Virus record (IMG/VR): IMGVR_UViG_3300042887_001361
Coordinates: 1-41,007 of that record
Source of the DNA: a virus
Reading direction: 5' to 3' (one strand)
DNA length: 41,007 nt
Each line of letters starts with the position of its first letter. Positions within the stretch are counted from its first letter, which is position 1. This document shows, piece by piece, positions 1 to 41,007 of this stretch. The notes beneath the pieces are model-generated. The model had not been told where the DNA came from and made no database searches. It saw only the letters and a list, made by a program, of their open reading frames with translations. Position numbers and translations under genes: made by a program.

Positions 1-127
1 GAGTTTGCACCACCCAAACCCTTAACAGAAGATGTTATATATGCTCTTGATAAAGAAGGGGTTGTTGAAAATATGGACGATCATCAAGTCAGATACGTCA
101 TTAGATGGATAAGAAGAGTAGAAAAAG
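1..127 (+). repeat. Exact 127-bp copy of 38753-38879
   Basis: Bases 1-127 equal 38753-38879 with no mismatch. Base 128 then differs (C versus A), and similarity continues to about 146 before it is lost. The copy lies inside paralogous coding regions. It begins exactly at the first base of the window and its exact part is 127 long, which is also a common maximum k-mer size for de Bruijn assemblers, so the contig may have been cut at a repeat node. A real recent gene-segment duplication and an assembly breakpoint are compatible with each other. Confidence 0.9.
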
Positions 128-156
128 CACATGGCATTGGAGGTGGTAATGAATAA
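1..156 (+). CDS. C-terminal end of a modular small phage protein (5'-truncated)
   Basis: The reading frame is open from base 1 and ends at TAA 154-156, giving 51 residues that finish EKAHGIGGGNE. Residues 1-42 are identical to part of the complete protein at 38552-38905, and the DNA is identical over bases 1-127. It is therefore the tail of another member of the modular family at 37892-39264; its own N-terminus lies outside the window. The codons for the final GIGGG contain GGAGGTGG (139-146), which is placed as the Shine-Dalgarno site for the gene at 149. Function unknown. Confidence 0.75.
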   Translation, partial: EFAPPKPLTEDVIYALDKEGVVENMDDHQVRYVIRWIRRVEKAHGIGGGNE

Positions 157-406
157 CATAAAAGAACTAACAGAGCTATATGGAGTAACTGCAAAAACAC
201 CAGATAGCTTAAATATATTTATAACTGAGATTTATAGTCATGGCTATCATGACGGCAAGGAGTTTTCATCTACACCTATATCACTACGTGACCACTTTGC
301 TGGCTTGGCTATGCAGACATTACCAAAAAATATACCGGATATGGAAACTTTAGCAAGATGGTCATACAAGATGGCAGACGCAATGATGGAAAGGAGAGAG
401 GAATAA
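149..406 (+). CDS. Small conserved phage protein, SLRDHFAG-type
   Basis: An 85-residue protein starting MNNIKELTE. The ATG at 149 is preferred over one at 131 because GGAGGTGG ends two bases before it and because 131 lies deep inside the preceding gene's C-terminus. The middle motif SLRDHFAGLAMQ followed by a C-terminal helix (LARWSYKMADAMMERRE) is a pattern I know from many small phage proteins of unknown function. It is probably a soluble early or accessory protein. It overlaps the preceding gene by 8 bases and is followed two bases later by the next ORF. Confidence 0.75.
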   Translation: MNNIKELTELYGVTAKTPDSLNIFITEIYSHGYHDGKEFSSTPISLRDHFAGLAMQTLPKNIPDMETLARWSYKMADAMMERREE

Positions 407-408
407 AA

Positions 409-489
409 ATGGCTAACAAGACAACCAACAAACAGCGTAAGAAAAACGCTTATAAAGCTAACGAGCGCAGTTATGAAACCAAAAATTAA
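409..489 (+). CDS. Very small basic protein (26 aa)
   Basis: ATG at 409 follows the previous stop by two bases, and AGGAGAGAGG at 392-401 makes a good ribosome-binding site. The product MANKTTNKQRKKNAYKANER... is strongly basic and Lys/Asn-rich with no predicted membrane segment. Its end overlaps the start of the next ORF by 17 bases. Function unknown; its reality rests on the ribosome-binding site and tight packing. Confidence 0.5.
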   Translation: MANKTTNKQRKKNAYKANERSYETKN

Positions 490-592
490 ACGTGTAGGAC
501 GATTTTGGGTATGCGGAGGGCCTTACGAAATTGCAGGATATGGACGCACTCCTTGTGAAGCCTATTTAAATTGGAGAAACCAATGGTTTTAA
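473..592 (+). CDS. Small hypothetical protein (39 aa)
   Basis: Starts at ATG 473 inside the end of the 26-residue ORF and ends at TAA 590-592, overlapping the helicase start by 10 bases. The product MKPKIKRVGRFWVCGG... is compact, with a basic N-terminus, a WVCGGPY stretch and an aromatic C-terminus. The GRFWVC...GYGRTPCEAYLNW pattern occurs in small phage proteins of unknown role. No membrane segment is visible. Confidence 0.55.
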   Translation: MKPKIKRVGRFWVCGGPYEIAGYGRTPCEAYLNWRNQWF

Positions 593-1923
593 GACCTTAC
601 CAAGATGAAGCTGCTGACTTTTTGTATAGCCGTGATCGAGCAATGATTCTCGCACCAGTTGGAGCTGGCAAGACGGCCATCACTTTGACAGCTATGCAAG
701 CGATGATTCAGGATGGACATGTTAAACGATTCTTAGTGCTTGCTCCTAAACGTGTGTGTACTGACGTTTGGAGGCAGGAAGGGCGTAAATGGTCGCCTAA
801 ATTATCTATTGCAATAGCCATAGGAACTGCTAAAAACAGAATAGCAGCGTTTAAATGCGCTGCTAATGTCATCGTCACCAATTACGACAATTTGCTATGG
901 CTATGCCGTGAACATCCGGAACTGTTGAAATTCGATGGAATTGTTTTCGATGAACTGACACGTTTAAAGAACCCGTCAGGCTCACGCTTTAAAGCTTTGT
1001 TTAAAGTAATTGACCTGTTCAAGATACGTTGGGGTTTGACCGGATCGTTTACTAGCAATGGTTTAGAAGATGTGTTTGGGCAATGTAAAGTAGTAGACCA
1101 ATCATTGCTAGGCAGAAGCAAAAACGCTTTCTTACAAAAGTATTTTGTTCTGATGAATCGTGATTATGGTGAGTGGGCTGCACGGCCTGATTCCTTACCT
1201 AAGATTATGAAAACTATCAAACCTGCCACCTATCTATTAGACGCAGGAGATTACGCTGAACTGATGCCACCTTTGCACATGGTTGAGATTAAGTGCCGGA
1301 TGGATATGGAACACTATAATACTATGAAGAAGGATTTAGTAGTAGCGTTTCCCAGTGCAACTGCGATTGCAACTAATTTGGCTGTAGTGACAAGTAAACT
1401 TCAGCAAATGAGTTCAGGCTTTGTTTATCACACAACTTCTACGCCTAGTAAGTCGCCAGGTAAGTTTAACACTTCCACACAATCAATATGGTTTTCCAGT
1501 CATAAATTCGACAGATTAGAAGAATTGCTTGCAGAAAATCAAAGAGATTGTACAATGATTTTTTACACCTACAAAGAAGAACTCGAAGAACTCAAACGGA
1601 GATACCCTCACGCTCAAACATTAGATGATAATAATGCTGTTGAACGTTGGAATACGGGGAAGATTGAGTTGTTATTGGCGCACCCTAAGAGCGCAGGGCA
1701 TGGACTGAATCTTCAGCATCATGGCAATAAGATAGTCTTTTTATCGTTGCCTTGGTCACGGGAGCTTTATGAGCAAGCAATCGGGCGTATTCACCGGAGT
1801 GGTCAGAAACGTGAAGTGTGGTGTTATATTTTAATGACTGAAAATACTATAGACGAACGCATTTATTCTGTATTACAGGAAAAATGCACATTATCTGAAA
1901 TTGCAATAGAGGCGTTACGATGA
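583..1923 (+). CDS. SNF2-like DEAD/DEAH-box helicase (DNA-dependent ATPase)
   Basis: A 446-residue superfamily 2 ATPase. Walker A is PVGAGKT at residues 25-31 after a Q-motif-like LRPYQ. The DEAH-type box reads FDEL at about 122-125 (IVFDELTRLKN). Motif VI is QAIGRIHRSGQ at about 398-408 with both arginines present, and the GRIHRSGQ wording is typical of SNF2-family proteins. No extra nuclease or DNA-binding domain is visible. ATG 583 is chosen over TTG 571 because GGAG at 573-576 is well spaced from it. The likely role is ATP-driven remodelling or translocation on dsDNA during replication or recombination. The stop overlaps the next start (ATGA). Confidence 0.9.
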   Translation: MVLRPYQDEAADFLYSRDRAMILAPVGAGKTAITLTAMQAMIQDGHVKRFLVLAPKRVCTDVWRQEGRKWSPKLSIAIAIGTAKNRIAAFKCAANVIVTNYDNLLWLCREHPELLKFDGIVFDELTRLKNPSGSRFKALFKVIDLFKIRWGLTGSFTSNGLEDVFGQCKVVDQSLLGRSKNAFLQKYFVLMNRDYGEWAARPDSLPKIMKTIKPATYLLDAGDYAELMPPLHMVEIKCRMDMEHYNTMKKDLVVAFPSATAIATNLAVVTSKLQQMSSGFVYHTTSTPSKSPGKFNTSTQSIWFSSHKFDRLEELLAENQRDCTMIFYTYKEELEELKRRYPHAQTLDDNNAVERWNTGKIELLLAHPKSAGHGLNLQHHGNKIVFLSLPWSRELYEQAIGRIHRSGQKREVWCYILMTENTIDERIYSVLQEKCTLSEIAIEALR

Positions 1924-2105
1924 AATTAAGTTGGCGAGGTTTAAATGATGTATTGGCAAATATGAGTGAAGAAGAAGTCTTTAAACTTCTTGAGGAAGAA
2001 AAAATAGGCGCTAGACGTGCGATGGTTATGATACGGCTACATCAACGTTTTTGCACCTTGAGGATGGCTAGAGAGCGCAATCAATTATTTGGAGAACAAC
2101 AATGA
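1920..2105 (+). CDS. Small hypothetical protein coupled to the helicase
   Basis: A 61-residue protein starting with the ATGA overlap of the helicase stop, so probably translationally coupled to it. It is charged and helical (MSEEEVFKLLEEEKIGARRAMVMIRLHQRF), without a membrane segment. Arg/Glu-rich helices of this sort are seen in small DNA-associated or adaptor proteins, but I recognise no family. Its own stop overlaps the next start by four bases. Confidence 0.7.
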   Translation: MKLSWRGLNDVLANMSEEEVFKLLEEEKIGARRAMVMIRLHQRFCTLRMARERNQLFGEQQ

Positions 2106-2428
2106 TCTTTTATGACTGTGAAGAATTAGAAGCTAAACTTTATAAAGCTGGAATCATTAACATGATTCTATCCGTACTGTTGTGCATCTCATTACTGTTT
2201 AATCTGCATTGTGCAATGGCAGAATCAATCAACTGCACGACTTTTGGTACTTTAACAACGTGTACTAATGGAATGACAATCAATAGAATGGCATTAGGTA
2301 CAAACATTACTACACCTGAGCCTGTTTTACCCCCAATGGAGCAAATAGCACCTGCTATGCTAGTCGCCCCATTTCCTCAGATGCCTCAGATTCCTCAAAT
2401 CCAACCAATACCAGGCTTTAATAAGTAG
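2102..2428 (+). CDS. Putative secreted or membrane-anchored protein, proline-rich tail
   Basis: A 108-residue protein. Residues 1-17 are polar, then MILSVLLCISLLFNLHCAMA (about 21-40) looks like a signal sequence or single membrane span. The rest is short and exported in character, ending in a Pro/Gln/Met-rich tail (MPQIPQIQPIP). An internal ATG at 2162 would start directly at the hydrophobic stretch and give a classical signal peptide with possible cleavage after AMA. It is the last gene of the + block and stops one base before the convergent minus gene. It may act at the envelope; a spanin role is possible from the position beside the lysis genes but no motif proves it. Confidence 0.65.
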   Translation: MIFYDCEELEAKLYKAGIINMILSVLLCISLLFNLHCAMAESINCTTFGTLTTCTNGMTINRMALGTNITTPEPVLPPMEQIAPAMLVAPFPQMPQIPQIQPIPGFNK

Positions 2429-2587
2429 CTATTCAACTTCTTCAGCAGGCATCGCTTGAACTTGTGGGCCTGCTTGAAGTTGTATTTTTTGAATGACCGG
2501 AGCAACTTGGGTAAATTGACCAACTCCCAATGCGTTCATGATGATGTTTAGTTCTTCTAATGACAATGTCAATGTAATTTCGTTCAT
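2429..2587 (-). CDS. Small conserved phage protein (LTLSLEELN type), end of late operon
   Basis: A 52-residue product MNEITLTLSLEELNIIMNAL... that ends ...PAEEVE. It starts in a four-base ATGA overlap with the lysozyme stop and its stop codon abuts the convergent + gene (2428/2429). The N-terminal pattern (LTLSLEELN, then a helix NALGVGQFTQVAPVIQKIQ) is familiar from short proteins near lysis or tail genes of tailed phages. The function is not established. Confidence 0.7.
   Translation of the reverse strand: MNEITLTLSLEELNIIMNALGVGQFTQVAPVIQKIQLQAGPQVQAMPAEEVE
2435..2490 (+). terminator. Possible intrinsic terminator of the left + block, inside an antisense gene
   Basis: Arms AACTTC (2435-2440) plus GCAGGC (2445-2450) pair with GCCTGC (2468-2473) plus GAAGTT (2476-2481), with a small internal loop and a 17-base terminal loop. 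GTATTTTTTG follows. It begins 7 bases after the last + stop codon and lies within the 52-codon minus-strand gene. The long loop makes it weaker than the other terminators here. Confidence 0.45.
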
Positions 2588-3015
2588 GATAATATTAAAT
2601 TTGCTTCTTTATTTCTACGAATAGTAAGACCTTTTAAGACCTTACCGCCTGCTTTATCCCATCGTTTGATTTCAACCGCTGCGGAAATCCAATCATTAGT
2701 ATCTACTTTTTTCTTCAGCGTTGAAGAAGTGTAATTACCAATGCCTAAATTATAAACAAAATCTGCTATTGCAGCTTGTTTTTCCATATTAACTGTCGCT
2801 AGTATGGGTGAAACCTTAATCGTTTGATTAAGCACCTCTAGTGCCGTTTTAATCAAATCTTCATCGGCTTGGTTTTGAGTCCAAATCATTCCTTCCTTGA
2901 TATTTTTAGTTTGTCCCCAACCAATTGTCCAAATTCCTGCGGGGCATTTATAACTAATAAGTTTACATCCTTCTGACTCTTTAATGAGTTTGATTAACAG
3001 TTCTAATGCACTCAT
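2584..3015 (-). CDS. Endolysin, T4-type lysozyme (glycoside hydrolase family 24)
   Basis: A 143-residue muramidase that would cut peptidoglycan glycan strands for lysis. The catalytic triad spacing E-x8-C-x5-T is visible as E15, C24 and T30 within KESEGCKLISYKCPAG and IWTIGWGQ. A Cys in the middle position is known from P1 Lyz-type enzymes. The C-terminal lysozyme signature KGLTIRRNKEANLIL is complete. There is no N-terminal signal-anchor, so export should rely on the holin. It lies directly after two small membrane protein genes, as expected of a lysis cassette; it starts within one base of the preceding stop. Confidence 0.93.
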   Translation of the reverse strand: MSALELLIKLIKESEGCKLISYKCPAGIWTIGWGQTKNIKEGMIWTQNQADEDLIKTALEVLNQTIKVSPILATVNMEKQAAIADFVYNLGIGNYTSSTLKKKVDTNDWISAAVEIKRWDKAGGKVLKGLTIRRNKEANLILS

Positions 3016-3251
3016 TACCCTTTACCAAAAACGTAAGCTACTACAGCAAATATAGCACCAACAGCAAAAACAATCCCCCCAAAGAAGCCTTTATTGTTTG
3101 CAGATTCTTTTTTAAGTTCATCTAGTGCTAAGAAAATACGATCCGATCTTCTTCTGGAATCTTCAAGTTCTTTATGAAGTTCTTGCGTAAGTCCTTCAAT
3201 CTTTTGTTCTACTTTAGCAACTCTACAGTTAAGATCAAGATCATCTGCCAC
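3015..3251 (-). CDS. XhlA-like lysis-associated membrane protein
   Basis: A 78-residue protein with a charged coiled-coil N-terminus (about 8-50) and one C-terminal membrane segment (about 55-75, GGIVFAVGAIFAVVAYVFG). This architecture matches XhlA/haemolysin-like phage proteins that work beside holins. The start is GTG at 3251, as no in-frame ATG exists upstream of the conserved part; AAAAGGAAAAAAC supplies the ribosome-binding site. It sits between the 53-aa holin candidate and the endolysin, supporting a role in lysis timing. It could alternatively be an antiholin. Confidence 0.65.
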   Translation of the reverse strand: MADDLDLNCRVAKVEQKIEGLTQELHKELEDSRRRSDRIFLALDELKKESANNKGFFGGIVFAVGAIFAVVAYVFGKG

Positions 3252-3262
3252 GTTTTTTCCTT

Positions 3263-3424
3263 TTAGTCTTTTAAAACCAATCCTAATCCACCTGCAACTG
3301 CACTGGCAAGTATCAAAAGTTGATCTATAGGTTTACCTAGATAAATAAATACTGAACCTGCAATGGCTGTTAAAAGCCAAATAAGCCCACGTTTAGTTGA
3401 TGCTTCTGACCAGATTATTTTCAT
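3263..3424 (-). CDS. Putative holin (53 aa, two hydrophobic segments)
   Basis: The product MKIIWSEASTKRGLIWLLTA... has hydrophobic stretches at about 14-29 and 35-51, with a basic residue between EAST and the first span and a C-terminal LKD. The SEASTKRGLIWLL opening is typical of small phage holins. The gene begins in an ATGA overlap with the tail-fibre stop and is followed 11 bases later by the next membrane protein. Expected role: membrane lesions letting the lysozyme reach the cell wall. Confidence 0.65.
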   Translation of the reverse strand: MKIIWSEASTKRGLIWLLTAIAGSVFIYLGKPIDQLLILASAVAGGLGLVLKD

Positions 3425-4365
3425 GTTTTTATGATATACATCATTGCTACGTTCTTAGGACGGGTTTCTGTACCTCCAGTAATGCCAGTTACGCTGGATT
3501 GAATATCAGCAACGCCTGATGCAGTATCTGGAGTAATATCAGCTACACCTGCACTGCTAATAAAGTTAAGAGAGCCAGTACCGCCAGCAACACGCCCCAT
3601 AGCATGAACATGCCCTGCGTCAGTATGCTTATGTCCAGGATCGGTAATTGGCCCGACTAAATCTGCTTGATAAGACCCTAATGCTCGTCCAACATCAACT
3701 CCCGCTGAATGATCCCATCCACGGATAAAACGACCTCTTAGATCAGGAAGATTGAAAGTTGTTGTGCCATCGCCTGCCCCGTATAAGATGCCACAAACGC
3801 CAAAAAGATTAACATAAGTTGTTCTTGATACCGCTGCACCATTACATTCTAAGTACCCTAATGGTACGACATTGCCAGCGTAAGCAGCTACATGACCAAT
3901 AGGGCCAGCAGCGCCTGTTATATTAATAGGCCAGTTAGCACCAAAATCAGTAGTATCTTGTGAAGCAGTAAAATTAACACCATTCCATCCCATGAAGATG
4001 TCAGTGTTAGATTGTGAAGTTGATGTACCTGCAAACACATAAGGAGGTGCAAACGATGTCGGCGCGTTGACACCGTAGATGTTATCAAAGGTTGAAATAG
4101 CAGGGCCGTTAGTTTCACCTACTAAAGGAGCGCCTTGCAACACTAATTTGTAGATGCCATCTAGCCAAATTTCACCGCCTGTTTCTCCTCTAGCGTTTAA
4201 AACTATAGGATTAGGCCAAGGTGTTGTAGCAGCGCCATCTTGATAAGCAGTTAATGGTGTAGAAGTACCAGCAGCGTAAAACCAAATAAGACCTCCATTT
4301 AGGAAAGTCCCATCATCGCTAAACTGAGCGTTTTGTAAAATTGGTGATAAGTAAGCTTGAGTCAT
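3421..4365 (-). CDS. Tail fibre with phage tail-collar domain
   Basis: A 314-residue protein. Residues about 20-90 form a beta-rich N-terminal domain (GGLIWFYAAGTSTPLTAYQD...NPIVLNARGE...WLDGIYKL). Residues about 150-230 are a classic tail-collar domain: PLGYLECNGAAVSR, then YGAGDGTTTFNLPDLRGRFIRG. The C-terminus (GHKHTDAGHVH, ETRPKNVAMMYIIK) is the usual end of collar fibres, where His pairs can bind metal. Probable role: a side fibre or receptor-binding tip. It is the last structural gene before lysis. The N-terminal domain recurs in the gp4-like protein at 15807-16910. Confidence 0.88.
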   Translation of the reverse strand: MTQAYLSPILQNAQFSDDGTFLNGGLIWFYAAGTSTPLTAYQDGAATTPWPNPIVLNARGETGGEIWLDGIYKLVLQGAPLVGETNGPAISTFDNIYGVNAPTSFAPPYVFAGTSTSQSNTDIFMGWNGVNFTASQDTTDFGANWPINITGAAGPIGHVAAYAGNVVPLGYLECNGAAVSRTTYVNLFGVCGILYGAGDGTTTFNLPDLRGRFIRGWDHSAGVDVGRALGSYQADLVGPITDPGHKHTDAGHVHAMGRVAGGTGSLNFISSAGVADITPDTASGVADIQSSVTGITGGTETRPKNVAMMYIIKT

Positions 4366-4385
4366 TTTAATTCCTAAAAATATGG

Positions 4386-6350
4386 TTATCTTCTACCTTG
4401 TTGCGCTGCGCCTGCACCAACAGAACCCAATAGCACTTGAAGCCCTTTAGCTTGAGCAGGAGATATTGGAACTTTGTTCATTTTATTATATCTGTCAACA
4501 ATTGCTTGAAAATTTTGAGGGTTTTGTAAAGCGTCAACAATAATTTCTTGCGATTTATTTTTGGTAAGTATATCAACTGCTGCTAAACCTGCATTTATTA
4601 CAGGCTGTACTGCTTTAGGTGCATTTCTAAACATTTCATAAAGTCTTGATGCTGAGGCTGAATTGTTAGTTGCATTTAATCCAGACCTAACATTTTCAAT
4701 AGCTGACATTGCATTTGCAGCATCATCTAAAAATGACCTACCTTCTGGTGAAAGTATGTCTTTTAACGAAGTTCCTATTTCTTTATATGTGGCTTCTGAA
4801 GCAGCTTTACGCATTTTATAAGGACTAATGCTTGCCAAAGTTGATCCTGGAATTCTAGGCGCGGTATTAAATAAATCTAAAACTCCTTGAAAAGCTTTAC
4901 CTTCTTCAATAGGCTTTATCTTTTCTATGTAAGTGTTGAGATATTTCTCCCAATTTCCAGCGCTTGCTTCTTTTAACGCTTCATCAATTGCACCTTTCAA
5001 TTCTATTGATGTTACTTTATTAGCTTTAATAGCATTTTTAATTTCATCGTTCGGCCCTACAGCGCCCCTTAAAACATCATCAATTGTTTTTCTGGCCGCA
5101 TAAAGATTGGCAGGATCAACTTGCCTTGCAAATACAGGGACATCAACTGCTAAACCTTCAGCACCAATAATTGATTTTTTACTTACGGGGCCTAAAGCTC
5201 GTCTTTCAATTTCAGATGCAAGCGTTTGCGCTTCTGGAGAGCCTAAGCCAGTTTCACCTGGGCGAGTTCTAATATCCGATGTTACACGCATTATGGGCGC
5301 TGCAAGTTCAGCAGATGATTTTTCTCTGGCTTTTTCAAAAGCTGTTTTACGCAAAGCTCCAGTTTCAGCGTTTAATAATTCCATTTCTTTAGTCGCTCGC
5401 GTTGGATCAAATGCGCGTTCTTGAAGCCCTTTTAATATAGCTTGTTGATTATATATATCTGCTTCAGCTAAAGCAGTTTTACCAAATTTAGTACGCACAT
5501 AATTTTCAAACTCAAGCAATGACCTTTGATCTTCAGGAACCATCATTCCTAAAGTTGGTTTAAGTTCAGGAATATTTTTATATGTACGAGAAAGATCAAC
5601 AGTTTCTGGGATCGTTCTACCTGGCACTTCTGCAAATTTACCTAAAGTTTGCGCTGCTGCTGTAGGCGCATGGAACATTCCAGCTACGCCTTCATATACT
5701 TTTTTTCCTAATTTTACAACGTGGGGGATTGTATAACCTAAAGCTTCACCGCCAGCTTGACCTCCTGCGCCATACATTGCAGCTTCACCTCTATTTTCAG
5801 GTTCTGTTGCTGCGCCATACGCTCCCGCACCAGTTACCCTAGAAAGAAGACCTTTAACCCCTGCTATTGCAGGCATAACTTTACTTAAAGCTATTTGGGG
5901 AACTATTTGACCAGCCATTTCACCTGCTGTAGCTTGCCAAGGTGCGGCTTCTATATAAGCTTTTGAAGCGGCTAATTCTTCTCGCTCCGCGGGTGTTAAA
6001 TCGGTAAACATACCTTTTAACCCTTTGAACTGCCTTTTTAATGCTGCATCAACGCCTAATTGAAAATTAGATGGTTTATTAAGGTCAATCATAAAGGGTG
6101 CTACATCCAATGACTTTCCCGATCCGATAGGAACTTCACGTTTTACAGATGGAATTGCAGCAGGATTTTTAGGGTATCCATATTGCTCCCACACTTCAGG
6201 AGCTGCACTAGGTTCAGGCATTTGTGAAGCTTTCCATTTCGCAGCAGCATTAGCTACCGCTTTCAATACATTTTCATTTGGTTGAGTTGCTTTACGAGAT
6301 TCAGCTCTTTGTGCTATTTTTGCGCGTAAATCTTCTATTGTAATGCCCAT
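4386..6350 (-). CDS. Putative DNA-ejection protein, position and size of P22 gp16
   Basis: A 654-residue protein with an acidic, helical character, Ala/Gly-rich central stretches (about 130-190, including AGAYGAATEPE and a GGQAGGEALGY run) and a long helical second half. No enzyme motif is visible. It is the third of three consecutive virion genes of 271, 498 and 654 residues, and P22 carries gp7, gp20 and gp16 (229, 471, 609) in the same order. The assignment as an ejected internal protein is thus from synteny and composition. A single base separates it from the upstream gene. Confidence 0.65.
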   Translation of the reverse strand: MGITIEDLRAKIAQRAESRKATQPNENVLKAVANAAAKWKASQMPEPSAAPEVWEQYGYPKNPAAIPSVKREVPIGSGKSLDVAPFMIDLNKPSNFQLGVDAALKRQFKGLKGMFTDLTPAEREELAASKAYIEAAPWQATAGEMAGQIVPQIALSKVMPAIAGVKGLLSRVTGAGAYGAATEPENRGEAAMYGAGGQAGGEALGYTIPHVVKLGKKVYEGVAGMFHAPTAAAQTLGKFAEVPGRTIPETVDLSRTYKNIPELKPTLGMMVPEDQRSLLEFENYVRTKFGKTALAEADIYNQQAILKGLQERAFDPTRATKEMELLNAETGALRKTAFEKAREKSSAELAAPIMRVTSDIRTRPGETGLGSPEAQTLASEIERRALGPVSKKSIIGAEGLAVDVPVFARQVDPANLYAARKTIDDVLRGAVGPNDEIKNAIKANKVTSIELKGAIDEALKEASAGNWEKYLNTYIEKIKPIEEGKAFQGVLDLFNTAPRIPGSTLASISPYKMRKAASEATYKEIGTSLKDILSPEGRSFLDDAANAMSAIENVRSGLNATNNSASASRLYEMFRNAPKAVQPVINAGLAAVDILTKNKSQEIIVDALQNPQNFQAIVDRYNKMNKVPISPAQAKGLQVLLGSVGAGAAQQGRR

Positions 6351-6351
6351 T

Positions 6352-7848
6352 TTACTTTACTCCAGTTGAAGTTTTGTTACCTTGCGTCGGGGCGTAAATT
6401 GGATTTCCTTTATTAATCATTCTGTTATTAAGCATTTCTAATGCATTAGCTTCAGATAAATACCCATTTTCAATGGAATCAAGAATTTCATCTTGAGATA
6501 AGAAATCACCTTTTTGAACAACATATGCTTCTGCATCTCTAATAACTTCCTCCAAAGCTCGAAGTCTATTTACAATAGGTTCATCAGTAGCAGGGTTAGA
6601 TATCATTTCTAATCTATTTCTGACATCTATATCTGAAGATGCTCCAGGTGCATAAGGAAGCGATCTTGCCATTTGTTGTTGGATAACTTTTAATGCTGCT
6701 AAAGCATCGCCACCAGGGACTGCAACACCAAAAAATTTACCTAATCTAGCAAGCCCTGATTGAACATCACCTTCAATAGATTCTTTAATAAGATTTCTTA
6801 CTGCTTCAGGTTTTGGGCCTCTAAAATAAGTTTCTATGGCTTTTCTATCAGCAGCTTTTTCTTCAGCAGATAAAGTAGCTGTTTTTTCAGCCTCTGCAAT
6901 TTTACCTTTTTGCTCGGCTTTTTTAACATCCATTTGTTTAGGTGTGTTAATTACTACTTGAGGTTGTACTTTAAAATTTTCTTTAGGACTTAATTTTTTA
7001 ATTTGAGCCTCTGCAAAAGCTCGATCTTCAGCAGTTGCATCAGGAGCGTTTGCCATATTTTCATAAAAAGTTAATTTAGCAATATTGGCTGGATCGGCAG
7101 GCGTAGCGTTAGCGTCAGGAGGCTGAGTATTTTCAGGGCTTTTAGAGCCTGGAGGCCACATTCCACTAGACCCTGGAATAACAAAAGCGTTTCCATTTTC
7201 GTCATGCCCATATGAATTGTAATAAGTGCTTGGTTGAGGTGCAACCCCTCCTTGAACAAGCCCTTCTTGAGAACCTCGAGCTTTAGCTGCCTCTTGATTT
7301 AATCGTTGATTATTTGTAAAAACACCGCTTTTATTAGCAATTGATATTACGGATTCAAATGTAGCATTAGGATCGATTGATGTATGGTGACTAGGCGCCC
7401 ACCCTTCTGCAACTGCTTGAGTTGAAATTTTACTTAACGCGGTCATTAAATTATAGTGATTTTCAGCTTCTGGAATTTTACCTTTATTAGCTTCATAAGC
7501 GTTTAAAAAAGGCAACGCTGCATTAGCCATTGAAGTTTCTTTTACCCTATCTTCTGCATTTAAAATTTTAGCTGTTTCTGCTTGTTGATGCTGCATCTCT
7601 ACCATATTTTTTTGCATAACAAACTGATTTTTTAAATACTCTTGCGCCATTGCAGGATCAATAGCGCCTACATCTTGAAAAGATGGATTAGCTTTTTGAG
7701 CGTATAAAGCTTTTAAACCTTCACGCTCTTGTTGCGCTCTACGGGCATTTTGTAAAGCTATAGCGTTAGCTTGTGCGTCTTGAGTAGCTTTTAAGGTGTC
7801 AGTATAATTTGCACCTAATTGTTTATATAAATCAAGTAAATCACTCAT
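6352..7848 (-). CDS. Putative DNA-ejection protein, position and size of P22 gp20
   Basis: A 498-residue, Gln/Ala-rich, mostly helical protein. The N-terminal 120 residues are a likely coiled coil (MSDLLDLYKQLGANYTDTLK..., ALQNARRAQQEREGL). The middle is Pro/Asn-rich and probably flexible; the C-terminal third is helical again. ATG 7848 is preferred over GTG 7860 because it makes the ATGA overlap with the upstream stop. Middle gene of the ejection-type trio; function inferred from synteny with P22 gp20. Confidence 0.65.
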   Translation of the reverse strand: MSDLLDLYKQLGANYTDTLKATQDAQANAIALQNARRAQQEREGLKALYAQKANPSFQDVGAIDPAMAQEYLKNQFVMQKNMVEMQHQQAETAKILNAEDRVKETSMANAALPFLNAYEANKGKIPEAENHYNLMTALSKISTQAVAEGWAPSHHTSIDPNATFESVISIANKSGVFTNNQRLNQEAAKARGSQEGLVQGGVAPQPSTYYNSYGHDENGNAFVIPGSSGMWPPGSKSPENTQPPDANATPADPANIAKLTFYENMANAPDATAEDRAFAEAQIKKLSPKENFKVQPQVVINTPKQMDVKKAEQKGKIAEAEKTATLSAEEKAADRKAIETYFRGPKPEAVRNLIKESIEGDVQSGLARLGKFFGVAVPGGDALAALKVIQQQMARSLPYAPGASSDIDVRNRLEMISNPATDEPIVNRLRALEEVIRDAEAYVVQKGDFLSQDEILDSIENGYLSEANALEMLNNRMINKGNPIYAPTQGNKTSTGVK

Positions 7849-8660
7849 GTTTGCGGCCACCCACTAGCGCCAGTGTAACCGCTAGTATTTGAATTAAAAT
7901 TAACCCCTCCAGGTACAGTCCCTGATTGCCCCCAACCTTTAAAATAATTTTCTAAAGGCCCTCCGCTGCCAAATAAACCTCCAGCTGCACCTGCCACGCT
8001 GCTTACCGTACCCCAAGGTGCAGCTGCACCGAGAGCATTAGCTTTGCCTAAAGCTGCATAAGCAGGTTGCATTGCTGTGGCAGCGCCTACGCCGATATTA
8101 CCTATACCTAGTACAGAGTTTTGACCTAACTTGGCGGGTTCTAAATACATATTACCAATCTGTGCTTTTTGGGTTAAATCTTGAGTAAAGGCTGTACCGT
8201 AAGCTTTCTGCGCTCTTTCCCAAGCCGATTGATAACCTTGAGCTGCTTGACCTTGCGCGTAATTGTTCATGGCTTGACCAGCTGCACCGGATAGCAATCC
8301 GACTTTAGCAGCTGCACCCTGCTGAACGCCTTGCAGACCTTGTTGCAATTGAAATTGGTACCCAGGTGTTGCTTGCAATTCAGCTAAGTTCCGTACCATC
8401 GGTGTGTATAATGGACTTTTTTTATAGTCCTCCATACCATATTGCGATGTTAAATACGGTAGATTAGCTTCATAACCTTTAGCGCCTACTTCGCCTAACT
8501 GCGTGTAAGGTTTGATGTCTCGCTGCGCGTTTCCATAGACTTTCTTAGTCCATTCTAATTGTTCTCTCGCAACAGCGGCTTGCGCTCCTGCAGCTGCGCT
8601 TCCGCCTACACCTTTAGCTATACCACCTATTGCGCCTGCTGCTGCTATTCCCCAAGGCAT
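7845..8660 (-). CDS. Putative DNA-transfer/ejection protein, P22 gp7 position
   Basis: A 271-residue protein that is very Gly/Ala/Gln-rich. The N-terminus MPWGIAAAGAIGGIAKGVGG is hydrophobic; then come YTQLGEVGAKGYEA, ATPGYQFQLQQGLQGVQQ and a GAAGQAMNNYAQGQAAQGY segment. This combination is familiar from phage proteins annotated as DNA-transfer or internal virion proteins. GGAGG five bases before ATG is a strong ribosome-binding site. It overlaps the oxygenase gene end by 16 bases. It precedes the two larger ejection-type proteins as gp7 does in P22. Confidence 0.7.
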   Translation of the reverse strand: MPWGIAAAGAIGGIAKGVGGSAAAGAQAAVAREQLEWTKKVYGNAQRDIKPYTQLGEVGAKGYEANLPYLTSQYGMEDYKKSPLYTPMVRNLAELQATPGYQFQLQQGLQGVQQGAAAKVGLLSGAAGQAMNNYAQGQAAQGYQSAWERAQKAYGTAFTQDLTQKAQIGNMYLEPAKLGQNSVLGIGNIGVGAATAMQPAYAALGKANALGAAAPWGTVSSVAGAAGGLFGSGGPLENYFKGWGQSGTVPGGVNFNSNTSGYTGASGWPQT

Positions 8661-9220
8661 GAAAACCTCCTATCTGATTTAATACAGAAAATTAATGTGA
8701 TCCGGTCAACCGGAGAATTATTACGCACCCAATGAACGGCTTGGTTATTAAACCAATAGACTTCACCTGGTGGAGATATATGCTCTCCTTCTTCAAAACA
8801 GAACGCTTGATCTGGATGGCTTTCTAACTGTACTGCATATTTGTCATAATACTTGGCATGCCAAGTAGTATCAGTATGGGGTTTGCATAATCCACCGGGA
8901 GGAATTTTAGAAATTAAAATTCCACCTAGCTCTTCACCTTTCACGGTAGTCATTAACTGAAAGGCTAAATCTTTAATAGCTGGAAGGCTATCTGCTTCTT
9001 TATACCAGCATGAACGGTGTTCGCCATTGAACTTAGCCCAATCACCACCGTCATACTCAGTAAGATCGCGAAATCTAACATGGATGTCCTCAAATCCATA
9101 ATGCGGGCTAGAAGGCGTATTAGTCCTAATAGGGTTTCTATTCCAAAGCTGAGGATTACGTTTTAACTGTAATAGTATCTGCGTAATATCTACTTTAGCA
9201 ATAGCCATAATGTTATTCAT
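8645..9220 (-). CDS. Aspartyl/asparaginyl beta-hydroxylase-like 2-oxoglutarate/Fe(II) oxygenase
   Basis: A 191-residue oxygenase. The iron-binding facial triad is visible as H115-x-D117 (CKPHTDT) and H163 (AVHWVRNN), with R173 (SPVDRITLIF) ten residues later in the position that binds 2-oxoglutarate. PPGGLCKPHTD and the FEEGEHISPPGEVYWFNN stretch match the Asp/Asn hydroxylase type of cupin. Members hydroxylate side chains of proteins or small molecules using O2 and 2-oxoglutarate. Its ATGA overlap with the sulfotransferase-like gene and its place in the virion operon suggest modification of virion or envelope components. The substrate is unknown. Confidence 0.85.
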   Translation of the reverse strand: MNNIMAIAKVDITQILLQLKRNPQLWNRNPIRTNTPSSPHYGFEDIHVRFRDLTEYDGGDWAKFNGEHRSCWYKEADSLPAIKDLAFQLMTTVKGEELGGILISKIPPGGLCKPHTDTTWHAKYYDKYAVQLESHPDQAFCFEEGEHISPPGEVYWFNNQAVHWVRNNSPVDRITLIFCIKSDRRFSCLGE

Positions 9221-9693
9221 ACTAGCCCTCTGACGCGTTCAATAGCTGCGGTGTTTTGTATATTCATTTGACATAACATTTTATGCCGTTCTTGGTTAAG
9301 TTCTTTACGAAGCAAATAATAATACGCTTCTGACATAATTTCGTAATTAAACAAATCTTTATAAGCTATTCTACAACCTTTAAGTTGAATCATCAAATCA
9401 GCCGAATATGATGGCATAGCTTTAAAACCTAACTTTACTATTGAATTATTTATTTCATCAAAAGGACGGTCTATAATTAGCTTTTTAGCAGAGTGTAGGT
9501 TAAGTTCATCCACTCTAATAAATGCACTGGTTTCAGCGATTCCTAACAGCCCATCGTAAGATCGAGTATCCAGATCATCAATGGAGTGATCCATAAACGC
9601 TTCGTGAATACACAGCGATGTATCAGTCGTTAAAAGATTAGCGACCCAAGCTGTTCCAGATCGAGGAAGCGCTAAAACCATGAAATCTATCAT
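9217..9693 (-). CDS. Short sulfotransferase-like P-loop protein
   Basis: A 158-residue protein. The N-terminus LALPRSGTAWVANLL (about 6-20) is the 5'-phosphosulfate-binding loop of PAPS-dependent sulfotransferases, and HEAFMDH follows as in phage and bacterial members. The family is usually 200-300 residues, so this is a short version that may lack the later PAPS-binding part. ATG 9693 is chosen over TTG 9699 because it gives the ATGA overlap with the upstream stop. It is coupled to both neighbours. Likely soluble; substrate unknown. Confidence 0.75.
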   Translation of the reverse strand: MIDFMVLALPRSGTAWVANLLTTDTSLCIHEAFMDHSIDDLDTRSYDGLLGIAETSAFIRVDELNLHSAKKLIIDRPFDEINNSIVKLGFKAMPSYSADLMIQLKGCRIAYKDLFNYEIMSEAYYYLLRKELNQERHKMLCQMNIQNTAAIERVRGLV

Positions 9694-9983
9694 AGCCAAG
9701 GTGTTCCCGATGTTAAAACTTTACGATCTTTATAGGCTTCTAATTCTGTATCTGCTTGATCTTGCATTTCTTTTCCCACTAAATTTTGCACCCAGGCAAT
9801 TACATCATCTTTAGTTAATAATTCATAAGCAATAACTTTACCTGTGGGGGCTGGTAAAGCCGTACAACCTGCAATACTAAAACTAGCATTATCATCAGAA
9901 ACCTCAATAGTAAACTCTACAGCGACCACAATTCCATTTTGATCGCTGACTAGATTGATTGGTTTATAAATATAGATGTTCAT
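9690..9983 (-). CDS. Small tail-associated protein of unknown function
   Basis: A 97-residue protein MNIYIYKPINLVSD... The first 60 residues are beta-rich (VAVEFTIEVSDDNASFSIAG), followed by a helical part (LTKDDVIAWVQNLVGKEMQDQADTELEAY). ATG 9983 overlaps the fibre stop by one base (TAATG) and is preferred over an in-frame ATG at 10001. Proteins with this arrangement, ...EFTV-VSD...LPxP...LTxxDVIxWV..., commonly follow tail-fibre genes in phages and may be small fibre-bound or chaperone proteins. Confidence 0.65.
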   Translation of the reverse strand: MNIYIYKPINLVSDQNGIVVAVEFTIEVSDDNASFSIAGCTALPAPTGKVIAYELLTKDDVIAWVQNLVGKEMQDQADTELEAYKDRKVLTSGTPWL

Positions 9984-12900
9984 TAATAGCTCGGATACCA
10001 TTTTGTTGTTGTTACATCGTAGGTCATTAATAAAGCTTTACCTACTACGGCTGTTGAAGCCAAAGCGATGTTGCCGGCTGTTGTGGTCGTAAATATTCCA
10101 GTAGGGATCAGTGTAATTGTTCCCCCACCCAACGAGATAGGATTAGGAGCTGTAATGGTTACTATAGGCGTTACACCTGAAATAAAAGTAATCGCTTTAG
10201 TAGGCGCAATCGTAGTAGCTGAAGCTATAGTTGGAGCGGCTGCTGAAGTAGCTTTTAACCCCGCAACAACTATATTGTTAGATGTTGTTGGTTGAGTTGT
10301 TGTGCCAAGAAGTAAATTCCCTGCTAAATAATTAGCAGCTGTACCGTTCATGTACAGATTCCAACGGCCTGCAGCTGAAGCTATATTGCCAAAAAATCCG
10401 TAATTGTTGGTTGCACCTATTAAACTTGATGAAACATTAAACCCATATTGACTTGTTACGGTTGAATCAGCATTAAAAGCGACTTGCGCTGCATTAAAAC
10501 AAGTTAATGTGGCGATTGTGTATGGTGTACCGCCATTGGCAGCCGTAGCCGCTTGAGAAGCTGTGACAATGGCGCTTCCAGTTACATCAGGCTGGATTGT
10601 GAGTGAAACAAGGGCGCCATATGCCACCGTTGCACCCGTCATGCTTCCTGCAACAACTAATCGTCTAGCTGTTAATGATGTCGTACCTATGCCTAACGCA
10701 CCAGCGATGTAATTGCCCGCTGTACCGTTCATGTACAGATTCCATCGCCCAGTGCTTGACGCTATATTTCCATAAAATCCGTAATTGTTGGTTGCACCTA
10801 TTAAACTTGATGAAACATTAAACCCATACGAATTTACACCTGATCCAGCCGAACCGTTAATTACGCTGCTTCCATCGTATGTAAGTGCTGCCCCTGTAGC
10901 TAACGCGCTTGAGCTACTGGCGTAAACAATGCCATTAGCAGTAAATGAACTTAAGCCTGTACCTCCATTAGCACCAACTAATATTCCAGCAAGTGTAATT
11001 GCACCTGATGTAGCGGTTGCAGGAGTTAATCCTGTAGAATTGCCCGCAAATGTTGTTACTCCTGTGCTTGCAGTTAAATACGCTCCAGCAGGCTGTTTGT
11101 TATTAAAAGTAGTCCAGTCAGTTGAAGATAATGCCCCTCGGTTCGTAGCTGAGGCTGTAGGCACTTGCAAAGTAATAACTGGTGTTGTAGCGCCCGTTGC
11201 TACAGTTGAGCTTAAATCAGTACCAGTAGTGCCTAAAGTAATTGCGGCTACGCTTGTTACTGTGCCATTGGTATTAGATTTGTTATTAAATGTTGTCCAA
11301 TCAGTTGAACTTAAATATCCGCTAACTAAAGTAGTAGCTACAGGGATACTGATTGCAGGAGTAATACCTCCTGAAGATACTACTGGTGCAGTTCCAGTAA
11401 CGCCTGTAACTGTGCCTACTGATATTGCCCCGCCTAAGCTAGTAGAGGTTCCATTAATAGTAATGGATGAATTGGTCAACCCTGCATTAGGGATACCTGT
11501 AAAATTTGTGCCTGTAAAAGTAGGCGTTGCCCCACTATTAATACTTTGAGGTAAACTTAAAGTAACTGCGCCTGTAGATGCTGAAGCTATAACTTGGTTA
11601 GCCGTTCCTGTAATGGATGTAACCCCATTAGACCCTTGAATCCCTGCAACAGAAATTGTCCAGTTTGCATAAGTACCAGAACCACCAATAGAGTCAACAT
11701 TAACTACTAAAGTTGTACCACTGAAAGATGTAATTACACCTTCCATGTAATTAGCTGGCGTAATGACATATGCCACTCTAACTCTAGTTCCTACTGTAAA
11801 AGCAGTTGAAATATTAGAAAGGTTTGTAGTGAATGTTTTTGATCCTGTTGCAATAGCTACAGAAGAAACAGAAGTTAAATTGTAATATCCGATTCCAATT
11901 TCAGTAATTGGTGTTACAGATACAATAACTCCAGGCGTTTGAGGAACTGTTGGACTTGATGTAGCTGGCAGCGTTACGATTGAAATATCAATATCGCTAA
12001 CTGCCCATAATATTTGGATATAATCCCCAGCGTTTAATGACAGCACGTAATTTACGGCAGCAATCATTTCTCCATTAACGGTTGAATTTTTTGAAGCAAT
12101 CCAATATATGCTATTACTATCAGGTATATCTACGCCATTTAATCGAAACCATACATCAACATTATAATTTTTATTTCCTGTACCAATGTTTTGAAACTGT
12201 ATGGAATACTGAATATTGTATACGCCTGCATTCGCAACTGTAATCCGGTTACTACTAACTATACTGACACCATTATTATTTGGATCAGAAGTACCAATAT
12301 TAATTGTATAGGCTGACGTAATACTAGCAGCAGTTTGATTAGTTGTATCCCAAAACGATCCCCAATACCCTGTTGTACCAATTCCAGTTGCTATAGTCGC
12401 CCAAGTAGGAACTGTTGAACCATTAGAAGTTAATACTTGACCTGCTGAACCTGCTGCGGTAAATGCGTATTGAGTTCCGTTACCAACAGCAACAGCGCCT
12501 GCTGTGGGTGTAGCTGTGCCATTTGTACCGCCATTGGCAATAGGTAGTGTTCCAGTAAAAGTAATGTTAGGTGTAGTTCCACCGCTAGAAGCAATATTTC
12601 CACTTCCGGTAACAGCAGTTACCGTTCCGCCTGATCCAGTAGCACTTAACGTTCCAGCTACAAATGTAACTCCGCTTCCAATCGTTACATTACTAAATCC
12701 ACCAGTACCATCACCATATAAAATAGATGTTCCCGACGTTGCTGGTGCTTTACTATTAAACGTATTCCAATCAGTTGATGATAGGTATCCATTTGTACTA
12801 ACTCCAGCTTGACTAATGCTAATTGCAGGAGTATTACCGCCAGATGATGCGATAGGTGCTGTACCTGTAACAGCAGTTACCGTTCCACCTGATCCAGTTG

Positions 12901-13315
12901 CAGATAAAACACCGCCTGCAAAAGTAACACCTGAGCCGATAGAAACTGAGCTAAAACCGCCAGAACCATCACCATACAAAATTGCATTACCTGACGTTGC
13001 AGGAGCAAAATCAATACCTGCTACAGCGTTATTAAATCCACCTGAACCATTACCTTTTAAAATACTGGTTCCAGTTGTAGAAGGCGCATAAGTTACCCAA
13101 ATGACACCATTCCAATAAACCATTTGGTCTATTGTGGTGTCAAAGTAAGGATAGCCTATATAAAGATTTTGAGTTGGTCTACCTGATGTAGGCCCACTTG
13201 CTACAACTGATTGCAGAATAGGTTGTAATTGGCTAAACCATTGCGCCCAAGGCGTTTGTACTCGGTCATTAGCATCAACTAAAGTAGACTGAAAAGGAGG
13301 CTGAGAAATAGACAT
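9983..13315 (-). CDS. Large repetitive tail fibre/needle-position protein (1110 aa)
   Basis: The longest gene of the window. The first about 60 residues (MSISQPPFQSTLVDANDRVQ..WAQWFSQL) are a virion-attachment-type start, followed by Gly/Ser/Thr-rich beta repeats. These include three copies of GYLSSTDW/GALSSTDW-x-TFN, several DGSGGF/NGSGGF units, and two YGFNVSSSLIGATNNYGF blocks near residues 800-1000. The C-terminus is Thr/Ile-rich. Low-complexity repetitive beta structure is typical of trimeric fibres. It follows the gp10-like gene, where P22 has the gp26 needle, but it is far longer and I see no gp26 homology. Confidence 0.8.
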   Translation of the reverse strand: MSISQPPFQSTLVDANDRVQTPWAQWFSQLQPILQSVVASGPTSGRPTQNLYIGYPYFDTTIDQMVYWNGVIWVTYAPSTTGTSILKGNGSGGFNNAVAGIDFAPATSGNAILYGDGSGGFSSVSIGSGVTFAGGVLSATGSGGTVTAVTGTAPIASSGGNTPAISISQAGVSTNGYLSSTDWNTFNSKAPATSGTSILYGDGTGGFSNVTIGSGVTFVAGTLSATGSGGTVTAVTGSGNIASSGGTTPNITFTGTLPIANGGTNGTATPTAGAVAVGNGTQYAFTAAGSAGQVLTSNGSTVPTWATIATGIGTTGYWGSFWDTTNQTAASITSAYTINIGTSDPNNNGVSIVSSNRITVANAGVYNIQYSIQFQNIGTGNKNYNVDVWFRLNGVDIPDSNSIYWIASKNSTVNGEMIAAVNYVLSLNAGDYIQILWAVSDIDISIVTLPATSSPTVPQTPGVIVSVTPITEIGIGYYNLTSVSSVAIATGSKTFTTNLSNISTAFTVGTRVRVAYVITPANYMEGVITSFSGTTLVVNVDSIGGSGTYANWTISVAGIQGSNGVTSITGTANQVIASASTGAVTLSLPQSINSGATPTFTGTNFTGIPNAGLTNSSITINGTSTSLGGAISVGTVTGVTGTAPVVSSGGITPAISIPVATTLVSGYLSSTDWTTFNNKSNTNGTVTSVAAITLGTTGTDLSSTVATGATTPVITLQVPTASATNRGALSSTDWTTFNNKQPAGAYLTASTGVTTFAGNSTGLTPATATSGAITLAGILVGANGGTGLSSFTANGIVYASSSSALATGAALTYDGSSVINGSAGSGVNSYGFNVSSSLIGATNNYGFYGNIASSTGRWNLYMNGTAGNYIAGALGIGTTSLTARRLVVAGSMTGATVAYGALVSLTIQPDVTGSAIVTASQAATAANGGTPYTIATLTCFNAAQVAFNADSTVTSQYGFNVSSSLIGATNNYGFFGNIASAAGRWNLYMNGTAANYLAGNLLLGTTTQPTTSNNIVVAGLKATSAAAPTIASATTIAPTKAITFISGVTPIVTITAPNPISLGGGTITLIPTGIFTTTTAGNIALASTAVVGKALLMTYDVTTTKWYPSY
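10393..10447 (-). repeat. 55-bp exact direct repeat in the tail fibre gene (copy 1; copy 2 at 10774-10828)
   Basis: A 55-base segment coding for the YGFNVSSSLIGATNNYGF block is identical to 10774-10828; the two copies are 381 bases (127 codons) apart. Flanking sequence on one side (10334-10392 versus 10715-10773) is also similar but diverged. The register keeps the frame, so the repeat can expand or contract whole fibre modules. Confidence 0.85.
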
Positions 13316-15807
13316 TATTTAGACGCCTGTGTTGCGTAAGCAGCAGCGCCAATCAATACTGTTTTGATTGGATCAGTTATTCTAAATTTAAAAACATAGT
13401 TTCGCGAAACGCCTAATCTTCGCCATTCAGCTCGGCTTAAGAAATCACCTTGCGCTCCACAAGTCGCCCACATTTCATCACCCCAAGTGTACCCTCCATC
13501 TCGGCTCACTTGAAGCATAACTTGGGGGTTTTGACCTTGACCGTCATTAAGCCCACCACCTTGTTCCATATCTAATCGCAATCTATAAATATGAAGTTTA
13601 TTAAACGAAGTGTTTGCAAAGAAATGTGGTGTGATTAATTCTCTTGCAATCAGATCACCATTATCTGTGTAAGATGCAGGATCAAGAATATACAAATTAC
13701 CATTACGATAATCCGAAGTTATTACATGGAAATCAAATTGACAGCCAAAATTAGCATAATGTCTTGTGGTAGCTCCAGATAATAAGGTACTCCAAACTTG
13801 TGAAGTTGCATCATATAGCCAAGTAACCCCTTGTTGCTGGAAACTTATCTGATAAAATTCATGCCCATTTTGACGATAGCTGAAAGCAATAGCATCACTT
13901 GGATTTACATATTCATTAAATAAAAAATCTAAATCAGGTGTAGATACAGTAATAGGACGATAATTTTGAATAGTTACAACTGATAAACCGCCGCGCCTTG
14001 CTCGGCCTAAATAAATTAATTCCCCATTACATCGCGCAACGCTCCATCGTGCAGCTACACCCATATCAGTAGGTGAACCAGGTATCCTTAATAATGGAAA
14101 CGGAAATGCGCCAATATCCTGCCAGTATTCTTGCGAAATAAAGCCTAATAAAACTAAACAGCTATTATCAACCGCAACAGCTTCTAAAGTATCGGTATAA
14201 ACTTCTTTACTGGCAAAGGATAATGCGTTCCAAGTAAATCCATCATAGAGCTGGGATAAATAGAATTGACGTGTATTAGGTGCATTAACGATAAAATACC
14301 CATCTAAGAAAGTTACAGTGTTGCCCCCAGGGAAGCCCTCTGCTGTAATAGCTCTAAAATTATTAACTACTTCTAAACCGCCTGCGCCAGCAGGAGTATT
14401 GATAGGTACGGTAAATGTCCATTCATTAGCTAATGTACATGTGCCAGTTCCTGGAGTAGTTCCGGTAGCCGCAAAAGATGTACCAACTTCATTATTTATA
14501 GCTCCAACTAATTGAAAATCAGAAGTGCCTACACTATTAATTACATATTGAGTGCTAACAACTAAGGCTGTAGCGGCTGTCAAAGGAAAATTAACTACAT
14601 AGCTACCTGAAGGTACAGGGCCAGCCGTTTTTAAAATTTCAACAATATCATTAGAATGACGATTAGTTGCATTTTCAGTTACTGCAACAATACCGTTTTG
14701 CGTATAGGTAAGTAATCCAGTAGCGCTATTATTGATGACTACGCCTGTACCAATAGGCATTTCATAAGTTGTTCCCGTACCAATACCTACACCAGTTGCA
14801 GTAAATATAGTGCCTACAGTATTAGTTGCGGCCCCATAAAGTGTAAAGTCTGTAGTGCCTAATGTTAGAATTTGATAGGTTGTACTAGCTACTAAAGCTG
14901 TGGCATTAACAACTGGTAATGAGGCAGTAAATACCAACCCTACAGTATTTGATGCCGCTCCATAAAGTGTAAAGTTTGTAGACCCTACAATTAAAATTAT
15001 ATATTTCTGCCCCACTACTAAAGATGTTGCTGGAACATTAACATCGATAGTTGCTGGAACTGCTGTACCTGTGCCAGTTGCGGCTTTAGTAGCAGTAAAA
15101 ACAGCGCCTAATACGTTAGCTGCTGCGCCTGCAATAGTAAAATCAGATGTACCTAATGTTAAAACAACATATTTTGATCCTGCTACTAATGCAGTTGCTA
15201 GGATTGGGGTTTGTAGAGAAGGTAAAACAACAGTAAAAGTCCAACTGCCTTGAGTAGCTGTAGCAATTGTATAGGCTCCTGAAAGAACATCTCCTCCATC
15301 AGTAGTAATGGTAGTCGTATCGCCAGCGATGCCAGCATTAACAAAACCTGAAACGGTTATAGTCAATCCTGTACGGCTATAAACATTTGAAACTGAATTA
15401 GCAGGGTAGGTGTAGCTTAACTGAAGGGTTTTAGGCTCATAAATATAGCCGTTTTTGCCATCGACAATTATGATTTGTTGCGCATTATCCGAAATCGATA
15501 CTGTGCCTTCAGCAGTCGAAAGCGTTCCTCTTTCAGTAACTACACCGTTTTTATCAATCTCTATTAACTTGTTAGCATTTACTGAATAAAGTAAATTTAA
15601 TGATTGAAGCCACCAAATTCCACGCGAAGGATTTTTACCCACATTAGCAAATAAAGTTAGCCCTGGTGTTGGGTATGCAGCTAAATTTGTTTTATCTTTT
15701 TCAGGTTTAACTTCAAGAAAAAGATTCTGCCTTTTTTGAGCAGAAACAGCTTTAGACCGTCCAGCTATGCCAGCCCCTAATATAGGTAGTACAATGGCTT
15801 CTGGCAT
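13315..15807 (-). CDS. P22 gp10-like packaged-DNA stabilization protein with inserted repeats
   Basis: An 830-residue protein. Residues 1-190 (KRQNLFLEVKPEKDKTNLAAYPTPGL..., then WWLQSLNLLYSVNANKLIEID) and about 490-830 (FLDGYFIVNAPNTRQFYLSQLYDG, SPTDMGVAARWSVARCNGELIYLG) look like the P22 gp10 family, a hub that closes the portal channel. P22 gp10 is 472 residues. The excess sits at about 200-460 and consists of four repeats with the signature Y-x-I-L-x-x-G-T-x-D-F-x-x-x-G-A-x-x-N-x-V-G-x-x-F-x-A. It starts in a TAATG overlap with the gp4-like gene stop. Confidence 0.85.
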   Translation of the reverse strand: MPEAIVLPILGAGIAGRSKAVSAQKRQNLFLEVKPEKDKTNLAAYPTPGLTLFANVGKNPSRGIWWLQSLNLLYSVNANKLIEIDKNGVVTERGTLSTAEGTVSISDNAQQIIIVDGKNGYIYEPKTLQLSYTYPANSVSNVYSRTGLTITVSGFVNAGIAGDTTTITTDGGDVLSGAYTIATATQGSWTFTVVLPSLQTPILATALVAGSKYVVLTLGTSDFTIAGAAANVLGAVFTATKAATGTGTAVPATIDVNVPATSLVVGQKYIILIVGSTNFTLYGAASNTVGLVFTASLPVVNATALVASTTYQILTLGTTDFTLYGAATNTVGTIFTATGVGIGTGTTYEMPIGTGVVINNSATGLLTYTQNGIVAVTENATNRHSNDIVEILKTAGPVPSGSYVVNFPLTAATALVVSTQYVINSVGTSDFQLVGAINNEVGTSFAATGTTPGTGTCTLANEWTFTVPINTPAGAGGLEVVNNFRAITAEGFPGGNTVTFLDGYFIVNAPNTRQFYLSQLYDGFTWNALSFASKEVYTDTLEAVAVDNSCLVLLGFISQEYWQDIGAFPFPLLRIPGSPTDMGVAARWSVARCNGELIYLGRARRGGLSVVTIQNYRPITVSTPDLDFLFNEYVNPSDAIAFSYRQNGHEFYQISFQQQGVTWLYDATSQVWSTLLSGATTRHYANFGCQFDFHVITSDYRNGNLYILDPASYTDNGDLIARELITPHFFANTSFNKLHIYRLRLDMEQGGGLNDGQGQNPQVMLQVSRDGGYTWGDEMWATCGAQGDFLSRAEWRRLGVSRNYVFKFRITDPIKTVLIGAAAYATQASK
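14442..15195 (-). repeat. Four coding repeats inserted in the gp10-like protein
   Basis: Repeat units of about 35-45 residues lie at residues about 204-248, 262-296, 303-345 and 413-455. Their cores are GTSDFTIAGAAANVLG, GSTNFTLYGAASNTVG, GTTDFTLYGAATNTVG and GTSDFQLVGAINNEVG. Most are preceded by ALV-x-x-x-x-Y-x-I-L and followed by FTATG...GTGT. Nucleotide positions are approximate. Similar GTTDFT repeats are common in environmental phage tail proteins; they appear to be exchangeable surface beta modules. Confidence 0.8.
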
Positions 15808-16910
15808 TATCGTCCATACCCATCACTATAAATATTATATCTCATTTGGCTGGTACTCATAAGCGCTACATCCGTACTAAGGGTAGGGGTTCGTTGATTA
15901 ATTCTCTTAATACGTTTAATAGCATTTTGAGCTAAAGCAACAGAAGTTTGTCTAATATCAAATTGGTATTCTTCAGCTATTCGAATTGCTAAGTTAAACA
16001 CTATTGCTTCCCAATATCCCGGAGGAAGGCTAATGTATGCAGTAGGGTCATTAACAACCGTAAAAGGCTTCCAAGATGTCAAAGTAATAGTTTCATTACT
16101 TGAAGAACATATCGGGTAGATATAAGCATTTCCAATAGGAAACCCTCTATCATAAAATAAATACCCGGGGAAATTAGTTTGTAAGCTTTTAAGTCTTACA
16201 GCATTATAATCATCCCATTCCATAATTTGCATGGGGTAATCAACAGGGATACTTCCGGTATAGATAGTAAAGTAAGCATCTATAATTCGGCTTGGCCTAA
16301 TGGTATTCCACATAGCCCCTAACCCTATAGTATAAGGGTTAGTACCAGAGGTTAAAGGGAATGTTTCTCTAGTGATCTGATAAAGCATTAATTCATCAGC
16401 AGACCACGAATCTAACATGCGATTAAGCGATTCTATGCCGTCTTTAAGCTCGTTTGCGGTTAAATCCGTGTCTACAGATGATACTTGAATTAACCGCATT
16501 GCAGCGCGTACTAAATCATTCGCTGTATAAAGCTGCCCTACATTGCTAACCATTGAAACAGCAACAGTGTAAGGTGTTATATAAGCCCAAACATTAGGCT
16601 GATTGCTCCAAAATACTGATAAATTCCCCCAGATTGGTGCAGGGAGAGTCCAAATATCATTAATGAAAACTGTTGATATGAGATTACCACCTATCAACTG
16701 AATATCATATTCTTGAGTTCCATCTGCTACCCAAAAAGATATATTATAGCCGCTAGTAATTACTATAGGGTTAGCTATAGACGTAGTCATTGCTTGATCT
16801 TCAAAGATTGCTACCGCAGAAGAAGTATTCGCATGAAATACCCCTGCGGAGATCAAACCTAATTGACCTCCTGACTGAGGAACTAAATCAATGGTAAAAT
16901 ATCGTGACAT
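15807..16910 (-). CDS. P22 gp4-like tail accessory (head-completion) protein with extra N-terminal domain
   Basis: A 367-residue protein. The C-terminal part from about residue 128 (LYTANDLVRAAMRLIQVSSVDTDL... ELKDGIESLNRMLDSWS, then a long section ending with PPGYWEAIVFNLAIRIAEEY) matches the P22 gp4 type, which binds under the portal. P22 gp4 is only 166 residues. The first about 90 residues are an added beta domain (GGQLGLISAGVFHANTSS...IFEDQAMTTSIANPIVITSG) resembling the N-terminus of the collar fibre at 3421-4365. AAGGA precedes the ATG. Confidence 0.82.
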   Translation of the reverse strand: MSRYFTIDLVPQSGGQLGLISAGVFHANTSSAVAIFEDQAMTTSIANPIVITSGYNISFWVADGTQEYDIQLIGGNLISTVFINDIWTLPAPIWGNLSVFWSNQPNVWAYITPYTVAVSMVSNVGQLYTANDLVRAAMRLIQVSSVDTDLTANELKDGIESLNRMLDSWSADELMLYQITRETFPLTSGTNPYTIGLGAMWNTIRPSRIIDAYFTIYTGSIPVDYPMQIMEWDDYNAVRLKSLQTNFPGYLFYDRGFPIGNAYIYPICSSSNETITLTSWKPFTVVNDPTAYISLPPGYWEAIVFNLAIRIAEEYQFDIRQTSVALAQNAIKRIKRINQRTPTLSTDVALMSTSQMRYNIYSDGYGR

Positions 16911-16960
16911 TATACTTTTCCTTAGCTTTTATTATGTTGAAGCTTCAGACCATTCTATAT

Positions 16961-19003
16961 TCATAACGAATACCAATCAGCCGTTCCATTGCAAATATAA
17001 GTCTTACCTGTGACGGCACCTAATGTTTCTGTAGTTCCTCCATTAAGAGTATTAGTGCTTTGTCTTTGAACAATAACAGTATTAACCGACGAGTCAATTC
17101 TGCGAATTATAATAGCTGGAGAAACATCTGCGCCATAAGACGCAGCAAGAGGAAGATTAATTACACGGTTTCCTGACGTTGCATCAACAAGAACAACTGC
17201 ATTTATATTTGTTAGCGTGGTTGTTGCATCAGTAATGGTTATTCTATATTGAGCTATAGATGATCCAACCTCAATACACCCCGTTCCTGTTATTCTAGAA
17301 ACTTTTAAATTTTCACCCGCAGAACCAGCCGCCCCATTAACAGCCAGCGCCCATTCGCCATCTATTGTAAGATTATCTGCTGAAGGACGAGCAATACGAA
17401 GTCCGTTGCTACTTCTATTTTCAAGCCGTAAACTTTCACTAACTACCCGACTACGAGCTTGCAACGCCATATCTGAAGCATTAGCAATTGAAGATGCATA
17501 AGAGAATACACCCGAAACTTGATTGGGGTAATAACCAACACCATCGGTACGCATGGTCACGTAACATAACGCAGCTGTTTCTATTGTTGGAAATGGCGTA
17601 TTGTTGCTGTCATCTATCATTGTAAAAATATTTTTGTAGCTCGGATATAGATAACTCGTGGTACCTTTTGCAATTATTTCATTACCGCCAGAAAATCCAA
17701 TAAATACGTTTTTACGAGCTACAAAAGCAGCGTCTGAAGTGACAGTGCCTGGCGCTGCATCAGTGTTCCGTTGATTGCTTCCTTGAAACACAATACCTTG
17801 TCCAGTGCCTGTTGTAATTCGGTTTGCACGGCAATTAATAAAAAAATTGTGATCGGAATTTTTTATGTTAAAAGCAATACCGTTATAAAACTGTGCGCCA
17901 CAATTCTCAAACTGATTAAGACTGACGTTCGCCAAAGTGTAAGTGCCACCGCTACCAGTGCCAGAATACATAACTGTATCACCTTCCAGCAGAAACAATC
18001 CTCCTGATTGATTAACAAAGTTTCTTGACCAACAGTTAATGAAGCGGTTGTGTTGCGGGTCTCTTGGGTCCCATAATTGAGTTATACATCCAACTCGTAT
18101 ACCGCAGGTTCCAAACTCCCGAAACATTACATTTTCAAAAACACCTTCATTAAAGGAAACTAAGTCGATACCGTATGATGCCCCCGTGCCGTTAGTAGTA
18201 CAACCTGAATTAAAAAAAATACTTCGAACACCCCCACCAGAATATTTAACGTTATTAACACCATTAACAGAGCCAATATTTAACATTGTGCCGTTGTTTG
18301 CACCAGCCCATACTAATTTGGTCGCGGCTGCGGCCCCTTGCGTTCCTATGTTATGTGGTTCATCAGACCCATCACCAACAAACAATATGTTTGGGTACAA
18401 ACAGGATAAAGTTGAAGTAATTTTGTAGGAGCCCGCAGGGAAGAATATTCTTCCCCCTAAATAACTCCCAACATAATCTATTGCATTTTGAATAGCCACA
18501 GTATCATCCGTAACCCCATCTCCAATAGCCCCAAAATTTTTAACTGTAATATTAATTTTTGAGGTTACACTTTGAATTAGTGATACTTTACCAGTAACGA
18601 TAGTTACCGTACCAAAACTATAAAAATTACCTGTTACAGTGCCTGTAATTTTATAACTTCCAGCAGGTACAGCTATACCTGTAGGGTTTGCAGCGGTAGC
18701 TGCAATAAAAGCAGCTGTATCATCAGTTGAGCCGTCACCTACAGCGCCGAAATCTTTAACATTTGGAAAGTCACCAAACATATCTGAGATTAATCTTGGT
18801 GTAGCACCAGTTAAAGCAGTACCATTTTCTGATACTATAGCTGTATCAGAGGTAGTAACAGACGCGCCAGTAGAGCTAAGGCTTAATCCTGTAGGGTTTC
18901 CATCGCCATCTTGAACTTGTTGTAAAGTATTAGTAATGCCTCCAGGAACCTGCAATAAGCCTGGAAAGGATAGATTTTGTTGCTGATTCGCTAGGCTAGA
19001 CAT
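16961..19003 (-). CDS. Tailspike with pectate-lyase-superfamily beta-helix
   Basis: A 680-residue protein. Residues about 1-80 are an N-terminal attachment region (SFPGLLQVPGG...LSSTGASVTTSDTA). Pectate-lyase-3-type openings occur twice: VKDFGAVGDGSTDDTAAF at 82-99 and VKNFGAIGDGVTDDTVAI at 154-171. A long right-handed beta-helix follows (about 175-450), then a C-terminal beta domain. Such spikes bind and often degrade host surface polysaccharide. The active site cannot be assigned. It lies between the coat and gp4 genes, an unusual place compared with P22, where the tailspike gene 9 is elsewhere. Confidence 0.88.
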   Translation of the reverse strand: MSSLANQQQNLSFPGLLQVPGGITNTLQQVQDGDGNPTGLSLSSTGASVTTSDTAIVSENGTALTGATPRLISDMFGDFPNVKDFGAVGDGSTDDTAAFIAATAANPTGIAVPAGSYKITGTVTGNFYSFGTVTIVTGKVSLIQSVTSKINITVKNFGAIGDGVTDDTVAIQNAIDYVGSYLGGRIFFPAGSYKITSTLSCLYPNILFVGDGSDEPHNIGTQGAAAATKLVWAGANNGTMLNIGSVNGVNNVKYSGGGVRSIFFNSGCTTNGTGASYGIDLVSFNEGVFENVMFREFGTCGIRVGCITQLWDPRDPQHNRFINCWSRNFVNQSGGLFLLEGDTVMYSGTGSGGTYTLANVSLNQFENCGAQFYNGIAFNIKNSDHNFFINCRANRITTGTGQGIVFQGSNQRNTDAAPGTVTSDAAFVARKNVFIGFSGGNEIIAKGTTSYLYPSYKNIFTMIDDSNNTPFPTIETAALCYVTMRTDGVGYYPNQVSGVFSYASSIANASDMALQARSRVVSESLRLENRSSNGLRIARPSADNLTIDGEWALAVNGAAGSAGENLKVSRITGTGCIEVGSSIAQYRITITDATTTLTNINAVVLVDATSGNRVINLPLAASYGADVSPAIIIRRIDSSVNTVIVQRQSTNTLNGGTTETLGAVTGKTYICNGTADWYSL

Positions 19004-19006
19004 TCT

Positions 19007-19183
19007 TTATTCCTCAAATGGAGTATTTCTAATACGTTTTTTAGGGGTTTTGCCCTTATCATCCCATTCTTGGGAAGTTAGCCATCCATCCTTGGATAAA
19101 GCTTTATATTCTTGCTCATCAATGGCAATTGTTGAATTGTCATATGAGTCTTTGTGCATCGAGCATGGATATTCGATTGCCAT
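19007..19183 (-). CDS. Small hypothetical protein (58 aa)
   Basis: MAIEYPCSMHKDSYDNSTIA... ends three bases before the tailspike ATG. Charged and hydrophilic; the middle (DEQEYKALSKDGWLTSQEW) followed by KGKTPKKRIRN resembles short phage head-region proteins. AAGGTG before the start is a fair ribosome-binding site. It sits after the head-operon terminator at 19197-19226, so its mRNA may start by read-through or from a local promoter. Confidence 0.65.
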   Translation of the reverse strand: MAIEYPCSMHKDSYDNSTIAIDEQEYKALSKDGWLTSQEWDDKGKTPKKRIRNTPFEE

Positions 19184-19196
19184 ATTTCACCTTAAA

Positions 19197-19226
19197 GGAA
19201 AAGGTGGGAGATTTTACCCCCCACCT
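19197..19226 (-). terminator. Intrinsic terminator after the coat/decoration genes
   Basis: On the minus strand AGGTGGG (19226-19220) pairs with CCCACCT (19208-19202) across an 11-base loop, followed by a TTTT run. It begins six bases past the stop of the 125-aa gene. It would lower expression of the tail genes compared with the head genes. Confidence 0.6.
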
Positions 19227-19231
19227 CCAAC

Positions 19232-19609
19232 TTATGCTGTTATATTACCCGCTAATAAACCAGAGTTACTTACAGAGTTCACTAGGAAGTCAGTAGCAAC
19301 AGGGAATGAACGGACAATTTGAACTAAATATGTATCCGCAGCAGGCGTTTTAGATGCCGCAGTTGGATTTACATAAGTGATACTGATAGTGTTAGCAGAT
19401 TTTACTCTTGCACCAGCTATAGCAACGCCAGCAGTTTGAGCCGCTGTAGTTGATACAGATACAAAATCACCTACCGCAACGCCAGCAAGAGTAAAATCTT
19501 GCTCAGCAGTTGTGATAGCTGCAACTGCAGCGGGAGTTACTGCTAACGATACAATAGCGGTAGCACGGTTAGCCGTGACTGCAACTATATTAGGGCCTGG
19601 ATTACTCAT
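19232..19609 (-). CDS. Putative head decoration or coat-associated protein
   Basis: A 125-residue Ala/Thr/Val-rich protein with a beta character (ATAIVSLAVTPAAVAAITTAEQDFTLAGVAVGDFVSVS, then ARVKSANTISITYVNPTAA). This composition, size and place 12 bases after the coat stop are those of capsid decoration or fibre proteins in many phages; the segment GVAVGDFVSV followed by SANTISITYVN is common among them. No enzyme motif. The assignment is by context and composition. Confidence 0.55.
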   Translation of the reverse strand: MSNPGPNIVAVTANRATAIVSLAVTPAAVAAITTAEQDFTLAGVAVGDFVSVSTTAAQTAGVAIAGARVKSANTISITYVNPTAASKTPAADTYLVQIVRSFPVATDFLVNSVSNSGLLAGNITA

Positions 19610-19621
19610 TTTAAACTCCTA

Positions 19622-20875
19622 TTAACCAGTGATACGGCAAGCCAGCTCAGGATAAACTGTGCTGAAACCATAAAGAACATCAAGACGAGTCGGCAATTGG
19701 TCAGAGTTAATATCGTATTGGCGAACCAAACGAATTGACAAACCATCAGCAGAAGCACGTCCAGCCATATCAACACCTTGAGGCAATAATAGGTCAGCAG
19801 TACCAAGAGCAAACGCATCGCGATGGAACGCAATAGCATTGGCGTAGCTTGCACCAGCAGAACCTGAAATTACAGTAGCGTTGCCAGAAGCAATAGTACC
19901 AGTGGTGCTAGTTACGTTTTGGAATTGACCACTAAATACAGGTGTTGGGAATACTTGAACTGTTTGTGATGATCCAGTACCAGTAGTCAACGCAGTTACT
20001 ACGAAGTTACGCAGTGTACCAGTTGATTGACGGTTTTGTGGGTTCACAGCGTAAACGCCAGGTATTGTGAAAACAGTACCTCGAGTTAAAGTTTTACCAT
20101 TAGTAATAGTAGCAGTTAAACCAAAAGTAGTCGCAGCGTTAGTTTGAACAGAACCGCCAGCTTGTGCAGCTACAGCGATAGTGTCAGTACCAACGATGAA
20201 AGAACCAGAAGTAAAGTTACCTACGTTTTGATCCATTGCAAAGTTAAAGCCTAAAGTGCTGTCGCCCATTGCGCCTTTCTTGAATATTTCAGAAATAACA
20301 CCTTGTGGGTTGAACAAGTTAGTCAAACCAGAAACGATACCAACATCAATAGTAGGATCAACAATAATGCTTCTTAATTCATCAACAGGAGCAGCTTCTT
20401 GGTTCAATCTAGCACGAGCAGCTAAGATTGTGTTCAAAGATTGAGCTTGGGTTGGTGAGTTAGATAACACGCCAGGAGTACCGACCATGTTATATACGTT
20501 CAAGAATTGTTGTAGACCATCATAGTCGATTTTGTTAGCAACCGCAGCAATAGCAGGCTTAATAAAACGATCTGAAAAGTCAGAAATGTTTAAGCTCAAA
20601 TCTTGAGTTGTAAACGCCATATCAACACCGAACTGAGTGTTCAGAGTCAATGGAACGTAAGTTTCAACAGAAGATTCAACTTGAAGTGCAGGGCCAGTTC
20701 TACCAACATAACGAGGAGGTTTTCTCAAGTTAATAGTAGTACCGATTTTTGCGCCTTCGATGGCGAATTTGTCGTCATATTGACGGCTAATAGCACGAGT
20801 AAAAACTAAGCTGTTGGTCAAGACCCGCAGAGCTTCGTTTGTAATCATGCTTATGGTAAGCAATTGATTAGACAT
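19622..20875 (-). CDS. Major coat protein, P22 coat type
   Basis: A 417-residue HK97-fold coat. The N-terminus LTISMITNEALRVLTNSLVF, ISRQYDDKFA and GTTINLRKPPRYVGRTGP match the P22-type coat family (P22 gp5 is 430). Residues about 215-345 (GSFIVGTDTIAVAAQAGG ... TVQVFPTPVFSGQF) correspond to the inserted I-domain typical of that type. ATG 20875 is chosen over TTG 20887 because TTGGAGACAAAT supplies a well-spaced Shine-Dalgarno. It is preceded by a terminator and a likely promoter of its own. Confidence 0.92.
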   Translation of the reverse strand: MSNQLLTISMITNEALRVLTNSLVFTRAISRQYDDKFAIEGAKIGTTINLRKPPRYVGRTGPALQVESSVETYVPLTLNTQFGVDMAFTTQDLSLNISDFSDRFIKPAIAAVANKIDYDGLQQFLNVYNMVGTPGVLSNSPTQAQSLNTILAARARLNQEAAPVDELRSIIVDPTIDVGIVSGLTNLFNPQGVISEIFKKGAMGDSTLGFNFAMDQNVGNFTSGSFIVGTDTIAVAAQAGGSVQTNAATTFGLTATITNGKTLTRGTVFTIPGVYAVNPQNRQSTGTLRNFVVTALTTGTGSSQTVQVFPTPVFSGQFQNVTSTTGTIASGNATVISGSAGASYANAIAFHRDAFALGTADLLLPQGVDMAGRASADGLSIRLVRQYDINSDQLPTRLDVLYGFSTVYPELACRITG

Positions 20876-21006
20876 ATTTGTCTCCAAATGAAAAGAAAAA
20901 GGTATTTAGCCTGATTTATTTCCAGATGGGAGCCAATCCCTCGAATTATCTGTACTGAGGTTGCCTAGCTATCTAAACAGGCAAAAGTTTAAATAGATGT
21001 GAGGTC

Positions 21007-21035
21007 ATTATATACCATATCATATTTAAAATGTA
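21007..21035 (-). promoter_or_regulatory. Likely promoter for the coat gene
   Basis: On the minus strand a perfect TATAAT (21012-21007) lies about 130 bases upstream of the coat ATG; a TGG directly before an overlapping TATATA gives an extended -10 look. The -35 region (21035-21030, TACATT) is poor. It starts just after the scaffold terminator, so it would let coat be made in excess of scaffold and portal. Confidence 0.4.
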
Positions 21036-21038
21036 CAT

Positions 21039-21069
21039 AAAAAAATGCCACCAATATGGTATTGGTGGC
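21039..21069 (-). terminator. Strong intrinsic terminator between scaffold and coat genes
   Basis: On the minus strand GCCACCAATA pairs perfectly with TATTGGTGGC (10-bp stem, three-base loop CCA), followed by ATTTTTTTATG. It begins 14 bases after the scaffold stop. It is the clearest terminator in the late block. Confidence 0.85.
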
Positions 21070-21083
21070 GAGTCGGAGAGCTT

Positions 21084-21923
21084 TTAGCGTTTTAGACGTG
21101 CTACCAGTTTAGCTTTATCTTCTGCATTACGAGCAGCTATATATTCCGAAGTAGACATTTCAGCGTATGATTTCGTGCCATTTACAGTGCCACCAGTGCC
21201 ATTAATAGGCCTTATTGGTTTCGGAGCTGAACTTGTTCTAGCATCTTGCCTAACAATCGCTGCTAATCTCATACCTGCTTGTACAGGCGACATATTAGAG
21301 ATTTCATAGGCTACATCAAGGTTTCTACCTAATTGATAAGCTATATCAGGGCCATTTTCCATACCTAATATAGCTTCTCTGATAGTTTGGTTCTGAGCTA
21401 ATATCGGATCAGATGTGATTCTTTCAATAACAGAATCATAATCCGCATATCTAACACGAGCAGCGGCTTCAGCCGTTTCTAATTTGGCTTGTGCAGCTTG
21501 TTGGGTTTGCAATCTTGCCCGTTGCTCATATTCCTGAGCGACAGCTTGTTTCGCCTCCATAACCGCAGATTCACGGGTATATTGCATCATTGCATCCATA
21601 TACCGAGGGTCATACTGACCGCCAGCAAATTGAGACGGATCAGGTGGTGCTAATGATGGCGCTTGTTGCTCTTGAGCAGGAGAATACTGTCTAAGTATTT
21701 GCTCCTGCTGCTCAAGCATCTTTTCCAAACGTTCTGCTTGCCTTCTTGCTTCGTGCTTATCACGGGTTAATTCATCAATCCGTTTCTTATACCAAGGGTC
21801 TTGTTTTTCGGAGGTAGGTTCTTCAGTTGCTTCTACCTCCTCCTGATTACCCTCTGATTCAACTTCTTGTGATTCAACTTCTTGAATCTCTACGGGTGTA
21901 CTTTCGATTATTTCTTCGCTCAT
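21084..21923 (-). CDS. Capsid scaffold protein
   Basis: A 279-residue protein with a very acidic N-terminus (MSEEIIESTPVEIQEVESQEV...), a long predicted coiled coil (about 45-190, RDKHEARRQAERLEKMLEQQ...) and a basic C-terminal end (KLVARLKR), which fits a coat-binding helix. P22 scaffold is 303 residues with the same polarity. The gene lies between portal and coat and starts in an ATGA overlap with the portal stop. Expected to direct procapsid assembly and then leave. Confidence 0.87.
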   Translation of the reverse strand: MSEEIIESTPVEIQEVESQEVESEGNQEEVEATEEPTSEKQDPWYKKRIDELTRDKHEARRQAERLEKMLEQQEQILRQYSPAQEQQAPSLAPPDPSQFAGGQYDPRYMDAMMQYTRESAVMEAKQAVAQEYEQRARLQTQQAAQAKLETAEAAARVRYADYDSVIERITSDPILAQNQTIREAILGMENGPDIAYQLGRNLDVAYEISNMSPVQAGMRLAAIVRQDARTSSAPKPIRPINGTGGTVNGTKSYAEMSTSEYIAARNAEDKAKLVARLKR

Positions 21924-24115
21924 TTCGTTTCTCCGGGTTTTGCTTCACTTGTTAATGCTGCAATATCAGGTTCCCTTCGCATAGCGCCTGGTCTAATAGG
22001 CTGACCAGCAGGTGCTTGACCTTGTGGTGCGCCTTGAGGCATACCTTGAGGCTGTGGAGGTGGCTGAGTTGCTTGCATTTCTAATTGTTCAAATTCTTGA
22101 TTATTTTCTACTAGCTCTTGAGTTCCCATACCCATCATTAAGGTTAAATTTTCTCTGACAGCAGCTTGTAATTGCGTGTCTGTCATCATAATTTTACCTT
22201 CCACGTCCATGCGTTTAGTCTGGGCTTCAAACCATTCACGTTCCTGCTTTTGAAGTTCAATCATGCGTTGGTCACGAAGTTGAGTAATTTCTTGACTCAT
22301 ATGCTCCATTTGACCTGCTAATTCATCCATCATTTGCCGAGCTTGAAGGACTTGTGGATCGACTTTATCACCACTCTTAGCCACCGCTTGTATTTGCGGA
22401 GGTAACATGGCTTGAAGTCGTTTGCTGATTTCTTCAGCTCCTGGCCAATCCATATTTTTCAACATCAAATCACCAATGATATTGAATAATGATGGATTTG
22501 CTTGAGTTAAAGTCAGCATCATTGTGGCTGCTTCATCGCGTTTAGTCGCATATGAAGGGCCTGCATCGCAAACAACGTCATAGCGTCCAATGGTCGGATT
22601 GAAAATTGAATCGATAGCACTATTTTCAGTATTAGCAGACGGAGTTTGAATGTTAGGGTTAAGTTGTACAGTTCTTGGTGTTCCATCTTCACCTAAAATT
22701 CGTGCAACTCTAGGCCTGTCATAAACTTTTGGAATCATATCCAATACAACACGGCCAATTTGACGAACGGAGCGTGATAAATTGTCTTGATAATGAAAAG
22801 TGTTAATATCCGCTTGTTTTTGCCTCAATAATAAGGCTCTACCAGACGTTTCGTTAGATTGAGCGCCTAATGTAGGTTGATAAATCCCCATGCTTTGCAT
22901 GATGTCATTTTCAGCTAATTGAATAGCTTGCATGATCGCAGGGCTAGATTGTGGAGGCATTGCCCGTTGAGGTGAACCAACAGGTGTTCCAGCTATTGAT
23001 ACAGGGTCATATTCAAGGTATGCAACGGATTCTTTATTTACCCTTCCCCAATTAGGGTCAGTTTCAAATTGCCCTGCTACGCCTATAAACGGAGCTTTAG
23101 GCGACAATGCAACATTTTCAGCATTAGCAGATAAATAATAGTTATACAACCGTTGAGCATCTTTAGCATTGCGAATCAATCCTGATAAATAACGTCTACC
23201 TTGTAGCCATAGTTCATGACCAATGACGGGAATAATAGGGATATACTTCGTAGGAAGCTCACCATGCTCTAAAATGGTATCACCAGTAGCTTTACACCAC
23301 ATACAACGTTTTTTATCTGCTATACGCACCTGTGAAGGGTCTTGAGGATCAGTTATTTCTACTTCTTCATGCTCTATATAATAGTATTCCGCAATACGAA
23401 CGCTGTCTTTAGTGTACCAACCTTGAGCATCGCCATTACCTGCATCATCGAAATGCGTTTCATCAACGCCAGGATATAAACGCTCAAATTCATCTTTGGA
23501 AATTTCTTCAGCTAAAATACACCATTCAGCATCAGAGCCGTCTGGCGATTTGCTGTGCGGATCCATGTAGACTTTAAATGGATCAGGTATCCGGTCAATG
23601 TAAATTTCTTGATCGAAGCTGGAATCATCAGCCCAATCATTACGAATACGCACATAACCGATACCCATATCTACTTGCGATTCCACCGCAGTATCGTAAG
23701 CCATACCAGCATTACTATTGTCTTGAATGTGACGAATCAGCCCCTGCAATACTTCCGCTGTTTCCTGATCGGCTTCATCGTTGACCGGACGAATACGAAT
23801 ACTTGGAGTATTCTGACGGATTTCATTAACCACTCGATCACGATACTGAAGCAATCGGTTAATCACCAACATAGGGCGTTCTTTACCTGGGCGATTACGG
23901 TCATACTTTGCAGACTCAGGCCATTGATCGCCTAATCGTGCAAAACGAACATCGTCCAACATTTCCTGTCTATTGACGGAAGTAAACTCCACCGCAGAAC
24001 TGAATCGTTCGCGTATCTCACTTAATGTATCTTCATCCATTTTTTCTTCGTCTGTTTCAGTATCCATACCAACACCAAATGATTCCATTATTGAATCTGT
24101 ATCTAAATTTGCCAT
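21920..24115 (-). CDS. Portal protein, P22 type
   Basis: A 731-residue protein; P22 portal is 725. Conserved-looking stretches are the N-terminal RQEMLDDVRFARLGDQWP, ERPMLVINRLLQYRDRVVNEI, then DRIPDPFKVYMDPHSKSPDGSDA and the ETSGRALLLRQKQADIN segment. The C-terminal about 100 residues are Gln/Pro-rich with a helical barrel-like part (EQMEHMSQEITQLRDQRMIE). It forms the dodecameric DNA gate of the head and the docking ring for terminase and gp4. It follows the terminase by 24 bases. Confidence 0.92.
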   Translation of the reverse strand: MANLDTDSIMESFGVGMDTETDEEKMDEDTLSEIRERFSSAVEFTSVNRQEMLDDVRFARLGDQWPESAKYDRNRPGKERPMLVINRLLQYRDRVVNEIRQNTPSIRIRPVNDEADQETAEVLQGLIRHIQDNSNAGMAYDTAVESQVDMGIGYVRIRNDWADDSSFDQEIYIDRIPDPFKVYMDPHSKSPDGSDAEWCILAEEISKDEFERLYPGVDETHFDDAGNGDAQGWYTKDSVRIAEYYYIEHEEVEITDPQDPSQVRIADKKRCMWCKATGDTILEHGELPTKYIPIIPVIGHELWLQGRRYLSGLIRNAKDAQRLYNYYLSANAENVALSPKAPFIGVAGQFETDPNWGRVNKESVAYLEYDPVSIAGTPVGSPQRAMPPQSSPAIMQAIQLAENDIMQSMGIYQPTLGAQSNETSGRALLLRQKQADINTFHYQDNLSRSVRQIGRVVLDMIPKVYDRPRVARILGEDGTPRTVQLNPNIQTPSANTENSAIDSIFNPTIGRYDVVCDAGPSYATKRDEAATMMLTLTQANPSLFNIIGDLMLKNMDWPGAEEISKRLQAMLPPQIQAVAKSGDKVDPQVLQARQMMDELAGQMEHMSQEITQLRDQRMIELQKQEREWFEAQTKRMDVEGKIMMTDTQLQAAVRENLTLMMGMGTQELVENNQEFEQLEMQATQPPPQPQGMPQGAPQGQAPAGQPIRPGAMRREPDIAALTSEAKPGETK

Positions 24116-24139
24116 GATTTTTCCTGAGCTATTAAAATG

Positions 24140-25675
24140 TTAAGCGCCCATCCAAGAAGAAGTGCTTCCCCCAGATGAATTATAAGATCGATTTCCTCCT
24201 TCCCTATGTTCTCGCTGTTCCCTATGGGCTACCGGAAACGCAAAAGTGACCGCTAATGCGTCCGCTGCATCAGGTGAGGCTAAACCCCTAGACCGCATCT
24301 CTTTCTTACCTTCAAGAAAGATAGTCCCTGAAGAATTAGGTTTCTTCATAGGCCCTATTAAATCAGATTTCAATTGCCTATCCTCCTTAATACTGGCAGT
24401 TTTTAACCAATCCCTCATTGCACCCCACATCTCTGCGCGTTTGTTGCCCCACATAATAGCATTAGTCGCCTTCCAACCAAAATTCACGCCTCTTACCTTA
24501 TAGCGTTGCTCCACCAAACGATCAAGAATACCATAGCCCAAACCACCTTCATCAATTACCGTCAAGGCAGGGCGATATTGTTCAATCGCATCGATCACCC
24601 GTCCAACAATTGTCATGGTATCTTCACCGGAATATCGTTTAATCGCTAATAAGTCACGTCCCTGCCTGATAATAATTACGGTTGAGTCAGCCCCACCTCG
24701 TGCAGGATCGACACCAATAACAATAGGCGCAGTTGTATCCTTATATAATGGACGTTGAAACGCATCTTCAATGAGGTCGGGCGATATAAACTGATCTTCA
24801 CCTGCGGTGGGAAATTCACCGTACACTTCAACCCTTGCTTGGGAAGAATCTTCACCATATTCCGCAATGATCTGTTCATAAACCTGTTTATCCGTATCCT
24901 CGACAGTTCTTGCGTCCACCATACGGCTTTTCCAAAACGCTCGTTTGCCATGAAAGCACTCAAAGAAATACCCTTCATTCCGTCTAGGGTTGCTGAAAGC
25001 AAACCAATATCGATCAAGAATATTCTCGGTAAAGAAACCTGCCCCTACTGACCATATCTCGTTAGGAATACCTGACGCTTCATCAAAGATTAACATCATT
25101 CCGTCATGATTGTGAACCCCTGCATAACTGTCAGGGTTCTCAGCGCTCCATAACTTACCTTCAGCGCCCCAATATCGTGTACCTTTCTTCAGTTGCATTT
25201 CCACCAAATTAGTCAGCCATGTAGCTGGAGTTATCTTGGTAGCAGACAATTCAAACCAATGCGTGTTGATTGACATGGCGTACCAGCGTGACAATTCGCC
25301 CCACGTGACAGACTTCAATTGTGATTCTGAGTTAGCTGACACGATTACCGTTGAGCCTACCCGTGTTGTCAACATCCACAATATTAACCATGACACCAAT
25401 GCAGATTTACCAATACCACGTCCAGATGACACGGCTGACCGCAGGGTGTTCATATCTACTTGGCCTTTATTCTCCTTAATATGCTCGGCAATATCCCTTA
25501 GCACTTCCCGTTGCCATTTTCTTGGCCCATGAAAGTGTTCTAATGGGGTGTTCTTTTTCCCCCAAGGAAACACGAACAGCACAAACGCTTCGGGATCATC
25601 CGCTATCTTGGGCGACCATAACTCCACCATCAACGTCTGTTCTTCGTCTGGACGATATATTGGTTGTTGAGCCAT
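24140..25675 (-). CDS. Terminase large subunit
   Basis: A 511-residue packaging motor (P22 gp2 is 499). Walker A is SGRGIGKS at 84-91; Walker B is MLIFDEA at 194-200 with D198 and E199. The RNase H-like nuclease has D323 (GVDPARGG), D375 (VIDEGG) and an Asp in SPDAADAL near the C-terminus. The start region SPKIADDPEAF... FPWGKKNTPLEHFHGPRKWQRE is normal for this family, supporting ATG 25675 despite an 80-base overlap with the small subunit frame. Confidence 0.95.
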   Translation of the reverse strand: MAQQPIYRPDEEQTLMVELWSPKIADDPEAFVLFVFPWGKKNTPLEHFHGPRKWQREVLRDIAEHIKENKGQVDMNTLRSAVSSGRGIGKSALVSWLILWMLTTRVGSTVIVSANSESQLKSVTWGELSRWYAMSINTHWFELSATKITPATWLTNLVEMQLKKGTRYWGAEGKLWSAENPDSYAGVHNHDGMMLIFDEASGIPNEIWSVGAGFFTENILDRYWFAFSNPRRNEGYFFECFHGKRAFWKSRMVDARTVEDTDKQVYEQIIAEYGEDSSQARVEVYGEFPTAGEDQFISPDLIEDAFQRPLYKDTTAPIVIGVDPARGGADSTVIIIRQGRDLLAIKRYSGEDTMTIVGRVIDAIEQYRPALTVIDEGGLGYGILDRLVEQRYKVRGVNFGWKATNAIMWGNKRAEMWGAMRDWLKTASIKEDRQLKSDLIGPMKKPNSSGTIFLEGKKEMRSRGLASPDAADALAVTFAFPVAHREQREHREGGNRSYNSSGGSTSSWMGA

Positions 25676-26096
25676 TGTGAGTTTGTTCCTCTATTTGAGT
25701 GCGAATGGGTGATGACGTTCCTTCAATGACTCGACTACGCGCTTCATCTAAGGCAGATTGTATATTAATAGTTTCGATTGACATGGATATTTCTTGCTTG
25801 GCAGTCCATCCATGAACGTGTTGCAGGATTGACAGCGCTGCTTTTGAATCACCGTTTCTGGCAGCTTCTCTTAACTGCGTTGCGGCTTCCATTTCTCCAT
25901 CAGCTGCACCTTTCAACGCTGCCATTTCAGCAACAGGATCAAGTTGACATAACTGTCGATATTCGGAAGGTAACATTCCTGCGGCTAAGGCAAGCTTGTC
26001 GCCTTTTAACCCTAGAGCGGCAGCATCATATATTTGTTGTAAGCGCCATTCGGTGGCTTGCACTTCTCTTGGCGTAAACGGGATTGATACCATCAT
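25596..26096 (-). CDS. Terminase small subunit
   Basis: A 166-residue protein (P22 gp3 is 162). The N-terminal half has a helix-turn-helix-like part (AAALGLKGDKLALAAGMLPSEYRQL), then GAADGEMEAATQLREAARNGDSKAALSILQHVHGW, a segment typical of small terminases. The C-terminus is polar and overlaps the large-subunit start by 80 bases. AAAGGAGG gives a strong ribosome-binding site before ATG 26096 (a second ATG follows immediately). First gene of the late block; it should recognise the packaging site and form the ring that feeds DNA to the motor. Confidence 0.85.
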   Translation of the reverse strand: MMVSIPFTPREVQATEWRLQQIYDAAALGLKGDKLALAAGMLPSEYRQLCQLDPVAEMAALKGAADGEMEAATQLREAARNGDSKAALSILQHVHGWTAKQEISMSIETINIQSALDEARSRVIEGTSSPIRTQIEEQTHNGSTTNISSRRRTDVDGGVMVAQDSG

Positions 26097-26552
26097 CTAT
26101 CCTCCTTTCAAAATTATATTTAACATCATTTACCTATGGTAGTAAAGTTTTTTACATCTTCTCTGAAATTTTTAAAAAAATTTTTAGAGGGTTAGCTTTT
26201 CAATTTTAAAAAAAAATTTAGTTTGGGGGGGGTCACTTCCCATTTTTAAAAAAATTTACTGCGTGACGGTCAGCTAAAAAAATAAAAAAAAATTTACTGC
26301 GGGGGGTGTACATGGGCAACGGACGGTTCAAAATCCCCCTATCACCCCCCCATCAACCAGGCACGTTGCGTTTTAACCTACCATTACAAGCTAACCTATT
26401 GATTTATATACAGTTTACGGTTTGAGTATTATCATTGCCATCAATTCGAAGGATATACAAGGAGCCTAATTAGCATTGTAACTTATTGATTATCATAACT
26501 TATTTGTTTTTTTGTTCTATAATATACCCCCAAAAATACCCCCATTTATTTT

Positions 26553-26852
26553 TGTATGCAATGTAAGCTATTTTTATTTTATAGCTTACATTGCTTACAA
26601 TGCCCTGGAACGTTAAGCGCCCGCTTAAAAATGTATGCAATGTAAGCAAAGTAATCATCAAAAAAAAGTTGATGCGCTATAACATTTTCCGTCCGTAATA
26701 ATTTAACTATATAAATATATTATTTTAATTTTTAAAGTAATAACTAACTACTTACATTATATACATATACTTCAAAGCCCCGCTATCAAAGGGCGCGCAT
26801 GTATGCAATTACGCCCAAAAAAATAACATACATCTAACTTACATTGCATACA
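26553..26852. repeat. Family of 16-bp repeats, consensus TGTATGCAATGTAAGC (five copies)
   Basis: Copies: 26553-26568 (+, exact), 26584-26599 (-, one mismatch), 26632-26647 (+, exact), 26800-26815 (+, left half only conserved), 26837-26852 (-, one mismatch at the last base). They are spaced irregularly on both strands upstream of the first + gene. This is the appearance of an operator cluster or of origin iterons; the protein that would bind is not known. Confidence 0.8.
26558..26594. repeat. Perfect 14-bp-arm inverted repeat
   Basis: Arms 26558-26571 and 26581-26594 (GCAATGTAAGCTAT and its complement) are separated by nine bases of A/T. They are formed by the first two 16-bp repeats facing each other. 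A T-run sits in the loop rather than after the stem, so it is not an ordinary terminator; extruded cruciform or dimer-protein binding are the natural readings. Confidence 0.8.
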
Positions 26853-26954
26853 AATAACTGTAAAGAATTACTTGACAATAAAGTTATTAAGTTTTATTAT
26901 TTACTCAAGTTCTTGGAATGGCCGGGAACAAAAACACTAAAAAAGGTAATTGAC

Positions 26955-27092
26955 ATGTCAAAAGTAGACAAATTATTAAATGAATTATTAAAAGCAAACC
27001 GCGCAACTAACAAAAAAGTGATTAAAGACTTCAATAATCAAAACGAAAGATTAATTAAATTATTAAAGGACGTAAACAATGCAAAATTTTAA
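26955..27092 (+). CDS. Small charged coiled-coil protein (45 aa)
   Basis: MSKVDKLLNELLKANRATNK... is Lys/Asn/Leu-rich with heptad-like leucines, probably one amphipathic helix. ATG 26955 is preferred over the much longer in-frame TTG start, because AAAAAGG lies in front of it and the upstream extension would overlap the 16-bp repeat array. First gene of the short + block. Function unknown. Confidence 0.6.
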   Translation: MSKVDKLLNELLKANRATNKKVIKDFNNQNERLIKLLKDVNNAKF

Positions 27093-27189
27093 TATTGATT
27101 ACAAAATTTACGTTTTAGCGGCATTGTCTTGTATCGCATTTATTGGCGGTATTCGATTAGTTTGCGAATTGCTTGTAGCTTTATCTTAA
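27079..27189 (+). CDS. Small membrane protein (36 aa)
   Basis: MQNFNIDYKIYVLAAL... has one hydrophobic span of about 22 residues (IYVLAALSCIAFIGGIRLV). It overlaps the preceding gene by 14 bases, and AAAGGACG lies before the ATG. Could be an inner membrane peptide affecting host or lysis timing. No family recognised. Confidence 0.5.
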   Translation: MQNFNIDYKIYVLAALSCIAFIGGIRLVCELLVALS

Positions 27190-27219
27190 CCTTTAAACCT
27201 TAACAAAAGAGAATTTATT

Positions 27220-27522
27220 ATGAACACTACAATAAAACAAGATCACTATAAACATTGGATAGCAAAAACAGATATAGAATTGCCTAATGGTAAATTGCTA
27301 ACAATAACAACAAGAAAAAGTAATAACGGCGGTTTGCTATCTAGTGCAAGCGTGGCAAGTTATGAAAAAGGGTTTTTAACGCATGTTATGTTCCAAGATT
27401 TTAGCATTAGATTGGAACATTCAAACCCTAAAAGGGTAACCGCTAAAGTAGTGGAGCATCAACACAATTCAATAAATATTGATAGTGTTAAATTGCAAGC
27501 GCTAGCATTTTATAAACTATAA
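27220..27522 (+). CDS. Hypothetical protein (100 aa)
   Basis: A soluble beta-rich protein: MNTTIKQDHYKHWIAKTDIE..., with LPNGKLLTITTRKSNNGG and a C-terminal helical SVKLQALAFYKL. Preceded by AAAAGAGAA. Such leader sequences (AAAGAGAATTATxATG) are repeated before the genes at 27540 and 28428, suggesting a common translation signal in this block. I do not recognise the fold. Confidence 0.7.
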   Translation: MNTTIKQDHYKHWIAKTDIELPNGKLLTITTRKSNNGGLLSSASVASYEKGFLTHVMFQDFSIRLEHSNPKRVTAKVVEHQHNSINIDSVKLQALAFYKL

Positions 27523-27539
27523 CTAAAAAGAGAATTATC

Positions 27540-27641
27540 ATGAAAAATAAAGAATATAACGGTTTTAAAAATTATGCATTTTGGAATATATCGCTTTGGA
27601 TAAATAACGATTTAATTAACTTAAAAAAAGAGTCTATCTAA
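27540..27641 (+). CDS. Small protein with NGFKNYxFWNxSLWxNND motif (33 aa)
   Basis: The product opens MKNKEYNGFKNYAFWN and continues ISLWINND. This is the core of a family of small phage proteins with the pattern NG-x-KNY-x-TWN-V-x-LW-x-NND, whose function is unknown. It is shorter than most. AAAAAGAGAATTATC precedes the ATG and the stop overlaps the next ATG (TAATG). Confidence 0.65.
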   Translation: MKNKEYNGFKNYAFWNISLWINNDLINLKKESI

Positions 27642-28252
27642 TGTTACATATTACAAACCATTCACCTAGTCATAAACTTGCTGGTTTTCAATCATTGAAC
27701 ACTAGTACTTTAGATAATGATTTTTGTGTAAAAATGATGAGAAAACAAGAGTTAAAACAGGATATAAATATCATATGCCAAGAGTGCTATGCCGCCTTGA
27801 TGCAAAAACGTTATAAAAACTTAGATATTGCTATATCAAAAAACGGCCCTATTTTATCAAACGGCCCATTACCTATAAGATTAATTCCAGTTATTAATGC
27901 AAGGGCTTTCCGTTTCCACTCATTAGGTGAATTAATCAATCTGCAGCACTTGGAAAACTATGCATTAATTGCAGATTATAACCCTGATACGTTTTTCACG
28001 TTATGGACTAAAAGAAAGGATATAGTGAACGCCTATTTTAAAGCCGGTAATATAAAACCGAATAATCTAAGTTTTATTTATAGTAGTTCTGTAATTGGTA
28101 AAATTGAAAAATTACCAGTTCATTTTGACAAGGTTTTTACCGCCCATTTTAAAAATACCAAAGAAAACATTAATTGCCATTCAAAATGTATTGATTGCAT
28201 GGCATGTTATACAAAAAACGACATTATTTATATTAATGAGATAAAAAAATGA
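27641..28252 (+). CDS. Gp88-family phage protein
   Basis: A 203-residue protein with the hallmarks of the Gp88 family: LNTSTLDNDFCVKMMRKQ near the N-terminus, then CQECYAALM, FRFHSLGELINLQHLENYALIA, NPDTFFTLWTKRKDIVN, FDKVFTAHF and a Cys cluster CHSKCIDCMACYTK at the end. The conserved cysteines (C-x2-C and C-x3-C-x2-C-x2-C) suggest a metal or iron-sulfur site. Members occur in many phages and plasmids but no activity has been shown to my knowledge. Coupled to the 33-aa gene upstream and to the RHH gene downstream. Confidence 0.82.
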   Translation: MLHITNHSPSHKLAGFQSLNTSTLDNDFCVKMMRKQELKQDINIICQECYAALMQKRYKNLDIAISKNGPILSNGPLPIRLIPVINARAFRFHSLGELINLQHLENYALIADYNPDTFFTLWTKRKDIVNAYFKAGNIKPNNLSFIYSSSVIGKIEKLPVHFDKVFTAHFKNTKENINCHSKCIDCMACYTKNDIIYINEIKK

Positions 28253-28413
28253 TCTACAAGCAAAAACCAGGTAGGCCTACAATAAAACAAGAATTAAAAA
28301 ACAAGCCCGTCATGATTAGTTTACCGATAATCTTAATTGATAAATTAAAACTGGAACGTAACAAATCAAGATTAATTCAAGATTTATTAATCAAGCATTT
28401 TAAACTTAACTAA
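28249..28413 (+). CDS. Ribbon-helix-helix DNA-binding protein
   Basis: A 54-residue protein. After a basic linker (MIYKQKPGRPTIKQELKNK) comes a beta strand PVMISLPI, a helix ILIDKLKLE, a turn with RNKS, and a second helix RLIQDLLIKHF: the CopG/Arc-type RHH layout. It should bind operators as a dimer. It is the only obvious transcription regulator in the short + block, so it is a candidate ligand for the repeats at 26553-26852. It starts in an ATGA overlap with the Gp88 stop. Confidence 0.75.
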   Translation: MIYKQKPGRPTIKQELKNKPVMISLPIILIDKLKLERNKSRLIQDLLIKHFKLN

Positions 28414-28427
28414 AAGAGAAAATTATC

Positions 28428-28616
28428 ATGAATCATAACGAACTAATAAAAGAGATTAGACTTTTATGTAAAAATGTAGGGTTAACATTTAAAAAAAGTA
28501 ATAAAACATTTAACGGTAAAGCACTTTATTATTTTATTGATAGACAATCTGGAATTGTGACACTATCTAATATGTCGCTTATGAGTGCTTATGATAATGC
28601 ACTTAGACTTCAATAA
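28428..28616 (+). CDS. Hypothetical protein (62 aa)
   Basis: MNHNELIKEIRLLCKNVGLTFKK... is a small alpha-beta protein, with a helical start and a YYFIDRQSGIVTLSNMSLMSAYDNAL ending. The pattern of a helix, a strand, and IVTLSN followed by AYDNAL is seen in small phage proteins of unknown function. It ends the + block; an intrinsic terminator follows 26 bases later. Confidence 0.65.
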   Translation: MNHNELIKEIRLLCKNVGLTFKKSNKTFNGKALYYFIDRQSGIVTLSNMSLMSAYDNALRLQ

Positions 28617-28641
28617 TTAAGCTTTAACCCTTTAACCATAC

Positions 28642-28669
28642 AAGCCATCTTAACCGATGGCTTTTTTTT
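28642..28669 (+). terminator. Intrinsic terminator of the short + block
   Basis: AAGCCATC (28642-28649) pairs with GATGGCTT (28656-28663) over a six-base loop TTAACC, followed by a run of Ts to 28669. A clean 8-bp stem with T-tract. Confidence 0.85.
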
Positions 28670-29120
28670 GCTCAAAATATCCATAAATATCCATTTTAAG
28701 CAGTCTTTTTATTTTATCCCTATCCTACTATTGCTTAATATAAAATCATTCAACTATAACGTTATTTGATAGTTTAAAACTATATAATTTTAACGTGTCA
28801 CTATGCCACATTATCAACCATCAACTAGAAGTTTATAATCATTCCATCAATTTTATATAGTTACTTCAAGTAATTACCATAAACCGCTAAAAAACGTTAA
28901 ATAAGCTTGTTTTACAGTTTAGCTATATAACTATATTACTTTAAAGTTTTAACGCCTAGAATCGATTATTTTATTTTTAGACTTTAAAAACTGTTTAAAA
29001 TCAATGACTTATAAAACCTACTATTTTAGTAGGTTATTAATTACCCTATTTCCTACTAGGTTTTTGGGTATTTATTCCTACTATTTTAGTATGTTTATGA
29101 AAATCTACCCCCCTCCGACC
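28670..29120. repeat. AT-rich convergent intergenic region with CCTACTA repeats
   Basis: No gene is supported. It contains a palindrome CCTACTATTTTAGTAGG (29017-29033, with AA and TT extending the arms to 9 bp), a half copy CCTACTAGG (29052-29060) and CCTACTATTTTAGTATG (29077-29093). The 10-mer AACTATATAA occurs at 28778, inverted at 28853, and with one mismatch at 28921; a further copy lies at 26705. A long gap between convergent operons is unusual in such a compact genome, so it may serve as a binding or replication site. Confidence 0.6.
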
Positions 29121-29156
29121 AAAAAAAGTTTTGCCCAACTATTTCTGAGCAAAACT
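29121..29156 (-). terminator. Intrinsic terminator of the replication block
   Basis: On the minus strand AGTTTTGC (29156-29149) pairs with GCAAAACT (29134-29127), followed by seven Ts (29127-29121). It starts 44 bases after the primase-helicase stop. Long loop (14 bases) but a full T-run. Confidence 0.75.
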
Positions 29157-29199
29157 CAATTTAATCCGATTTGATTTGAAATTTAGAAATTTTGGTTTT

Positions 29200-31497
29200 T
29201 CAATTTACAAGTGTCAATTTTCTGTTTAGTTCTGGCTCAACTTTTTTCCTAAGTTCTGTCTTACTCAGCGCGTTAATTGTTTCGTCATTAGGGGCTGTAT
29301 AAATATGTTTTTGGGTAGTAAATTCCCTTGATGCAATACGACCCATATCATTCCAGCCAGCTTCTTTAAGAGCATGTAGAAGTGCAGCTTGAGGAACCTT
29401 GATATTACCTGGTGCAGTATTAACCAACCGATCACAAAGCGCATGAAATGGGGACGCTATCACGCCTGCTGCAAACTCACCGACACGGTTACGCATCAGC
29501 TCAACAAGATAAGACTCAGCGCTCGACATGCCTTGCTCGACTAGGTTCAGTTTGAACTCCGTCATCATCGGTGCAGCTGCTGGATTGAACGTGCTAACAT
29601 CACGAGCGTACAACCAAGATGCTATGGCTTCATAACCACCGCCTGTCTTGAACCACTCCCACATTGATTGTGCTTCTGCGTAATCCATACGAGGCGCATG
29701 TGACCAAACGCAGAACCAACGTCTGTCTTGTGACTCTAATTGAATTGGCACAGGATCGTTTGAATAAGCCAGTACAAACAAACGGTTCACCATATCATAT
29801 GGGTGTAGCCCTTTACGGTTGATAGACAACGTTTCTGGAGGTGCAGCAATGATAGGTTTCAATTTGTTAGCCAACGCTCGTCTTTCTCGTGCATCGGTTT
29901 CTTTTAACTCGTTAAGGACTAAGATTTCACACTCTAATGCGTAACCAAACTGGCTGTTCATCGAATCGTTATCAATGTACCCTCGGTTCTTAAAGTGAGG
30001 GCCACACACCGCCCAGATGAAAGGCGCGTACATCGTATCCTTTCCAGCTCCTTGATCGCCACCGTGCAGAATGGCGTGATTGATCTTGATCTTAGGGTTC
30101 TGGACTTTGTAAGCCATGACGTTGAAGATATGCTCCAATTCAGCTTCATTAGGAACTAAGTTCTTGCAATGGTCAAGCCAACGAGTGACATTACCAGCTT
30201 TACCCGTCACATCAGGACGTGCATCACGCCAACGATTGCCGTACATGTCACCATCCAAAGCAGTCAACATGGTTTCCCCAGCAGCGTAAGTGATCCCCAC
30301 CAAAGCATGTGCGCCCATCGCTTGTCTGTTCTCGTCATAGCAAACTGAGGCTTCAATCTTACGCCCAGTGTGAATGGACTTGCACTCAAGATGACGGAAC
30401 AAGGCGTTGAAAGTAGATCGGCTGACTTCACGTCTAGCAACCAAATCAAAATAAGACTCGTCGGCTTGAATGTAAGCGAATCTGCTGAACCAATCTTTCT
30501 TTTCCAATCGTCCTAACTCCTTACGTTCAACTTCAGCGATAGCACTAGCCGCATCTTGGCTAAACATGTCAGTAGGTTCGAGTTTAGCTAACGTATCAAC
30601 CATAACAGATGCTAACAATTCCTCACGAATTCCATGTGAATGTTTCGGGCCACCTTCTGCCTGCACCCATTCAAGATAGGTCTTACTGTCAAGATGTTGG
30701 CAAGACTCGTGAAAGCACATGAAGGCACGATTAACAGGATGATACCTTGCCATTGGATTGCCATCAGAGTGCGCTGTTGCGTTGATGCAAGTCACACCCA
30801 CCCAACCCTCACCATTAGCACCCTCGATGACATCACCACGCCCCACAAGCCATGTCAGCACGTCATCTTTGCCATCATCAATTAAATCAACACGCTTAAC
30901 TGTTGCGGTGTCTGCTTCACACGGAGTAACACCCAACGCTTCGCATATCTGCGGCAACGTAAACTCTAATTCAGGATTGAATTTAACCAGTACGGACTTA
31001 AAATTATCTCGACCAGGCTTAAGATTGACGCTATCAGGAAGGCGAAAATTACGAACGGCATTAATAGCGCCCCCATCAGTATAACCTGCATCAGCAATCG
31101 CTTTAATAGCTGCACTGAAATCCCCTTTTGTTGGTTGGTCGTCAAGACTGAAAGTATACCCATATTGATAGTTACCTGGTGAAGTTTCCATTATCCATGT
31201 TGGAATCATATCAGGCATTTTTGATTTAGTTCCGACATCATCCAGCACGAGGAACGCAACCAACTCACAATTGCTTGCAGAAGCACTTGGTTTGCCATCT
31301 TTAAAACGCTTAATGATAAATGAGGCCGTGTTACAGTACCAAGCACCTTTACGGTCATATTTAGTGGGGATGTAAGCAGGCCAACTATACTGTTGTGCGC
31401 CATCTTTATGAAATAGGTTAGGCTTAGGGATTTGTTTTACAAAGAGGACAGTTTCTCCTTCAGGTGCTATACTAACCAAGTAATCTATAAAATTCAT
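29200..31497 (-). CDS. Primase-helicase (AEP-like primase plus SF3-type helicase, DUF5906-like)
   Basis: A 765-residue protein. The N-terminal about 180 residues look like a RepB/archaeo-eukaryotic primase fold: LVLDDVGT (D86, D87) and ETSPGNYQYGY (about 104-114). A Cys/His-containing middle (about 240-270, NPMARYHPVNRAFMCFHESC) may bind zinc or DNA. The C-terminal helicase has Walker A GGDQGAGKDT at 479-488 and ILVLNELKE at about 525-533, typical of DUF5906/NrS-1-like primases. Its start overlaps the polymerase stop (ATGA). It is the priming and unwinding enzyme of the phage. Confidence 0.85.
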   Translation of the reverse strand: MNFIDYLVSIAPEGETVLFVKQIPKPNLFHKDGAQQYSWPAYIPTKYDRKGAWYCNTASFIIKRFKDGKPSASASNCELVAFLVLDDVGTKSKMPDMIPTWIMETSPGNYQYGYTFSLDDQPTKGDFSAAIKAIADAGYTDGGAINAVRNFRLPDSVNLKPGRDNFKSVLVKFNPELEFTLPQICEALGVTPCEADTATVKRVDLIDDGKDDVLTWLVGRGDVIEGANGEGWVGVTCINATAHSDGNPMARYHPVNRAFMCFHESCQHLDSKTYLEWVQAEGGPKHSHGIREELLASVMVDTLAKLEPTDMFSQDAASAIAEVERKELGRLEKKDWFSRFAYIQADESYFDLVARREVSRSTFNALFRHLECKSIHTGRKIEASVCYDENRQAMGAHALVGITYAAGETMLTALDGDMYGNRWRDARPDVTGKAGNVTRWLDHCKNLVPNEAELEHIFNVMAYKVQNPKIKINHAILHGGDQGAGKDTMYAPFIWAVCGPHFKNRGYIDNDSMNSQFGYALECEILVLNELKETDARERRALANKLKPIIAAPPETLSINRKGLHPYDMVNRLFVLAYSNDPVPIQLESQDRRWFCVWSHAPRMDYAEAQSMWEWFKTGGGYEAIASWLYARDVSTFNPAAAPMMTEFKLNLVEQGMSSAESYLVELMRNRVGEFAAGVIASPFHALCDRLVNTAPGNIKVPQAALLHALKEAGWNDMGRIASREFTTQKHIYTAPNDETINALSKTELRKKVEPELNRKLTLVN

Positions 31498-33368
31498 TTT
31501 CCGTACCTTGTCATAGTTGCAATCTCGACATCTAATGGTATTCCTTCAGCCCAAACTGGAGGAGTACACATCACCGATATCATTCTTTTTGTTGTTTCTT
31601 CAGCGTCAACTGCTTTACATTCAACCACAATTTCATCATGGATATGTGCAATAACGTTATCTAATTGGCGTAGCGAATAGCGTAGTAAATCATTAGCGGT
31701 TGCTTGAGCGCAGTTTTCTTGTGCAATACCTTGCCACAATCTAGCGCGAGGCCATTCCTCAGCATCGGACGCAGGTTTGAACGCTGCTTTAAGGTAAGTG
31801 ACAGCGCCATCATCTATCCGAGCGAATGGGTAACAGAGTATACGACCTGACGGTAAAATATACCAGAGGTGATTACCATCAAAAAGGTAAGTTACTCGAC
31901 CAGCCGAGAACTCACGCCCCTTGTGACGCATGGCGCTCATGTAAGCCCGTTCTAATTCTTGGCCGTAAGGCATCATCCAAGGGTTCGCCACACGCCAACC
32001 GTTAATCATGCGCTTGATTTGGTGTTCAGGCATGTTAAGCCCATAGATACGCGCCATTGACGAAAAAGCGCCTGCACCGCCCGAATATCCTAGCGCCAAC
32101 TCTTGCACCTTACCGATGAAACGTTGATCTTTAGTGACTTCTTTAACGTTAAAAGTAGACTTGGCATTTTCGACATACACATCACCACCGGATCGGAAGA
32201 TGTCCAACTTTGCTTCCGATGCCACATGATTAGATAACCAAGGGTTACACCTCGCTTCAATACCTGCCCAATCAGCCACCACTAAAACATTACCTTTAGC
32301 AGGGATAATAGCAGGTCTAATCATGCCTTTTAAAACGTTTGTGACGCGCGTTCCAAACGGACTAAGGTCATCACCTGCCATCATAGCTGATCGCACTGCT
32401 TCAGGGTCTTTAGCGCACACACGACTCATGTTCTGTAACTGGACTCCATATGAGGAACTTCGGCCTGTAGCAGAACCACCATTAAAGACAAACGCACCAC
32501 GAACGCGCCCATCTTCAATATCTGCCAGCTCTGCCATGCGTTTAAACTTCGCCACCGACGATGCGCTAATGTCGTCAATACATTGGACAACGTCTAGCAC
32601 TTCATTGGGTAAATCCATTTGCAATAAAGCCGTCCGAGTAGCTTTATTTAAAGATAACTTCTCGTCTACCATCATCAGTTCAGGATCAATTCGTTCTGCT
32701 ACCCATTCTTTTAACTTAGGTGAACGGGCAGAAGCAATGCCAGTAATGTCTTTGACTAAGGCTTGAATATCCTCAAGCTCAGTCGTAGCGTAGCCAATAG
32801 CTGCATGGCACAATGGCACATCAACTAATAATCCTTTATCATTGATGCGTTCATTAACATGGTAGTCCAGCAATTCATCATCAGATAATTGACGTAATGC
32901 CAGACTGACTTCACGCATAGCACGAACGTCTTGCTCGCAATAATGGATTAACTCAGGCAATAACGCAGTATTATAAGGAGGAACGCAACACTGACGGATC
33001 AACTGTTTGCCTCGATGATCTTTCTTCATCTTAGCCGACATTGCCCGTCCAATATCTTCAAGACTACCGGGGAGGCAGTTAGCCCTTGCTTGGGTAGCCG
33101 TGCAATAGAACTGTTCCAACTCGAAGTTAATGCCTAATACATACCAAAAGATTAGGCGCTCAAATGCCGCGTTATGCGCCCTTATCTCGCCTTTAAAGTT
33201 TCTGACACGTTCAGGGAATGGTTGTTCAGGTGTCCAAGTTTGGACATCTTCATCATCGAAAGCGTAAGACATGCACAACACTTCAGTGCTTCTGTCTTGA
33301 CAATAATTATAAACCCCATGCTTCTTCAAGTCACAGGCGCTCTTTGTTTCGAAATCTATAAATAGCAT
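31494..33368 (-). CDS. Family A DNA polymerase with 3'-5' exonuclease
   Basis: A 624-residue polymerase. Exonuclease motifs: DFET (D5, E7) at the start, HNAAF at about 65-69, and YCEQD at about 144-148. Polymerase motifs: A, VADWAGIEAR (D366, E371); B, RFIGKVQELALGYSGG (R416, K420, Y428); C, HIHDEIV (H577, D578, E579). The length, without a 5' nuclease domain, is normal for phage PolA. No usual Shine-Dalgarno lies next to the ATG: instead a terminator-like hairpin sits four bases before it, with AAGGAG on its far side. The stop is coupled to the primase-helicase. Confidence 0.94.
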   Translation of the reverse strand: MLFIDFETKSACDLKKHGVYNYCQDRSTEVLCMSYAFDDEDVQTWTPEQPFPERVRNFKGEIRAHNAAFERLIFWYVLGINFELEQFYCTATQARANCLPGSLEDIGRAMSAKMKKDHRGKQLIRQCCVPPYNTALLPELIHYCEQDVRAMREVSLALRQLSDDELLDYHVNERINDKGLLVDVPLCHAAIGYATTELEDIQALVKDITGIASARSPKLKEWVAERIDPELMMVDEKLSLNKATRTALLQMDLPNEVLDVVQCIDDISASSVAKFKRMAELADIEDGRVRGAFVFNGGSATGRSSSYGVQLQNMSRVCAKDPEAVRSAMMAGDDLSPFGTRVTNVLKGMIRPAIIPAKGNVLVVADWAGIEARCNPWLSNHVASEAKLDIFRSGGDVYVENAKSTFNVKEVTKDQRFIGKVQELALGYSGGAGAFSSMARIYGLNMPEHQIKRMINGWRVANPWMMPYGQELERAYMSAMRHKGREFSAGRVTYLFDGNHLWYILPSGRILCYPFARIDDGAVTYLKAAFKPASDAEEWPRARLWQGIAQENCAQATANDLLRYSLRQLDNVIAHIHDEIVVECKAVDAEETTKRMISVMCTPPVWAEGIPLDVEIATMTRYGK

Positions 33369-33372
33369 AGCT

Positions 33373-33395
33373 AAAAAAAGCCCCTTACGGGGCTT
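33373..33395 (-). terminator. Terminator-like hairpin directly before the DNA polymerase start codon
   Basis: On the minus strand AAGCCCC (33395-33389) pairs with GGGGCTT (33384-33378) over a GTAA loop, followed by TTTTTTTAGCT and then ATG. The T-run begins in the second stem arm and ends at 33373, four bases before the polymerase ATG at 33368. AAGGAG precedes the stem by a single base. It may attenuate polymerase mRNA or, when folded, bring AAGGAG near the start codon. Confidence 0.75.
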
Positions 33396-33403
33396 CTCCT
33401 TAC

Positions 33404-34036
33404 TTATACGCTTCTTCTACGTCTGCCTGATTCTTCAGGCACGCCATCTTCATCCTTAGTTTCACCATCCAAGCCCACCCATTCAACAACTTCAAACACA
33501 GGAGTGTAAATCTTACCGTACGCTTTGTGTTGGTAAAATTCTTTCTTCAGGTTGATAACTGGAACAGGTTTATCTTGATCGGCATCTACTTGCGCTGCAA
33601 TAGCAACTGCAAGAGTCTGTACTGAACGTTTACCGCCAACTGAAGTGGTTGAGTAACGAACTTCCAAGCCTTTATCTTCACCGGATAAGCATTTTAAGCT
33701 CATACCGACTTGAGTTTCCCATCCACGCTTACCACCAGCAGGAGCAGCGTCAAGTTCAGGTAATGGTGATGTAATACTTACCATCTTTTCACCTAACACT
33801 TCACCTTCACCCCAGCAAATGAAACCGTGAACAAAAGAGAACGGATTAACCGCCCATGTAGAGTCCGATTCTACTTCTGATTCACCTGCACCGAACACCC
33901 AATGACCTGTGCGATCCATTTTAAGGATAGCAGAACCATTGTTTCCACCAACTTCAGTTTCCAAAGAACGAAGCGCAGTAGAGAGTGAAGTAACAGAAGG
34001 GAGATTAGAACCAGAAAACGCTACTAAGTTTGACAT
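33404..34036 (-). CDS. Replication-block protein, possible single-stranded DNA-binding protein
   Basis: A 210-residue protein. It has MSNLVAFSGSNLPSV at the start, a core with GHWVFGAGESEVESDSTWAVNPFSF, HGFICWGEGEVLGEKMV, and a Glu/Asp-Arg tail ending SGRRRRSV. Its position between the Cas4-like nuclease and the polymerase is where many phages have a single-strand binding or recombination partner. The beta-rich core and the charged tail fit that, but no sequence motif proves it. The terminator-like hairpin follows its stop by eight bases. Confidence 0.55.
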   Translation of the reverse strand: MSNLVAFSGSNLPSVTSLSTALRSLETEVGGNNGSAILKMDRTGHWVFGAGESEVESDSTWAVNPFSFVHGFICWGEGEVLGEKMVSITSPLPELDAAPAGGKRGWETQVGMSLKCLSGEDKGLEVRYSTTSVGGKRSVQTLAVAIAAQVDADQDKPVPVINLKKEFYQHKAYGKIYTPVFEVVEWVGLDGETKDEDGVPEESGRRRRSV

Positions 34037-34047
34037 AATATTGTACC

Positions 34048-35169
34048 TTATTGAAGTTTAGTAAGAGCAGCAGACAACTGTTGCCCAATTAATAGCACAG
34101 CAGGACGAGGATCGTCTACATGCGCCATTGTGTTACCCGATGAAATAGAAACGGTTGACCCTTCTGGTAAAGGCTGTTTAAGCTTCTTTAGCTTCTTTTC
34201 AGCCTGAGCAGGAGAGATAAACGATGCTTCCATCACATCAGATTCTGTAAGGCCTGCATCAAGTAAAGCTTGTTTAGCTTCTACTTCATCTGACCATTTA
34301 CGGGTTGACCTTTTGGCAACCAGTTTGTAATTTGGTAAATCACGACCTGATTCTAGCATAGTGAACGCTAGAGCGCGCAAGTCTTTTATCCATTCTTCCA
34401 GAATTTCAGCGTTCTGAAGATAGGCATCTATAGTTGGTGCATCTATCGCATCTATCTTAACTTTCAATGCGCGTTCAACTGCACCTGTCATTAATGGGCA
34501 GGTAGGTTTAGCTGCACACCATTTACAATGAGCGCCTTCTCTGAGCGGTGCGTCAAGTCTTTGTGATGCTTTAACGGCACTTAATAATTGCTGTTCAAAT
34601 GCTTTAATGCGCTCTACTGTAGTGACCCAACTCTTAAGCATTGGAGGTTGAATAATGATTAGCTCGACTTCTTTTACGTCTTTAAATGCCCATTTTGCAT
34701 GTTCAGTGCGCATAGCAGCAGCAGCATAGAACATTAGCTGTTCATTTTCTTTTGCTTCTACGATAACGCCATTGCCAAACTTCCAATCCAAGACAATAGC
34801 ACGATCATGTATACGACCAAGCAGATCGCAGCTGCCAAATACGTCAGGCATGAAATCACCGAAATTAACTTCAACTTCGACTTCATATTCGAGAGCCAGA
34901 TCAGGATCAATTTCATTCAGTAACTCCAAAGCAACGGTGTACTTTTCATCAAGTAAGTCTTGAGTCAGTATAACATCTTCGTATTGTGTACCGACTACAG
35001 GTTGTTTTCCTTCACCTAGATACTCGGCAATGGTGTTATGAAGAAGTGTACCTTCATCAGCATAAGAGCTGGAAGGCTTTTCAGGTGCTTCATTGCACAG
35101 CTTGACTGAGCCTGGGCAGTTAATTACTCTTTTGGCAGTAGAACCACCGACTATTTTACTGTGTGCCAT
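34048..35169 (-). CDS. Cas4/RecB-like PD-(D/E)XK nuclease (DUF2800)
   Basis: A 373-residue nuclease. The family pattern is GTLLHNTIAEYL (H44), GSCDLLGRI with D115, then VLDWKFG with D128 and K130, and the Q144 helix EQLMFYAAAA. C18 and C25 near the N-terminus and the CKWCAAKPTC cluster at about 217-226 resemble the Fe-S-bearing Cas4/AddB nucleases. DUF2800 proteins are common in phage replication blocks and probably act as 5'-3' exonucleases in recombination or DNA processing. It is the first gene of the block. Confidence 0.85.
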   Translation of the reverse strand: MAHSKIVGGSTAKRVINCPGSVKLCNEAPEKPSSSYADEGTLLHNTIAEYLGEGKQPVVGTQYEDVILTQDLLDEKYTVALELLNEIDPDLALEYEVEVEVNFGDFMPDVFGSCDLLGRIHDRAIVLDWKFGNGVIVEAKENEQLMFYAAAAMRTEHAKWAFKDVKEVELIIIQPPMLKSWVTTVERIKAFEQQLLSAVKASQRLDAPLREGAHCKWCAAKPTCPLMTGAVERALKVKIDAIDAPTIDAYLQNAEILEEWIKDLRALAFTMLESGRDLPNYKLVAKRSTRKWSDEVEAKQALLDAGLTESDVMEASFISPAQAEKKLKKLKQPLPEGSTVSISSGNTMAHVDDPRPAVLLIGQQLSAALTKLQ

Positions 35170-35285
35170 TAATTTAATCCCGTTTCGTTTAAAGTGAATA
35201 TATTATTTCACAAAAAAATATATTGTACAAATGTTTTTTACAGTGATAAGCTATAACCTCACTAAGCGAAACTGGAGTAAACGAA
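35170..35285. promoter_or_regulatory. Divergent promoter region with mirrored leaders
   Basis: A 116-base gap between two divergent start codons. A 17-base leader before the minus gene (AACGAAACGGGATTAAA, 35189-35173) and one before the plus gene (AGCGAAACTGGAGTAAA, 35265-35281) are the same in 14 of 17 positions. They hold the ribosome-binding sites and are about 90 bases apart as an inverted repeat. The core is AT-rich; I could not identify convincing -35/-10 pairs. Confidence 0.6.
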
Positions 35286-35879
35286 ATGAAAGTTCTTATA
35301 GCCTGTGAATACTCTGGACGAGTTAGGGACGCATTTACTAAACTTGGTCACGATGCAATGAGTTGCGACATTTTAGAAACAGAGTCACCAGGTAATCATT
35401 ACAAAGGCGATGTGCGCGATGTTCTAGGGGGGGGGTGGGATATGATGGTTGCACATCCTCCTTGCACATACTTAACCGTTAGTGCGAACAAATGGTATAA
35501 AGACCAGCCTGAACGTAAATCTGGTGTTTTGGTTGGACAGGCTCGAAGAGATGCCAGAGAAGATGCTATCTTTTTCTTTATGTTGTTAATGACATGCAAT
35601 ATAAACAAAATTGCGATAGAAAATCCTATTGGTGTTTTATCTTCAAAATATAGAAAACCTGACCAAGTAATTCAGCCTTGGCAATTTGGACATGGGGAAA
35701 CAAAAGCTACATGCTTATGGCTTAAGAACTTACCAAAACTTGAATCTACAAATGTAGTAGACGGTAGAGAGCAAAGATTACATCTATTGCCACCGTCAAT
35801 AGATAGAGCAAAGATTAGATCAAAAACATATCAAGGCATAGCTGACGCTATGGCTATGCAATGGGGCGCGGAATGTTAG
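35286..35879 (+). CDS. DNA cytosine methyltransferase-like protein
   Basis: A 197-residue Rossmann-fold methyltransferase. The start MKVLIACEYSGRVRDAF is a SAM-binding motif I region; CDI (about 27-29), the WDMMVAHPPCTYL loop with P58, P59 and C60 (PPC motif of C5-cytosine enzymes), IAIENPIG (ENP) and FGHGETKATCLWLKNLP follow. The recognition domain of a full C5 enzyme is missing, as usual for this small phage type; activity is not assured. Residues 48-50 are encoded by nine Gs in a row. First gene of the right-hand + block. Confidence 0.85.
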   Translation: MKVLIACEYSGRVRDAFTKLGHDAMSCDILETESPGNHYKGDVRDVLGGGWDMMVAHPPCTYLTVSANKWYKDQPERKSGVLVGQARRDAREDAIFFFMLLMTCNINKIAIENPIGVLSSKYRKPDQVIQPWQFGHGETKATCLWLKNLPKLESTNVVDGREQRLHLLPPSIDRAKIRSKTYQGIADAMAMQWGAEC

Positions 35880-36160
35880 AACGTGACATTGAAAAATATT
35901 TTAAATGGATAGTTGAAGTGAACGGAGGAAAGACGTATAAATTTACTTCACCTGCACATCGAGGTGTAGCAGATAGAATTGCTTGCATGTCAGATGGAAC
36001 AACGTGGTTTGTGGAACTTAAAACAAAAGGGGGTAGATTATCAGAATTACAAAAACTATTTGCACAAGAAATGATAAGGCTTAACCAAAACTATGCGTGT
36101 CTTTGGACAATAGAACAGATTGATAATTGGGCAATAGAATGTTTGGGATTACATATTTAA
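35873..36160 (+). CDS. VRR-NUC domain nuclease
   Basis: A 95-residue protein MLERDIEKYFKWIVEVN... It matches VRR-NUC nucleases: a Glu in the first helix (E3), KFTSPAHRGVADRI (D at about 33), VELKTKGGRLSELQKLF (E-x-K and Q), ending in WTIEQIDNW. Members are structure-specific nucleases of the PD-(D/E)XK class. ATG 35873 matches the usual MLERDIE start; an in-frame ATG at 35861 would add four residues. It overlaps the methyltransferase by seven bases, forming an operon. Confidence 0.85.
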   Translation: MLERDIEKYFKWIVEVNGGKTYKFTSPAHRGVADRIACMSDGTTWFVELKTKGGRLSELQKLFAQEMIRLNQNYACLWTIEQIDNWAIECLGLHI

Positions 36161-36249
36161 TTAGATTGATTATATGTTTAGTAATTTTAACGGTCATGCT
36201 TCCGCTGGCCATCATTAATTTAGGGGTAATGAAATGGAAAGAGAAATAG
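36139..36249 (+). CDS. Possible small membrane protein (36 aa)
   Basis: MFGITYLIRLIICLVILTVM... has one long hydrophobic segment, then KWKEK. It begins in the last codons of the nuclease gene and ends within the next gene (overlaps 22 and 16 bases), filling the apparent gap. The ribosome-binding site is weak. The basic tail after the membrane segment supports a real product, but it could be a chance frame. Confidence 0.4.
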   Translation: MFGITYLIRLIICLVILTVMLPLAIINLGVMKWKEK

Positions 36250-36416
36250 ATCAAGACATAGACTGGTTGTATGCACAAACTGTAAAAGGAGGACTTAAAC
36301 GTCCAACTGAGAAGCAGGAAGATGAATTTGATTATCTGGTAAGCCGATACAGACGTTTGTTAGGTTTAACTGTATCTTCAGCCAGAACACGAGCTTTCAA
36401 GGAAGTTATGATGTAA
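36234..36416 (+). CDS. Small hypothetical protein (60 aa)
   Basis: MEREIDQDIDWLYAQTVKGG... is charged and helical, with YLVSRYRRLLGL near the end. Soluble, no membrane span. AGGGG about eight bases before the ATG supports the start. Function unknown. Confidence 0.65.
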   Translation: MEREIDQDIDWLYAQTVKGGLKRPTEKQEDEFDYLVSRYRRLLGLTVSSARTRAFKEVMM

Positions 36417-36452
36417 TTAACGTTTCCACCAATAAACTTATGGAGTTATCCA

Positions 36453-36668
36453 ATGCCCGACAAAAAGATGGTTGGGGGTAAGCATTATTTATTACCGATC
36501 CAACCGGTTACTTACATCCATGCTAACAATCTACCGTTTATGGAAGGTAACATTATAAAGTACATTACGCGCCATCGAAGCAAGAATGGCGCAGAAGATA
36601 TAAAGAAAATCATACATTACTGTGAACTAATCTTGGAGCTTGAATACAATGAACGAAGTACAACGTGA
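36453..36668 (+). CDS. DUF3310 family protein
   Basis: A 71-residue protein matching the DUF3310 core: GGKHYLLPIQPVTYI, ANNLPFMEGNIIKYITRHRSKNG, then EDIKKIIHYCELILEL. The family is found in many phages and related to nucleotide kinase-like annotations, without a proven activity. GGAG before the ATG is a good ribosome-binding site. Its end overlaps the next gene by 20 bases. Confidence 0.85.
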   Translation: MPDKKMVGGKHYLLPIQPVTYIHANNLPFMEGNIIKYITRHRSKNGAEDIKKIIHYCELILELEYNERSTT

Positions 36669-37116
36669 AGCACAACGAAAAAGATGTCTTGAATATTATC
36701 ATAAGAACAAAAAAGCCATACATGAACGTGTTTTGCTGAAACGTAAAGCAGATCGTTTGAAAGCGGAACGTTTAAAAAACAATGTTGTAATCCCTCCAGT
36801 ACCTCAAAAGTGCATTGCTAAGAAAGAAATAATGGCGTTGATCGGTATCAAAGCATTGATGCTTGATAAGATCATTAAAGAACCACGATATTGTATGCCT
36901 AAAAAGGTTGCTACCCACATTGATGGATCAATTCTATTTAACCGAGCCGAGATCATGGATTGGCTTCCATATATAAGAGAAGTTTGCGCGTTCATGTATA
37001 AACGTCCTCCGATCAAATTAACTGGCATGGCAGCTTCAATAGTTGAGTTCATGCGTCGCAGTAAAGACATGGAGTTGTATTGCGATGAATTAAGACGCAG
37101 AGGTAAAAATGGCTAG
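36649..37116 (+). CDS. Putative AlpA/MerR-like helix-turn-helix protein
   Basis: A 155-residue protein: a basic helical N-terminus (QREAQRKRCLEYYHKNKKAI), then a small winged-helix-like core KKEIMALIGIKALMLDKIIKEPRYCMPKK... SILFNRAEIMDWLPYI, which follows the excisionase/AlpA pattern, and a basic C-terminus (CDELRRRGKNG). Probably DNA-binding. ATG 36649 is preferred to TTG 36640 and has GGAG upstream. Overlaps DUF3310 and the next gene, so it belongs to the operon. Confidence 0.65.
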   Translation: MNEVQREAQRKRCLEYYHKNKKAIHERVLLKRKADRLKAERLKNNVVIPPVPQKCIAKKEIMALIGIKALMLDKIIKEPRYCMPKKVATHIDGSILFNRAEIMDWLPYIREVCAFMYKRPPIKLTGMAASIVEFMRRSKDMELYCDELRRRGKNG

Positions 37117-37387
37117 AGATATTGATTATGCGCTTGTACTGCAAGTGCTTTATAGCAGAGGCTACACCTTAGCTAGTATATCAAAAGTTACAGGCACAGC
37201 GGTAAGCTCATTATCTAATGTAAAACAAGAAACTAAACCTGTACCAACTGGCTGGCATGATGGCTGGGAAGGAATGGCATTGCAAGACTATTATCGTAAA
37301 GCATTAGGTGAAGCACCACCCCATGTTGGGGATTACATTGAACTTGGAGAATATTGTGAAGAAAATGAAATACCCGCTACCTCATGA
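37109..37387 (+). CDS. Small helix-turn-helix-like protein (92 aa)
   Basis: MARDIDYALVLQVLYSRGYT then LASISKVTGTAVSSLSNVKQ is a helix-turn-helix-like region at about residues 10-40, in which SxVTGTAVSSLSNV looks like a recognition helix. The C-terminal half (WHDGWEGMALQDYYRKALGE) is aromatic and acidic. Similar HTH proteins are common in phage early regions. It overlaps its neighbours by 8 and 23 bases. Confidence 0.65.
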   Translation: MARDIDYALVLQVLYSRGYTLASISKVTGTAVSSLSNVKQETKPVPTGWHDGWEGMALQDYYRKALGEAPPHVGDYIELGEYCEENEIPATS

Positions 37388-37559
37388 AAACGCACGTTGC
37401 TTAGGAAGTAACTGCGACAAGAAACAAAATTGTGCTAGGTATTTAAGTATAGAAATTGATACAAAAGATTATTTTTGGCATGGAGATTTTAAAAAAGAAT
37501 TAAAACAACATGACTGTGATTTTTTTATAGATTTTAGGGGGAATTACTATGAGCATTGA
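37365..37559 (+). CDS. Small Cys-rich protein (64 aa)
   Basis: MKYPLPHENARCLGSNCDKK... with the cysteine pattern C-x4-C-x5-C and a fourth Cys in KQHDCDFF, suggesting a zinc-binding fold. ATG 37365 is preferred to 37308 because the longer version would overlap the preceding gene by 80 bases. GGAG lies a little further upstream. Function unknown. Confidence 0.6.
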   Translation: MKYPLPHENARCLGSNCDKKQNCARYLSIEIDTKDYFWHGDFKKELKQHDCDFFIDFRGNYYEH

Positions 37560-37899
37560 ACTATTGATTTATGTTGCGGATTTAGCTAATAGAGTTCCAG
37601 CTATTATAGTTATAGCTAGCTTAGTTATTGTTGGCGCTTTAATTGTTGCTGGGGTAAATATGGCGGAGACGTATGACGATAACTCTAAAACGGTAGACTA
37701 CTGTAAAAAAATAGGGCGCATAAGCGCAATAATTGTAGTGGTATGCTTTTTTATACCATCACAACAAACCATATACATGGTGGCAGGTACAGCAATGGGT
37801 AGAGATGTTATGCAATCTGATATTGCTATCAAAGTTAAAAAGATTATCGAGTCTAAGCTAAACGACTATGTAAAAGAACTGGAGAAGAAAGGTGAGTAA
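37549..37899 (+). CDS. Membrane protein with two spans (116 aa)
   Basis: Two hydrophobic segments at about residues 17-36 (AIIVIASLVIVGALIVAG) and about 58-70 (RISAIIVVVCFFIP), then a soluble helical tail with QTIYMVAGTAMGRDV and a charged end. The two-span layout and the TIYMVAG sequence match small membrane proteins of unknown function seen in many phage accessory regions. AGGGGG precedes the ATG. Confidence 0.75.
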   Translation: MSIELLIYVADLANRVPAIIVIASLVIVGALIVAGVNMAETYDDNSKTVDYCKKIGRISAIIVVVCFFIPSQQTIYMVAGTAMGRDVMQSDIAIKVKKIIESKLNDYVKELEKKGE

Positions 37900-38194
37900 A
37901 GAAAGAGAGTTGTTGGAAAGAGTTAAAGCTGAAGGGTATATTAGTTTTGGGCTATATAAAGAAATCAAAGAACTACTCGCACAACCTGAGCAAGAAAATT
38001 TAACACCACGACAAGGGCTAGAAGAATATAAAAAAGGCTACGCAAAAGCAGAGTTGGATTTGAAACTTGAGCGTATAAATCATGATGACATATTAGATCG
38101 CTCTATAGATGGAAGTTTTGAATATAAAGATGGCTTCATGGATGGAGTTATGTTTGCTGAAAATCATCACGGCATTGGAGTAAATGATGAGTAA
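37892..38194 (+). CDS. Modular paralogue 1 (ELLAQPEQE / HHGIG type)
   Basis: A 100-residue protein: MSKERELLERVKAEGYISFG, IKELLAQPEQE at about 26-36, a helical middle with a possible DUF-like LEEYKKGYAKAELD, and a DGVMFAENHHGIGVNDE end. It starts the array of related genes; its C-terminus lacks the GGG of the others (GGAGTAAATG). The ELLAQPEQE and HGIGG sections are shared with the next three genes while the middle is not. Overlaps both neighbours. Confidence 0.75.
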   Translation: MSKERELLERVKAEGYISFGLYKEIKELLAQPEQENLTPRQGLEEYKKGYAKAELDLKLERINHDDILDRSIDGSFEYKDGFMDGVMFAENHHGIGVNDE

Positions 38195-38555
38195 ATACAT
38201 AGACATGTTACATCTAATAGTGGAAGGCGACAACAGAGGTGATTTCTTTATCAGCAATGAACTGCTTAAAGAAGCACAAGAACTCCTCGCCCAACCTGAG
38301 TCAAAGCAAGAGCCTGTGGCTTGGATGTGGAAAAAACACACGGCTGGAGGGTGGTTAGATGTTGTTAGTATAGATAAACCTACTGCTAATGCACATCAAA
38401 TAAACATTCGACCACTCTACTACACAGCACCGCAAAAACGTGAGCCATTAACCGATGAAAATGTATGCGAAATATTATTACAGAAAGAATGGAAAGGTTT
38501 TGTTGATCTGGTTCGTATTATAGAAAAAGAACATGGCATTGGAGGTGGGAAATGA
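38187..38555 (+). CDS. Modular paralogue 2
   Basis: A 122-residue protein. MSKYIDMLHL start, EAQELLAQPES then KQEPVAWMWKKH (about 30-50), a beta-rich middle, REPLTDENVCEILL and an ending IEKEHGIGGGK. The combination ELLAQPE...EPVAWM...EPLTDE...EHGI is widespread in phage accessory genes. ATG 38187 matches the MSK start of its relatives; an ATG at 38184 is one codon earlier. GGAGGTGG at its end serves the next gene. Confidence 0.75.
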   Translation: MSKYIDMLHLIVEGDNRGDFFISNELLKEAQELLAQPESKQEPVAWMWKKHTAGGWLDVVSIDKPTANAHQINIRPLYYTAPQKREPLTDENVCEILLQKEWKGFVDLVRIIEKEHGIGGGK

Positions 38556-38905
38556 GTAAAGAAAAAGAGCTGTTGAGAGAAATAATGCGCTATATAGCAT
38601 CGGGTGTAGTGTCTATTACAAGCAATGATCTTGGTGATGCAGCAGAAACGTTGCACGAAATACAAGAACTCCTAGCTCAACCTGAGCAAGAGCCTCTTTT
38701 AGCAGAAACAAAGATTGAATGGTATGGGAAAGGGTTTAGACAAGGGGTCAATGAGTTTGCACCACCCAAACCCTTAACAGAAGATGTTATATATGCTCTT
38801 GATAAAGAAGGGGTTGTTGAAAATATGGACGATCATCAAGTCAGATACGTCATTAGATGGATAAGAAGAGTAGAAAAAGAACATGGCATTGGAGGTGGGG
38901 AATGA
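38552..38905 (+). CDS. Modular paralogue 3 (shares its C-terminus with bases 1-127)
   Basis: A 117-residue protein with MSKEKELLREIMRYIAS..., HEIQELLAQPEQEPL at about 35-49, PKPLTEDVIYALDKEG and RWIRRVEKEHGIGGGE. Its last third is the same DNA as the left end of the window. Starts with ATG directly after GGAGGTGGGA (38541-38550). The central part differs from the other paralogues, suggesting domain swapping. Confidence 0.78.
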   Translation: MSKEKELLREIMRYIASGVVSITSNDLGDAAETLHEIQELLAQPEQEPLLAETKIEWYGKGFRQGVNEFAPPKPLTEDVIYALDKEGVVENMDDHQVRYVIRWIRRVEKEHGIGGGE

Positions 38906-39264
38906 GTAAAGAAAGAGAGATGATTGAGAAATTATGTAGTTTTCAAATGACATATAGTGATTGGCTTTTATTAATAGCAGACGCTGAAGAACTTCTCGCC
39001 CAACCTGAGCAAGAGCCTGTGGCTTGGATGGTAGAAACCCATTTTAATAATGAGCCTATCAAAGAGTTTCATACGGTTAAACCAATGGAACGAGTTTATA
39101 AATATTGTAAAGTTACAGAGCTATACTCAGCACCGTTAAAACCGTTAACTGGTATAGAAATATCAAACGGTTTTAAAGCTGATGATGAAGCCACACATCC
39201 CTACAGTTATTGGGCAGGTGTTGAATTTGCTGAGAAGCATCACGGCATTGGAGGTGGGGAATGA
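38902..39264 (+). CDS. Modular paralogue 4
   Basis: A 120-residue protein MSKEREMIEKLCSFQMT... with DAEELLAQPEQEPVAWMVE at about 26-44, a PLKPLTGIEISNGF middle, and GVEFAEKHHGIGGGE at the end. The start is ATG 38902, not the longer in-frame one at 38857, which lies within paralogue 3. The ribosome-binding site is GGAGGTGG (38891-38898) inside the end of paralogue 3. Its own end supplies the site for 39261. Confidence 0.78.
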   Translation: MSKEREMIEKLCSFQMTYSDWLLLIADAEELLAQPEQEPVAWMVETHFNNEPIKEFHTVKPMERVYKYCKVTELYSAPLKPLTGIEISNGFKADDEATHPYSYWAGVEFAEKHHGIGGGE

Positions 39265-39569
39265 GTGGAGGATTTTTTGATCATAGTCAATATACCCTAA
39301 ACCAAATTGTGACGGATATTGAAGATGAAATATATTATAATGATTCAGAAGAAGTTAATGAATACAACGAAAAACGAGGTAATGGATTCAGTGAAGATAC
39401 TATGCAAGAATTCAAATTAGCTGTATGGTATTTGAAACAAGCACTGGTTTATGTACATGAAATCGATTGGCTATTATCTGGCGACACGGGAGAAAAAAGT
39501 TTTCACGAAAGACTTACAAGAAAACTAAATGCTCTTAATAATACTGTTTCAAATCAGGATAATACCTAG
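39261..39569 (+). CDS. Conserved small phage protein (MSGGFFDHSQY type)
   Basis: A 102-residue acidic helical protein. MSGGFFDHSQYTLNQIVTDI, FSEDTMQEFKLAVWYLKQAL and VYVHEIDWLLSGDTGEKSFHERL match a common phage family of unknown function (MSGGHFDY... FHERL). It is read from GGAGGTGG at 39250-39257. The C-terminal 35 bases overlap, on the other strand, the end of the homing endonuclease gene. Confidence 0.8.
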   Translation: MSGGFFDHSQYTLNQIVTDIEDEIYYNDSEEVNEYNEKRGNGFSEDTMQEFKLAVWYLKQALVYVHEIDWLLSGDTGEKSFHERLTRKLNALNNTVSNQDNT

Positions 39570-40395
39570 ATATTAAATTTTTAGCATAAGTTTTTTTGGT
39601 ATCTATTATAGATAAAAACATGACTTTAGATGGATTATCAACCCCATGCTTAATCATACATGTTAATAATTTCTTATCTTTAACAGATTGATATACTGAA
39701 GGATTGAGTGTTCCGTTTTTTAATTTAGTTTCTTTGCATTTCTTAATAGAATCTGGAGTATTTGAGTTTACAGTTCCATTTTTTATTTTGGTTTCTCTTT
39801 GTTTATTTTTAACTAATGGATTACTCGCCTCAGTTCCATTTCTTATTCTAGTTTCTTTTGATTTTTGAATAGATTCAGGTGTAATAGAGTTTGTAGTTCC
39901 ATTTCTTATTTTAGTATCCTTGCTTTTTTGTATAGACTCAGGGGAGGAATTATTCATAGTTCCATTTTTTATTTTGGTATCTAATTGTTTTTGAATAACA
40001 ATAAGACTATTTGGTTCGGTTCCATTTCTTTTCTTTATAGATTTAATTTTATGATATGTTTCATCATCTGCATAAAATGTAGTTCCTCCATTATGGATAT
40101 TTAACCATTCTGATGACTGAGCAGCACCTATTTTGGTTAGAAATTTTGATTCCCAAGATACTGTTTCTGCTCTAGTTTTGAATGTTTTTCTTATCTCAAA
40201 GGTAAACGAATCTACACCGTGTTCTTTTATAAGGTCGGATATTGTTTTAGAAGAAGTGAAGTAAGTAGTCCATAGTTGGTCAGGATGAGCAACTACTTTT
40301 TTGTTATTTGCATATCGTGAACCGTAGTATCTTTGTCTAGTAGGAAGAAAGGTAATACAATATGTGAAAGGTGTATATATAGTTGTGCTGGTCAT
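39535..40395 (-). CDS. GIY-YIG homing endonuclease with tandem DNA-binding repeats
   Basis: A 286-residue protein, the only minus gene in the right-hand block. Residues about 10-100 are a GIY-YIG-like nuclease: TYCITFLPTRQRYYGSRYANN at the two strands, HGVDSFTFEI, and a Glu in TVSWESKFLTKI. Six tandem about 21-residue repeats follow (about 120-240), with RNGT/KNGT cores and PESIQKSK-type helices, as in the NUMOD-like DNA-binding part of such enzymes. The end has HGVDNPSKV. ATG 40395 has AGGA seven bases upstream; the longer in-frame start at 40461 is less likely. Confidence 0.82.
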   Translation of the reverse strand: MTSTTIYTPFTYCITFLPTRQRYYGSRYANNKKVVAHPDQLWTTYFTSSKTISDLIKEHGVDSFTFEIRKTFKTRAETVSWESKFLTKIGAAQSSEWLNIHNGGTTFYADDETYHKIKSIKKRNGTEPNSLIVIQKQLDTKIKNGTMNNSSPESIQKSKDTKIRNGTTNSITPESIQKSKETRIRNGTEASNPLVKNKQRETKIKNGTVNSNTPDSIKKCKETKLKNGTLNPSVYQSVKDKKLLTCMIKHGVDNPSKVMFLSIIDTKKTYAKNLISRYYPDLKQYY

Positions 40396-40602
40396 ATTGA
40401 TTCCTGTAATTAATTGTAGAATGATTAGAGCCAATAGATGTTGACGCATCGTGATTGGCATTTTTTATATAATGTATTTATATAAATTAAAATTCCATGA
40501 AAGATTGAAAAAAGATTTGGAAAAACTAAAATAAAACGTTTACTTTTCCAAATAATAGTATATAATAGACTCATAAATTAAATTATTGAGGAATTATATA
40601 TT
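40396..40602 (+). promoter_or_regulatory. Intergenic region with a promoter for the gene at 40603
   Basis: TTTACT (40539-40544) and TATAAT (40561-40566) are separated by 16 bases, upstream of ATG 40603 and a GAGG site near 40589. The region is AT-rich and no gene fits. It probably serves both the rightward small genes and, on the other strand, the homing endonuclease, for which I see no clear promoter. Confidence 0.55.
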
Positions 40603-40773
40603 ATGACTAAGAATGAATATGAAGTTAATTTTGATCACTGGAATATTCTTTGGAAAAAACACGAAAATAGATATGATTTTTTTGTTGCTAGTTCTCCTGA
40701 GATAGCATGTAATATGGCTCGTTGGAAATATGGCGATTGTATTGATATAATTTCAGTGGAGATATTTGAATGA
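40603..40773 (+). CDS. Small hypothetical protein (56 aa)
   Basis: MTKNEYEVNFDHWNILWKKH... with EIACNMARWKYGDCID and an acidic end. Soluble, aromatic-rich. TGAGGAAT lies before the ATG, and the TATAAT promoter is about 40 bases upstream. Its stop overlaps the next start by four bases (ATGA). Function unknown. Confidence 0.65.
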   Translation: MTKNEYEVNFDHWNILWKKHENRYDFFVASSPEIACNMARWKYGDCIDIISVEIFE

Positions 40774-40985
40774 CTACTGTAGCAGAATTTATTACCTATC
40801 TACAAACCCTACCGCCCGAAACTGTTGTTGATGTTCTCAATGAAGATTCATCAGGATATAGCAGTTATTGTCACTGGGTTGACCTAGAACTTCCGACAGA
40901 ACATTTTCACGAATCTTCCGACTCACTAGATTTTTTCTCAGGTACAGATAAGATTGGACCTTTCCTAAGACTGGGGAGGAGTTAA
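40770..40985 (+). CDS. Small conserved phage protein (MTTVAEFITYLQTLP type)
   Basis: A 71-residue protein. The start MTTVAEFITYLQTLPPETVV is a pattern seen widely in small phage proteins (MTTVKELIAYLQTLP...), followed by a beta-rich GYSSYCHWVDLELP part. Function unknown. Its stop overlaps the start of the last ORF by one base (TAATG). Confidence 0.7.
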   Translation: MTTVAEFITYLQTLPPETVVDVLNEDSSGYSSYCHWVDLELPTEHFHESSDSLDFFSGTDKIGPFLRLGRS

Positions 40986-41007
40986 TGAACAATAGATTAT
41001 TAGAACT
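40985..41007 (+). CDS. Start of a gene cut by the window end
   Basis: ATG 40985 in a TAATG overlap, with GGGGAGGAG just upstream, is followed by codons for MNNRLLEL and then the window stops. Its opening resembles the first residues of the modular paralogues, and bases 1-156 hold the end of one such gene, so the two ends may belong to one gene across a missing segment. This is inference. Confidence 0.5.

Follow-up and report, generated by a model that had tools for sequence, protein, structure and literature searches.

Short conserved sequences at gene boundaries in lambdoid phages have been proposed as targets of homologous recombination that give rise to mosaic genomes (Susskind and Botstein 1978; Clark et al. 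2001, cited in PMC3233612). Whether phage mosaicism originates by boundary-homology targeting or by random recombination followed by selection is debated (PMC3233612). In cluster K mycobacteriophages, short Start-Associated Sequences (SAS) containing AGGAG stand immediately before the starts of genes from different families; they are conserved from phage to phage and sometimes take in the upstream stop codon (PMC3203893). The lambdoid early phage protein Ead/Ea22 (IPR025153) has N-terminal, middle and C-terminal parts and occurs in mosaic variants (PMC10834534, excerpt). Recent shuffling of fragments between otherwise unrelated phage proteins is known as domain mosaicism, with receptor-binding proteins, endolysins and polymerases as hotspots (PMC10684548, excerpt). 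At the level of translation, genes can be coupled through NTGA overlaps, with the Shine-Dalgarno sequence (SD) influencing coupling (reviewed in PMC12548453), and the placement of SD sites within the 3' coding region of a nearby upstream gene is documented genome-wide (PMC2784483).

We analyzed a 41,007-base virus record from IMG/VR, referred to in its entirety as the window. Its right part contains four tandem overlapping genes (cassettes 1 to 4; 37892-39264), and a fragment of a fifth cassette lies at its left end (1-156). All four genes and the fragment end in HGI-type tails, and the SD of the next gene lies within the tail codons. The cassettes probably belong to a mosaic family of small proteins, with gene assembly and exchange taking place at short DNA-conserved joints and the boundary joint doubling as a translation signal. 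The genes and SD sites are as follows.

1..156, + strand: 3' part of the fifth cassette, truncated by the contig end and nearly duplicating 38751-38905; tail HGIGGGNE
139..146, + strand: GGAGGTGG, SD of a non-family gene, in the tail of the fifth cassette; ATG at 149
149..406, + strand: gene after the fifth cassette (MNNIKELTEL...), non-family; also present in L011, there behind a different module
37881..37884, + strand: GGAG ahead of the cassette 1 GTG, within the 3' end of the non-family gene upstream (37549-37899)
37892..38194, + strand: cassette 1, 100 aa, GTG start, tail HGIGVNDE
38177..38180, + strand: GGAG within the 3' end of cassette 1, serving as the cassette 2 SD
38187..38555, + strand: cassette 2, ORF opening at 38184, tail HGIGGGK
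38541..38548, + strand: GGAGGTGG, SD for cassette 3, within the cassette 2 GIGGG codons; ATG at 38552
38552..38905, + strand: cassette 3, 117 aa, tail HGIGGGE
38891..38898, + strand: GGAGGTGG, SD for cassette 4, within the cassette 3 GIGGG codons; ATG at 38902
38902..39264, + strand: cassette 4, 120 aa, tail HGIGGGE; modeled as helical hairpin, strands and helices
39250..39257, + strand: GGAGGTGG, SD of a non-family gene, in the GIGGG codons of cassette 4; ATG at 39261
39261..39569, + strand: gene after the array, not a cassette; weak match to phrog_6724; start on the tail-borne SD
39535-40461, - strand: GIY-YIG homing endonuclease directly after the array, with several tandem (I/K)(R/K)NGT-type repeats

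For GGAGGTGG and the ATGs that follow it, the coordinates given in the initial annotation were exact throughout, and the first junction indeed holds only GGAG. The shared layout described there stands as regards the tandem genes. A common ATG start fails for cassette 1, which opens with GTG (37892), and the supposedly common middle EPVAWM is replaced by QPEQENLTPR in cassette 1 and by EPLLAE in cassette 3. For cassette 2, ATG 38187 suits the GGAG better (6 nt) than ATG 38184. The fragment at 1-156 represents a fifth cassette cut by the contig end, since it closely matches 38751-38905 yet differs in its last part (KAHGIGGGNE versus KEHGIGGGE) and in the gene that follows. This near copy at the left end probably reflects a contig break in a repeat during assembly and suggests that the genome is incomplete.

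Matches to terminase, portal and major head proteins identify the window genome as that of a tailed phage. It also encodes a DNA polymerase, a primase, a helicase and a DUF2800 exonuclease. Its terminase relatives carry P22-like portal and coat genes, and the nearest annotated ones come from phages of lake and spring water, at 73% and 70% identity. Scanning genomes with the cassettes returned one weak match, on a Burkholderiales MAG contig, which is limited evidence for a host. Neither the array nor its cassettes had a blastn or tblastn match among 50,697 phage records; in the same search, one relative had no match and another had one weak match. Pfam and PHROGs offered no usable family for the cassettes, although some members weakly match phrog_60, whose function is unnamed. 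A fold search against viral structures gave weak matches to uncharacterized proteins, and structural similarity to an Ea22-like protein was weak (E=0.15). We found no paper describing the HGI cassette family in the open-licence literature. The cassette products may be variable early accessory proteins facing host factors.

To survey the tails of relatives, we gathered them from protein-based relatives and with two degenerate patterns ending at HGI, which avoids selection by SD. This yielded at least 334 distinct tails in at least 310 viral loci (L numbers below), and in 303 of the 334 tails listed an ATG lies no more than 20 nt from the stop codon. Many contigs are fragments, and because the loci are related by descent and exchange, all p-values are approximate. 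Among the tails listed, the glycine codon after HGI, where it lies 10-14 nt before the next ATG, is GGA or GGG in 150/153 cases, against a background of 30% of 21,612 glycine codons. The glycine of the H-G pair behaves according to its distance from the ATG, with GGA or GGG in 32/248 listed tails at 15-20 nt versus 20/35 at 14 nt or less (Fisher p=3e-8). The pattern persists with one representative per upstream module and next gene: 79/81 for the glycine after HGI, and 12/22 (14 nt or less) and 26/161 (15-20 nt) for the H-G glycine. An SD of at least 4 nt occurs in 257 of the 303 listed tails; synonymous recoding gives a mean of 173 and a maximum of 191. The proposal that codon choice in the tail serves as a translation signal is thus borne out, as it tracks the distance to the next ATG and exceeds the recoding null.

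Within the 39 distinct HGIGGG tails among those listed, which come from related loci, the glycine codons are nearly fixed (GGA 38/39, GGT 39/39, GGG 29/39). GGAGG is present in 38/39, in 35 of these 5-6 nt before the ATG. Owing to these near-constant codons and this spacing, the SD-in-tail pattern is not due to chance. The start of the next gene overlaps the upstream gene in 163/195 representatives of the listed tails.

The residues that follow HGI are diverse, with at least 157 different peptides among at least 352 tails, and 137 of the 157 listed peptides nevertheless carry an SD consensus of at least 4 nt. The codons of HGI itself vary (CAC/CAT, GGC/GGT, ATT/ATA). At L280, HGI is kept, followed by GGC ATC AAA TAA and a terminator-like sequence, with no SD codons and no close next gene; strong SD codons are also missing from a few other tails that have no next start. 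A second, unrelated conserved tail, LKEKNT, was found in at least 109 distinct ORFs (e.g., L259, L262, L269 and L284), largely in genes that share the internal joint described below. It carries AAGGAG with a start overlapping the stop. Its K-E codons are AAG in 92/109 and GAG in 96/109 of the ORFs listed, versus backgrounds of 0.60 and 0.55. The start is mostly ATG among the ORFs ending in LKEKNT and a stop, and cases without a following ATG mostly have GTG or TTG at the same position, as read from the sequences. Given the varying HGI codons, L280, the 157 peptides and the LKEKNT tail, HGI appears to be held as protein and the stretch after it as a ribosome-binding site. The initial annotation, which suggested that the end peptide could be kept for translation, was therefore right for the residues after HGI and not for HGI itself.

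Exchange of modules was assessed on both sides of the gene boundary, with upstream C-module clusters defined over 110 nt at 85% DNA identity or more. Among the listed tails, 33 of the 34 C-modules with several members precede more than one different next gene. This is also seen for the window cassettes. The C-part of cassette 1 recurs with 94% DNA identity in L011, upstream of a different gene, that of cassette 2 stands before another gene in L034/L088, and the cassette 3 module is found elsewhere after several unrelated N-parts and before several different genes. Pairs with a shared upstream module but different next genes show an identity of 0.93 at HGI and are down to 0.32 by 24 nt past the H codon; pairs with a shared next gene but different upstream modules retain an identity of about 0.9 over the stretch 12-7 nt upstream of the ATG. 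The SD and spacer are 0.78-0.92 identical in the latter situation versus 0.56-0.79 in the former (baseline, 0.32-0.47). It had been suggested that each cassette carries the signal for whatever gene follows. This is partly reversed, as the SD and spacer stay closer to the downstream gene, a linkage that is not significant in a cluster-level test (p=0.32).

Two further joints, J2 (LLAQPEQEPVAW) and J3 (YTAPxxxxPLT), lie inside the genes. The joints of the window array are listed below.

37970..38002, + strand: J2 (ELLAQPEQENL), cassette 1
38280..38327, + strand: J2 (ELLAQPESKQEPVAWM), cassette 2; alignment ends pile up here
38415..38465, + strand: J3 (LYYTAPQKREPLTDENV), cassette 2; long matches to L034/L088 begin here
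38514..38575, + strand: gene-to-gene joint J4-J1, cassettes 2/3 (cassette 2 end, SD, overlapping stop and start, MSKEKELL)
38666..38698, + strand: J2 (ELLAQPEQEPL), cassette 3
38756..38788, + strand: J3-like stretch (FAPPKPLTEDV), cassette 3
38864..38925, + strand: gene-to-gene joint J4-J1, cassettes 3/4
38989..39030, + strand: J2 (ELLAQPEQEPVAWM), cassette 4
39124..39159, + strand: J3 (YSAPLKPLTGIE), cassette 4; L013-L018 matches begin and L016/L020 matches end here

At J2, 6/7 N clusters and 15/16 following clusters are re-paired; the corresponding values at J3 are 7/11 and 4/5. In the window array, 47 of 58 (81%) ends of long matches to other phages fall in joints (p=5e-9) compared with 43% expected, the joints covering 43% of the array stretch and part of this signal being expected since joints are alignable everywhere. 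Several of the remaining ends lie directly beside a joint. With C-modules standing before different next genes and match ends falling in joints, the idea that the tail sits where modules are exchanged was upheld. The internal joints, overlooked in the initial annotation, are the strongest evidence for such swapping, and sequence comparison shows both segments and whole genes to be re-paired at the joints. In an AlphaFold2 model (mean pLDDT 79, pTM 0.40), the joints separate three predicted elements: a helical hairpin, a region of strands and helices at the C-terminus.

J2 was sampled with a degenerate pattern and is present in at least 134 loci (e.g., L317-L377). Between copies with unrelated flanks, it is far more alike as DNA than codon usage predicts, with identities of 0.88 and 0.92 at GAG codons (expected, 0.50) and 0.90 at GTG (expected, 0.26). 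It occurs, as AQPEQEPVAW, in at least two main DNA dialects, GCCCAACCTGAGCAAGAGCCTGTGGCTTGG and GCACAGCCAGAGCARGAGCCTGTGGCGTGG, and its variation consists of scattered third-position changes. A recent common origin of the joint rather than selection could explain this conservation. A role of J2 as an internal start site (PVAWM) was rejected, as M follows W in only 35 of the 134 listed copies.

In our preferred reading, the proteins would be built of a helical N-part, a three-strand middle and a helical C-part. The boundary joint would run from the HGI codons through an in-frame SD, read as the last residues, to a start overlapping the stop and the first codons of the next gene. A ribosome ending one cassette would meet a strong SD and a well-spaced start, so that the next gene would be translated in step, which is strongly supported by the sequence. 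Selection would act on the DNA between HGI and the start rather than on the GGGE peptide, and the tail would thus largely be the leader of the next gene in the upstream frame. The joints, about 30-40 nt long, presumably offer short homologies at which phage recombination could re-pair unrelated segments and genes with frame and start preserved; lambda Red recombination tolerates 22% divergence (PMC2327257). It is a guess that the exchange is assisted by a phage exonuclease, for example the DUF2800 protein. Only tentatively would we extend this reading to a shared joint kit (domain borders plus stop-SD-start) for free exchange of accessory genes and gene parts between unrelated phages, with joints selected as DNA for exchangeability and not only hitchhiking.

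The array might instead be an ordinary compact operon, in which overlaps need an upstream SD, the cassettes are recent tandem duplicates and the tails are alike by descent only. The principle of an SD inside an overlapping upstream gene is indeed ordinary. It was described before (PMC2784483), and among 319 ATGA pairs from outside the family on the same contigs, 226 (71%) have an upstream gene containing an SD of 4 nt or more. What is not ordinary is the strength and uniformity of the SD in HGI tails, which reaches at least 6 nt in 37/61 HGI pairs versus 49/319 control pairs. Moreover, the tail peptides vary while the SD stays, the unrelated LKEKNT tail has the same design, and duplication alone leaves re-pairing at three kinds of joint across contigs unexplained. 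We therefore regard this account as unlikely.

A role of the HGI(GGG) end peptide mainly in protein function, such as binding or a degradation signal, with incidental SD codons, fits the HGI residues, which lie at the end of a predicted helix, have variable codons and persist at L280. The residues after HGI are unconserved, with codons that depend on how far away the next start lies; for the GGG part this explanation is refuted by the codon data, and overall it is very unlikely. Site-specific or programmed exchange resembling an integron, a shufflon or a diversity generator would suit joints that are short, DNA-conserved and placed between unrelated segments. However, the dialects and scattered third-position changes of J2 are unlike a strict recombinase site, and among the matches listed, the sole adjoining nuclease (GIY-YIG) occurs only in the window and two near-identical contigs, L004 and L005. 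Such a mechanism appears very unlikely, and on the same distribution the homing endonuclease was rejected as the driver of exchange.

Like the lambdoid boundary sequences, the cassettes keep a short sequence at boundaries between unrelated genes (at least 303 tails), and switches between homologous and unrelated sequence occur at these joints, where recombination may be targeted. They differ in that joints are also intragenic, at predicted domain borders, and in tandem within one genome, and in that the boundary joint consists of coding sequence, SD and start. As with SAS, an SD-bearing sequence is linked to unrelated genes. SAS is one near-fixed 13-nt sequence, whereas the cassettes encode the SD in the final codons of proteins whose C-terminus is otherwise conserved and whose genes also have internal joints. 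A near-fixed SAS sequence (GGGATAGGAGCCC) was not found before the starts, where the tail DNA varies (GGAGGTGGGGA, GGAGTAGATG, AAGGAGAACAC and others). The mosaic layout recalls Ead/Ea22, although none of 26 members matched the Ead/Ea22 Pfam family at E<=0.05, and the shared joints and tail-borne SD of the cassettes are not reported for Ea22 in the excerpted text of PMC10834534. Unlike the hotspots of domain mosaicism, the cassettes are small uncharacterized proteins in which the joints themselves are conserved as DNA.

The HGI family thus provides many natural replicates in which the same modules are re-paired at the same joints and joint DNA is conserved beyond codon usage. We read its short conserved boundary sequences as doubling as translation signals, and pieces could be swapped between viruses with translation preserved. 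A conserved-looking C-terminal peptide can partly be the ribosome-binding site of the next gene, which matters when such tails are taken as evidence of function.

With respect to translational coupling, the cassettes show an overlapping or close start and an SD in the upstream coding end, and translation of the downstream gene may depend on that of the upstream one. Coupling as such is a general mechanism, independent of any exchangeable cassette family like that of the HGI genes. RNA folding of the window junctions gave no consistent structure occluding the SD and thus no support for strict coupling. The junction of the fifth cassette (99-198) was the only one to fold better than shuffled sequences (z=-2.95). 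In L101, L108 and L111, HGIV tails have an ATG inside the H-G codons (CATGGC), and the putative next start overlaps HGI itself.
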